A DNA stretch of 64,000 bases from Panopea generosa (Eukaryota > Mollusca > Bivalvia > Adapedonta > Hiatellidae), in NCBI GenBank assembly GCA_029582155.1, contig CM055911.1, positions 23,246,014 to 23,310,013 of the forward strand. The letters are read 5' to 3'. Shown here in pieces: positions 1 to 64,000 of the stretch. Made by a program: the position numbers and the translations under genes. Positions within the stretch are counted from its first letter, which is position 1. Each line of letters opens with the position of its first letter. Under the pieces are notes generated by a model. The model ran no database searches and was not told where the DNA came from. It saw only the letters and a program-made list of their open reading frames with translations.

Positions 1-286
1 CTCATTTGTATATTAGAATTACTGATCAGTAAATATAGATTTAAAACGCGATTTATTCATGTTTAAGAGAGGTATTGAGTATTGACTATAATTATAAATG
101 CATCGAAGACCATGAGCATTCACGAAAAAATGTTTGTCATTTATAAACAAGTTTTTTTTTGTTTTTTTTTCTTTATAAAAGAAATATCTTCAGATACTGG
201 TTATGCTACTTGAAGAGGAGTAACACAAATATCGGAAAACAAGATAATTGCATGTGTTATGATTCATGTTAACAGAACAAATGTCA
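1..286. other. AT-rich flank, no gene seen
   Basis: No ORF of interest, no tandem repeat and no recognisable element before the first SINE. Confidence 0.5.
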
Positions 287-540
287 GGCCTGTTTAGCTG
301 AGTCGGTAGAGAGTCTATCTATCCAGGGGTCATGAGTTTGGGTCCCGCAGAGCCAGTCTCTGTGATAATTGATATACGGCATTGTGTCTCATTATCATTC
401 ATATATCGCCGCAGATTCAAGTATGAAAGTTATCAGTATCTCGCGAGATGAGCGAGTACTAGTTCCAGGATCCCAGGAAGGAGTGGTAAGGTTATCTAAT
501 CGTATATTAGTTTCGATAGCATAATATTCATGAAATATTT
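287..540 (+). mobile_element. SINE family A, diverged copy
   Basis: A tRNA-like head (TTTAGCTGAGTCGGTAGAG) is followed by the family A body (GTGATAATTGATATACGGC, TCTCATTATCATTC) and a decayed tail. Family A recurs at least nine more times in the window, which defines its ends. Confidence 0.8.
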
Positions 541-779
541 AAAAACAAAGACCTATTCCCATTCCATACACTACAGTCAGTGGATGATATCTGGCACATT
601 TTGGTGTAATTACAACCTTCGCTTATTGAAAACATTTGATAAAATGGATATGGTGTTCATATACATTGGATAATCAGAAAATGCAAAAATTACAAAACTA
701 TGTAATGAAACATGACTGTGTAATTTGTAAAATATTCATCACCTAAACTCATCTGAGTGAAGCTCAGCTTCCTGCGTGC

Positions 780-2620
780 GTCATTTTTTAGCTCACCTGA
801 GCAAAGCTCAAGTGAGCATTTATGATCGCCCTGTGTCCTTCCATCGTCCGTCTTTAACTTTGCTTCAAATGACTTCCTCTCTAAAACAGCTTGATAGATT
901 TTCACCAGATTTGGTGTAAATCATTGTTAAATGAAGCTCTCTCAAGTTTGTTAAAATTTTAACCTGCCCCAGGGTATTATCATTTTTTTCCTTTAAAATT
1001 TCAAAAATCTTGTTTTCTGAATGTGCAAGGTTTTGGAGCTTTGATATGTTTTTTTTTTAATTTTTTGTTTTTATTCTCCAATACATGAGATATTACAATA
1101 TGCTAATAAAATTTCAATTAACAGCATGTATAGTATTCTACAGAAAATATCTTAATTTTGATTATATTATTTGAATAGTGGACAACATTGGATTTTATTA
1201 TGGCGCTATTAAGTTAGTTTCAATTTTGGAGGCAGTAAATCAATGTTTTGAGTGTGTGTTTTAGAAAGTTAAAAGAAAAAAGGAAAATGAAAAACAACAG
1301 CAAAAACACAAACAAACAAAAACATACAGTCAAGAATGTCAAAATCTAAAAAATATTCTCTTTGATAGAGCTTTGATATGTTGCATGTAGTATCACCTAA
1401 TCAGATTCTCTAAGATTTGTTCAAGCCATGACCCTAGGGTCAAAATTGTCCCCACTCTAGAGACTTATCAGTTAAATAAAGGGACATTTTCATTTAACAA
1501 TCTTTTTCCCAAGAACCAACCAGCCAAATATGTATATATTTGATATAAATGATCCCTACGAGAAGAAGTTTATATTTTGCTCAAATAATGGGGTTAGGAT
1601 ATATTTGGGCCCAGTAAGGGGACCGATTTTTACACAGGAATACTATGGGAAAATAGTAAATTCTCTTTTTATCATCGATTTTAGGAATTATTTTAATGAT
1701 CTGAAGTATTGTTTAGTTGTAACAAGTTGAGACTGAGTCCTTAAAGGCGGGGGTGGGGGTATTTAATATCCATAAGGGACCAGCAGGGATGTTAAAATTG
1801 TGAATTATCAAAAAATCTTCTTCTCAGGAACCGACAAACCAAATTTGTTTATATTTGGTTTGAATAAAAGAAGTTTGCTTTAATAAAAGGGCTAGGTTCC
1901 ATTGTGGTCCAGTAAAGGGGATTTTGATTTTTATATATGATTACTTTGGGAAAATAATAAATTCTCTTTTTATCAACTATTTTAGGAATTTTTCAATTCA
2001 AATGGCATATTGTTTAGTCATAACAGTTGAGACTGGGTCCTTAAAGTAGGATTTAATACCCATAAGGGGCTATAAAAGGGGGCAAAATTGTGAATTTTCA
2101 AAAATCTTTTCAAATTTGTTTAGGTTTAGTTTAAATTATCTATGAATAGGAGTTTCAAGTTTGTTCAAATAATGGGGCTAGGTTACATTGGGGTCGATTA
2201 AGGGTTTTTTTACATAGGAATACTATAGGAAAACAGGAAATTATATTTTTCTCATTTATTTTAGCTATTATTTCAAAGTCTTGATGTCTGGGGCATTGCT
2301 TAGTCATTACAGTCGAGACTTGGTGATTAAAGGGAATTCAATACACATAAGGGTCAGTAGGGCCCAAAAAGGGATACAATTGTGGCTTTCTAAAAATCTT
2401 TTTCTCAAGAATAAATCAGCCAAATGTGTTCATATTTGGTTAAATGGTCCCTATGAATAGGTGTTTCAAGTTTGTTTCAAATAGAGGAGCTACTGTTCAT
2501 TAGGGCCCAGTAATGGGACTTACTTAGGAATATTATGTAACACAGATAATTCTCAAAATTTGAAAAGATGTGACAGTGAAATAAGGTGAACGACATAGGC
2601 CCAGTTGGTCTTCTTGTTTT
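780..2620. repeat. Degenerate repeat tract with about four ~300-bp units
   Basis: Related blocks start near 1496, 1810, 2100 and 2393. Each carries an ATCTTTTTCTCAAGAACC-like start, a GGTCCAGTAAGGGG-like middle and a GTTGAGACTGGGTCC-like end. Outer margins near 792 (CTCACCTGAGCAAAGCTC) and 2583 (AGGTGAACGACATAGGCC) look like weak inverted ends. A similar module recurs at 21660-21990. No coding potential. Confidence 0.6.
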
Positions 2621-2759
2621 AAAGAGTAGATCCGCCAAATGGAAAGGGTTTTTGTATACATGTAAGTTGCTATTTGGAGTATAGCAGTATTATTGTAAAA
2701 TTCAGGTCAGTTTTGATATTTGCCAATGTTGGTCAAACTTTACAGGCGTTATGGTCCTT

Positions 2760-3240
2760 TTTTATGCTCCCCCTTAAGAGGTATGTAGAAATCGCAGTGT
2801 CTGTTTGTTCATTTGTCCATCCGAGAGATGTCCGGTCTGTAACTTTGTCATACATCGATGGATTTATAAACTTGGCATAAATGGTCAACTGATCATGACG
2901 TAAGACCCGTACCTCATCGGCAAAGTTTGCCAACACTTTGAGAATGTTTGAGATTCCATGTTCAGTTTGTAAATTTGTCATACATAGATGGATTTCAAAA
3001 TCACATGTCTCAATTGATCCACATGACAGCACGATGTTCAGTCTTTTTGAGATTTCGTGTCTGGTCTATGACTTTGTCTTACATGGAGGGATTTTAATAA
3101 ATTGGCACCACTAATGTCATGATGATGTGTCATGTACAATACCCAGATTAAAGTCACACAAAGGTCAAGGTCACGCTTTTTCGTCTTTTAATTCCTCCTT
3201 ATCAAATAAATTTTAATTTTCAAAGAATATTAGGCGGCAT
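2760..3240. repeat. Dispersed repeat with repeated TTTGTCATACAT module
   Basis: Three internal repeats, near 2826, 2956 and 3060, of a CTGTAACTTTGTCATACAT-like sequence plus GGATTT. Related sequence is seen at 40300-41110. Non-coding. Confidence 0.5.
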
Positions 3241-3589
3241 GTGGCACTTCTTAGAAACAGTTTTTGTTTTAATACACCATTAATACATCTTATATAAAAA
3301 AATACAATGAACAAATAAAATAAACACATTATTTGTGCATTCAATAACAACATTTTTATCCAGAAAAGTTACTAAAATGCAGCAATTTGGTGTTTGTGAT
3401 ATTAGTAACACCACACTCAACCCCTCCCTACCCAGCTCCATACCCCTACCCTTAATTGAAATGGTACTGTTGGTATACCAATAGCAATCCCACCTTTAGT
3501 ACTGAAAGTACTTTGATTAAAAAGGCAGCGTGCGGATAAATCTTATCAATAAATAGCGGATCATTTTTGAATGTTGATCTACAGTGTAT

Positions 3590-3745
3590 ACCTAGGCTGT
3601 GTTCAGGACCGTTAAACAGCAAACACGTGCAACGCCTGGTTCCCTAAAAATATAGCGTACTACGCGCTAATATGAAGTTGAGCCAGTGTCCAGGAAAATA
3701 TGGTAGCTAACGTTATCAAACGTTTAACCGAACTGAACGCAACCC
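3590..3745. mobile_element. Possible MITE with imperfect inverted ends
   Basis: GTGTTCAGGACCGTTAAAC (3599-3617) is roughly inverted as GTTTAACCGAACTGAACGC (3721-3739). The element is short, has no ORF and its flanking duplication is unclear. Confidence 0.4.
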
Positions 3746-4220
3746 TGGGTCTACATAATACCTGTAGACATGGGTCTAAAAAAAACTAATAAAAATGTTT
3801 ACAAAAAGAAATTTATTATGAAAAAAAACCCTGAAAAATAAGCTGTTGAAACAGAATTCTGATTAATATCTTTTATTTATGGTGTTAAAATAATCTTATT
3901 TTACATAGAAATATGGGTTTTAAATAAAACATATTAACAATAAGTTGGTTGTTAATTCCTGCAAAACTCGGATTTGGTCAGCGTTTTCTTCATATTTTCC
4001 TTGATATTTTGAACTGGGAAAAATCTGTTTAAAACAAACATATGATTATTGTTATGTATGCTTATAAAATATACCTTATTTTACATAAAATATAACTTTA
4101 AAGCATAAAATGTTTACAGCAAGAATATAATTGACTTGGTCAGAGTTTTCCGTCTGGTCAGCGTTTTCCTCGCAGAATTTGGTCAGCCCATGAAAGTCAG
4201 CGTTTTAGGTTGGCCCATTT

Positions 4221-4260
4221 AATGTCAACTTCCGGTAATTTTTCCCGCGAGTAAAATTTT
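4221..4260 (+). promoter_or_regulatory. Candidate USP37 promoter patch: ETS and E2F motifs
   Basis: ACTTCCGG (4228-4235) is an ETS/GABP consensus and TTTCCCGC (4241-4248) an E2F consensus, 13 bp apart, about 2 kb before the first coding exon. E2F control would fit a cell-cycle enzyme. A donor-like GTAAAA at 4311 could end a short non-coding exon. No TSS is proven; inference only. Confidence 0.35.
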
Positions 4261-5142
4261 GTTTCTGATAAATACTTACGATATTTCAACAAGTGTATGG
4301 TATGAAATAGGTAAAATATGACAATTTATCCAAATCTTGTTCCAGTTGCTGGGGACCTTTGTTCATTAAGTATAAAATCTGTTGTGTTTATGTTGATACC
4401 GGTGAAATTTTACAGGCATGTTTATCAACTTTTGGTCAGTATGAAATGGATTAAATCTATGGGGCTAGAGCATATTCGCTAAGTAATGGCTAATCGATAT
4501 TAAATATGTGTCACGATTGTCAAAAAGGCTGACTTTGAAAATTATGTTGCTGTAAAGCATTCACAATAGATCTACAGTGTCAGTTATTGAAGTGATGGTT
4601 TGGCCCAAGTTTGGTGACAATCCATTGTACAGTGTTTTCTCCAGAATGCGTTTCTTGCATTGTTAACGCAATTAAATCTCATTTGACGCAATAAGATTTG
4701 TTCAGTGTGTCCACAATGCTAGCTGTTCTTTAGTAAGCATTGTAAAAATAACTCTGAAACCAACTTGCCAAAACAAATATGCGTAATAAAAATGAACTTG
4801 GAAACCAACTTGCCAAAACAAAATATATATGCGCAATTTGAACGTGGTCTGATTCAGGAAAACCCCATTCACGCTTTAAAGGGTTATTTACGCTATATTG
4901 ATGCAATCGCACAGATGATTATGATCATATACATGATTTTCTGCGAAGCAATAGGCCTATTGTAGTTTGTAGAAAACATCTGTGAAAATAAACGTACGCT
5001 GCAACAATAGCACTGATATATATACCCAGTTTTAGGTTGTTTGTGTATAAAGATGAAATGTGGAAATTGTGAAACTGTTTTAAAAAGTTGTTTAAAATGT
5101 ACGGACGATACTCCATCTGAAAAACTTTTTATTTTGTTTTCT

Positions 5143-5190
5143 ATAAGGTATCGAGACGCGCATGCGCGACATTTTAATAACAGTTAAAAC
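5143..5190 (+). repeat. Shared module carrying GCGCATGCGC, copy 1
   Basis: ATAAGGTATCGAGACGCGC then ATGCGC and CATTTTAATA. The same block lies at 8827-8870. GCGCATGCGC matches the NRF1 consensus, but both copies lie inside transposon-like elements. Confidence 0.7.
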
Positions 5191-5367
5191 ATCAGCCGCT
5201 CCATTTTACGGCGGTATTTCCGGCGCCGTTTATGTTTCTTTAACTGACGTTATGGAAAAAAAAGAAATTAACTTTTTGAAAATTATATTCATTTTGAAAA
5301 ATGATTACAAATTTCAGAAATTTAATTAGTTTTTGTTAAGTTACCATCAAAATTACTCTAAAATGAG

Positions 5368-5658
5368 GCCGGGTCCGATTAGCTCAGTCGGTTACGCGTC
5401 TGACTATCAATCCAGGGGTCGTGAGTTCGAATCCCCTGCCCGGCAACAGTCTCCGTGATGATTGATATACGACATTGTGTCTCATTATCATTCGTCTCTC
5501 ACCACTGATTTAAGTGGGAAAGATACCAGTTACTTGCAGAGACGGGGTGTGCTCGAGTGCTGGTTAATCCCAGGAAACAGTGGTTAGGTTAACTGATCGT
5601 CTGTTAGTCCTCGATGGCATAAAAATGATGCAAAATATTCAATCAATCTATCAATCAA
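5368..5658 (+). mobile_element. SINE family A, full length with 11-bp target duplication
   Basis: The best family copy. The head has box A (TTAGCTCAGTCGGTTA) and box B (GAGTTCGAATCCCC); the tail is a run of TCAATCAATC. The target duplication TCTAAAATGAG flanks it at 5357-5367 and 5659-5669. Confidence 0.9.
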
Positions 5659-6288
5659 TCTAAAATGAGTCTAGCTATGAGCCAGTAGAGAAATGCTTTT
5701 GGGAAAATGAAAACAACAAAGTTTTGTTTTCCAAAGAGTATAATGGTTAGTAACGCTTAACATGTAGCTCAGTTTAAATATAAAATATTGCAATTAATAA
5801 TTTTAGTGTTTTTCATTTAAAATAGTTATGGCCAATGGAGCTGGGACCATTACTTTTGAAAAGTTCATGATCATAAAAAACTGCCATTAGGAAGGAAAAG
5901 ACAACTAGTTTGTAGTTGTTTCAACTTCTTGCCGAAAGTGGAACATTTGTTTAAAAGTTAAATTGTTTTGTAGTTGTTAACTTCAGTTGTAGTTTTGATT
6001 TTGAAATTTGTGTGAAGTAAAACTGTTTTATTAAAATATGTATTTTTTTCCTCCATTTATTCAAGTTGATTTAAGTTTAAAACTAGTCAACTGATGACCA
6101 CCAGATTTTGAAAATGACCCTCAGATTTCAAGTCAGTGGGTCATCAATGTCCCCCAAAAAATTTGAGCTGGAGAAAACACTGATTGTCTATACCTTAAAA
6201 ACTTGCAGGTGACATGTGTTAAAATCAAAAAGATATGCACACTGGAGTTTCTTATTAATTTTGCATTTTGGTTTCAGGACCACCAACC

Positions 6289-6465
6289 ATGAAGATTGAC
6301 AGTAGTCCTCAAGTATTTTATGGACAGGTTAAATACTCCGGCATAAACTTAGGAACAGTGAAATGGAAGACTGGTAGCATTGTGCTCACCAAAGAAGCTG
6401 AAGGATGGAAACTGGAAATGAAGTACACATGTGTGCAGAGTGGACGACCAGCACTCACTGTTCAT
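6289..6465 (+). CDS. USP37: USP37 coding exon 1 (aa 1-59), PH-like domain part 1
   Basis: The acceptor TTTCAG ends at 6277, so the exon has at least 11 nt of 5' UTR before the ATG at 6289. The donor GTGAGA starts at 6466. The TVKWKTGS segment matches the TKWKEGS segment of the vertebrate N-terminal PH-like domain, and its position there fixes this ATG as the start. Confidence 0.88.
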
Positions 6466-9400
6466 GTGAGATTATAATTATTATGTTGGTAAAGAATCAC
6501 ATGTATCAGAAATTGGGTTTGAGGACGGGGCAGGGCATTAGTTGGACCTGTTGTTGCCATTTGCAGTGATTGCTAAATAGTTGTTAAAGTGAGAGATTTA
6601 ATTATAAAGAAAACGGTTGGGAAATATTAGTGAATTTTTATTTATTCCTCTTAAAAAATTGCTTGTTTGCCACTTCTGACTCGTACCATTTAGGGGTGGG
6701 TAGGTAGGTAGGTAAACTATTTTTTAATGGACATGATTGTAATGACAAAGAATATTTTTAAATGACCAAAAAAAAATTGTTTAACCCCAAAAAGTTTTCT
6801 CGACCAGCATGATTGTTTTGTATCGGCCAGAAGCCTATTTCCCTAAGAAAATACAATATAAATTGCAAGGACTGATGAGAAAATTGGCTATTAATGTTTA
6901 AAAAAATAAATTGAACTTTAAAATGAATATAAAGCATCTTATTATTTATGACTGAAATTTCAAATCCACCAAAATATGACATTGAAATGTTACTTTTACT
7001 CCAAACTGCAGTATTAAATTCAAAATCATTGAAGGATCAAAGTATTATAAAATGTTTAAGAATACATAAAACTTATATAGATTATGTACAAGAAACCAGT
7101 TGTCTGTGATTTGTGAATGATTGATTTGCCAAAAAATAGATACTTTGCATGCTAATTTTCAATATTGCCAGTTTGTTTGGAGGTATTTTTAAGTATTTTT
7201 GATATTGTAATTTATCAAGTAATATTGATACTATTATAATGTATAAAATAATATACTATACCAGAGTAATATTGATGTTTTTTTTTCTTTACATGCACAG
7301 CTTAGCCCATCCACAATAGAGAAAGTTGTTTGCAAAGAGTCTGGTTTTTTCCTCGACCATAAGGCAAGCCATAATCATGTGACAGTATCATACAAACCTT
7401 CGAGTAAACACATTGTACGACATCTACAGGCTATTATAGATGACATACGTCGACCAACTTCAGGTAAATATCAACTATTTTAACTATCATGTTATCAAGT
7501 TGTGGTATTCTTCAAATTGAAGTTATTTACAGATATGTTTATTATGCCAACGCCATCAAAGAATGGTGAAGGGACATTATTTGATACTCTTGCATGTCTG
7601 TCGGAAATCCGATTAGTTTTGATCAATAACAATTTCATACGAAAGGGTCTCTGTATTTAATTAACATTTTGTGTGAACACTGTAGCTGAACAATTTTAAT
7701 TCACATTTCGTGTGTACACTGTAGCTGAACAATGTGGAAATACAGGTCAGGTTTGGTACTTGTCAACAATGGTCAAATTTAACAAGAATTGTTGCCGTTT
7801 TTACTAAGTTTTCAGTAAAATAATGGTTTCCAATCCATAATTGATATTTGGTGTGAAGTTTCATATTTGCCAACGTCTGTAAAATTTGACAGGAGTTATA
7901 CATTATCAAGAAATGAATGAAGAAATTCAGTATACTTGTGTGTTGTTCAATAAAGGAGTTAACATCAGGACTGTGTAAGTTATTTTTAAGTGCATTTAAC
8001 CAGGCCTAAATAAAAATAGTGTTTGTTTCCCCTTGCGCGACCGACCCTCGAAAAAAGCACCGACTGAAAAAATTTTATTCGGGAAAATTTCTGATTTTTT
8101 TTTTAATTTTCGACCGCTCCGGGCTTGTCTTAAAAATCGTACAAGTGAGTTTTTCACAATACACAGGTCTGCAAATATCTCTATTCTATACAACACATGT
8201 GAAACTGTTGCTTATAGACCGTAACTAATCAGTAGAAACAATTGACCCCCGCGGTGTTAACCGCATGCCAGATAATGCGACTTCGGAAAACCTCTCATGC
8301 ATATTCAATTATCTATTTTTATTCCTCTAATGTGATTGGGGGTTAGCTGTGAACATAAATTAATCTATTTTAAAGAACGGCTATGATTGGTCGGATATCT
8401 ACGACCACGGTACACACAGCGTTAAGTTCTGGTATTTTCATAAATATTTCGTAGATTTACAATAATTGGAATTGCATGTATGTAAATTTTCTAATTGGAA
8501 TTGCATGTATGTAAATTTTCTTCTGTGACCAGGGGCCGGCAAAAGCACTCGTCCTAACGACTGGTTTTTGTCTGCGGACGAGTGATTTTTGCCAGTAACT
8601 AGTCCGTCGGACTAGTAAACCTTTTGGCAGAGATCGAAAAATAAACAATTTGAAAACTGTAAAAAAGGTAATGATCCAAAGTCGTTACGGTATTTATTCG
8701 TTCTATATTTCATTGCTGTAAATATAATTTGTAAATTTTTTAACGATCATCAACGATAACTTTATCATGCAATTTCTTGTCGAGTACCAAGGTCATTTTC
8801 TTTAGAAACCATTCGGCGTAATTTTTTATAAGGTATCGAGACGCGCATGCGCAGCATTTTAATACCGGTTTAAAAATCAGACTATTCGGTCTTCGGAATA
8901 TTTCCCGGTCTCCGGAATATTAACAGTCTTTTTGCGTTTTTCATGTTACGGAGGCTTGAATGCATTTACTTTTTATGTTTACCCCAAGCTGTTTGTATTC
9001 GGAACAAAAGCGATATATAAACATCAACAAACTTAATGTTTATTGCATGATCATAACGGTTAAAGCTAGTGGTGTACTTACTGTAAATGAAGTAATAAAA
9101 CTATTTAAGGTAAGATAAGGTTATCACAACGTGCTTCCAAAATAAACACTGTTTTACTATTTGTGATCCTAAAATAGACACTATTTTATTATAACTTTTT
9201 TGGACAAGTGAGTTTTCCATACGGATGTGTACTTTTTACCAGTCCACTTTCCTGACAGACGAGTGCTTTTAAAAGCTTTTCCCGACACCTGTTGTGAAAA
9301 CGTGAACGTTGATATTTAAATCGAGTATACGGTAAAGAAAAATGTGGTAGGGGTATTATAGTAATACATTTATTGCTTTTTGGTTGTGTGATTTCAGAGT

Positions 9401-12400
9401 ATAATTTTCTTTGGCAGTCATGTCATGATTTAAATATAGTATTGATAAAACAATTAAGATAAATTGTCTTTTTAATATTTGAAATATGGTTTACTTGTTG
9501 CACTTTTCTAGATCATAGACTGCCAAGTTCTCTTGGATGAATTGAATAGCTTTGTAGGCTTGACATTGCCATTGTTGTGTGTTATGACATTTAGTTATCA
9601 TAAGAAAAGATAAAGATATTTAAAATAATGATTCGAATTAACACCTGCTCCCACACTGCCACAGAGTGACAGAACAGATATGATAGTCAATAAAGAACAA
9701 AGACAAAATACAACTTAATAAGTTTGTCATACTTATAGAGACAAAGTCAGTTCTCCCTGAATTTCTCTCACTTCTCCCGGTCTTGTTCAAACTCTAAAAC
9801 TTGTGATTTACACATGCATAATGTTATAGGGAGCTTACCTTACATAAATATTAATACACATGTACATTTACATGTAGGTCTATTTATGTTTAATTATTTT
9901 ATATTTTACCGCAAAGTGTATTGGTAATAAAAATCTGGGCAAATGAATCTTTGATCAGGGCAAGTTAGTACTACTTCTGGTAGTTTTTATTTTGATAAAC
10001 AATGTTCAGAAACTGTATTATTATATAGAATGACTAATACTAGAAAATTTGACTGCAGTTACTAAAACTGTTGCATTTAAAAATGCCAATGAACTATATT
10101 AAATAATGCCAACAGATTAATACTTATTATTCTATATACAGTTTCATTTTTTGATATAGTTCTTTAGGCATTTTTAAATGCAAACAGTTTAAGTAACTGC
10201 TGTCCGATTTACTAATACTAGTCATATTGTATACAGTTTCATTTGTCAATCAAAATAAACACAGTTCAGTTTATAATATATAAATGTTATACAAATACTA
10301 TTCATTTTTACAGTTTTTCTTAGTTTTCAATCCTACACTTTTACAAGCAATACAGTTAGTATTGAGCACATTTAATACATGTAATATAAATTATGTTGTT
10401 GTATTGGAATAGCCATATCAGGTAATAAAATGTTGAGTTTCTCTGTTTATCAATACATGCATGTTTTTTATGGATTTCAAAAAAAAAAAAAGCCTACCTA
10501 CCTACCCAGTTCTAAAATCTAGGGTCGGGCAAGGGGAAACAGAGATATTTTTAAGTGTGGCCCCAAGGCAAAACATGTTTGAGTTATGAATATGAAATGG
10601 AAGAGAAATGTTCTATTGCAATAAATGAGACTTATACAGCTTATTTGTTAGAAACTGCAGCATGGTTTATTGGTAGAGTGCCTGCCTCGCATACAGAAGG
10701 TCGTGGATTTGATCTATGTCTGGTTGGCTTGGTGTCAGTATAATGTGACTGGGTGGGGTATCATACCATGTGTCTCCAGTGTGGCAGAGCTTAGAATACT
10801 GTCTCAAGTAGACATCGTTGCGATATGACTGAAAAATTGTTGAAAATGACACTAAACACCATACAAGAACAACAATAGTTCGTTAAAACATACATATGTG
10901 TATATTCAATGTTCAAAATGTATGATTTTGATAAAAATTCATTTTTCAGTGACAAGTATAAAATCTGAGGTAGGCATCAACAAGAAACCACAGACAACAC
11001 CGGCGAAGTCAAATCCATTGTCGTCTTCAGTGAACACTGAAACTTCCGTCAAAAAAGAAGGTGACAATGATTCTTACCAAAGATTTACAAGGTACAAAAT
11101 TAAGGATGTATGAGTTTATAAGAATGTTTCACTAGTGTTAGGATGGTATTAAGGTCTGAGGTTTCAGGTTATCCAGTGATTTATTTACAAATTCCAATGT
11201 ACGAGTCCCAGGACTCGCTGGACTACAAATGTGTGAGTCCCATTTTTCAAGACATTTTAACTAAATCATTATAATTTCAAATGATGCAACATTGTGAAAA
11301 TGAAGATACTTCACCATTGCACTGTGTGCACCTTTAGCTGTGCACCATTTAAACAACCACAAATGAGAATTAAACAACAGTAAACATTGACTAGAACAGT
11401 TAAAAACATTAAAAAAAACACTTGTGCAGCTTAGTCTGTCAAAAAAACAGACAGTGTTTGTTGATTTGGTTCAAATAACATTACACACTGCATCTCCTTT
11501 ATTGACAGTGATGTAGCTGACCCTAAAATGATGTGCAAGCCCATAGGGTTCTAGAAGGGTTGGGGGAGGTGTCTGGGGAACATGCCCCTCTCCCCTTCAG
11601 AAAATTCAGAATGCATTTCCTGCGTTCTGATGACATTTCCAGGAGATATGATGCATTCTCAAAAAAATATGCAAGCCCGGGCGTTGTTGAGTAAAGGCAG
11701 CTACGCCGCTGATTAAAATGTTTATCATAATTATAACACCGTTTCGATTTAGTGAAACTATAACACAAGAAATATTCAAGGTCGGCAAACAGCTTGCATA
11801 TTTACAACTCGCAATGGTAAAAGAGACCGTCTGATGACATTGATTATGCTACATGCGCACACATCATTGTTTAGAAAGCGATGCAGTAGTAACCCGATGC
11901 TCTTGAAATTCATCCGATGATGCGCGCGCACCAGTGTTTACAAAGCGGTGTGCAAGAAACACAATACATCGGGAATTAAATGTCTGTATTTGAGACAATC
12001 GGGACGTATCGGCTGCGATTTTTCTGCGTCCAGCGGATGCACATATTTCAGATTTGTGCGTATAGGACGCAGGACGCAGGGGTAAATAAAACACTGGTTA
12101 TCAGAACCGAGGCTCTGCAAAGGTATAAATGCCGAGGGCTGGAAGCTTAAGGCCCTCCCTCAACTTGGTTGAATGGGGCAGGACCCTCTGAGGGGGAAAT
12201 TTTCGCATCATTTTCAACAGGTATCTGTGGTATGATAATGCAAAAAAACTCATGATACATGTGTGACAAGTTGAAAATAGGACAGTTAGCCTCATCAGTC
12301 ACGGGTTTCCTTGGTTTCTATAACCAGAAAATACCTCCCTGAAAGAAATAAAAAAAAATTCTTGGAGGGGGTGAGGTTTTTCAGTTAACTTGTGAAGGAA

Positions 12401-15400
12401 AAAGTATATTCCAGAGTAGTGGGGCGGAGGGGAATGGCGGCAGAAATTCGGCCAAAACAAAGTGAAGGGCCTGAATCTCATGTCTTATGTTTACTCTAGC
12501 TTGATTCTTTACCAGTAGGATTTTTAATTTTTCCTAAATAAACCTGTCGAGTAAACATCTTCCTAGAATTGACTGACAGCAAACTGATGCTTACATTTTA
12601 TTTGCACATTAATTTTATCGCAATGCTAGAGAGAAATAGAAAATATCTCGCACTCATAAAAATGAGTGATATCCATATCTGTATGCACGTGTATATTATT
12701 AGCCTTTAAGAACTTACCATGCATTCAAATCCTTTTTTTGGTTGCATTGTGCCTATCTTAAGTTTAAGGTCAGTTAATTTAGTTTTGTATTCTCTGATTT
12801 TTAGCTGGGGTTCTCGGTGGCCAAGTGATTCAAGTGGGAAAGTTATCAGTTTCTTGCTGAGATGGGTGTGCTCGAATACTGATTAACCTTCCAGGATCCT
12901 GGGAAAGAGTGATTGTCTGTTAGCCTTCGATGGCATAAAAAACTATTAACATCCCATCAGTTCTATCCTCTCATGTTTGTTTTAAGTTGATTCAAAAAAA
13001 CATTGTATGCAATAGAAACATGATAATATAAAAAATTATGCATCTATAGGTCAATTGTTTTAGTTCAGTGAAATTTTCTTCACAGCCTTTTGCTTCTCCT
13101 ATACATGTTAGCTCTCTGATGTTTTGTTCGAAACTAATCTTATCTTAACACATTTCTGTCTAGTGTTAAAGAAAACAAGAGATCAGAGAAAGAGCAATCT
13201 TTGTTTGACATGGATGATTGGGAAGATGGCAAAGAAAACCAGATTAGGTGTGTATACACATTTTTACTCTTATATACATGTACTGGATTTTGTGTATACA
13301 TGTACACGTTTTTACTCTTATATGCAGGATTTTGTGTATACACGTTTTTACTCTTATATACTGGATTTTGTGTATACACATTTTTACTCTTATATGCTGG
13401 ATTATGTGTATACACATTTTCACTCTTATATGCTGGATAATGTGTATTCACGTTTTTACTCTTATATGCTGGATTTTGTGTATACACGTTTTTACTCTTA
13501 TATGCTGGATTTCTATTATATTATTGTTCTTCGGCCATAGTCTACCACTTCTGAATATGTGCGGAAGTAGTCATTGACTTACAGAGATGAGGTGGGTCTA
13601 GTACTGGTTAGTAATACCAAGATCGCTGATCAGGTGTGCCAACTGCTATTAAATAACTAGTGTAGTGGATAGACATCGGCTGCTCATACTAGACATTGCG
13701 GGTTTGATCCCCAGTTTGACCCTATGGCCTATCAAAAAAAAAAATCCAACCCAGGAAGTGGACTCGAGAGAGATTCACATAAGCTTTGAGCTTTCGTTGT
13801 ATTCAAGCTAAAATAAATGATTTATATCTTTGATTAGCTCAGTCAGTAACGCGTCTGACTATCAATCCAGGGGTCATGAGTTTGAATCCCCCCACCTGGC
13901 AATAGTCCCCGTGATGATTGATATATGACATTGTGTCTCATTATCATTCTTCTCTCACCACTGATTCAAGTGGGAAAGTTAACAGTTACTTGCCGAGATG
14001 GGATGTGCTCGAGTACTTATTGACCTTTCAGGATCCCAGGAAACAGTGTTTAGGTTAACTGATTTTCTGTTAGCCCTCGATTGCATAAAAATGATGCTAA
14101 ATATTCAATCAATCAATTATATCTTAGATGCAGTCAGGGCTGGAAAATTCTGCTTGCCATGGCGAGTGAATATTTTGGTCAGGACGAGTAAGATTTAAAA
14201 ACTGACCTTAATATTTCTTTTGATTTTAAGCATTGAATTAAAAATATTGGAATGGGAGGATGAGTAGCTTTTACAAGAAATTTCAAGCCCTGCTGCAAAC
14301 ACAATTTTTTTTATCTTTAATTTATTACATTTATTGTTAGAATGGGGTCACAGTAATACTTCAGCTTACACTGGAATGGAATAAAGAAGTTTATTAACAT
14401 TTATTATAGTTACTAGTACCTTGTGATCATCAAAATTTTACCAGAAGAATTCCCCTTTCCCATAAAATGTAAAAATTACCACCTCGGAGGGTACAAAGAG
14501 GCACCATAACAAACTATATCAGAAAATAAAATAAAAAATATATGTCCCCATGCTTGTTACTAAGTTGCAGTGCTTAATGTTACCTCCCTTTTCATAAAAT
14601 GGCCGTAAAGATGCATTTTGACACTAATTCAATAATAAAAAAAGTTCTAATGCAGAGAATTGTTTCATTCTTTCTACAAAGAGGCACTTTAACAAACTAT
14701 ATCAGAAAATAAAATAAAAATCATATGTCACCTTACTTGTTACTAAGTTACATTGCTAAATGTTACCTCCCTTTTTCATAAAATGGCCGCAAACGATGCA
14801 TTTTTACACTAATTCAATAATAAAAAAAGTTGTAACGCGGACAATTGTTTCATTCTTTCTACAAAGAGGCATTAAACCAAACTTCAATTTATGTACAAAA
14901 TAAACCATTTTAAGTGGAGATTTTATTTTAGCTTTGTTGAAATAAGACGCTGAGAAAACCCTTTACGATTTCATTGTTTTGCTTACTTGCATAAAGCCCT
15001 TACTTTACACTGCGATCTATTTCTAGTTGTCTTGATCCGAGAAATGGTCGTGACACACGTTCCAATTCTTTGCATACATACTCCATAGACTTCACGTGAT
15101 TGTGAGGTTAATGAATCAATTGAAAGGTAATGTCGACACCTTTTTAAATCTTGTGGAAAACATTGTCACTTATCAAAACAATCGCACATGGTGCGTGTGT
15201 GTGTGTGTACCGCTGGCTTCCTAGTTTGTTCTAATTGTATCTAATTGTTCTAATTGTATAGCTTGAAATGAGAACCATTCTAATGGTTCCGCGGTCTATA
15301 AAAGAATAATATGATAATGCACTAAAAGCGGGAACCATGTGTTAATGAGTGTGTACGCATATTGGAAATTACGTAACGACGCGTGTAGTGTCTACGGTCT

Positions 15401-18400
15401 GATTAGCCAATAAAAGAACACAGCGGGGAGGTACCGTTTATTCTTCACAGCGGTGTCTATCATTGTTTATTAAAAAGGGTCACTGCGGGGCGGTAATTAT
15501 TTAAGCATGGCGGTATAAGAAAAGGGCAGGGCGGCATAGAAAAAGGGCGGGGCGGCCCGCCCTGCCATGCCGCTTTAGGGGAAACACTGCATATAAGTGT
15601 ATTCCATAGTGTCCTTCAATACCAAACTTTTACATGCATCAGCTAGGTCAGCTAAATGTCAAAATTCAAGATTTATTCTTCCTTGTCTCCATCCCGGTAT
15701 GAATAATATTGTTTCAGGTAAATTCATTATGTATTCAGCGCTTTGGAACAAATTCACAAATGATCCATATCCAAAAAATGAGTTATCCGAAATGTTACCA
15801 CTACGAGTATTGATTATATTTTCGTTGTTGTTTCTTCGACTTCGTTATGTACATGCACTTCTGGTGGTTTAGAACGAAAAACAATATACTCTTCTGTGCT
15901 TTTCGATCGCTTCCTTGACAAAATTTACATTTCTGACATCTTGAAATGAAAATACTTCGCTTTGTAAATATCCTAATGCCACTCGACTTTTAATTAACCA
16001 AACGGTGACATTAGACCCCGAAACTGAAAGTAACAGAAAGGAATTATGCGCGTAGCGATGCGCAGGAACAACCCGCAGAAACGTCTTTAAAGGGAATATA
16101 TCAAGTTTTTTTTTCAAAATTTTAGAATTGACCAAAAACATTTTTTTCAAATATATCATGCCTTTATATACTATTTGACCCCGTATTGCCAAAATGATAT
16201 CTATTTAAACATGCCAAAATAATATGTTGAAAAGGGGTTTCCTAACTAGGGCTGCGTGCATAGGTTAGACTAAAATCGATTTCCAGCTTAAAATTGTAAC
16301 ATATTTTGTGACGTTTTAAATGGGTCACAGGATTTTGTTTTTATTTCAGTTTCATCCTTCATACATATTTACACATTGTAAAATTTGTTTCGTATTAGAA
16401 CGAGACCGAATGACGATATGAAGATCGTAAAGAAGTATTTAAATATGGTCTATATCTAGAATGGGGATGTTGTTTCTAGTTTACCACTCCGACTGACACA
16501 TTGATTTTATCATGTTTTGGTGGATTTGATATACCAAAACATTCTGATTTTATTTATTTATGCAAATGAGATGCTTTTTATCCATTTTAAAGTACAATGT
16601 AATTTTATTTGTTAGACATTTATAGCATTTTTTCGTAATATATTCCCTTTAAAAGAAAGGGACTAAAGTACTCTTCTCAAACAAAATTTTTATTCTGAAA
16701 TATGAAATACCTTGTTTAGATTGATTGAATATTAAGCGTCATTTTTATGCCATCGAGGGCTAACAGACAATCAGTTGACCAAACCACTGTTCCCTAGGAT
16801 TAACCAATACTTGAGCACATCTCCACAAGTAACTGATAACTTTCACACTTGAATCAGCTGTAAGAGACGAGTGATAATGAGACGCAATGTCGTATATCAG
16901 TCATCACGTAGACTGTTGCCAGACGGGGATTGGAACTCCTGCCCCCAGGATTGATAGTCGGACGTGTAACCGACTGAGCAAATCGGGTCCGACACTTTGT
17001 TTAGAATGTATGACATTATATCTTGTAGACCCTTGTAAATTACTAAACCTTAATAAATTATGTATGTTAAAGCAAATATTTTAACTGAAATATATGAAAA
17101 TTCTGAATTTTACAAAAAGTAAGATTTTATCTTAAACTTTATACTTTCTTACCTATATCTCTGAAAGTTTGGGAGTTGAATACCACCATCTTTTCTATTT
17201 TGAGAGTAAATTACCCTCTTATTATAAAAGTTTTCTGGGGCACAAAAAAAATGGCATTTATCTGAACTTGTAAAATTATACCATTGTAATATATATGAAA
17301 TGTAGAAAACTTGAAATGTGTTGCTTTATTTAGGACACCTGTCAAGTCTCGTGAGAACTATCTACAGAAAAGTTCTGAAAAAAGTCACCAGTGTCTGACA
17401 TCAATAGGGGGAAAGTCGTTCTACGGGAAGTCTGCATCCAAACCATTGTACAACAGCACACCGAACAACCTTTGGCAGAATACGTAGTAAGTAATGTTGC
17501 CAATGTGAGATAAGTTTACTAGCGATATTCTAGTGTAACTGATTTCAATAGTACTACAGACCCTAAACCGCTCAAGTATCCCATAATTGCACTCCGTTTG
17601 CACTCAATCTGCACTCCATTCGCGCTCAGTTTGCGCTCCGTTTGCGTGCATTCGGTTAAGTTAATTTAATGCACTCACAAACGCAAGTATTCGCTCATGA
17701 GCGATGTTTACTATCTTTATTTTATACTCCCCTAAGCGTTCGCTTCGTTTGTTCAGCGTTCACTCATCGTTCAGTCCGCTCAGTTCGGTTTCCGGCCCAT
17801 AACCAATTGCAGCCTCTCAACTCTTAAAATGATTCCATATTTACTTTTTAATTGAAGCTGTTAAAAAATGGAGCAATAAATAAAATGTATCCATGGGATT
17901 TAGTCAAGGTAATTGAATTCATTATCCGATTGTTTGTCAGCATGTTGTGTCACCCGCTGGGAGAAAGGTTGTAAATTTCGGATAAACCATTACTGATAAT
18001 AGGGAAGATTAAAGGAAGAGTCTATATTTTGATATGTGATCAGTGGTCTGTGTGATCAAAGAATATCGCACGTTCTACCGACTTCTACTATCCAGACCGA
18101 AATGTGTTTGCGTCAGTAACTACTTTGATATTTGTAAGCCGTTTTTTACAGGAAAGCAAAAATAGTTATCCACAAAATTTATAGATACATCATCAACATA
18201 AACTAAATATATTGTAATTGTTATTAATAATTCAATACCGCTTAAACGTCTTTGGATTAACAGTAATCCATTCATTTGATCAGCATGAGCAGTGACCTAA
18301 CAATATGTAGATATGTCACTGGTTTTTGTTAATGTTCAAACTAAAATCAGCTTTATAATCAATAATAAAATTATGCACTGCATGGGTGATGAAAAATTTA

Positions 18401-21400
18401 TTATAATTCATGCGATGGGATTTGACATATAAAATAATAAATGATTTTTGAAAAATAATAATCTTGTAGTGTTTTTCTAGATTTAGGTCTTAATGTGGCT
18501 TCATTAAACTTAAAAAAGATATTTTGATATTATAAGGTTTAATAAATATTTTCGTTATCATTATGTATATATATGTACCTGAAATGAACCTTTTTTCAGT
18601 GTTTCTCAAATTATTTTTTTACTGATAGTATGATTCATATTAATATAATATTTAAAATACAAACTATATTAAATTTGTTTGAAAATATACCCACTGTGCT
18701 ATACCGCTACTTATATGACACGCAGCAATACAGACACCCGTGGTGTTAATTACGTTATGTCACATGCCAGTGAGAGCCGTGTCAATTAAATTATACGCCA
18801 AAGCGGTGACTTACCGATCTATTGCCCACGGAAGAACCCTGCGTATGCTTTCATTTTGATTGTAATTAGTGCCAGACTGACGAATCTTAATTGAACCCAC
18901 AGTATGTGATTGAAAAGAAAAGATATAAGAAAAACTGCCAGCCAATTAACAACAAATCAAACAAATTCATTTAAGATATTAGTTATTCGAGGTTTCAGAA
19001 CGATACTTTAGTATGTAAACCCATGATATTAATATCATTAAATTAACGAAACGAAAACCCCACGTTATAAAATATAATCAGTACTGAGTGAATGGTAGAA
19101 AGTGTGACACATGTATTAAGGGATGTGTATCTAAGGCTGTCAATTTACCACAGCTGGCATTCTTGATCTTGACTTTTGATGTAAAAATAAATATATTTAA
19201 AACCAAAATAAACTTACGATTTAGTGGTTTAATTTTACGTAACAAATGCATTTATTTTAAATTACAAACACATTTGACAGTTTGCAGTTACTGTCCATTA
19301 ATTATCTGTCATTTGTCCCGTGGGTTAAATAAACAAGTCAATTACATTCCCAATCTGCAGGAGATGAATGATGTCAGCATATCTTTTGATAAAAAACAGA
19401 TAAAAATAAAAATCAGAATTGTTAATTTCACAAGATAAAAACAATCCAACAATTTTAAAACTAATGAAAATGTAGTATTTATTTGTATTATTATTATTTG
19501 TTTTTTTTTTTTTTTAAATATTATCATTGGATCTGTTATTATAATAGATATATATATATTGACTTCTTGATTTGTCACAGTTTTTATATTGGATACGTGC
19601 TTGGGTGTATTTTGATTATAATTTGTACCAGATTATGAATCTTAATTAAACCCACGACATGTGATTCAATAAGAAATATAAAGTCAAAATCAATACTAAA
19701 AAAATGCAGATTTGTTCATAATATTATTATTACCATCATTATTATTCGGCCTGTCGTGTTGTTTTGACATACATGCATTTATTTTACATTAATTTAGCTT
19801 GATTGTGAAGCAAGCTCGGAGCTTATGCATATCATTCTCCAGTGCATTCCTTTATTAGATCCGGTACTGAATTGTGTGTCGAGAGGTCATATGGTAGAGC
19901 GCAGGTCAAACTTGCGACCTCTGCCGTCTAAAGCCAGCTCTATCCACTGCACTACTGACCCACTTTATATTTAAGAATGATATTAATTTGGTACTATTAT
20001 TTTCATATTTTAATGAGATGTACACGAGTTAACTGTTTTCACTTTAATTGCAATATAACAGTTTTACGTGCATTTTTTTCACAACTAAGCACAGACTCCA
20101 ACTTGAATTTAAAATGGGTAATTTTTATTTTGCCAAAATACTCAAACAAATAAAATCATAATCATATAATTTTCAGCATATCTATGTTTTGTTTGATTCA
20201 CCAATGCATTGATTTTTTTGTGTTTATAGCTGTATACGCTTAAATCCAATTGAAATATATGTTCTGTATGTTCTATAACTCATTTATATCGAAATAGCAA
20301 GGCCAATAGTGATTTCATATTACATATTTTCGAATTGTTATTTACATAATATATAAATTTATTTATATTTTTGTTGCGCAAACCAAATCATGTTTAAATA
20401 TGCAACTAAATTGGCCTTGAAACCGTAGATAACCATTAATGCGTCGTCTCTTGTATAATAGGTTTTTAAACTTTATTATATTGATTAGCTCAATATTGAT
20501 ATTTATAATATAATTAACAAATTGTTGACCAAAATTAGTTTTATCATGCGTTATACCAAAAAACATTTTTATTTACTACATGGTTTATATTTATGTGTAC
20601 AGAAAATTTCTTATTTATCTTGATTTTGATTATTGACTTCACGCTCAAATAATGAAAGAAGAGTGTATCGGAATGAACGAATGCACACAGTAGCGCACAA
20701 ATAGTTTAGTTATCAGTTATCTTACTGTGTCTAGCGTATAGTGCATATACTGCGCATCTGAGTACACTCAGCGTATCTGAGTGCACTCGATCTATTTCAT
20801 GCGTTCAGGAGTGCGTTTATTATTCAAAATCCAGCGTTCGCTAACAGTCCAGGTCCCCTCCGTCAGCACTCAATCTGCACTCCGTTCGCGCTCCGTCTGC
20901 GCTACGTTCGGGCTCCGTTTACGCTCTGAGTGCACTCCGTTTGCGTGCAATTGGGGTACTTGAGCGGTTTAGGGTCTGTATCAGCTTGGTTTAATAATGA
21001 AAGAAAAGTTCTTAAAATTGTAATAAAATGTTTAAAAATGTGAAACTGTCAGTTGTAGAAGTCACACCTGATGATGGCGTTTTCAAGATGAAGCTTGATT
21101 AGTTTTATTAGTAATATTTTTAATACTTTTTAAGTTGTCATGGTAAATTGTCTGTTGTCCAACCGTCTATTAATGGGATTATATTGGCAGATAACCGTCA
21201 ATTCCCTGTCCTAAATACACACTTCCAGCATGAAGATACATTTATAACTTAGAGATATACGCATTTAAAATGTCTAATTGCATAACCTCTTTATAACAAA
21301 CATCGGGTTTCTGAAGTCACGTTTTTGTTTTTGTTTACATTTGCTGTTTTCAACGAACCACTTTCGGGTTTCCGATCAATCATTGGAAAACTTCGTGAAG

Positions 21401-24400
21401 ACTCGTACCCGATCTCGTTTTCGAGGCGTTGTTCGGGACGTATACGGGTTCAATGTAAACATTGCGCAATACTTTATTGCGGGACATATTTAAGTTTTTG
21501 CCAATATTCAATTACTGTAAATTTGATAACTTTCAAGTAAATAAAGGTTATACGTCATTACATAAGCATTATTTTGTGCACACTGCATACAGGAAAAGTC
21601 TGGATTAACAGCGTGTCTTTGTTACTTGCCAATATAATCCCTTTAACCTTCTTCTTGTACACGGGGTAGCACCTTCATTTTTCATAGAATCTTAACCAAA
21701 CTTGCACAGCAAGAAGTTCTCGAAGTTCTTTATTAACCAGCGTCATTCGACCACAAATGCCCCAGTCACAAGTCATAAGCACATTCTAAGTAAAACTTTA
21801 AAAAACATTTTCTCTGAAAGTTCAAGGCCTATACCTTTGATATTTTACAGTCCGGTTCCTGGGGTCAAATTTGGGGCCGCCACAGGGGTCACTGTTTTAC
21901 ATAGAATTATTTAGGGAAAATGTTGTAGACACGATAGTACCTTCATTTTTCATTGAATCTTAACCAAACTTGCACAGCAGTTATATAACCACAAGATTTA
22001 TTGTTTTGGATTATTTAACTGTACTGGATGTACAGTTTAAATATCCATAGTTATAAAGAGTCGGGGGTCAGTGGTGGAGGCATACACAGCCTTTAGTCAG
22101 TCCATCCATAACTTTTTCATGTTGGGGCTCATTTATGGTAAAAGGCAAATGACGTATGTGTGGGCTTCATGAAAACTTTCCCATGATTGAACATTGTCTA
22201 CAATCAGGACATAAATTCATCAATATTTAGAGTCTGAGATTCGAATTCAAACTCAAACATTCAAAGATTTAATATCCAAATAACATCAAATAAACAAAGA
22301 AATTATTATACTTACTTGCAGAAACGAGCAATTTTAATGATTATTTAACAGAAAGTATCTAAAAAAATCACATTTCTTACCAGAACATTTATGATTTTGA
22401 GTTTAATTATCAGACTTAAACATTTGTTGACTTTGAGCCCAGGGCCTAAATTCATCAATAGTTTTGAGTCTGAGAATCGGACTCGGACTGAAAATCTAAC
22501 ATTTTTGTAAAACACTGTAAATATACAATTATGGGTAATAAGTGTGATTCTGTAACATTTTCTGTTAAATAATCAATAAATCCGTTTGTTTATGCAAATA
22601 AATGTTTTAATGTGCTTGTTAAATAGATTTTATTTGAATCTGAAATTTTTGACATTTTGAGTTTGAGTCTCAATCTCAGACTCCAAATATTGATGAATTT
22701 AGCTCTCATATTCTCAACATGCTCCAGCTCAGTTTGTCATCCAACATTCAAACTACTCAACAACAGTTTCATTATGACTTCAATTGTAACGTTGAGTCAT
22801 GTTTGCTTGGTCGTTAACTTTATAATTGCAAATCTAATTCATAACTATTTAAGGAAATTTCATTTTGAGAGTGCATACTTTTATTCAAGCAACATTTGGT
22901 CATATAGGGGTATAAGGTATTGTGACAAACATCTTCATCTTCAGAATGGCTGTACAGTGGCGAGGGGGTGGGATATTTCGTGTCATGGGTTTTAACTTAA
23001 TCCTTGACTCCATAGATACACGTTTTCCCACACCAATCATAGAAGGCCTTTGAAAACAGTGCTGGAAGAGTTCAGATTGCTTGTAACACTTCCTGCACTG
23101 TTTTCCACTCTGTCAGTAAATATAAACACAATTCGCCCATTGCTGATACGCGGTGAATTAATGCTTTCAATTGGAAGAGTCCCAAGAAAATGCTTATGGA
23201 GCAAAGGGTTAATTAATAATAATTGAAAATAATTGGATCTGAATTTACATGAAGTTGTATGTTCTGTTTGAATAGACTAATTGTTGAGTCCAAACCCAAT
23301 TTCATATATGTACATGTATATCCAAAATGGCAGCCAGGAGTTGGACAGAGGTGGAATCGAAGGCCACTGTCTTTCTGTGTTTGTGATACTTGGTCTCAAA
23401 GCTTGTAATTGACTGGACGCGAATTGTCAATCAAACAAGTTGATAATTCAATCAGCAATTGATATTGGTTGCTACGTTACCATTTTCCTTAGACAAACTT
23501 ATGGTCTCTAAGTAAACACTACATTGTTTCACGTAGTATTTACTTGAACAAACATTGCCACGTGGCCAGAGGGCAGAGTGGAAGCCACTCTCACGTCGGG
23601 TCAGTTTAATAACAATGGATCATTTTATTGACTATGAAGTAAACAAGGCTAGTCATTGTGATTCAACTAACTCTTAGGTCTTCAAAATGACGACGCGTTC
23701 AGGAGTTAGGGTCAGATATAACATTGTGTCAATTTATTATACTGCATAGCCCTAAATAAACACCAATTTTTTTTTGGTTTGTTTATTTTGTGAAGCATGT
23801 TACAAACAATCCTGTGTTTGATAATTGTTTCCCAAACAAAATTGATACACATAAGGTTTCTTTTTACTTATAACACTTTAAAAAAATAAGTGCAGGGTAG
23901 TGGGGAATGGGTTATACATATATAATATAGTTATCATTCAAACTTTAAGGGTTTATAAAAATTTAAAATTTTATCATCAATATATGAACGGATTGCTGAT
24001 ATTTTGGACATTTTGCAATATGAATTTTCACATAGTTGAAATGAATATTTTGTGTTTTACCAGCAAAAGGCAGCCAGGATTGATGCCTGACCCCACCCCA
24101 ATAAAACGTGCACGGCTGTCTGATGCAGCTATTCCATACTCCATGAAAACAAAACCTTCGTTGTCCAGCGTCGATAGTAAGCAGCAGCAATCGTTACAAG
24201 GGTAGGTTATTTGTTCACACTTAAAAATCAGTAGATTTAAACATACCACTAATACAAAAACAAAAATGTTTTATGGTGTTTAGCATCACTTTCAACAATT
24301 GTTCAGTCCTGACCGTGTCTATTGACGTGTCATGCTATAGACACATGGTATACCTCTAGACCACGGCTGAAGTTAAAATAAAAATGAAGACTGAATCTGA

Positions 24401-27400
24401 ACATATTGATCTCTAATTGTCATGGAAAAACATTTATTTAGCCTTCAATGGTATAAAAATGGTGCTAAATATTCAAACAAACTTAAAACCACAAAAGTAT
24501 ATGTAATTCCATTTAGATATGATATTTTTAAACAGAATGTTTTCCATGTCTTTTACAGCTTTTCCAACCTTGGTAACACCTGCTACATGAATGCAATACT
24601 TCAGTCATTGTTTGGACTTGATACCTTCTCCACAGATCTGATGACCAACAAGAAATTGCTGAAAACCCTGTCCACTCAATCTCTGTATTAGTAAGTTATC
24701 ATAAGTTTGAGTAAAGTGGGCTAGATAGGTAGTGAAGATTAAAAACATATTTTTCATAGATTTCTGTGCCTTGCATGTAAGGTTCTGCTAATTTTAAATG
24801 CAGTTATGATATTTGTTTTCACTCCCTGACATATTTAATCAATAATTTTATCCTTTTGCTGTAACAGAAGAGCCTTAATCTTTTCCATACCATAGCACCT
24901 TAGAATACTCTTGCGATACATTTGAAAATAATTTAAACTTTGTGTCCATATTACAAGATATACCTGCAGTTGAACATACAGATGTTTTTTTGTTCAGATT
25001 ATATACTCTTTGTGCACCAAAGCTTTAAAATTTTGTTTTGAAACCTGCTTTTGTCAGAACAAATATCTTTATAGCTAGTGTTTACGGCTTGTATTATCCA
25101 ACACAATACGAAATGTCTTGTATCTTCCCGGCTGCTACATGTACCAGTACAAGGATCCGTACACTTGACCACAAACAGATGTGTACATGTATGTAACGTG
25201 TATGTCTGTTGTGTAGCTGATTGGTAATACTGGTGTCTCTGTGTATTGTATAAACTGTTGACCTGATGCCAGCTGTTATATATATACAAGTTGATAATCA
25301 AATCAGCGATTGATATTGCTTCCAGTGCCACCATTGTCCATAGACAAGCTGATGGTTGCTAAGTAACACTACATTGTATTCACTTGGACAGACGTCACCT
25401 GGCCAGTCATTCTCGAGTCCAGTCAGTTCTTGAAAGGTTGTAAGTAAAAATGAACTCGTTCTGCTATTTAAATTCACATGTTAAAAATGATTTGAAAAAT
25501 AATGTTTTGATTTCATTCTGCTTATCTTTCCAGCGCATTAGTGAAGCTGCTTCATATGAAAAGACAAAATCCATCTTCATCATCAGATCTCACAAAGCGC
25601 GAATCTTTGCGACGTGTAAAGAGCGCCATATCTAGCTCGGCTAAGAGATTCTCTGGATATGGTCAGCATGTAAGTATTGTATATAGAATTTAGGCATGTG
25701 TTCTCATAATTGAACGTTGGACCAGGGGTGATGGGTTGGGGGTTCACTTCTCGACACGATTGTAGATTTTGTCCTTAATCATGGCACTGTATTTTTGTTT
25801 AATACTGTTTAAGGGGATTTAATGTTATCTTTAACACTTGGCAGGTTATATATGGCGTAAGTTTCATTGGTGGAGGAAGACCTGAGAATGAATTGGCAAA
25901 GAATATATATGGTTATTTGTAATGTTTTTTTGTTGTTGTTTTTTTTTTGGGGGGGGGGGGGGGGGGGATTGTATGGTATTTAAAAAGAAGGGAGAATCTG
26001 ATAAAAAGTTGTATTCAAACACATGTTTTTTTTATACTTTTTCCAAGCAACAAGAAAATATGATAAGTATCATGGTCTATTGGTCCTGTATTATGATATG
26101 ATATACCACAGTGGTGGTCTAGTGGTAGAATGTCTACCTCACTTGTGGAAGGTCATAGGTTTGATCCCCAGCCAGTCATACCCTGGTTCTAGAAGCTTCT
26201 CCACTTGGTGCTCAGCATGTAGATGATAGTTGTCTTTTTGGCCCGATGTGGGCATAATATGACGGGGTATCATACTTGTGTCATTAGCATGAAACTTAAG
26301 TATGGCAGTGCTCAGAATACTGTCACAAATAAACACTGTTGCAATATGACTGAAAAATTGTTGAAAGCGACCTTTAGATATTAAATGATGTTAGCAATGT
26401 TCATATCTGGTTAATATTATGAATGTGGCTATTTTAATCGTATTAAAATATTAAGTTAGTTATACTAATTTATTTTTCGCTGATTTTCCCAGGATGCTCA
26501 TGAGTTCCTTGTGCAAGTGTTGGATCAGTTGAAGGAGGAGGTGATCAAGCTGTCCAAGACGACGCCCAGTCCAAATAAGGAGAATGGCGGCGGAGACTGC
26601 GTAGACCCTCAAGCCAATAGCATTAATCCTATTAGTGTAAACTTTGAGTTTGAAGTTGTGCACAATATAGCGTGTTTACAGTAAGTTGAGGATTATACCT
26701 TTACATGCATTGAAACTTTTTATTCCAACAGCAAAAACTCAAACCCGAGTACATTGGCTTACTTGGGGAAAGTGTACGGCCCCAAACAATTCTGTGAATA
26801 TTTCATGTACACCTTACTGCGATATTTTGAGCATCAAAAAACTCAAGGTCTGATGATTGTTCTGTCAACATAATTTTTGAAGTAAAATATTGTGTTCATC
26901 TTGAGGACACACCTGTGTTGGAAATTTTTTCTCTTAAGTTTGATGGGATTCTTTTGGATTTACATTTCTTTAATTGGATCATTTGAATTTCATCAGGTAA
27001 CACCATTTTATTTTTTTTTATCAGTTTATGTTTTAATTAAATATTAATTAAGATGTTCGTTACTATATGCATAGAAGGTTGTGGTCACCTTGAATCTAAT
27101 GTCTATTTGCTGTTATCTTTTAGTTGAACACACAATATCAGTTGCATTTTTACAATAGATTTGAAACCAAGATTACACAATTTAATATACAGTTTGTATC
27201 TATAAGGTGCCATGAGCAAGTGTCCAAGGTAGAGCAGTTCCTGGATATATCCTTGGATTTACCGAAACGCAAGTAAGTATTTGTAGTGCTAATACATTTA
27301 CTGTGTCAATTTGGTACATCTAGTTGGAAATATAAATATTCATGTACTGTATTCTTCTTTATAAATGCCCCGGGGCAGTGCATTTTTAAAAGAGTTGCGC

Positions 27401-30400
27401 AGCTATTTGAATTTTATTTTGGAGCAGAGGCTCTGCTGACATCATACTGACATATGCAATTTAGAAACATGTGAATTTAGATTTTCTGTCGTTAAACAAT
27501 TGATCTATTTATTGGTTTTCATCTTGATCCAGTGGTAAAATAAAATGAATCGATAATAACATCACAATGCGAAAAATAAGGAAATTCCAACGAAAAAGCT
27601 GTGCAGAGTTTTTGCATGTACATATAACTTACTCGAGGTTTGGATTTTCTTACACATGACTTATAAGTAATTAGCATTTATCTTTTAGTATCACATATAT
27701 TACGTTGCAGGAGTGTAATAAACCCATAACATTTTTACATATTTAACATATTAACCTAGTGTAAACCTAGTGTAAACCTAGTGTAAAATCACAATATTGA
27801 TCGCTCAGTGTTTTCCATATAACTTGGCTATCATACGTAAAGTGCTTAACTACTTTCTGACTTGACTGAATAAATATATGACGTGAATTTATTACGGTTA
27901 TGTTACGCCATATGATGACTGACGAAAGTTTTCCTTACAGAGGTGATCTGTTAAATAGATGGTAAATGTACCATGATGTATGTTATAAAAAGAATCTTGC
28001 TTTTGTGTTCATTTATTATTTAATTTACAATTTTGTCAACTCATTTAATAAATTAAATAATAAATGAGCACTCATATAAGATTCTGTATAAACATGTATG
28101 GCATACAAGCTAAGTACAACTTAGTTAATATACCGTGTAAGGTGTTTTCAAGACAATCTTATTAAGGTTAAAAAAAACAACATTTCTGTTATTGAATATT
28201 ACTTGTAAGCACTCTAGGCTATATCCTTGGAGGACCCTATTATGTATTTAAAAATTAGAAAATCTTCTCTGTATCTTTTTAATGTTTTTTCAACAGAGAT
28301 GCCATGACACCTAGATCCCTGCAAGATGCTCTGGGATTATTCTTTAGGAACGAGCAGATAGAATACACGTGCGAGAAGTGTGGTCACAACAAATCTGATG
28401 TTACTCATAAAATAACACGGTTACCAAGGTAACAGCAAATCGGTTTTATAAAGTTGTCTTTATATTAATATATAAAAAGTACCTTGCAATAAGATAAATA
28501 ATTGTTTTATAACTTTAGTTAAAAATGTTTGTTTGCAGCTACCCAAACTTTTGTATTGACTTTGAAAGGTTTTGTTTTTTCATGAATTCTGTTAATTCTT
28601 TTTCAAAATGACTATAATAAATCAAATTCTGTACAAAAAAATCTACTTACCTAATCATGTTAGAAAGACTGGGTCAGAGTACAACAAATAATTTTTTTAA
28701 AGGATGATCTTTTCCATATTACATGTTTTTTTTTTTGCAAGTTACTGACAAATTTTCTCACATAATTTTTTGGACAATTGGGCTCAGTTTATGCACATAA
28801 ACATCGAGAGGTGAGTGATTTTGAGGCTTGGGCAACAATGTCACCACAATTCCTGTTCTTTGTAAGAGAAAAAAGTGAATGTGGTTTTAATAACTTGTAA
28901 GAATGTTATTTAAAATTCATATTATTAAAAACATAAACATTGTTTGTTGTAGGGTTTTCATTCTACACTTGAAGCGGTATAGTTACAGCCAGACATTTCT
29001 AAAGAACACGAAGGTTGGCCAGAATGTTTTGGTACCACAGTACATAACCTTACAGAATCATTGTGTGGAGCAAACTCAGCCAGCCTTCCCAGCAAATTTA
29101 CGAGATCAGACAGATAGGTCTGTACTTTCTTATTTAAGTGCAACTATAATTACCAAATCTGAATCTTTTAAATAGTTTAAATGTCATTTCTTTAGCACCT
29201 GGCTACAAAATTCATGGAGACATTCATGTGTTTAGCATAGCTTTCAACAATTTTCAGCTTTATCACGACTGTCTACTTGAGACAGTATTCTGAACACTGT
29301 CACACTGGTGGAGTTATCATGCCATAGACACGATATGATACACACCCTGTCACATTAAAATGACACCTGGCAGTCCAGACCTAGAACTATCCTTTAAATG
29401 CTGAACACCAAGCGAGGAAGCTTTTAGCTCCATCTTTGGTTTAATCCGGCTGGTGATCAAACATGAGTCCTTCCGCATGTGAGGCGGACCCTTCCCCCCC
29501 CCCTCCCCCCTTAACTTACTGCTGCGGTTGTCTCCCTTGAAGCATGTGCATAAAAATATATGATATTCATATATTTGTGATAAGTCAGCTGTGAAAACTC
29601 ACATAATCATGCAAAACTTGATTAATTGAATATTTAGGGTCATCTTTATGCCATCAGTTAACCTAACCACTGTCTCCTGGGATCCTGAAAGGTTAACCAG
29701 TACTCGAGCACACCCCATCTCCATAATTAACTTATAACTTTCCCACTTTATTCAGCAGTGAGAGACGAATGATAATGAGACACAATGTGGTAAATCAATC
29801 ATCACAGAGAGTTTTGCCGGACTGGGATTCAAACTCACAACCCCTGGATTGATAGTCAGACGCGTAACTGACTGAGCTAATCAAGCCAGGCCTTCATAAC
29901 TTAAAAACATTTTTCAATGAGGTGAGGTGCTGGACCTGGTTACTTCAGTTAGTAAAACGTCTGACTATCAATCCAAGGGCCATTAGTTTGAATCCCCACC
30001 TGGCCACAGTCTCTGTGATGATTGATATGCGACAACTGCGTCTCATTGACTTTCGTCTCTCACTGCTGATTTAAGTGGGAAAGTTATCATTTACTTGTGG
30101 AGATTGATGTGCTCAAGTTAACCTTCCAGGATCTCAGGAAAGAGTGGTTAGATTGACAGATGGCATAAAGATGACCCTAAATATCCAAACTGTTCAATTC
30201 AATGACTTGAAGTGCCAAGGTTTTATAACTCTACCTACAATCTTGACAATTAGTATGTGAAAGAGGGTGTTCAAAACTTAGTGTCTAACCTAGTGGAATT
30301 CTTCAAACCAATATATATATCATTCCTTGACGTGCCAAACTCACTCAACAAATTATAATGTAAGCATTCAGAAAATATTTCTAACTTATTTTTTTTAAGT

Positions 30401-33400
30401 GTTATTTTTGTCATCTTTTTTTTCAGCAATCAGAAGTCAGTCACTAATATCTTTGAGGATTCTAAGGATGAAACTCCGAGTAGAAGAAAACTTGATTATC
30501 CGTCGTAAGTATTTGAAGCCGATAAATGCCAATCAATGTCCTACAAATATATAAAAAAAAACAAGCAAAAACCTGCAAGTATGGAAGAGTTTGAATTGAG
30601 CTGGACTCGAGCCCACCACCTGGGTGTATAAGATAGTGATTATTTGTCATATAATCAGAAAATGTATAAGTTATATATATATCTTATAGATGCATTTATT
30701 GGAAAACTATATAGAAGGGGGAGGGGGGAGAATAAGTGTTGGGCCTCACATAATAATATCTCTTTCTTTAGATTTGACTTGAAAAATAAGGGCGTGCAAG
30801 CGAAATTGTTTGCTTTGTTTTTTGGTTTGAAGAAGTAGAGATGACCTTTTGAGTCCCCTACTGGTTTTATCCAAGGAGACTAGGTTTACCCTCCATGCAT
30901 CAGGAAAGATTATACAAAAAGTACCCAAGGTAGGTTTGTGAAATTTTGCATGTGGATAGAGAGCAATAAGGAGATAATGCAGGTTGTTTTATTTACTCAG
31001 TCAGATAAAATTAGGATGTGTTAAATATTACATTTCTCTTTCAGATACAGATTCAATAAGAAGGGTCTCACGCCAGATGCACACCAAACACAAAATGGCA
31101 GTCTGTTCACAGAAACAAAAGATAAGGTATATTTACACTTAAACGTAATATCTATTTTAAAATGTTTACAAAATTGTCATGCCGGTGTAAAATTGGTATA
31201 ATGTTCAACAGCACTCCTGTGGAACGCATGGTAGAGCACTGGCCCAATGATCGGAGGGCCGTGGGCTTGATCCTCCACCACGGCTATGTGGTGTGTCCTT
31301 GAGCAAGACACTTTATCTGCATATTTATGCTTAGTACTGGTTCTACCTACATGTAGGAGGACTTGAGAGTGATTTGTATTTGTTTCACAATTGAAGTACC
31401 GGTAAAGTCATTAGGTTTAAGCTAACAGCACACCTTTGGAAGATGTTCATCTGTTTGATTTGATGGCTAGAAAGTAAATCTAGGGGATACCAAAATGTTT
31501 AATTTACATTCATTATGTGTTTAGTTGCAGTTTAAAAGAGCTTTTGATCATTTACGGGCACTTAGTTTAAGGCAAGACAACTTGCCCCTCACGACTGGGC
31601 CCATTGAAGCTCTATCAAAAACAAGAATGATACTTGTCATTTTAATTTTTACAGAATAATAATTATACAGGTATTATTAAAGCACAAATATTAAAAACTA
31701 TAAAAAATTCAGACTTTCATATATATTTGCTTTTGAATGTCAAATGTCTTGCAGATATTTTCCTTCCATATGTTGTAGACTGGCCTAGTTAGCTCAGTAG
31801 ATAGCGCGTCTGACTATCAATCTAGGGGTGGTGAGTTAAAAACCCTGCCAGGCCACATTCTCCGTGAGGATTGATATACTTCATTGAGTCTCATTTTCAT
31901 ACATTTCTCACTGCTGATTCAAGTGGTTAAGTTCTCAGTTACTTGCGATGATGGGTGTGCTCAAGTACTGATTAACCTTCCAGGAAAAAGTAGTTAGGGT
32001 AACTGATCGTAACTAATTTATTTTACATCAATTGTGAAACAAGTTGTTACAAATTAACCAGATCACACTTTCGTCTTTCTGGGTAGAACCAGTATCAAGC
32101 ATATGGGCACATATACCACAGTGAATATTATTGATAGAAACATTTTCTTTTACTGGTGTCATGTTTTTGGAAGACAAGCGAAGCGATGCCTTCTTTAGTG
32201 ATCATGCTGCGCCTTCATGCAGCGCCTTAACCTTTGTTATACTGTAGCCCGTGTGGTTCCGGCTAAGAATAGAGTCACTGCCGATCTCTTCAGAGGGGTA
32301 GGAATCCTCCGAATGGGTGTCATGTTCATTTTATCATTTTTTGTCATATTCATTATTGCGGTTAAATTACTAACCCCTGTGTGATTCCAGGGAGACATAT
32401 GGGTGATGGCAAGAATAGGATCACTGTTGTTCATGCATGTCGTACGAAGCAACAATTTGAGTAAATTGATAGAATTTGCTGAAACTCTGCAGTTCTGCAG
32501 GTATTAAGGTTTTTTAATCTGTTTGTTAATTTGTTGTTTTTGTACATGAAGAGTGAACCTGGAATCTTCCTTCCTGTTGGCATCAAATAACCTACATGTA
32601 TAATGTGTTGGTACGCTGTAAAACCCTATTCATTCATTCATTCATTCATTTGTTATACTGTTGACAGCGATTTCATTTCCTCCAACAGATACACTAGTTA
32701 CAAATAGTTTCAAAATGCAATTGCTGTAGTAGAGGAAATAGAGATCCAACTTTGTATTGCATTTTTTGTTCTATCACCACTACAAATATGTGGTAGTCAA
32801 AGCTTATAATTTTCACTAAAGTGACATAAAATGCAAACAACTACTGGGCATTAGTATAGCAATGGTAAATATAGTTCCCCCTGCAGTGGCCCAAGTGATA
32901 AATAGAAATATTTAGGCTGCCATCTTATGGGAAAATGCAGAGAAAAATTGAAATTGTGGTCTCAATACCACGATTTCAGAATGACGTTTGATTCTGAATT
33001 ATATGTATTAATAAAAGAAAGGTTTGATTACTTTAAAAAGGTAGTATACTTGCTTTGTTTATTCAAAATATCAATTTGAACTCGCACAAAGGCTAAATGT
33101 TTCTTGTTTCCTCGTCATTCGTGAAAATCATTAAAAAAAAGTTGACGTTTATGCTATTATACGAATGTGTTTTTTCCCTGTTTTTTTTCATGCATATGTA
33201 CTTCAATCAGAACTTCTAGAATGCCTGCCACTTTTAAAGTATTATCTAGAACAATAAAAAAAATAAAAAAATATTAGAGTGGGGGGGGGTCTCAAAAGTA
33301 GAAGGGAGACAACCACAACTATGTTGTTTGTTCATTTCTTTCTTTCTATCAACCACTGGGTTCCCCAGATATTTAAAAATAGAAAATTTAGGAAACAGTC

Positions 33401-36400
33401 TGAAGCTTTTAGATTTACTTTTGAGTTTCAACGTCACATTAGTCTTGCATTTGCTCTCTGCACGGCACTGAAAATAAAAGTTGATCAATTACTTTTCACT
33501 GACGAGGTTGTGGGTTCGAGTCCAGCTCAGTCCAAGTAACTTCTACTCAGATTCATTTCGAAGTCTACACTGGATAACATGTAATGTTTTGAAAATGGCG
33601 TTAATCCATTCCAAATCAAAACAAAATTGTATTTAAAGTTTCGGTACAATGTTACTCCCACAGAAAGATGAGACGGACTCGGCACAACCCCAGGCTCTTA
33701 CACTGGAAGACGAGGAGGACACGGACTTTGCACGTGCAATAGAAATGAGCATTAAAGAACAGGAGGAGAGAGACCAGGTTAGTAGTTATGAATCAGATCC
33801 TTCGTGACCAAGTGGTCCAAGGTGCCGTCTAAAGATCTCTTACCTCTCACCACCAAGTTTGTAGGTATGTTTCAGTTCCGATCGCTCCAAAAACTTGATG
33901 TGGGAAAGGTTGTCAGTTTCATGCAGAGCACGGTGGTTCTACTCAGATTTGTTATGAGACCCCATTTCTTTGCGGCTGAATGCAGCTGCGCGGTCTACCG
34001 GTCTAAAGCACTGTGTCAGGGATCACCTGCCTCTCATCACCGAGAACATGGATTTGAAGCCATCTTTGAGAAAGATTGCCTAATACTTGTGAAAGCACGG
34101 TGGCCTACCCAGATGATGACATTATTGTATATGATCCTCCTAGGTTTTCCTCCAATAGTCAAACCTGTTATGTGTTAAAAATGGCATCTAACATTATTCG
34201 AATAAAAAATGATAATATTAAATGATGGAAGGAATTTTCAGTTTGGCTACCAATGAATTTGAGTTATAAAAAAATGGTATTTATGTCTGTAGAGCATTTG
34301 ATTTTGTCTGTTCCATAAATCTTACATACATTGAAGAATGATAATTTAACTAGTTCTGTTGATAATTAACATTAATTATACAGTTAAACCTGTCTTAAGC
34401 AGCCAGTCAATGGAAAGGGCAAAATTGGGCGTTTAAGACAGGTTGTTGCTTAATACAGATTAATTTGCCCTAAAAGCATAGAAATGGAATAAAGCAAATA
34501 TGGCTTCTAAGACAAATGGCTGCTCAATAGTGATGGTTTGATTGTAAATGCATGTGTTACGACATTCAGATTGTATTATTTTTCCAGCAGGTACACATCC
34601 ATTTCAGATTTGATTTTTCGATGGAGATCTCAATTTAACAAATTTTCATGGTTCATCTTAGCCAAGGCATGAGCTCAGAGATCACAACTGGCCCCAGTTT
34701 CACGAAACATTTAAACTTGAAAAATTCCTCAACCCAATGTTTTGAAATATTAAAACTTCATTTACATTGATCATATTGCCTGTTAACCTTTTCTAATGAG
34801 TTGAGCTATGTTCCAACTTGTTCAAACAATGTCTGGTCATTTAACATGTAATGTGTTCGTGTAATGATTTAGAGACATTGAAAATTTTTAGTTAAGGCCA
34901 TGATAAATTAATTGCTAGATTATCATCCCCACCCGCCCCCTAATTTTCATGCCACTCCGACCCTTTCTATTTTCATAAAAAAAATTTTTTTTTTTTAAAA
35001 AAAAACATCAAAAAATTAAAAAATAATAAAATAAAATCCTACCGCCCTCCCTGTTTTCAAGAAAAATTTGGATGATAATCTAGCAATTAATTTATAATGG
35101 CCTAAGGAAAATGTTTTAGTGAAACCAGTCTCATGGCTTCATCAAGCTTTTAAGTCTAAAACTCAGAAATTTTGTAATATACAAGAATTAACAACAAAAA
35201 AATTTAGTGTTGCATTTATATCAGAATATTTAAAAAAAAAAAAATTTTGTAGAGCTTAACTTAAGCTGTTAAAAAGTATTCTAAAATAGGCAAGATTTAG
35301 TCTGGCTTTTTAGTTTTATGAATTTTAGCCGAGGAATATTTATCGAGGGCTGGGTGAGGGTATGGACGGTAATATTGAATACACAACAGAAAAGAGTAAC
35401 TGTTTTATCTTCAGATGAGGCGTGACTTTGGAGATGACAGTGACGGTAGTCTGGCCCAGGTCCTGGAGTTGAGTCGGCGTGATGATAGAGAAGGTAATGT
35501 ATGTGGATACCGCCATCATGTAGTCTTCCAGTGTCGCCAGAAAGAGAGAAAAATGACATCTCCAGACACCATGGTTGATAATATGTAAAATATACATATA
35601 GCAGGAGGGGGGATTGGGTGAATACTCTTTTCTTTGCTCTCCAAGTTGATGGTAAAAAATGATGGTCGAAGTGGCTTGACCAATCACAATGTTATTGCTG
35701 TTAAATGAAGTATATAAAGATGTTTATTTGTTGTGGCCCCTTTTCGATTAAATTCTTGGTACAATTTACTAACATAGAGTCCGGGCATCCATGTCTTAAA
35801 GACACTTTCCTAGTTAACAGTGTTTGTTGTTTTATAAGATCAAAGTTCTAATAAAACTGCAATTTAAACTATAATATTTATATTTTTATATATAAAGAGA
35901 ATGGGTTGGTGAAAATATTAAGACAATAATATTTTCACTCACTCTTTCTACAGGAGTGAAAAACTCCTCTTTTTTCCCAGGAGATTTACATATATACGGT
36001 TATGATAGTCTATAAGATATACATACAAATATATATATAAATATGGAGATAATTATTTGTGAATAACCACACATACATGTATCATACAAAGTGAATGAGC
36101 ATCTGGAAAGATCCCAAAAATCATAAATTCCATTGTTGTGAATTTAATTAACTCCCTTATATATAGTTAAGCTGGATGGCAAATTGGATGAATACTTTGC
36201 TTTTATTTCTTCGCTATCAAAGTTGATGTTAATTGACCAATCACAATGTTATTGCTGTTAAATAAAGTATATAAAGATGTTTGTTTGTTGTGGGCCCCAT
36301 TTCGGCTAAATTCTTTGTATGATTTACTAGCATACACTTCACTAGTTAACAGTTTTTGTTGATCGAAGTTCTTCTGGAACAGCTATATAAACTGTACAAT

Positions 36401-39400
36401 ATATTGTTATATATATAAATGTTTAAGGTTGGGAATGGAGGATGGGTTAGTAAAAATATTATGCCAATAATGTTTTCACTCGCTCCTCTTTTCACAGGAG
36501 TGAAAAACTCGTGTGTTGTTTTTTTTTTCAGGAGTTTTGGTCTGAAACTCCTGAAAAAGTTCAGTATTTAAACTTTTAGGAATAGATAGTTTTTTAATTT
36601 AGAAAATTATTTATAGTGCAAAATAGATTTATAATCAGGTTATACGACTTGTATATTGTTGCAGTAAATATTTGGTTTGAGATAATAAAATAAAAATTAC
36701 ATCCCGATTAACAAGAACTCCTTCAGGGTGACACTATTACCGTCATTCTTAACAGAATGTAATATTTACATCTGTATATACTGTTATGTTTAGATATAAA
36801 CATTGGAAGTCGAGATAGGGAAGAGATTGGTGAAATTGTTACGTCTATATAATATATAGAATGTAATTTACAAATGTTTATAATGCTATATGTATGTTTA
36901 AATACAAATATTGGAAGCTGAGGTAGTGAAGAGATTGGTGAAATTGTTTTGCCTATATAATATATATAATGTAATTTACAAATGTTTATAATGCTATATG
37001 TATGTTTAAATACAAATATTGGAAGCTGAGGTAGTGAAGAGATTGGTGAAATTGTTACGTCTATATAATATATAGAATGTAATTTACAAATGTTTATAAT
37101 GCTATATGTATGTTTAAATACAAATATTGGAAGCTGAGGTAGTGAAGAGATTGGTGAAATTGTTTTGCCTATATAATATATATAATGTAATTTATGTATG
37201 TTTGTAATGCTACATGTATGTTTAAATATAGACATTGGACGCTGAGATAGGGAAGAGATTGGTGCAATTGTTTTGTCTATATAATATATGGAATTTAATA
37301 TTTACGAATGTCAATAATGCTATATTTATACATGTATAAACATAGGAAGTTGAGAGTAGAAAAGGAGGGGGTGAAATTGTTATGTTTATAAAAATTATAT
37401 TACACTAGCCTATTCCTCCTTTCTCAACAGATTCTTTATTTAAACACATATACGTGTACCTCAAATGAATTATTTTTGTTGTGTTTTTCTGACCAACTAG
37501 GCTCAGTCAATAGTAACTCATTATAGTACATCAGTTTATTCTGTAATTATTCTGTAAAAGAAAGCTTGGACGTTGGGTAAAGGAAGTTGAAACTATTACA
37601 GCTGTAATATTGTCTCTGACCGTCTTGCCTATGTCTAAGCCCCTGTCGTTGGAAGAATGGTGAAAGGGCATTTCTTTAGTGTTTCCCCCGTTATCTCTCC
37701 ATTTGACAAGATGTTGGGAGAAATTTATGTAGTTTCTAGCTGAAACTGAATAAAATTGAGATAACATGATATGAGTTTTAAAAAAAAATTTAATTTAGAT
37801 TTTAGGTCTTCCTTTATTTACGGAACTCTGAATGTTTGGAATGTTTCTAGTCGGGTCTAATGTCGTAAAATGTTTTTGGCACAGACTGTATTTCACTGTG
37901 TTGTATTCCTTGGCGAAGTGCTTCCAAGCCTTGGAGGTATTCTTCTGCATTATTGACCTCTGTACCGGCAACAAATGACTTTTTTTTATACACTTGCAAA
38001 ACTGTCCGTTTCAAAATGGTTACTTAATGAAAGGGAGCAAATAGTGCGGTTAACTGGTTAGTAAACTTGTAACTAGTTAATCTCTGAATCTGTAACTGCA
38101 CAGTAACCTGGTAAATCTTTCCAGCACTACCTGATACAGCAGAGTCTGACATTTTGCATTGTCCAATGAACACCTAATAAACTTTGTTGGGAAAAGCATT
38201 TTTAGTAATATCTATGTTCTTATTGCAGAGTGGTCTAAAGCGCTGTCTTACAAACACTAACCTCTCACCGCTAAGGTTGAAGGTTTGAGTCCCATCTCGC
38301 TCCAAAAACTTTGTTTGAACAAGTTTGCCACTTACTTATGGAAGGATGGTGGTTCTACTCGGATTCATTCTGAGGTCTTCCTCAACCAATAAATCTGGAT
38401 ATGCCATAAAAAAATTATATAGCATAAAATGTGTTGAAAATGGTGTTAAACCCCATTGAAAAAATAAACATTCCATGTTCTAACTATTTCTTTTTTTCTT
38501 TTTTTTTTCAGATATACGTGAAGTGAAGGAGAAAGATTTTAAAAATCTTTCCGAGGAGGAAATGTTTCAGTGGGCAATAGAACAAAGTCTCAGGGAAACA
38601 GATACATATCGCCATAGCAACTACACACATAGTGGTGATGTCACAAGTCCCAGTGATCACAACTACTCATTTGGCAGTGATGACATCAGCAAAAAAAGTT
38701 ATGACATTGGACCAGATAAAATAGAAAGAAGGATAAATAAAAAGACAAATGATGAAAAAAACTGTAAAACTTCAAATCAGGGGAGTGTTGTCTCAGAGTA
38801 TACCGTTGCCAAAAATAAAGACACAGGTACACAAGTTTCTGACTTAAAACAAAATGGAGACATTGACACTAAAACTGATGATGTAACAAGCGTTGGAAGC
38901 TCAACTCCGTCCCAGAATGGTTCACCGTCAAATGTTGAATTAATATCGGACGACACGGAGCCGGATTGTTCTTTTCCATCCTCAAACGACGATTTTCAGT
39001 GTTGTAAGATAAGAAGTACATACAGTGCGAGAAAACATTGGAGAGAAAGGCTCAACAATTTATCCAGTAAATTTTCCAGTGAAGATGAAAGTGTGTGTTC
39101 CAATGAAGAAGCATCGGCGATTATATCAGATTTAAGACAAAGTAGTGACAGTCGTCAAAATAAAGTACCAATAAAATGTTCCGATCACGGAACGATGTAC
39201 GAGCTGCATGAAACAAATAATGATGGCCAGAAACAAAGTGGACACAGTGCGAACTCCATGGATCTCAATTTAACAATGACCGCCAAGAACACAAACGACT
39301 GTCCTTCTGATAGTCAGGAATTAGACGAAAACATGAATGAAGTGAAGGGTGAGGAAAAGGAAAAAACGGATGTATTCAAAAATTGTGTTGATAGCTGTGG

Positions 39401-42400
39401 AGTTTCTGAAAATAGTACAGATGATATTGATAGTGTACGTTGTACAGAAAATCAAATAAACAATTCAGTTAGGTTGACTAGTGATTTACATGCAAAAACA
39501 GAAAATATTTCAAATGTGATCAATTCTACTGGAACACAAACGCCCATTCTCAGGAAGTGCCAGTTGACACCCAAAAGTGGTGATACTAAAAATTCATCAG
39601 TGTTGGATAAAGGTGTCGCCTCTTCCACAAATGGGAGAAATACAGATATTGGTCCCAAGGGAGATAACCTAGACTTTGATTGTGATGAAGATGGTAGGTT
39701 TTGATGTTTTATATGTCCAGAGTTTTAAATTCATCCTTAAAAAGGGATGAACAAATTGTTATTTAAATTGGAGCGGTAAACTTGAAACAAAATCCCCATT
39801 CTAAAAAATGACAGCACTGCTTGGCTCTTTCTAAGATGAAACAATTTTTTTCTATGTGTAAAACTGTAACATTGGTGGTTCTACTCCTTAAAAAAATGGT
39901 GTAAGCCCTCTCTCCCTAAACTCCCATATATATGTTGTTAAAATGCATTATATTTCTACTGAAAACGTGGTTACCCATTCAGATTTTGTTTTGCGCCCCC
40001 ATCTAAACTGAAATCCTGCATCCAATAAATATATATTTTTGGCAGTACGGGATCAGTGAGCATATATATAGGCATGATGTATTGGAAAAAATATATTTAG
40101 CCAATTTCAAATGTTTGAAAAATCCAGATAAATCCCCTTTGATGTAGCAAATTGACATTTGTGTCAAGGCTTATTGACTTTGATAATCATAGAAATAGCT
40201 GCATCGTCATTGCTCAGTCTCTTTTTATGAGGCAATCCTCAAAAATATCTCTGTCATTACCCAAAAGTGGGTGGGTAGGAATGTTAATATATGTGAAATT
40301 TATGTCTTCACCCTCTCTCAGGGAGACATTTTTTTTGTGCTTTTTGTCTGTCCGCCTGTCACAAATAACTCCTCCGATATCTGTTGTCAGTTTGAGCCAA
40401 AACTTGCTGGGAATGATTGGCATGAGTATGAGTTGATCATATCTCTTTTCTGTTCATTTTCAATGAATATTGACTGAGTAACGGCCCTTTTTATTTGTAT
40501 TTTCAGAAATAAAGATGTATGAGGGGGGAGACATTGTTTTTTACCGAAAAACGTTTCTTGTTATCCTCTGCAGAAGGCGAAGGGGGATATGGTAATGGTC
40601 TCTGTCCGTACATCTGTCCGTAACATTTTTTTTGTTCCGAGCATACATTTAACTACAAAACTATTCAACCGATTTTGTTGAATCTTCACACAGTGACAGA
40701 GGACATTGAGAGGAAGTGCAGTGTACAAGAACCATAACTGTATCTTGCTGGCTTTTTTAATTATCTCCTTTTATAAATGTACGCTTTTATCCAAAGCTAT
40801 TTCCCATTATTATATTTTATTATGCTTGTCCAGAACATAACTCAAATGTGTTCAAGGGATTTAGTTGATGATTCACACAATGATAGAGGACATCGAGAGG
40901 AAATGCAGAGTGCAGGAAGCATAACTCTTTCTTCTGTCTTTGAAGAATTATTTCCCTTTGTTTTTTTCCCTTGTTGGGAGCATACTTTGAAAAGTTTTGA
41001 AGTGAATGCTTTGAAACTGCATACAATGATAGAGAGCTTTGACAGGAAGTGGACAGTACAAAAATTTGCTTCAGTGGGGGAATTGGCCATGTCCAACATG
41101 GCTCTTGTTCTTTATGAATTTTAATAAAAGAAGAAAAGAAAAATATTCTAAAAATAACAACTGTGATCAACACCAAAAAAATAACAGATCATGGGGTAGG
41201 GATCATAGGTCCCTTTGACATGACCATGTAGGGAGAGAGCTTACAACTAAATATAATTCGACTTAAGAATAGGAGACAATACATATACATGGTTGACTTA
41301 TACTAAATTTCTACTGGCCAGACAGACAGAGAATCAAATGGCCCAAATAAAATCCAAGTAGTTCTTTATTTGTTACATTGTAGCACTATTACTGTACATT
41401 GTTTTCAAATCAGATTTTCCTAATACTTCGAATACTGTACATTAGTCGCATGACAGTTTATGAATAAAACAGATAAAGGTGTCATATTAACAGCTAACAA
41501 CAGGCACTAGGTCATCCCGTTGTCGTGACATTTTTAAATGATAATGCCAACACACTGCATGTTGAACGTGAAACACAATGGATGTCACTATGTTGTAAGT
41601 TCCAAATGCCTATGTTGGTCAGATCAAGGGATGTATGAATTTATTTTTTACATACTTCAAAACATTATGGAAAGGATTGAGGAGTCTTGAAATGGAAAAT
41701 CAAAAAGTTAAGACTTCAAGTTAACCTAACCACTAGTGGGGTAGGGGATAGGGGGGCTTGTCACTTAAGAGGTATTCAAGGCTTCCAGGCAACATCCGGT
41801 ACTGGTTCTACCCGGGAAAGAGACTCGAGAATGATCCACGAAAGCTCTGAGCTTACTGAATGCAATCAAGCTAAGTAAATCAGTATACATGTAAATGAAC
41901 TTATGATATTTATACTACAGATTCCTGGATGATCTCCCCTGATGACAAAGAAAACAAGTTGCCAGATACACACTATCCGAGACTGTCTGACCCGACAGAG
42001 TTTACGATGGATACCACGGAAACGGGTGTAGATGAGGTTGATGGATTCATTCAGGAATATATAGATCTTCCAGAGATCAACAACGAGGTGGGATGTTTGT
42101 GCATTATTTAGATTTTACAAATGGTTATTTATAGTTGACCAAAGTCGTGATGTGGAGCGTTAGTGCAGTGGATAAGGTGCCAACTACTCATGCTATAGGT
42201 TGCGGTTTCGATCTCTTGCTCAACCCTGTGACTAAAAAACAACACTTAGTACTGGTTCTACCGAGGAAACCGACTCAAAAATGATTCATTTAAACTCTGA
42301 GCTTATATCGCAATAAAACTGAAAAAAGAAATGTAAATCAAAGTCATGATGTCATGAATATGCAAAACGCTGGCTTGAAAAATGTTAATGATATCTTAAC

Positions 42401-45400
42401 TTGAATTTGAATTTATGAAGTTGATGTTGTATGGTGTTTAGCGTCGCTTTCAACAATATTTCAGTCATATTGTGACCATATCTTACATGAGACAGTATTC
42501 TAACACTGCCACACTGGAGTCTCATGCCACAGAAACATAGTATGATATCCCACCTAGTCGCAATTCATTGATACCAGGCCGACCAGACCTAGAACTATCC
42601 TTTAAATGCTGAGCGCCAAGCAAGGAAGTTTCTAATACCATTTTTCAAGTCTTAATCAGCTATGTGAAGTTTCTGTTTCATGTCTGCATTCTAAACAGCA
42701 AAAATATATTCAAAAGCAGCAAACAAACATTTAAATTTGTGTTTAACAAATATATACATTTTGAGTATTAACATGATCCTTCTTACATTACAGAAGGGAG
42801 AGCTTCCCTACACATACAGACTGGTCAGTATTGTCAACCACATGGGAATCTCTTCTTCTACAGGTATGTTCATTTGTTCTTATTCCGGCCCATTTCTTTA
42901 CTGTGGGATGTATCATCTTAGTGCGGAATCTCTCACCCAGGATTGGTGGGTCATTGGTTTTTGGAAGGCAAGCAAAGCTCTGACTTCCTTAGCTGTCGTG
43001 CAGCTCTAGCATCTGTTATACACTACTACGTATGGCAGGAACCGCCATATCCGTCTGACCGATAAAAAGTTCACAAGTTTCAAAACGCATTTACCGTAGC
43101 AGAGGACGTATTATACAACAAAAGATTCAAAGTTTTTTAAATATTGCGGATATTTTTCTTTACAAAAGTTCAAAAATACGATACGGGAAGCATACAATTT
43201 GCATGGAAATGCGGAAGAATACACTTCTAAAAAAACGCGGCAATTTTTATTGATAAAAAAATGTTTTACGCATTTACTACTATGCATAGTGACGTCATCT
43301 GGTGAGGGGGGGATATAATTTCTAACACCATTCAACATGTAATCATTAATGGGGCGAAATATTGACATATTTTCGATATAACAACTCGTAGTAATTTTTA
43401 GTGAAATTTTATTCACTTACAGATTGTCCTGTTTTAATTTTGATAGTAAAATAATGAAATAAGGTTCGGGGCTACATTTGTTGTTTATAGAAAAACGCGC
43501 CAATCTGTCATCTTATGCAAGCAGAGTTTAACGGTTAATTAGGTCATCCGACCGTTATGTTTGTTGTGTTTCTGTGTTGTATTTTTTAGATTGATTAAAT
43601 CTAGGTCACGCAACACTGTTTATAATGCTATTTATTGATTATTTATATTGATGATTGAAAGCTATATGAGAATCGAACATAACTCAAGTCAATATATGTG
43701 TAATTCTATAAGTAGGTCATTTTTGTTTTGGTCTAGACAAAGAGTTGTGGATATGTGTTGTATATTCTCGGACAATCAGGAACATTTTGTGCTGAATGTG
43801 TTTCGTTATCCATAAATCATGACTATTGAACTGGAGATATTAAAATTGACTGGAGTTGTACATCACTACTCAATTCTTTCGATTTTGGAGAAACATCAGA
43901 ATATGAAGGTTTGTTTGTGAAGCTTTCATATAGGTTGTTCATGTTGATAACTTTATGTGGAGATGTGGAAAGGAATCCTGGACCACCACGTTACCAGTTT
44001 ACAAAATGTCCTGAAATGGATATTTTCACCAGGGTCATCAAATATTCAGTCAATTTTCACACGGAAGACGGTGTGTACCATGGTGTTTGCATTTTTTCAA
44101 ATGCATTATTAAAACCGTTTAATAGTTACTGTTGGAAAAGTATTGATATGGACTCTGAATTGCATGCAGGAGATTATTTATACAGATACACAAAAGAAAT
44201 ATTAAACACACCACATTCTTTTCTAAATCCCAATGAAATGCCTTTTAACATATCAGAAATCTAACTAAGGTTTTCAATTTTCCGAACCTACATTTTCGAA
44301 TTAACACAAGCAGAGAGCCTTCCCTCGGGCCCTTCAGGCCTTTGATATTTTCATTAAAACCAGACATTGAACAGGACAAATTTGATACCTCATAGAGGGG
44401 AGAGGCATTGATTACACATTTTGTTCCCCTTTTGTCCCATCATTGAGATGTCACATTTTTGTTTGCCTCTCCTCTCCCATTTTTTTGTTCCCATCTTTCC
44501 TATGATGACCGTTTGTTCCCATCGCTCACTTTCCTGTGACATGTGTTTGTCCCTATCTCATGGTCTCCTATGAAGTGTTTGTTACCATCTCTCCTGTTTT
44601 TTTGTGTGTTTGTTCCCATCTCTCCTTTGATATGTGTTTGTTCTAATCTCACTTTGGACATGTGTTTGTTCCCATCTCTCCTGTTTTTTGTGTGTTTGTA
44701 CCCATTTCTCCCATGACATGTGTTTGTTCCCATCTCGTTTATGCTATGTGTTTGTAACCATCTCTCCTATGACATGTGTTTGTATCCATCTCTCCCATGA
44801 CATGTGTTTGCACCCATCTCTCCTATGACATGTTTTTGTTCCCATCACATGTGTTTGTACCTATCTCTCCCATGACCTGTGTTTGTCCCATCTCGCCTTT
44901 GACATGGGTTTGTACCCATCTCTCCCATGACATGTGTTTGTTCCCATTTCTATCATGACATGTGTTTATCATTAACATCATAACATCCTTATGTGTAATA
45001 TATAATAATCATAATGATGTCTTTATTTAGAGAGGGTAAACTCATTATTAAGTTTTATATACATTATAAATCTTATTTTCAATGAGGCCCTCTGCAATTA
45101 ATGACTAGAATAGAATAATGTCAACACAGACAAATATGAATTGTGAAAGTTATGAAAAGTGTAACATGTATTTCTGTTAGAAAACAATAATAATTAATTT
45201 GCAAAATGTAACAATTAGTTCTTCCAACTGTTGTTTTCCGTTACAGAAAACTGATAAATATTGTTATTCTGGAATGGTAAAAGTCATTCGTGAATAAATT
45301 GTGAATTTTTTTACAACAATGGAAATTAACAGTTGTGTAAATTATTGATGATCACAGAACAAGACGCATAGTCACCTTAAGAAAAACTGTTTGGGTGAAT

Positions 45401-48400
45401 TCTTGATTGAATTGGGATTTATTTCCATTTTTTAACACATTTGCTGTTGTATAAAAATACTGTGTCATCCAGATATATAATATGGGGGTTGGTGTTGGAG
45501 AGAACACAGAGAGCTCTACAGTTAATTTGGAAAACATCAACGCGTATGTTTTCCAAAATCACGATTATTTAGTTTTTTCAGTACATAGGTCAGAAAAAGT
45601 ATCAACAGCACTTACTGTGCATTCATTTAAACGTTCTGCCAACCTATAGTCTGTTTTGATACATGTTATAGCCAGTCAGTACACTTAATGAAGAAGTGTA
45701 ACAGTTGCTGTTAGTAAAGCCCAGGGCTGGAAAATTCCACTCGTCCGCTCGCCATGACGAGTGAAGATTTGGTGAGGACGAGTAAGATTTTAGAAAGTGA
45801 CCTTAATATTTCCTTGATTTTTTACTGTTTACTCCATATGCATTTTAACTGGACTCTTCCAAACTCAAAAGCCACACATAGTCAATTTCAATGAATAGAA
45901 ACATTTTACCTATTTATTCTGATAGAGAAGAAAACAGTGCAGAACCTGTTCTGATTGCTCGTTACAAGCAATCAGAACTGGTTCTTCACTGTTTTCAAAA
46001 GCCTTCTATATTAGAGGTGTTCAAAGGTGTCCATATGAAGTAAAGGGTTAAGCATTCAATTAAAAATGTTGGAAAGGGAGGATGAGTAGCTTTTATCAGA
46101 AACTTCAAGCCCTGAAACCGTATGATTTTTGTGTAGTATGTGGTCCAGGTATAGAGTATCTGACACAGGATTGGATTGACTATCTATCCAGAGGTTGTGA
46201 GTTTGAATCTCTCGCCCAGCCAAAGTCTCGGATGATTGATATACAATATTGTGTCTCATTGCCATTTGTCTCTCACAGTGACTCATGTGAGAAATTTATT
46301 GGTTGCTTGTGGAGATAGGGTCCTCCATGGCGAGTGGTCTAAGGCGCCATCACTAGATCACTTACCTCTCATCGCTAAGGTTGTAGGTTCGATTCCGGCT
46401 CACTCCAAATGCTTTATGTGAGAAAGTTTGCAGGTTACTTGCAGAAAGGCAGTGGTTCTACTCAGTCTGAGGTCTTCCTCCACCAGTAAAACTGGATATG
46501 CCATATGTAACCTGGAATGTGTTGAAAATGGCGTTAAACCCCATTAAAAAAACTAAAAAAACAAAAAACTTGTGGAGATGGGAGATGGGCAGTGTTCGAG
46601 TAACCTTCCAGGATCCCAGGAAAAAGCTGTTATGTAAACTGATTGCCTGTTAGCTCTCGACGGCAAAAAAGATGATGCTGAATACGCAAAGAAACAATCC
46701 AAAATGACAGTTTTTGATGGGTGGGGTGGGGTGTGGTGGACATGGTGCGGGGAGTTGTGGAATTTAAATAACACAGATTCAAAGATTTCTTTATCTTACC
46801 AGGTCACTACCTCAGCGATGTGTACGACATGAAGAAGAAGGGATGGTACAGTTTTGATGATTCCCACGTCTCAAAGATAATGGAGTCTGAAGTGCGAACA
46901 AAGAGAGAAAGGAGTGGATATATTTTCTTTTACATGAGCAAGTAAGTTGGAAGGGAATAATATAATGTCGTGTTTGGCGATCAAGGATGTATTTTGTACT
47001 GATTACACCATTATTTGTCCCCCATCTTTTCACTATAATGGTTTTAAATGGTGTCTGTTCCTTGATCTGTTAATTCGTTGCACAAGTTTGATGAAATTTT
47101 GTAAAAAAGGTCATATGAAAAGGAGAATGAAAAGGATGGGGTGAAGGTCATTGTTACTAATAATAGAAAAATGGTTTCCGTTCAATCATTTTAATTTCAT
47201 TTGAGATAGTTTGATGAAATTTGGTATGTAGGTTCAAAACATAGAAAAGAAGCTTCAAATTGATTTGAGATAAATTGGGTTACAGTCAATTTCCAGTGTT
47301 ATTTTTTTCGGCCATATTTATAGCTGTTATTGGGTCTTATTCCCAATGGCAAATGGTATCTTTTTTTCCCAATTGAGTGGTAAAAATCCCCAAATGAAAG
47401 CTTCAAAAATTGTAAATTGAAACTTGCCATAATTCTTTGATAAAATAAACAAAGTTTCCCCATTCTGAATTGAATATGACATTGATTCTTTAATTTAATG
47501 GCCAGAGAAGCAAATATACACATTTTTATGAAGTTGAACAAATATATTTAATGCAAAGTTTTTCCAAAGTTAATGAAAACGCAGCTAAAGTTCCCAATTC
47601 CAAGGGTATGGGTCATCTTCCCAAAATGGTAGGAAAAAAAACACTGATTTCATTTACTAAAAATAGGAAAAGAGGTTTTCCGCTCACAAACTTTAGTTTC
47701 CTTTAAGATATCTTGCTGAAATTTTGAGTATAAGTTCCCAAAATGATTAGGAAGCTTGGGTTGAACTTTCTTGTGTATGCCGATATCACATGCGTGGTAA
47801 GTCAGTCAAATGTCTGAAATTTCTTCTGCCTTGTTAACGCTATAAGATGATTCCCTGTGGTCTAAGGTGTCATCTTAAGATCACCTACCTCTTACTGCTA
47901 AGGTCATAGGTTCAAGTCCCGCTCACTTCAAAATTTTTAAATGTGAGAAAGTTTGCCAGTTACTTGTGTAAGGACGGTGGTTCTGCTCAGGTTCACTCTG
48001 AGGTTTTCCTCCACCTGTAAAACAGGGTATGCCGTCTATAACCTGAAATGTGTTATAAAACACTTTAAAACCGTCTGAAACTTTTCAGTGATGTTTGTGA
48101 TGATGAAATATCAAATTGGACCAGATTATGACAGGTAGAGTGATACTGATCCTATTGGGCCTCGTGTTCTAATTTAAGAAAGTTGTTTCACAATCAATGT
48201 AAAATATGAGGGGCATTCATTAAATATTATTATATTGGTAATAAAATGAAATCAACTTGATAATATTTAGTCCATACCTTCAAACAACTTCCAAAATATG
48301 TATTCATAGTCTTATTGCAAACACCTATCAGACACTTAAAAAACACATTACTGTAAGCGATGCCAGAACTTGGTCTTTCTTTGCTGGCCATATTTTGCTA

Positions 48401-51400
48401 TCATTTTTTCGATTGGGCTCAAAGAAGTGAACTAACATTTAATTGTCTTGCTTTTACCGTATACATATAAAAAGCTGCAGTGCACATACTCCAATTGTGC
48501 AACATGCACATTTATCAGCTGTTTTTATAACTATACATCTGACTGCAGTGTATATGACTGTATATGGTCTAACTATACATCTGACTGCAGTGTATATGAC
48601 TGTATATGCTCTAACTATAGATCTGACTGCAGTGTATATGGTCTAAATATACATCTAACTGCAGTGTATATGACTGTATATGGTCTAACTATACATCTGA
48701 CTGCAGTGTATATGACTGTATATGCTCTAACTATACATCTGACTGCAGTGTATATGACTGTATATGGTCTTACTATACATCTGACTGCAGTGTATATTAC
48801 TGTATATGGTCTAACTATACATCTGACTGCAGTGTATATGACTGTATATGGTCTAACTATTCATCTGACTGCAGTGTATATGACTGTATATGCTCTAACT
48901 ATACATCTGACTGCAGTGTATATGACTGTATATGGTATAACTATACATCTGACTGCAGTGTATATGACTGTATATGCACTAACTATACATCTGACTGCAG
49001 TGTATATGACTGTATATGGCCAAACTATACGTCTGACTGCAGTGTATATGACTGTATATGGTCTAACTATACGTCTGACTGCAGTGTATATGACTGTATA
49101 AGCTCTAACTATACGTCTGACTGCAGTGTATATGACTGTATATGGTATAACTATACATCTGACTGCAGTGTATATGACTGTATATGCTCTAACTATACGT
49201 CTGACTGCAGTGTATATGACTGTATATGGCCTAACTATACGTCTGACTGCAGTGTATATGACTGTATATGGCCTAACTATACGTCTGACTGCAGTGTATA
49301 TGACTGTATATGCTCTAACTATACGTCTGACTGCAGTGTATATGACTGTATATGGTCTAACTATACATCTGACTGCAGTGTATATGACTGTATATGCTTT
49401 AACTATACATCTGACTGCAGTGTATATGACTGTATATGGTCTAACTATACATCTGACTGCAGTGTATATGACTGTATATGGTCTAACTATACGTCTGACT
49501 GCAGTGTATATGACTGTATATGTTCTAACTATAGATCTGACTGCAGTGTATATGACTGTATATGGCCTAACTATAGATCTGACTGCAGTGTATATGACTG
49601 TTTATGGTCTAACTATACGTCTGACTGCAGTGTATATGACTGTATATGTTCTAACTATAGATTTGACTGCAGTGTATAAGACTATATGATCTAACTATAC
49701 ATCTGACTGCAGTGTATATGACTGTATATGTTCTAACTATAGATCTGACTGCAGTGTATATGACTGAGTATGGTCTAACTATAGATCTGACTGCAGTGTA
49801 TATGACTGTATATGGTCTAACTATACGTCTGACTGCAGTGTATATGGCTGTATATGGTCTAACTATACGTCTGACTGCAGTGTATATGACTGTATATGGT
49901 CTAACTATAGATCTGACTGCAGTGTATATCACTGTATATGTTCTAACTATACGTCTGACTGCAGTATATATGACTGTATATGGTCTAACTATACATCTGA
50001 CTGCAGTGTATATGACTGAATATGGTCTAACTATACATCTGACTGCAGTGTATATGCCTGTATATGGTCTAATTATACATCTGACTGCAGTATATATGAC
50101 TGTATATGGTCTAACTATAGATCTGACTGCAGTGTATATGGTCTAACTATAGATCTGACTGCAGTGTATATGACTGTATATGGTCTAAATATAGATCTGA
50201 GTGCAGTGTATATGACTGTATATGGTCTTACTATACATCTGACTGCAGTGTATATGACTGTATATGGTCTAACTATACATCTGACTGTAGTGTATATGAC
50301 TGTATATGGTTTAACTATACATCTGACTGCAGTGTATATGACTGTATATGCTCTAACTATACATCTGACTGCAGTGTATATGACTGTATATGTTCTAACT
50401 ATAGATCTGACTGCAGTGTATATGACTGTATATGCTCTAACTATACATCTGACTGCAGTGTATATGACTGTATATGCTCTAACTATACATCTGACTGCAG
50501 TGTATATGACTGTATATGTTCTAACTATAGATCTGACTGCAGTGTATATGACTGTATATGTTCTAACTATAGACCTGACTGCAGTGTATATGACTGTATA
50601 TGGTCTAACTATAGATCTGACTGCAGTGTATATGACTGAGTATGGTCTAACTATATATCTGACTGCAGTATATATGACTGTATATGTTCTATCTATAGAT
50701 CTGACTGCAGTGTATATGACTGTATATGGCCTAACTATAGATCTGACTGCAGTGTATATCACTGTATATGTTCTAACTATACGTCTGACTGCAGTGTATA
50801 TGACTGTATATGGTCTAACTATACATCTGACTGCAGTGTATATGACTGTATATGGTCTAACTATACATCTGACTGCAGTGAATATGACTGTATATGGTCT
50901 AACTATACATCTGACTGCAGTATATATGACTGTATATGGTCTAACTATAGATCTGACTGCAGTGTATATGACTGTATATGGTCTAACTATAGATCTGACT
51001 GCAGTGTATATGACTGTATATGGTCTAACTATACATCTGACTGCAATGCAGTATATATGACTGTATATGGTCTAACTATACATCTGACTGCAGTGTATAT
51101 GACTGTATATGGTCTAACTATACATCTGACTGCAGTATATATAACTGTATATGGTCTAACTATACATCTGACTGCAGTGTATATGAATGTATATGCTCTA
51201 ACTATACGTCTGACTGCAGTGAATAAGACTGTATATGGTCTAACTATACATCTGACTCCAGTGTATATGACTATGGTCTAACTATAGATCTGACTGCAGT
51301 GTATATGACTGTATATGGTCTAACTATACGTCTGACTGCAGTGTTTATGACTGTATATGGTCTAACTATAGATCTGACTGCAGTGTATATGACTGTATAT

Positions 51401-53848
51401 AGTCTAACTATAGATCTGACTGCAGTGTATATGACTGTATATGGTCTAACTATACATCTGACTGCAGTATATATGACTGTATATGGTCTATCTATAGATC
51501 TGACTGCAGTGTATATGACTGTATATGGCCTTACTATAGATCTGACTGCAGTGTATATGACTGTATATGGCCTAACTATACGTCTGACTGCAGTGTATAT
51601 GACTGTATATGGTCTAACTATATGTCTGACTGCAGTGTATATGACTGTATATGCTCTAACTATACGTCTGACTGCAGTGTATATGACTATATGGTCTAAC
51701 TATACATCTGACTGCAGTGTATATGACTGTAAATGCTCTAACTATACATCTGACTGCAGTGTATATGACTGTATATGGTCTAACTATACATCTGACTGCA
51801 GTGTATATGACTGTTTATGCTTTAACTATACATCTGACTGCAGTGTATATGACTGTATATGGTCTAACTATACATCTGACTGCAGTGTATATGACTGTAT
51901 ATGGTTTAACTATACATCTGACTGCAGTGTTTATGACTGTATATGGTCTAACTATAGATCTGACTGCAGTGTATATGACTGTATATGGTCTAACTATAGA
52001 TCTGACTGCAGTGTATATGACTGTATATGGTCTAACTATACATCTGACTACAGTGAATATGACTATATGGTCTAACTATACGTCTGACTGCAGTGTATAT
52101 GACTGTATATGTTCTAATTATACATCTGACTGCAGTGTATATGCTCTAACTATACATCTGACTGCAGTGTATATGACTGTATATGTTTTAACTATACATC
52201 TGACTGCAGTGTATATGACTGTATATGTTCTAATTATACATCTGACTGCAGTGTATATGCTCTAACTATACATCTGACTGCAGTGTATATGACTGTATAT
52301 GCTTTAACTATACATCTGACTGCAGTGTATATGACTGTATATGTTTTAACTATACATCTGACTGCAGTGTATATGACTGTATATGGTCTAACTATAGATC
52401 TGACTGCAGTGTATATGACTGTATATGTTCTAACTATAGATCTGACTGCAGTGTATATGACTGTATATGGCCTAACTATAGATCTGACTGCAGTGTATAT
52501 GACTGTATATGGTCTAACTATACGTCTGACTGCAGTGTATATGACTGTATATGGTCTAACTATACGTCTGACTGCAGTGTATATGACTGTATATGTTCTA
52601 ACTATAGATCTGACTGCAGTGTATATGACTGTATATGGTCTAACTATACATCTGACTGCAGTGTATATGACTGTATATGTTCTAACTATACATCTGACTG
52701 CAGTGTATATGACTGTATATGGCCTAACTATACATCTGACTGCAGTGTATATGACTGTATATGGTCTAACTATACATCTGACTGCAGTGTATATGACTGT
52801 ATATGCTCTAACTATACGTCTGACTGCATTGTATATGACTGTATATGGTCTAACTATACGTCTGACTGCAGTGTATATGACTATATGGTCTAACTATACA
52901 TCTGACTGCAGTGTATATGACTGTATATGGTCTAACTATACGTCTGACTGCAGTGTATATGGCTGTATATGGTGAATATGACTATATGGTCCAACTATAG
53001 ATCTGACTGCAGTGTATATGACTGTATATGCTCTAACTATACATTTGACTGCATTGTATATGACTGTATATGGTCTAACTATACGTCTGACTGCAGTGTA
53101 TATGACTATATGGTCTAACTATATGTCTGACTGCAGTGTATATGACTGTATATGGTCTAACTATAGATCTGACTGCAGTGTATATGACTATATGGTCTAA
53201 CTATAGATCTTACTGCTGTGTATATGGTCTAACTATAGGTCTGACTGCAGTGATTATGACTTTATGCTCTAACTATAGATCTTACTGCAGTGAATAAGAC
53301 TGTATATGGTCTAACTATAGATCTGACTGCAGTGTATATGACTGTATATGGTCCAACTATAGATCTGTGTATATGACTGTATATAGTCAAGACTAGGATG
53401 AAAAATTTTCTTGAAGTCACATGCTTTTATCATCAGATGCAAATCAAATAAATCTGACTGAAATTTTACGATTTGCATGTTCATGGTTCATTATTCATGG
53501 GACGAATAATATTACTTATTGAACACCCTTTGTAAATATGTTTAAACTGTGGCTCAAGTGCCTAAGATGTTGTCATTAAATGACCACTTACCTCTCACCT
53601 CCAAGGTTGCGGGTTCGAGCCCTTGTGGAAGGACAGTGGTTCTGCTCTCAGGTCTTCCTCCATCAGTAATACTGGATATGCTTTATTCATGTGTTGAAAA
53701 TGGCATTATACAAGTTGAAAATGACCAGATTTTAGTATCGTGTGAACTGGCTTGTTATCACTTGGTTAATTCTTCTATTTACAGGGACATATTTGACGAC
53801 CTGTCACTACATCATGCTGTCTCCGCCACCAGCAAGAAACCGGATTAG
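6289..53848 (+). CDS. USP37: Ubiquitin carboxyl-terminal hydrolase 37 (USP37) orthologue, 21 coding exons, 1215 aa
   Basis: A ubiquitin-specific cysteine protease. In vertebrates USP37 is a nuclear cell-cycle deubiquitinase that removes ubiquitin from cyclin A and is itself an APC/C-Cdh1 target. Exons: 6289-6465, 7301-7463, 10950-11091, 13164-13247, 17334-17483, 24064-24201, 24559-24690, 25534-25669, 26493-26680, 27207-27272, 28297-28428, 28953-29117, 30427-30504, 31045-31126, 33664-33777, 35415-35493, 38512-39693, 41921-42087, 42794-42863, 46803-46941, 53785-53848. All introns are GT-AG and phases match throughout. Domains: PH-like (about 10-110), disordered linker (114-284), USP core starting with NLGNTCYMN (Cys293), DAHEFL at 375, CxxC at 435/438 and 484/487, HLKRYS at 508, UIMs at about 629-704, polar insert to 1070, KEN 1079-1081, His box with GHY (His1150) and Asp1167/1168. 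Human USP37 is 979 aa; the excess is mainly exon 17. USP26/29 are mammalian offshoots, so USP37 is the right name. Start: ATG with A at -3. Confidence 0.93.
7301..7463 (+). CDS. USP37: USP37 coding exon 2 (aa 60-113), PH-like domain part 2
   Basis: Acceptor GCACAG, donor GTAAAT. It continues the PH-like fold; the final helix ends HLQAIIDDIRRP, matching FLDAVHQNRLP in the vertebrate protein. Leaves in phase 1. Confidence 0.87.
8461..8519 (+). repeat. Direct duplication of a 29-bp unit
   Basis: GGAATTGCATGTATGTAAAT and its flanks occur twice in tandem just before a TIR element. Confidence 0.8.
8530..9291. mobile_element. hAT-like DNA element, 0.76 kb
   Basis: The left end, CAGGGGCCGG then AAAAGCACTCGTC, is answered at the right by GACGAGTGCTTTT and CCGACACCTG in inverse. 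It encodes nothing. It carries the second GCGCATGCGC module (8843-8852). Confidence 0.55.
9986..10259. mobile_element. MITE with long inverted arms, 274 bp
   Basis: TTTATTTTGAT (9986-9996) and its inverse (10249-10259) bound arms of about 110 bp that pair along most of their length, including ACTAATACTAG and GCATTTAAAAATGCC. It would form a hairpin in intron 2. Confidence 0.75.
10659..10876 (+). mobile_element. SINE family B copy
   Basis: tRNA-like head (GGTTTATTGGTAGAGTGCC, box B-like GGTCGTGGATTTGATC), a body with ATAATGTGACTGGGTGGGG, and a tail with GATATGACTGAAAAATTG. The body matches the 62-bp satellite at 57772-60552. Confidence 0.85.
10950..11091 (+). CDS. USP37: USP37 coding exon 3 (aa 114-160), disordered linker
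   Basis: Acceptor TTTCAG after a T-rich tract, donor GTACAA. It encodes a Ser/Thr/Lys-rich low-complexity stretch. There is no recognisable motif; the call rests on phase (1 in, 2 out) and splice signals. Confidence 0.78.
11092..12800. other. Intron 4 front part, no gene seen
   Basis: Contains GC-richer patches at 11560-11640 and 12140-12480 that look like decayed transposon DNA. The short minus-strand open frames there lack any recognisable domain. Nothing else supported. Confidence 0.4.
12826..12942 (+). mobile_element. SINE family A, 5'-truncated
   Basis: Only the 3' half of family A: TGATTCAAGTGGGAAAG through GATGGCATAAAA. Confidence 0.75.
13164..13247 (+). CDS. USP37: USP37 coding exon 4 (aa 161-188), two KEN boxes
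   Basis: Acceptor TGTCTAG, donor GTGTGT. The 28 codons hold VKENK (163-165) and GKENQ (184-186), both KEN degron cores, around an acidic DMDDWED patch. The donor lies at the first base of a 36-bp minisatellite. Confidence 0.8.
13248..13512 (+). repeat. 36-bp minisatellite starting at the exon 4 donor, about 7 units
   Basis: Unit GTGTATACAC-GTTTTTACTCTTATATGC-TGGATTTT, exact 36-bp spacing at 13334, 13370 and 13406. The first GT is the splice donor of intron 4. Because 36 is divisible by three, all frames stay open; the resulting frames are not genes. Confidence 0.95.
13528..13650 (+). mobile_element. SINE-like fragment, family F
   Basis: Shares GTTCTTCGGCC..., CTTACAGAGATGAGG and CAGGTGTGCC-type blocks with the element at 60594-60830. 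It is a fragment. Confidence 0.45.
13660..13818 (+). mobile_element. SINE family E copy
   Basis: tRNA-like head with GTGGATAGACATCGGCTGC and box B GCGGGTTTGATCCCC; the tail AGCTTTGAGCTTT then TTCAAGCTAAAATAAA recurs at 41790, 42155 and 56738. Confidence 0.7.
13831..14116 (+). mobile_element. SINE family A with 9-bp target duplication
   Basis: Complete family A body and AATCAATC tail. TTATATCTT flanks it at 13822-13830 and 14117-14125. Confidence 0.88.
14135..14292. mobile_element. MITE with CAGGGCT ends, 158 bp (unoccupied form)
   Basis: CAGGGCTGGAAAATTC at the left, GAAATTTCAAGCCCTG at the right. It is the same family as 45722-46114 but without the 231-bp insert found there; its intact TTAA is at the matching place. 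Confidence 0.82.
14480..14895 (+). repeat. Tandem duplication of about 185-190 bp
   Basis: CTACAAAGAGGCA recurs at about 14489, 14678 and 14860, with AACAAACTATATCAGAAAAT and ATAAAATGGCCG in each unit. Two full copies plus a partial third. Confidence 0.85.
14930..16085. other. Intron 4 tail, with a hAT-like terminus
   Basis: Contains a GT microsatellite near 15197 and a GC-rich patch, 15480-15590, with inverted GGCAGGGCGG/CCCGCCCTGCC. GGGGAAACACTG at 15579-15590 looks like a lone hAT right end. No gene. Confidence 0.45.
16086..16653. mobile_element. TIR element, 568 bp
   Basis: TTTAAAGGGAATATATC at 16086 is inverted as ATATATTCCCTTTAAA ending at 16653. The interior shares long stretches (GAAAAGGGGTTT, TTTGGTGGATTTG, GACATTTATAGCATTTTTTC) with 61230-61691. 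Confidence 0.75.
16721..16996 (-). mobile_element. SINE family A, reverse, 9-bp target duplication
   Basis: Complete copy on the minus strand. TTGTTTAGA flanks at 16712-16720 and 16997-17005. Confidence 0.88.
17334..17483 (+). CDS. USP37: USP37 coding exon 5 (aa 189-238), linker with CDK-type site
   Basis: Acceptor TTTAG, donor GTAGTA. The donor is fixed by phase: reading on in frame meets TAG at once, while splicing after AC joins to exon 6 to give QNTKRQPG. TPVK (190-193) fits the CDK consensus. The rest is Ser/Asn-rich. Confidence 0.8.
17557..20978. mobile_element. Tc1/mariner-like non-autonomous element, 3.42 kb, TA-flanked
   Basis: The ends CAGACCCTAAACCGCTCAAG are exact inverted copies, extending imperfectly to about 36 bp. 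TA flanks both sides (17555-17556, 20979-20980). Just inside each end, a 28-bp block beginning GCACTCAATCTGCACTCC occurs in direct orientation (17600-17627, 20866-20893), amid further GCGCTCCGTTTGC-like repeats. The 3-kb interior is AT-rich with no transposase; one 116-codon frame at 19088-19438 has no known domain. Superfamily is inferred from TA and CAG ends only. Confidence 0.75.
21000..22200. other. Intron 5 middle, dispersed repeat modules
   Basis: TAGCACCTTCATTTTTCAT plus TCTTAACCAAACTTGCACAG occurs near 21667 and 21940, with a GGGGTCAAATTTGGGG module between. No gene. Confidence 0.45.
22440..22705. mobile_element. MITE with inverted ends around TAAATTCATCAATA
   Basis: TAAATTCATCAATA and GAGTCTGAGA near 22447-22485 are inverted at 22665-22702. 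A further direct half-copy lies at 22208-22270, so two overlapping insertions are likely. Confidence 0.65.
22997..23212. mobile_element. piggyBac-like MITE, 216 bp, TTAA-flanked
   Basis: TTAA at 22997-23000 precedes TCCTTGACTCCATA; the right end reads TATGGAGCAAAGGG then TTAA at 23209-23212. Same family as the insert at 45821-46051. Confidence 0.75.
23400..23630. repeat. Dispersed repeat G, copy 1
   Basis: ACAAGTTGATAATTCAATC, TTGATATTGGTTGC and ACACTACATTGTTTCAC recur in the same order at 25275-25435. Confidence 0.7.
24064..24201 (+). CDS. USP37: USP37 coding exon 6 (aa 239-284), linker ending at the catalytic core
   Basis: Acceptor TTACCAG, donor GTAGGT. TPIK (250-253) is a CDK-type site, followed by RARL (254-257), an RxL cyclin-docking-like motif. 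The exon ends in a Gln run, QQQSLQG, which matches QQQQLQG just before the Cys box in vertebrate USP37. Confidence 0.88.
24268..24366 (-). mobile_element. SINE family B tail fragment, reverse
   Basis: TATGGTGTTTAGCATCACTT then TTCAACAATTGTTCAGTC is the family B 3' end in reverse. Confidence 0.7.
24428..24482 (+). mobile_element. SINE family A tail fragment
   Basis: AGCCTTCAATGGTATAAAAA then TGGTGCTAAATATTCAAAC matches the 3' tail of family A. It ends about 75 bp before the Cys-box exon. Confidence 0.6.
24559..24690 (+). CDS. USP37: USP37 coding exon 7 (aa 285-328), catalytic Cys box
   Basis: Acceptor TTTTACAG, donor GTAAGT. It encodes NLGNTCYMNAILQSLF, the USP Cys box; Cys293 is the nucleophile. 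The helix after it matches the family. Confidence 0.96.
25275..25435. repeat. Dispersed repeat G, copy 2
   Basis: Same ordered blocks as 23400-23630, diverged by many substitutions and gaps. Confidence 0.7.
25534..25669 (+). CDS. USP37: USP37 coding exon 8 (aa 329-374)
   Basis: Acceptor TTTCCAG, donor GTAAGT. Joined to exon 7 it reads SLYYALVKLL, then a basic helix ending AKRFSGYGQH, matching AERFSGYMQN just upstream of DAHEFL in the vertebrate protein. Confidence 0.93.
25949..25967 (+). repeat. Run of 19 G after a T run
   Basis: A homopolymer G tract in intron 8, on the sense strand. Length may be unreliable in the assembly. Confidence 0.85.
26105..26392 (+). mobile_element. SINE family B copy
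   Basis: Clear head (GTGGTCTAGTGGTAGAATG, box B AGGTTTGATCCCC), a body with ATAATATGACGGGGTATCAT, and the tail CAATATGACTGAAAAATTG. It ends about 100 bp before exon 9. Confidence 0.85.
26493..26680 (+). CDS. USP37: USP37 coding exon 9 (aa 375-436), DAHEFL and first zinc Cys
   Basis: Acceptor TTCCCAG, donor GTAAGT. It starts with DAHEFL, the USP QQDAHEFL box. It holds NKENG (KEN at 403-405) in a Gly/Asn-rich loop and NFEFEVVHNIAC, whose Cys435 opens the first zinc knuckle. Confidence 0.94.
26681..27206. other. Intron 9, nothing recognised
   Basis: AT-rich intron without a repeat or open frame that I can name. Confidence 0.5.
27207..27272 (+). CDS. USP37: USP37 coding exon 10 (aa 437-458), second zinc Cys
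   Basis: Weak acceptor CTATAAG, strong donor GTAAGT. It encodes CHEQVSKVEQFLDISLDLP. Cys438 completes CxxC with Cys435, and FLDISLDLP is the usual USP strand after the knuckle. Confidence 0.93.
27933..28142. mobile_element. MITE, 210 bp, with a 19-bp central palindrome
   Basis: The ends CCTTACA (27933) and TGTAAGG (28142) are inverted, with GTTTT on each side. The core TCATTTATTATTTAATTTA (28009-28027) is exactly inverted at 28049-28067 around a 21-nt loop; the outer arms also pair loosely. Confidence 0.75.
28297..28428 (+). CDS. USP37: USP37 coding exon 11 (aa 459-502), second zinc knuckle
   Basis: Acceptor CAACAG, donor GTAACA. SLQDALGLFF is followed by YTCEKCGHNKS, with Cys484 and Cys487 as the second CxxC. 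Matches SLDLFFRAEELEYSCEKC of human USP37. Confidence 0.95.
28429..28952. other. Intron 11, nothing recognised
   Basis: T-rich intron; no repeat family or open frame identified. Confidence 0.5.
28953..29117 (+). CDS. USP37: USP37 coding exon 12 (aa 503-557), HLKRYS strand
   Basis: Acceptor TTGTAG, donor GTCTGT. VFILHLKRYS is a USP hallmark. VGQNVLVPQYITLQNHC matches the IGQQVIIPRYLTLSSHC segment of human USP37. Confidence 0.95.
29230..29490 (-). mobile_element. SINE family B, reverse
   Basis: Tail first (GTGTTTAGCATAGC, TTCAACAATTTTCAG), then the body in reverse and head remnants (GCATGTGAGGCGG). A C-rich run follows. Confidence 0.82.
29619..29892 (-). mobile_element. SINE family A, reverse arm of an inverted pair
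   Basis: Full reverse copy ending at GAGCTAATCAAGCCAGGCC, head to head with the next SINE only about 40 bp away. Confidence 0.85.
29930..30203 (+). mobile_element. SINE family A, forward arm of an inverted pair
   Basis: Head TTACTTCAGTTAGTAAAACG and box B TAGTTTGAATCCCC; complete body and decayed tail. Confidence 0.83.
30427..30504 (+). CDS. USP37: USP37 coding exon 13 (aa 558-583)
   Basis: Acceptor TTTTCAG, donor GTAAGT. A short polar exon in the insert that splits the catalytic core. TPSRRKLDY contains an RxL-type motif. Supported by splice sites and by phase 2 in and out. Confidence 0.8.
31045..31126 (+). CDS. USP37: USP37 coding exon 14 (aa 584-611)
   Basis: Acceptor CTTTCAG, donor GTATAT. 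It reads YRFNKKGLTPDAHQT, comparable to the KKFTFKSK region of vertebrates. Polar; supported by phase 2 in and 0 out. Confidence 0.78.
31213..31440 (+). mobile_element. SINE-like element, family D
   Basis: Head GCATGGTAGAGCACTGGCC, box B CCGTGGGCTTGATCC, then CCTTGAGCAAGACACTTTAT, a block common in invertebrate SINEs. Confidence 0.65.
31783..32012 (+). mobile_element. SINE family A, 3'-truncated
   Basis: Head TTAGCTCAGTAGATAGCGCG and most of the body; the tail after GGTAACTGATCG is missing. Confidence 0.82.
32155..32740. repeat. Dispersed repeat H, copy 1, with an ATTC microsatellite
   Basis: TTTTTGGAAGACAAGCGAAG and CAAATAGTTTCAAAATGCA recur near 42956-43110. A CATT repeat lies at about 32629-32651. 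Confidence 0.5.
32741..33480. other. Intron 14 stretch, nothing recognised
   Basis: AT-rich with a G run near 33280; no gene or named repeat. Confidence 0.4.
33485..33640 (+). mobile_element. SINE family C fragment
   Basis: Begins at the box B region (GGTTGTGGGTTCGAGTCC) and keeps the tail GTTTTGAAAATGGCGTTAA. It ends just before exon 15. Confidence 0.65.
33664..33777 (+). CDS. USP37: USP37 coding exon 15 (aa 612-649), UIM 1
   Basis: Acceptor TCCCACAG, donor GTTAGT. DTDFARAIEMSIKEQEE fits the ubiquitin-interacting motif: acidic lead, Phe633, Ala636, Ser640, Glu643. UIMs help this enzyme grip polyubiquitin. Confidence 0.92.
33803..34185 (+). mobile_element. Two joined SINE family C copies
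   Basis: Head GACCAAGTGGTCCAAGG at 33803 and a second head, GCGGTCTACCGGTCTAAAGC, near 33990; one shared tail. The 124-codon frame across them is not a gene. Confidence 0.7.
34895..35103. mobile_element. MITE, 209 bp, with near-perfect 33-bp inverted ends
   Basis: AGGCCATGATAAATTAATTG continuing to ATTATCATCC at the left, and its inverse (one mismatch) ending AATGGCCT at 35103. The centre is a run of A and T. Confidence 0.88.
35415..35493 (+). CDS. USP37: USP37 coding exon 16 (aa 650-675), UIM 2
   Basis: Acceptor TCTTCAG, donor GTAATG. DGSLAQVLELSRRDD is a UIM with Val in place of the usual Ala, matching LLAAVLEISKRDA (UIM1) of human USP37, which has the same Val. Ser669 is conserved. Confidence 0.88.
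35494..36720. repeat. Intron 16 front, duplicated ~500-bp block
   Basis: CAATCACAATGTTATTGCTG, ATAAAGATGTTT and CAGGAGTGAAAAACTC occur first at about 35680-35970 and again at about 36237-36510, a diverged direct duplication. No gene. Confidence 0.6.
36745..37340. repeat. 108-bp tandem repeat, about 5.5 units
   Basis: CAAATGTTTATAATGC recurs at 36871, 36979 and 37087. 108 is a multiple of three, which explains the 170-codon minus-strand frame; it is not a gene. Alternating variants (ACGTCTAT and TTGCCTAT) suggest a two-unit higher order. Confidence 0.92.
37400..38220. other. Intron 16 rear, nothing recognised
   Basis: No repeat family or gene seen. Confidence 0.4.
38223..38462 (+). mobile_element. 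SINE family C copy
   Basis: Head GAGTGGTCTAAAGCGCTGTC, box B AAGGTTTGAGTCCC, tail GTGTTGAAAATGGTGTTAAA. It ends about 50 bp before giant exon 17. Confidence 0.82.
38512..39693 (+). CDS. USP37: USP37 coding exon 17 (aa 676-1069), UIM 3 and giant polar insert
   Basis: Acceptor after a long T tract, donor GTAGGT; 1182 nt, phase 1 in and out. It opens with EEEMFQWAIEQSLRETD, a third UIM (Phe694, Ala697, Ser701, Glu704). About 365 residues follow that are rich in Ser, Asn, Asp, Thr and Lys, with no predicted fold and no known domain. This insert accounts for most of the extra length over human USP37. Confidence 0.9.
39694..40300. other. Intron 17 front, nothing recognised
   Basis: No repeat family or gene seen. 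Confidence 0.4.
40300..41115. repeat. Degenerate repeat with about three ~150-200-bp units
   Basis: CACACAGTGACAGAGGACAT, CACACAATGATAGAGGACAT and ATACAATGATAGAGAGCTTT mark successive units, each followed by GAGAGGAAGTG-like words. Non-coding; the open frames through it have no domain. Confidence 0.6.
41790..41885 (+). mobile_element. SINE family E tail fragment
   Basis: CCGGTACTGGTTCTACC, GACTCGAGAATGATCC and GCAATCAAGCTAAGTAAA. It ends about 35 bp before exon 18. Confidence 0.65.
41921..42087 (+). CDS. USP37: USP37 coding exon 18 (aa 1070-1125), C-terminal KEN box
   Basis: Acceptor ACTACAG, donor GTGGGA. DDKENKLPD holds a KEN box at 1079-1081, matching DENKENKTPEG, the functional KEN of human USP37. 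EVDGFIQEYID resembles EVDWLQQYD in human. Confidence 0.92.
42150..42335 (+). mobile_element. SINE family E copy
   Basis: Head TTAGTGCAGTGGATAAGGTG, box B TGCGGTTTCGATCTC, and the family E tail. Confidence 0.7.
42431..42645 (-). mobile_element. SINE family B, reverse
   Basis: ATGGTGTTTAGCGTCGC, then the reversed body with TATCCCACCTAGTCGC; the head end is lost. Confidence 0.8.
42794..42863 (+). CDS. USP37: USP37 coding exon 19 (aa 1126-1148), His box part 1
   Basis: Acceptor CATTACAG, donor GTATGT. LPYTYRLVSIVNHMGISSST leads into GHY of the next exon, as in LPHSYRLISVVSHIGSTSSSGHY of vertebrates. Confidence 0.95.
42953..43110. repeat. Dispersed repeat H, copy 2
   Basis: TTTTTGGAAGGCAAGCAAAG and GTTTCAAAACGCATTTACC match 32155-32740 in the same order. 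Confidence 0.5.
43830..44264 (+). CDS. ORF with an N-terminal 2A-like peptide, probable mobile-element gene fragment
   Basis: Open from 43830 to a stop at 44262-44264, with the first in-frame ATG at 43941, so 107 codons from ATG or 144 from the open start. MLITLCGDVERNPGP ends in a perfect match to the 2A core D-V/I-E-x-N-P-G-P, which makes ribosomes skip the last Gly-Pro bond. In invertebrates such peptides sit at the start of non-LTR retrotransposon proteins and some innate-immune proteins. The rest (about 92 residues) includes YHGVCIFSNALL, DMDSELHAGDYLYRY and NPNEMPFNISEI. From memory this order of motifs loosely resembles papain-like protease domains in other transposon proteins; that is a guess. 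It lies whole inside USP37 intron 19 on the sense strand and has no splice link to it. Confidence 0.6.
   Translation, partial: TGDIKIDWSCTSLLNSFDFGETSEYEGLFVKLSYRLFMLITLCGDVERNPGPPRYQFTKCPEMDIFTRVIKYSVNFHTEDGVYHGVCIFSNALLKPFNSYCWKSIDMDSELHAGDYLYRYTKEILNTPHSFLNPNEMPFNISEI
44467..44970 (+). repeat. 28-bp minisatellite, about 17 units
   Basis: Unit CATCTCTCCTATGACATGTG-TTTGTTCC, with frequent small gaps. Pyrimidine-rich on the sense strand. Open frames on both strands here are repeat artefacts. Confidence 0.93.
44990..45721. other. Intron 19 stretch, nothing recognised
   Basis: AT-rich; no repeat family or gene identified. Confidence 0.4.
45722..46114. mobile_element. MITE with CAGGGCT ends, 393 bp, carrying a nested MITE
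   Basis: CAGGGCTGGAAAATTCC at the left, AACTTCAAGCCCTG at the right. Outside the insert it matches 14135-14292 (GGACGAGTAAGATTT, GACCTTAATATTT, GGATGAGTAGCTTTTA). Confidence 0.82.
45821..46051. mobile_element. piggyBac-like MITE nested in the CAGGGCT MITE, 231 bp
   Basis: TTTA at 45821 (decayed TTAA), then TTTACTCCATATG; at the right CATATGAAGTAAAGGG and TTAA 46048-46051. An inner hairpin, AACCTGTTCTGATTGC over GCAATCAGAACTGGTT, lies near 45945-45985. Confidence 0.82.
46138..46705 (+). mobile_element. SINE family A split by a SINE C insertion
   Basis: The first part (46138-46316) has the body (ATGATTGATATACAATATTG). The second part (46569-46705) resumes with GGAGATGGG, CTTCCAGGATCCCAGG and GACGGCAAAAAAGATGATGC. 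The two halves meet exactly at the target duplication of the inner SINE. Confidence 0.85.
46317..46568 (+). mobile_element. SINE family C nested in SINE A, 11-bp target duplication
   Basis: Head GAGTGGTCTAAGGCGCC, box B AGGTTCGATTCC, tail GTGTTGAAAATGGCGTTAAA and an A-rich end. CTTGTGGAGAT flanks it at 46306-46316 and 46569-46579. Confidence 0.92.
46803..46941 (+). CDS. USP37: USP37 coding exon 20 (aa 1149-1194), catalytic His and end of USP fold
   Basis: Acceptor TTACCAG, donor GTAAGT. HYLSDVYDMKKKGWYSFDD carries catalytic His1150 and the polarising acidic residue (Asp1167 or 1168). GYIFFYMSK closes the USP domain. Confidence 0.96.
47294..47646. mobile_element. hAT-like MITE, 353 bp
   Basis: CAGTGTTATTTTTTTC at the left and GGAAAAAAAACACTG at the right. 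The interior has AT-rich arms with TTCCCAATG/CCAATTCCAAGGG-type words. No ORF of note. Confidence 0.65.
47853..48085 (+). mobile_element. SINE family C copy
   Basis: Head CCTGTGGTCTAAGGTGTC, box B AGGTTCAAGTCCC and body GGACGGTGGTTCTGCTCAGG; the tail is decayed. Confidence 0.82.
48527..53388 (+). repeat. 42-bp minisatellite, about 115-120 units, 4.86 kb in intron 20
   Basis: Unit CTAACTATACATCTGACTGC-AGTGTATATGACTGTATATG-GT. Variation is concentrated at two places: CAT, CGT or GAT before CTGAC, and GGT, GCT or GTT at the end; GTT and GAT tend to occur in the same unit. 42 is 14 codons, so frames of up to about 300 codons stay open on both strands, reading LTAVYMTVYGLTIH on the plus. Units with 2-bp or 10-bp deletions break the frame repeatedly and are kept, so there is no sign of coding selection. 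Confidence 0.97.
53545..53712 (+). mobile_element. SINE family C, internally deleted
   Basis: Head GTGGCTCAAGTGCCTAAG, box B GCGGGTTCGAGCCC, then a jump to GTGGAAGGACAGTGG and the tail GTGTTGAAAATGGCATT. It ends 72 bp before the last exon. Confidence 0.78.
53785..53848 (+). CDS. USP37: USP37 coding exon 21 (aa 1195-1215) and stop
   Basis: Acceptor TTTACAG at 53784. It reads DIFDDLSLHH, matching EIFDELLETE of human USP37, and stops at TAG 53846-53848. It lies 6.8 kb from exon 20, beyond the 42-bp array, and only about 70 bp after a SINE. Confidence 0.92.
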
Positions 53849-54395
53849 TAACAAGACTGAAAAATTCAAATTTTATTTTTATATTTTCAACCCATGAACA
53901 GACCCAGTTATGTGAAAACTGAGTGTGCTATTTAAGGTTCTATTTACAGACTTTGTGTCTTAATTTCATGCAATACGCATCATGTACATCATGTAATTTT
54001 CAGGAAAAGGGTTGTCTTGTAATTTGTCAAAATTCAACTGCTATGTGTCCCTTTAAAAAACAAAAATTCAGCTGCGATGTGTCCCTTTAAAACAAAGGTT
54101 TTTCGTTAAAGCGATTGTTGTAGACGCTGTCTTAAGAATTATTCTGTTAGCAGTTTTGAAATATTTTGAAGTATAACAGGACAAATTTGCTGCCAGCATG
54201 CAAATGTGGCTGTGTCTGAGTGTTTGTTAATCATTGATCACCAGTTCTAGTCTTACCATATCTGTTTATTGTGTAATTCACATACCAATAAATACATGTT
54301 GTGTCAGGAACCCAAAATGCCAAATATTATAATTTCAAATGTTATTTTAAAATGTATGTTATTGGGCATTAAATAAAATCCATTGCCATATGGAT
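53849..54395 (+). other. USP37: USP37 3' UTR with two poly(A) signals
   Basis: AATAAA occurs at 54287-54292 and again at 54372-54377, about 440 and 525 nt after the stop. A SINE begins just after the second, so the transcript probably ends before it. The exact cleavage site cannot be read from sequence. Confidence 0.6.
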
Positions 54396-54397
54396 AC

Positions 54398-54660
54398 ATA
54401 GACTGGTAGTCTAAGCTGCTAACAACTACTAACCTTGAATCGCTGGGGTCATGGGTTTGAGTCAAGCTCAGTTAAAATAAGATGTGGGGGGAAAGTTTGC
54501 CATTTACTTAGTATGGACCAGATAATCTTGCCATGCTTTCGATTCATAACTAATGTGTATGGGGTCATCTAAAGAATATTTATCACTACTTTTTCCATTT
54601 TACACATACAAAATGACCTATTTATGTATCAATGTGCCGTAAAATACCATTCATTCATTT
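54398..54660 (+). mobile_element. SINE family C, diverged
   Basis: Head GACTGGTAGTCTAAGCTGC, box B TCATGGGTTTGAGTC and GGGGGGAAAGTTTGCC; the 3' part is replaced by other sequence ending in CATTCATTCATTT. Confidence 0.6.
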
Positions 54661-54828
54661 ATTAACTACCAGAGTCGAGGGTGCTTCCTGCACTAATAAA
54701 ATATCATATAGAAGTTATTTACTTTCAAATAATTGATATGTGAATTTCCATTTTAAACTTTTTTCCTGATAAAAATTCATGAATATAATCAGTTTACAAT
54801 GGTACCTAACTTCATGAAAACATGTTCC

Positions 54829-55425
54829 AAGTTACTTCCTGGGAGGAACAAGTCTCTGTTTCCTGGAAACATAGTATCTAGCTACCTGGGATCGTGTATC
54901 CCTGTTTCCTGGGAACATAGAACCTAGCTACCTGGGAACATGTATCCCTGTTCCTGGAAACATAGAACCTAGCTACCTGGGAACTTGTCTCCCTGTTTCC
55001 TGGGAACGTAGTACCCAACTACCTTGGAACGTGTCTCCCCGTTGCCTGGGAACATAGTACTTAGCTACCTGGGACGTGTCTCCCTATTTCTGAAAACATA
55101 AAGCCTAGCTACCTGGGAACATGTCTCCCTCTTGCCTGAAAATATAGTGTCAAGCTACCTGGGAACAAGTCTCCCTCTTTCCTGGAAACATAATACTGTA
55201 CCTAGATACCTGGGAACAAGTCTCCCTGGTTCCTGGAAACATAATACTTACCTAGATACCTGGGAACAAGTGTCCCTGTTTCCTGGAAACACAATACCCA
55301 GCTACCTGTGAACAAGTATCCCTGTTTCCTGGAAACATAGTACCTAGATACCTGGTAACATGTCTCCCTGTTTCCTGGAAATATAGTACCTGGCATCCTG
55401 GGAACATGGCTCCAAATATCCTGGA
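54829..55425 (+). repeat. 46-bp minisatellite, about 13 units
   Basis: Unit CTACCTGGGAACATGTCTCC-CTGTTTCCTGGAAACATAGT-ACCTAG; spacing is 46 between CCTGGAAAC at 54862 and CCTGGGAAC at 54908. It runs straight into the 70-bp array. Confidence 0.93.
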
Positions 55426-56715
55426 TATATGGTTCCCAGTGGTTTAGAAACTTGGTACCCACCTCTCTCCAGGAAACATGGTACAGCATCTGGGGAATTT
55501 GGTTCCCAGTGGTTTAGAAACAAGGTACTCAGCTCTCTCCAGGAAACATGGTACAGTATCTGGGGAATATAGTTTGAACTGGTTTGAAAACTAAGTACCT
55601 AGCTTTGGTACAGTATCCAGAGAATATGGTTCCCAGTGGTTTGGAAACTTAGTACCTAGCTTTCTCCAGAAAACATAGTACGGCATCTGGGGAATATGGT
55701 TTCCAGTGGTTTGGAAACTATTACCAAGCTTTCTCCAGGAAACATAGTACGGCATCTGGGGAATATGGTTCCCAGTGGTTTGGAAACTTGGTACCTAGCT
55801 TCCTCCAGGAAACCTGGTACAGCATCCAGGGAATATGGCTCCCAGTGGTTTGGAAACTTAGTACCAAGCTTTCTCCAGGAAACATGGTAAAGCATCTGGG
55901 GAATATAACTCCCAGTGGTTTGGAAACTAAGTACCAAGCTTTCTCCAGGAAACATTGTATGGCATCTGGGGAATAGGTTCCCAGTGATTTGGAAACTTAG
56001 TACCTAGCTTTCTCCAGGAAACATGGTACAGCATCCGGGGGAATATGGTTCCTAGTGGTTTGGAAACTTGGTACCTAGCTTTCTCCAGGAAGCATGGTAC
56101 AGCATCCAGGGAATATGGTTCTCAGTGGTTTAGAAACTTGGTACCAAGCTTTTTCAGGAAACATGGTACAGCATTCAGGGAATATGGTTCCCAGTGGTTT
56201 GGAAACTTGGTACCAAGCTTTCTCCAGGAAACATGGTACAGCATCCAGGGAATATGGTTTACAGTGGTTTGGAACTTGGTACCAAGCTATCTCCAGGAAA
56301 CATGGTACAGCAACCTGGGAATGCGGTTCCCAGTGGTTTGGAAACTTAGTACCTATCTTTCTCCATGAAACGTACAGCATTCAGGGAATATGGCTCCCAG
56401 TGGTTTGGAAACTTGGTACCAAACTTTCTCCAGGAAACATGGTACAGCATTCAGGGAATATGGTTCCTTGTGGTTTGGAAACTGGTACCAAGCTTTCTCC
56501 AGGAAACGTGGTACAGCATCTGGGGATTATGGTTCCCAGTGGTTTGGAAACTTAGTACCAAACTTTCTCCAGGAAACATGGTACAGCATCCGGGGAATAT
56601 GGTTCCCAGTGGTTTGGAAACTTGGTACTAAGCTTTCTCCAGGAAACATGGTACAGCATTCAGGGAATATTGTTCCCAGTTGCTTGAGAACATGGTACCA
56701 AGCTTTCTTAAGTAA
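55426..56715 (+). repeat. 70-bp minisatellite, about 18 units
   Basis: Unit GGAAACTTGGTACCAAGCTT-TCTCCAGGAAACATGGTACA-GCATCCAGGGAATATGGTTC-CCAGTGGTTT. It shares the CCTGGAAACATAGTACC-like core with the 46-bp array. Open frames on both strands are repeat artefacts. Confidence 0.95.
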
Positions 56716-56737
56716 GACAATAGTGTTAAGAATATAG

Positions 56738-56852
56738 TGTTGGCCACTCGCGCCTGATGTCTGTTATAAAACAACCTTCAGTACTGGTTTTACCTAGAGA
56801 CCAGTTCATATAAGCTCTTGAGCTTTGATCGCAATCAAGCTAAAAAAAATAA
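56738..56852 (+). mobile_element. SINE family E tail fragment
   Basis: CAGTACTGGTTTTACC, then GAGCTTTGATCGCAATCAAG and CTAAAAAAAATAAG. Confidence 0.65.
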
Positions 56853-57390
56853 GTACAATCTTAGCCTTCTCAGAGGACATGGTTCAAAGTCTCCTTGGAA
56901 CATGGTACATGATATCCTGAAAATATCTAAGATTTCTGTTAAATTTTATTGAAATGTTATTTTTCCTGTTAAAAGTTGTTAATCCATTGTTAATGAGCTT
57001 TTAAAAAAATGGGTCCATTCTTTGAAATGAATACTTGATGGCCTCAAGTCAGTTTGTAGTATACAGCAATATTGGAAGTATCGAGATTTTTAATTGCAGA
57101 AATTCCAATATATAAATACTTCTATATTTTTGTGTGTAAACTTGAAACAGAAAAAATGTAGCTCCAGTTTAAAAGAATATTATATACATTTTGTATTTTT
57201 TTTAATGAAAATGTTAATTTATGCAATTTATATAAAAAATATATATACATAAATCAATAAAATTATTTTAGTCTCTGAATATGAAATACATATATGTCTA
57301 AATTTATCTTTTTTCCTCCCATATTTGTGTGTTTGAAATGGTGGTTAGCTGTCATGTTTAGAATATACTCACTGCTATATATACCCCATT

Positions 57391-57700
57391 AACTGCAGTA
57401 GTGGTCTAGTGGTAGAGTTTCTGCCTTTCTTGCGGATGGTAACGGGTTCGATCCCCGGCCCAGGTATTACCAAAAAATTGTAAAATGGTAGCTCTCTCGC
57501 TTGGCACTCGGCTTTTAGAGGCTAGTGCTGGGTCTGTTCTGCTCGTCGGTGTAATGTGACTGCATCATAACATGTGTCTGTGGCATGATAATCCAGTTTG
57601 GCAGCGCTTAGAATAATGTCTCGAGTATACACCGTCCTGATATGATGAGACAAATTATTGAAAGCTATGCGAAACACCATACAAGAGCAAACAATATATA
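57391..57700 (+). mobile_element. SINE family B, full length, beside the satellite it resembles
   Basis: Head GTGGTCTAGTGGTAGAG, box B GGGTTCGATCCCC, body GTGTAATGTGACTGCATCAT, tail TGATATGATGAGACAAATTA then CGAAACACCATACAAGAGC. The satellite of the same body sequence starts about 70 bp later. Confidence 0.88.
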
Positions 57701-57771
57701 CTCTCTCATGCATACTGGATTCCTTCCTTCACTCAGAAGTACATAACCTTAAATAGAAATTTAACAACACT

Positions 57772-60552
57772 TCAGCTTATCAGTATAATGTGACTGGGTA
57801 AGGTATCATACCATGTGTCTGCAGCATGATACTCCAGTGTGTCAGTATAATGTGACTGGGTAGGGTATCATACCTCGGTTTGCAGCATGTTACTCCAGTG
57901 TGGCAGTATAATGTGACTGGGTAGGTATCATACCATGTGTCTGCAGCATGATAATCCAGTGTGTCAGTATAATGTGACTGGGTAGGGTATCATACCATGT
58001 GTCTGCAGCATGATACTCCAGTGTCAGTATAATGTGACTGGGTAGGGTATCATACCATGTGTCTGCAGCAAGATACTCCAGTGTGTCAGTATAATGTGAC
58101 TGGGTAGGGTATCATACCATGTGTCTGCAGCATGATACTCCAGTGTGTCAGTATAATGTGACTGGGTAGGGTATCATACCATGTGTTTGCAGTATGATAA
58201 TCCAGTGTGACAGTATAATGTGACTGGGTAGGGTATCATACCATGTGTCTGCAGGATGATACTCCAGTGTGGCAGTATAATGTGACTGGGTAGGGTATCA
58301 TACCATGTGTCTGCAGGGTGATACTCCAGTGTGACAGTATAATGTGACTGGGTAGGGTATCATATCATGTGTCTGCATCATGATAATCCAGTGTGGCAGT
58401 ATAATGTGACTGGATAGGGTATCATACCATGTGTCTGCAGCGTGATACTCCAGTGTGTCAGTATAATGTGACTGGGTAGGGTATCATACCATGTGTCTGC
58501 AGGATGATACTCCAGTGTGGCAGTATAATGTGACTGGGTAGGCTATCACTGTATGTCTGCAGGATGATACTCCAGTGTGACAGTATAATGTGACTGGGTA
58601 GGGTATCATACCATGTGTTTGCAGCATGATACTCCAGTGTGTCAGTATAATGTGACTGAGTAGGGTATCATACCATGTGTTTGCAGTATGATAATCCAGT
58701 GTGACAGTATAATGTGACTGGGTAGGGTATCATACCATGTGTCTGCAGGATGATACTCCAGTGTGTCAGTATAATGTGACTGGGTAGGGTATCATACCAT
58801 GTGTCTGCAGGGTGATACTCCAGTGTGACAGTATAATGTGACTGGGTAGGGTATCATACCATGTGTCTGCAGGATGATACTCCAGTGTGGCAGTATAATG
58901 TGACTGGGTATGGTATCATACCATGTGTCTGCATCATGATAATCCAGTGTGGCAGTATAATGTGACTGGGTAGGGTATCATACCATGTGTCTGCAGCGTG
59001 ATAATCCAGTGTGTCAGTATAATGTGACTGGGTAGGGTATCATACCATGTGTCTGCAGGGTGATACTCCAGTGTGGCAGTATAATGTGACTGGGTAGGGT
59101 ATCATACCATGTGTCTGCATCATGATAATCCAGTGTGGCAGTATAATGTGACTGGGTAGGGTATCATACCATGTGTCTGCAGCGTGATACTCCAGTGTGT
59201 CAGTATAATGTGACTGGGTAGGGTATCATACCATGTGTCTGCAGGATGATACTCCAGTGTGGCAGTATACTGTGACTGGGTAGGCTATCACTGTATGTCT
59301 GCAGGATGATACTCCAGTGTGACAGTATAATGTGACTGGGTAGGTATCATACCATGTGTCTGCAGCATGATAATCCAGTGTCGGTATAATGTGACTGGGT
59401 AGGGTATCATACCATGTGCCTGCAGCATGATACTCCAGTGTGGCAGTATAATGTGACTGGGTAGGGTACCATACCATGTGTCTGCAGCATGATACTCCAG
59501 TGTGGCAGTATAATGTGACTGGGTGGGGTACCATACCATGTGTCTGCAGCATGATACTCCAGTGTGGCAGTATAATGTGACTGGGTAGGTACCATACCAT
59601 GTGTCTGCAGGATGATACTCCAGTGTGGCAGTATAATGTGACTGGGTAGGGTATCATACCATGTGTCTGCAGCATGATACTCCAGTGTGGCAGTATAATG
59701 TGACTGGGTAAGGTATCATACCATGTGTCTGCAGCATGATAATCCAGTGTGGCAGTATAATGTGACTGGGTATGGTATCATACCATGTGTCTGCAGCATG
59801 ATAATCCAGTGTGGCAGTATAATGTGACTGAGTGGGGTATCATACCATGTGTCTGCAGCATGATACTCCAGTGTGTCAGTATAATGTGACTGGGTAGGGT
59901 ATCATACCATGTGTCTGCAGCATGATACTCCAGTGTGTCAGTATAATGTGACTGGGTAGGGTATCATACCATGTGTCTGCAGCATGATAATCCAGTGTAG
60001 CAGTATAATGTGACTGGGTAAGGTATCATACCATGTGTCTGCAGCATGATAATCCAGTGTAGCAGTATAATGTGACTGGGTAAGGTATCATACCATGTGT
60101 TTGCAGTATGATAATCCAGTGTGACAGTATAATGTGACTGGGTAATGTATCATACCATGTGTTTGCAGTATGATAATCCAGTGTGACAGTATAATGTGAC
60201 TGGGTAGGGTATCATACCATGTGTCTGCAGCATGATAATCCAGTGTCAGTATAATGTGACTGGGTAGGGTATCATACCATGTGTCTGCAGCATGATACTC
60301 CAGTGTGGCAGAATAGTGTGACTGGGTGGGGTACCATACCATGTGTCTGCAGCATGATACTCCAGTGTGGCAGTATAATGTGACTGGGTAGGTATCATAC
60401 CATGTGTCTGCAGGATGATAATCCAGTGTAGCAGTATAATGTGACTTGGTAGGGTATCATACCATGTGTTTGCAGTATGATAATCCAATGTGGCAGTATA
60501 ATGTGACTGGGTAGGTATCATACCATGTGTCTGTAGTATGATAATCCAGTTA
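57772..60552 (+). repeat. 62-bp satellite derived from the SINE B body, about 45 units
   Basis: Unit CAGTATAATGTGACTGGGTA-GGGTATCATACCATGTGTCT-GCAGCATGATACTCCAGTGT-GG. The spacing is 62 (58087 to 58149). Variants: TACT/TAAT in CATGATAxTCC, TGTG/TGTC at the joint. 62 is not a multiple of three, so the long minus-strand frames cycle every three units and are artefacts. Confidence 0.96.
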
Positions 60553-60593
60553 TTTACGATGATCTGAAGTATATATGATAAATGCAAGCAGTC

Positions 60594-60830
60594 TGGCCTG
60601 GCCAGCTCAATACCACATCTGACTTAAACCAGGTGTTGTAAGTTGGTGTTGTAATTTCAAATCCCAACACGGACAGTCTTGGTCATAAACTTCTACGGCC
60701 TTTTGCGACAGTATTCAGGGACTTGCAGAGATAAGGTATGTCTAGTATTTTGTACCTAGCAGATCCCAGGAATGCTGATCAGGTATGCCGATTACAGTAA
60801 TGTGGCTGAAATACTGTTGAAAAAAAGCAC
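60594..60830 (+). mobile_element. SINE-like element, family F
   Basis: Starts GGCCTGGCCAGCTCAATACC with a decayed tRNA-like head, then ACTTGCAGAGATAAGG, GCAGATCCCAGGAATGCTG and GAAATACTGTTGAAAAAAAG. Related to 13528-13650 and, at its 3' end, to family B. Confidence 0.5.
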
Positions 60831-61229
60831 AAAAGCATGTAATTGATAATGTTGTGCAAATTACATAAAAGCACAACAATGTTGATAACTTGTCCTAAAT
60901 TTTCTACTCATAACATTTCTTAACGATGTAGTAACTTTCAGTTCAGCAAATGGCGGAAAGTTTATTGAATCACAAAGAGAAAGGTCCCATTTGAAGATAC
61001 TGGTCGTTTCTATCCTTGTAATTTATCTTATTTATGAAAAATTTGTTAATACACGTCAGCATTTTTTTTTTTTCGGCAATGTTTCTGCATACTGGCCAAT
61101 AAGTGACTTTATCACAGGCCAAAATTTAGTATTTGGTCAACAAAATTAAAGAACTTTACACTACAGAGACAAAATACAATATACAAGTTATTGTAGAATA
61201 TCCTTAATATATGTTCGATATAAATGTGC

Positions 61230-61691
61230 AGTTTTACTGCCAAGATAAAAAATATATGTTTTTTTTTCCAATATATCGTTATGTATATGTATTCACTGGC
61301 CCCGTTTGCCAAATGATATTTACTTAAATATGCCAAAAAAATATATTGAAAAGGGTTTTCGCAACTTAGGCTACCCCTAAAATAGATTTCTAGCTTAAAA
61401 TGATGTATAAAATGAGTTGCAGGATTTCAATTTGATCCATTAAACAGGTTTACACATATTTCATTTTGGAGTCTAATGATGATGTGAAGGTTCTCAAGCA
61501 GTATTTAAGTGCTGACTATTTTTAGAACGGGGATTTCGTTTCAAATTTACCACTCCAATTGAAATATTGATCGTCACATTTTGGTGGATTTGGATTTTAT
61601 TTATCAATGAGAAGGAGTTATTTAATCTGTTTTAATAATAATTTTAAAGACATTTATAGCATTTTTTCCCCCCTGATATACTCCCTTTAAA
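61230..61691. mobile_element. Second copy of the TTTAAAGGG element, 5' end lost
   Basis: Shares GAAAAGGGTTTTCG, TTTGGTGGATTTGG and GACATTTATAGCATTTTTTC with 16086-16653 and ends in ACTCCCTTTAAA at 61691. The matching left end was not found. Confidence 0.65.
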
Positions 61692-62160
61692 CATTATCGA
61701 TTCTTGGTTATCTGCCACACAGGCACACTTGAACGTTATTCTTTAGTATATTTATAATAATTAATAACTACATAATGGTATACTTTATATACATTTAGAC
61801 TTAAACTATTCTGACGTGTGAACCGTCCGTGGTTGTAGACTTTGGGGGATGTCTGAAGATCACCCCTCACTGCTGAGACTGTTGCAGGTCAACCTCGGTA
61901 CGAGTTAATATTTCCGAAATATTTCTGCGGAAGGACTGGTTATGCTTATGATTTATATGAACATGTATGTGCCTCTGCCATCTTTCCATCAACAAAATTG
62001 GATGCTGTAAATATGTGTGCAGTATAACATGTGCCATGCATGTTTGTAATGTTGTAAAATGGTTCCATTCGGCTGTAAATTGTTCAAATACACTTAGTTG
62101 CATATACCTTCTTAATGTCACTTAATACAGTTGTGACGCTGGTCCTAAAGCTTCATGAGT
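61692..62160. other. No gene seen
   Basis: A short SINE C-like patch lies at about 61838-61905 (TGAAGATCACCCCTCACTGC). Otherwise nothing is recognised. Confidence 0.4.
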
Positions 62161-62162
62161 AC

Positions 62163-62446
62163 CTGCCGGGCCCGATAACTCAGTTGCACGTCCTGACTAT
62201 TAATTACAGGGGTCGTGAGTTCAAATCCCCGCCAGGCAACAGTCTCCGTGATGATTGATATACGACTTTGTGTCTCGTTATCATTTGTCTCTCACCGCTA
62301 CTTCAAGTGTGAAAGTTATCAGTTACTTGCGGAGATGGGGGTTTGCTCGAGTACTGGTTAACCTTTCAGGATTCCAGGAAATTGATTGTCTATTAGCCCT
62401 CGATGGCATAAAAATGACGATAATTATTCGGTCAATCAATCAATCA
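62163..62446 (+). mobile_element. SINE family A copy
   Basis: Head GGGCCCGATAACTCAGTTGC, box B GAGTTCAAATCCCC, complete body, tail TCAATCAATCAATC. Confidence 0.87.
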
Positions 62447-62590
62447 TGAGCACCTTGTATTTACACAAAACCCCCAGGTCCAATAACCTCTTTGGTTGCC
62501 TGGATAATGACTAAAATGGTAATGAGGAGACCACCACACATGCAGATATGTTTCTATGCAGGTTAGCATTCTACAAAAGGGTGTTAATAG

Positions 62591-63061
62591 TCAATAGGTG
62601 CATACAACAGGAGAATACAAACATTATATATACAAGTGCTGCAAGAGTCGCCTTCCCTTAATATATTCAAATCAAATATCAATGCTAATAAACAAAAGGT
62701 TCCAAATCATTATTATACAGGAAACCGAACTGCCCAAATATATCATACACGACTTCGTACAAATTGCAGTAACTTGAATCAACATTTATTCAATAAAAAC
62801 ATAGTTGCAAGTCCAAATTGTCTTTGTGGTGAAATTGAGGACACATATCATTATTTATTCAGGTGCAGACTATTTCACCAATATAGACAAAGAATGATGA
62901 CTGAAATAAAATTAGCTTATCCACATGATCCTTCCTTGAATGATCTTCTGTATGGTAATGAAAATCTTACATTAACTGACAACAACTCGATTTTCATGAC
63001 AGTTCAAAATTATATTATAAAGACCAAACGTTTTGAATATCGCACACAGTTAAATAGATAA
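62591..63061 (+). pseudogene. 3' end of a LINE-type reverse transcriptase ORF, 5'-truncated
   Basis: An open frame of 156 codons ends at TAA/TAG near 63059-63061. YYTGNRTAQIYHTRLRTNCS, then LNQHLF and SPNCLCGEIEDTYHYLFRC, match the C-terminal region after the RT domain of non-LTR retrotransposons: a Cys/His zinc knuckle, CxC...H...C. The RT core and endonuclease are absent, as expected for a copy truncated during reverse transcription. Clade cannot be fixed from this piece. Confidence 0.75.
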
Positions 63062-63650
63062 TGACTTGTTATGTTTTTTACCTACTTAATTATAACAACA
63101 AGCCTCTATTTGATCTTGGATAGTAAGAAACAATGGTTAATGAATGGATTGGATTGATAAACATAAACTTTGAAAATACCTATCCCCTGTATCGGAATGA
63201 ACCGATAAAGAAAAGAAAATCAGTGGAGTCTCTTTCTTTCTTTCCTTCTCTCCAACCAATACTCTCTTTTTTAGTTTTTGAAATATTCTGAATAAACCAT
63301 TATTTCTTTAACCAATTTTTGCACATTTGGCCAAATTGAAATTATTTCGGAACAATATGATAAAGTTTATAAGAAATGTAAAATAACTGTTATGGAAGCA
63401 GATTTACACAAGCTTCTAAAGCTTTTTTCTGTATCCTTTCCACATAATTCGTTAAACGTATGACTTTATTGTTAAATGTATGCTAAATATATGTACTTAT
63501 GTGAATAAAATATTGTTTAAACTAAGCGTACACACATGCTAATTAATGCACAATAAATTATGCAACAGTGATAAAAAGATAGTGGCATATATATTTGTGT
63601 AACTAAACTACTAAACTGTTGGCCTAATATTGTTTAAAATCTTACAATCT
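63062..63650. other. LINE 3' flank, nothing further recognised
   Basis: The first part is probably the LINE 3' UTR; then AT-rich DNA without genes. Confidence 0.4.
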
Positions 63651-63655
63651 ACGTT

Positions 63656-63775
63656 TCTGTCAAAAAATGATGCTAGCAACAATTTGTTCCGTCAAAAAAT
63701 GATGCTAGCAACAATTTGTTCCGCCAAAAAATGATGTTAGCAACAATATGTTTGTCAAAAAATGACATTAGCAAT
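63656..63775 (+). repeat. 32-bp tandem repeat, about 4 units
   Basis: CGTCAAAAAATGATGCTAGC then AACAATTTGTTC, repeated; an isolated fifth copy (TGTCAAATAATGACGTTAGC) lies at 63955-63974. Confidence 0.9.
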
Positions 63776-64000
63776 ATCATCCAAAATAAATAAATCAGTA
63801 TCTGACATGTTCTCTGCAGAGATAGTACTTCCTTTACATACAGTTTTCAATCTTTTGTTACTTTGATAAAATGTTGCTAATTATAATAAAGGGAACACTC
63901 AATTTTTTTCCAACTTTTGAATGTTGCAAACGTAAAAATATCCTTCAAATATTCTGTCAAATAATGACGTTAGCAACATGAAATTTAAAATGTGATTTAA

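What the first reader, a model, noticed from the sequence alone, without database searches (positions are those of the whole stretch)
43830..44264. 2A-like ribosome-skipping peptide on a short ORF inside USP37 intron 19
GDVERNPGP matches the 2A core exactly, and it follows a hydrophobic stretch as in working 2A peptides. The downstream protein has no domain I can name with confidence; GVCIFSNALL followed by a DMDSELHAGDYLY helix suggests a papain-like protease fold seen in some transposon proteins, but this is a guess. It could be a young or domesticated mobile-element gene, or an unusually short 2A protein.
Basis: partly seen in the sequence, partly recalled or inferred. Interest (0 to 1): 0.75.

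Follow-up and report, generated by a model that had tools for sequence, protein, structure and literature searches.

The report
Relic transposon carrying a 2A peptide
The short reading frame with a virus-like 2A "ribosome-skipping" motif is a decayed piece of a high-copy jumping element sitting in an intron, and it points to a parent DNA transposon family that carried a 2A-like motif in front of a herpes-tegument-like deubiquitinase domain.

Summary
In detail: an open frame at 43830-44264 (+) carries an exact 2A core, GDVERNPGP (43959-43985), after a hydrophobic stretch, inside an intron of a UCH-domain gene. It is not a single gene. It lies in a ~1.39 kb interspersed repeat (42959-44346) with shared ends, T-rich insertion sites and no clear target-site duplication (40 places scored of 932 candidates by DNA, 150 of 1484 by protein). 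Changes among copies show no third-position excess; 10 of 23 copies keep the ORF. A sister subfamily and four larger relatives explain the frame: it is the 2A plus the N-terminal half of a herpes-tegument-like deubiquitinase (VTD, Pfam Herpes_teg_N) from a Helentron rolling-circle transposon, cut off mid-domain. Six loci closely match the missing VTD half; in the four whose N-terminus was read, VTD directly follows a 2A-like core, and at one DUF6570, Rep and PIF1 regions follow in Helentron order within 6.5 kb. So: a dead, HINE-like non-autonomous Helentron derivative. The interesting part is the parent. Whether its 2A works is untested; all four parents read have D where the canonical core has E.

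The parts
42959..44346 (+). whole interspersed element, HINE-like non-autonomous Helentron derivative (~1.39 kb), sense orientation in the host intron; exact ends uncertain by a few T's
   Evidence: of 20 fetched copies 13 align end to end in one piece, 17 show the 5' end and 20 the 3' region; ends placed; empty sites
42963..42969 (+). 5' sub-terminal inverted repeat GGAAGGC, within a small palindrome (GGAAG..GAGC-AAA-GCTC..CTTCC in most copies; window copy carries one change)
   Evidence: copies; fold, z -1.79
44317..44323 (+). 3' sub-terminal inverted repeat GCCTTCC (7 bp match to 5' GGAAGGC)
   Evidence: sequence
44328..44340 (+). 3' terminal hairpin GGCC-CTTCA-GGCC; sister L046 keeps a stem with another loop, L045 has lost it
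   Evidence: (window z -0.38; L046 z -1.25; L045 z 0.13)
43830..44264 (+). 144-codon open frame of the finding (relic coding region)
43938..43958 (+). hydrophobic stretch FMLITLC before the 2A core; 12 nt shorter than in the parents
   Evidence: alignment
43959..43985 (+). 2A/StopGo core GDVERNPGP
44014..44089 (+). segment read out of frame by compensating indels; in sisters L045, L046 and the C5 parent it encodes the stretch up to GRQC with the catalytic Cys
   Evidence: alignment
44090..44261 (+). in-frame remnant of the N-terminal half of a VTD (Herpes_teg_N) deubiquitinase domain: SNALLKPF..W..IDMD..L.AGDYLY..N..P
   Evidence: alignment; sister L046
42864..46802 (+). host intron (gt..ag) between two exons of a UCH-domain (USP37-like) gene
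   Evidence: sequence; UCH E 4.1e-16

Best explanation
The frame is a fossil coding piece inside a high-copy, non-autonomous rolling-circle transposon (HINE-like derivative of a Helentron) that inserted into a host intron. The autonomous ancestor had an ORF beginning with a hydrophobic leader ending in a 2A/StopGo core, followed directly by a herpes-tegument-like deubiquitinase (VTD) domain, with DUF6570, Rep and PIF1-helicase regions downstream. Internal deletion joined the 5' part (leader, 2A, N-half of VTD) to an element 3' end. This short form, presumably mobilised in trans by Rep/helicase of autonomous elements (inferred), spread to at least 150 scored places. Shown: repeat status, ends, empty sites, homology to 2A-VTD relatives, the locally shifted frame, no third-position excess among copies. 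Inferred: trans-mobilisation, and that the ancestral 2A skipped and freed the DUB-bearing product from the leader. In the window copy neither skipping nor protease activity is expected.
For: Repeat: 40 scored of 932 candidate places, 97-100%; 150 of 1484 by protein, 85-100%. Ends shared. Empty sites for L019, L024 (same flanks as L027) and L026 lie in T-rich sequence, with no duplication beyond about 2 bp or T's. Sister minis L045 and L046 read LLCGDVERNPGPPR..GRQC..DMD..L.AGDYLY..NELPSYL; for L046 the best Pfam hit is Herpes_teg_N (E 0.015, below cut-off, profile 3-80 of 183) and the only PDB hit up to E 1 is 8ADD, the zebrafish Helitron VTD (E 0.016). Parent C5:62408846-62409667(-): 274-aa frame with leader, GDVDRNPGP and complete VTD (GRQC..DSH), Herpes_teg_N 2.8e-8, above cut-off; 8ADD 3.4e-5. 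A 2A-like core precedes VTD in L048, L049, L051, L052. Of 20 matches to the VTD C-half, six are close (63-100%). At C16(-) VTD 3845592-3845029, DUF6570 3842620-3842273, Rep 3841725-3841348, PIF1 3839775-3839110 lie in order. L046 aligns with C5 over 1005 columns at 87%. Window-subfamily copies: substitutions by codon position 26/48/34. C5 versus L045 and L046: 26 of 43 and 24 of 44 at position 3, p 0.0002 and 0.003 (the two share C5).
Against: The element's first ~680 bp were not found upstream of the C5 parent's match (about 750 bp read) and no parent's 3' end was read, so shared termini are not shown. Sub-terminal repeats match perfectly over only 7 bp (9 of 11), shorter than described HINEs, and hairpin energies are weak against shuffles. 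The window frame itself has no Pfam hit. Parents are decayed too: C16 stays open but is locally shifted at GRQC, and L051 and L052 shift frame soon after it; only C5 is intact over the part read. Between C5 and C16 there is no third-position excess (8 of 20, p 0.34; C-half 4 of 11), and L045 versus L046 gives 12 of 26 (p 0.12).
Confidence: 0.86

Rival explanations
1. A recently domesticated or still functional short 2A protein gene carried by the element, for example a VTD fragment acting as a dominant-negative or ubiquitin-binding factor.
For: 10 of 23 distinct copies keep the full 144-codon frame and 19 of 23 keep an exact core in some frame. Per copy the ORF differs less from the majority (0.2-2.3%) than the 5' part (1.8-4.0%, misaligned L009 aside).
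Against: The copies were chosen by similarity to the window's ORF, which lowers ORF divergence; the non-coding stretch 43561-43829 is nearly as conserved (1.9%) as the ORF (1.2-1.5%). Codon positions of changes are 26/48/34: if anything an excess at position 2 (chi-square p 0.03), no third-position excess. The catalytic-Cys segment is shifted; no start codon for the leader; both sister copies read have a stop just upstream of 2A.
Confidence: 0.05
2. A fragment of a non-LTR retrotransposon (LINE) with an N-terminal 2A, the known cellular home of 2A sequences.
For: 2A in APE-type non-LTR elements is reported (Odon 2013, seen only as a citation in PMC12846837). A LINE-like frame with a 2A-like remnant (RLIESNPGP) exists in this genome (L043:2709-3239).
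Against: What follows 2A in the intact relative is VTD, not endonuclease/RT; copies share a common 5' end, and no TSD was seen; Rep and PIF1 follow at C16.
Confidence: 0.03
3. A Helentron or other DNA element captured the 2A-VTD exon from elsewhere, so the 2A-VTD is cargo rather than ancestral Helentron coding sequence.
For: Rolling-circle elements capture host sequence (PMC7492417, passage); shared termini with the C16 locus were not tested; of the four parents read only C16 has a Rep match close by (for C15:668407 the nearest on the same strand is 17 kb away, none near the C5 and C20 ones).
Against: VTD lies at the N-terminus of a Helentron ORF in L041 (one ORF with VTD-DUF6570-Rep-PIF1-endonuclease) and upstream of Rep in L044, and is published for Helentrons (PMC9741609); C16 keeps the Helentron order.
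Confidence: 0.06

Closest known systems
HINE / DINE-1 (non-autonomous Helentrons; PMC4067079 and PMC7492417, passages seen)
   Same: defined ends, T-rich target, no clear TSD, sub-terminal inverted repeats and a 3' palindrome, more copies than autonomous partners
   Different: sub-terminal repeats are short here (7 bp perfect); the tandem array found nearby lies outside the element; a relic of a partner's ORF start is retained
Helentron-encoded VTD deubiquitinase (PMC9741609, passages seen; PDB 8ADD)
   Same: same domain by Pfam and PDB sequence matches in the C5 relative, GRQC and DSH (Asp-x-His) present there; VTD Helitrons reported in molluscs among others
   Different: here preceded by a 2A-like core; NPGP does not occur in the main text of that paper; the window copy lacks the C-half and the catalytic-Cys frame
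N-terminal 2A signal sequences of sea urchin NLR proteins (PMC4981915, abstract and passages seen)
   Same: N-terminal leader ending in a 2A core before a larger protein
   Different: host genes of an echinoderm, not a rolling-circle transposon; activity was measured there, not here
2A of APE-type non-LTR retrotransposons (Odon 2013; cited in PMC12846837, not read)
   Same: 2A encoded by a transposon
   Different: retrotransposon versus rolling-circle DNA transposon; downstream protein different

Membership tests
HINE (non-autonomous Helentron) | interspersed family with defined boundaries | tested here: met
HINE (non-autonomous Helentron) | insertion in T-rich/TT sites without target-site duplication | tested here: met
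   paralogous empty sites for L019, L024 (L027 same flanks) and L026; duplication of T's inside T runs cannot be excluded; L011 against L010 weak
HINE (non-autonomous Helentron) | sub-terminal inverted repeats of 11-15 bp | tested here: inconclusive
   GGAAGGC/GCCTTCC 7 bp perfect, 9 of 11 over the longer stretch in most copies (sequence); not among the 25 longest of 94 inverted pairs
[quoted passage not shown]
   stem in window and L046 with different loops; energies weak (z -0.38, -1.25), lost in L045
HINE (non-autonomous Helentron) | sequence and termini shared with an autonomous Helentron | tested here: inconclusive
   87% over 1005 columns between sister L046 and the C5 2A-VTD parent; Helentron domains follow a parent copy at C16; shared termini not read, C-terminal endonuclease at C16 not searched
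VTD / Herpes_teg_N deubiquitinase | profile match | tested here: inconclusive
   window ORF: none; sister L046: E 0.015, below cut-off; C5 parent: 2.8e-8, above cut-off
VTD / Herpes_teg_N deubiquitinase | catalytic Cys and Asp-x-His in the window copy | tested here: not met
   Cys segment out of frame and Asp-x-His half absent; both present in the C5 parent
2A / StopGo peptide | core (D/G/C/N)(V/I)ExNPGP with supportive upstream residues | tested here: met
   window GDVERNPGP with LITLCG upstream, resembling by eye the LLLLSG-like group of PMC12846837; not met by the four parents read, which have DVDRNPGP
2A / StopGo peptide | peptide-bond skipping activity | not testable with these tools
   needs in vitro translation

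The most novel reading that the evidence does not exclude
A Helentron family in this genome used an N-terminal 2A/StopGo leader as part of its expression: a ~60-residue hydrophobic leader is released (or, when skipping fails, stays on and retargets the product) from the VTD deubiquitinase and whatever of the Rep-helicase is translated with it. This would be a 2A element in a rolling-circle DNA transposon, placed exactly before the DUB.
Probability: 0.33. Interest if true: 0.62.

Novelty: new variant of a known kind. Interest (0 to 1): 0.42.

Why it matters
PMC12846837 (passages) describes StopGo/2A as common in RNA viruses and rare in cellular genes; the cellular cases I met are non-LTR retrotransposons (citation only) and sea urchin NLRs. 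A 2A-like core placed before a herpes-tegument-like DUB at the start of a rolling-circle transposon ORF would add another class of mobile element and suggests separate handling of leader and DUB. It also shows that a 2A hit in an animal genome can be a high-copy transposon relic, a caution for 2A surveys. The window copy itself has no expected function.

Tried and rejected
Of 11 VTD N-termini read, 4 carry a 2A-like core (L048, L049, L051, L052) and 7 do not (L041, L044, L047, L050, L053, L054, L055, rechecked for NPG).

Led nowhere: Pfam and PDB searches with the window protein (PDB hits only at E 0.73, a VIP3 toxin, taken as chance); inverted-repeat listing. No structure prediction was made.

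Counts and bias: the 20 long copies were taken from the top of the 40 scored by ORF similarity to the window (two neighbouring C5 places among them skipped), so ORF divergence is underestimated. One search used 19 rows (18 of the 20 plus the window; L021 and L028 fell outside the length limit); L009 is misaligned at its 5' side and was left in, which inflates the first three bins. One search counted 23 distinct places; six duplicate loci were left out; 'intact' there also requires an alignment from the first base. Of the roughly 60 half-domain matches only two (L045, L046) were read.

Literature: two papers hold both 'Helitron' and '2A peptide'; their passages are unrelated mentions; none; 48 papers hold two of four terms, 12 listed, none of these with Helitron; 36 not seen; five listed; none. 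Searches gave no Helitron 2A in what was listed. Odon 2013 and Rao 2025 are not held and may already list such cases.

Full report
The frame 43830-44264 (+) is open over 144 codons and carries GDVERNPGP at 43959-43985. The core occurs once in the six frames of the window and not at all in 60 simulated windows. The frame lies in a gt-ag intron (about 42864-46802, my reading) of a UCH-domain gene, in sense orientation.

It is repetitive. A DNA search of the own genome scored 40 of 932 candidate places, at 97-100%, and a protein search scored 150 of 1484, at 85-100%. Twenty copies with flanks (from the top) define an element of about 1.39 kb, window 42959-44346: 13 of 20 align end to end in one piece, 17 of 20 show the 5' end and all 20 the 3' region. 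Joined flanks find empty sites for L019, L024 (L027 has the same flanks) and L026 in T-rich sequence, without duplication apart from possible T's. Short sub-terminal inverted repeats (GGAAGGC/GCCTTCC) and a small 3' hairpin are present, but energies are not far from shuffles. This anatomy resembles HINEs, the non-autonomous Helentrons (PMC4067079, PMC7492417, passages); the sub-terminal repeats are shorter than described there.

What the frame encodes became clear from relatives in the same genome. Helentrons are present: 81 Helitron_like_N matches, including a young family with a 2098-aa ORF (L041) holding Herpes_teg_N, DUF6570, Helitron_like_N, PIF1 and an endonuclease. A search with its N-terminal domain (150 scored of 344) found, besides its own family, about 60 loci matching only the first half of the domain, many in a frame of roughly 108 aa. 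Two were read (L045, L046): a sister subfamily with GDVERNPGPPR..GRQC..IDMDS.LYAGDYLYR..NELPSYL. For L046 the best Pfam match is Herpes_teg_N (E 0.015, below the cut-off, profile 3-80 of 183) and the only PDB match up to E 1 is 8ADD, the zebrafish Helitron deubiquitinase (E 0.016). The domain is known from Helentrons, molluscs included (PMC9741609, passages).

Of eight further N-termini read, four (L048, L049, L051, L052) carry the same leader and a 2A-like core directly before VTD and four do not; L041, L044 and L047 also do not. At C5 the frame is 274 aa, with leader, GDVDRNPGP and a complete VTD with GRQC and DSH; Herpes_teg_N E 2.8e-8, 8ADD E 3.4e-5. The other three are damaged: C16 is open for 330 aa but locally shifted at GRQC, and L051 and L052 shift soon after it. 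Of 20 matches to the missing C-half, six are close (63-100% identity; all 86 candidates scored), an imbalance as expected between autonomous and non-autonomous forms. At C16 (-) VTD, DUF6570, Rep and PIF1 follow in order between 3845592 and 3839110; at C15 the same order exists with a gap of 16 kb after VTD; none was seen near the C5 and C20 copies. The stretch between VTD and DUF6570 at C16 was not read.

The alignment shows how the window frame arose. The three mini sequences compared lack 11 nt before the 2A core relative to the four parents; the window lacks one more, which restores the frame. A 1-nt deletion near 44013 and a net 2-nt loss after 44089 put 44014-44089 out of frame, destroying GRQC. 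About 370 bp of the parent, including the leader's ATG, are missing. So the 144-codon frame is a by-product of compensating indels.

Selection: between the C5 parent and the sisters, changes gather at third positions (26 of 43 and 24 of 44; p 0.0002 and 0.003; the tests share C5), so the 2A-VTD frame was probably under constraint before or during the split. L045 versus L046 gives 12 of 26 (p 0.12), C5 versus C16 8 of 20 (p 0.34). Among copies of the window subfamily the pattern is 26/48/34, no third-position excess. Ten of 23 distinct copies keep the frame and 19 of 23 an exact core, as young neutral copies may. The ORF differs less among copies than the 5' part, but the copies were picked by ORF similarity and the adjoining non-coding stretch 43561-43829 is nearly as conserved.

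Against a working 2A: all four parents read have D at the position where nearly all 2A cores have E (p14 in PMC12846837, passages; there H is active, Q partly active, D not listed among likely variants), and three of four have R instead of the favoured G before the core. The minis keep the canonical GDVE. Activity was not tested. Whether a 2A in a rolling-circle transposon is already in print could not be settled: the searches listed no paper linking the two (two papers with both words are unrelated), but Odon 2013 and Rao 2025 are not held.

Noticed in passing
window 44605-44967: A 28-bp minisatellite (about 13 copies, unit TGTGTTTGTTCCCATCTCTCCTATGACA) lies ~260 bp downstream of the element's 3' end, outside it.
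   Followed up: no
window 46315-46550: Another dispersed repeat with 69-82% matches in several fetched loci (L009, L012, L013, L014, L023, L025, L026); the sequence contains a GGTTCGATTCCGGCTC stretch like a tRNA B box (recalled), perhaps a SINE.
   Followed up: no
window 42420-42653: Dispersed repeat with 75-84% matches in six fetched loci (L015, L020, L021, L023, L024, L027).
   Followed up: no
L043:2709-3239 (+): A LINE-like endonuclease frame (by eye) starting with a degenerate 2A remnant, RLIESNPGP: the known LINE type of 2A seems to exist in the same genome.
   Followed up: partly
L041:1106-7399 and L041:8318-8857: A young Helentron family with an intact 2098-aa VTD-DUF6570-Rep-PIF1-endonuclease ORF in many near-identical copies, followed by an ORF that looks RPA-like to me (recalled, not searched).
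   Followed up: partly
L019:4381-4651 and 6044-6255: A copy of the element inserted into a ~41-bp tandem repeat, giving several empty-site units side by side.
   Followed up: partly
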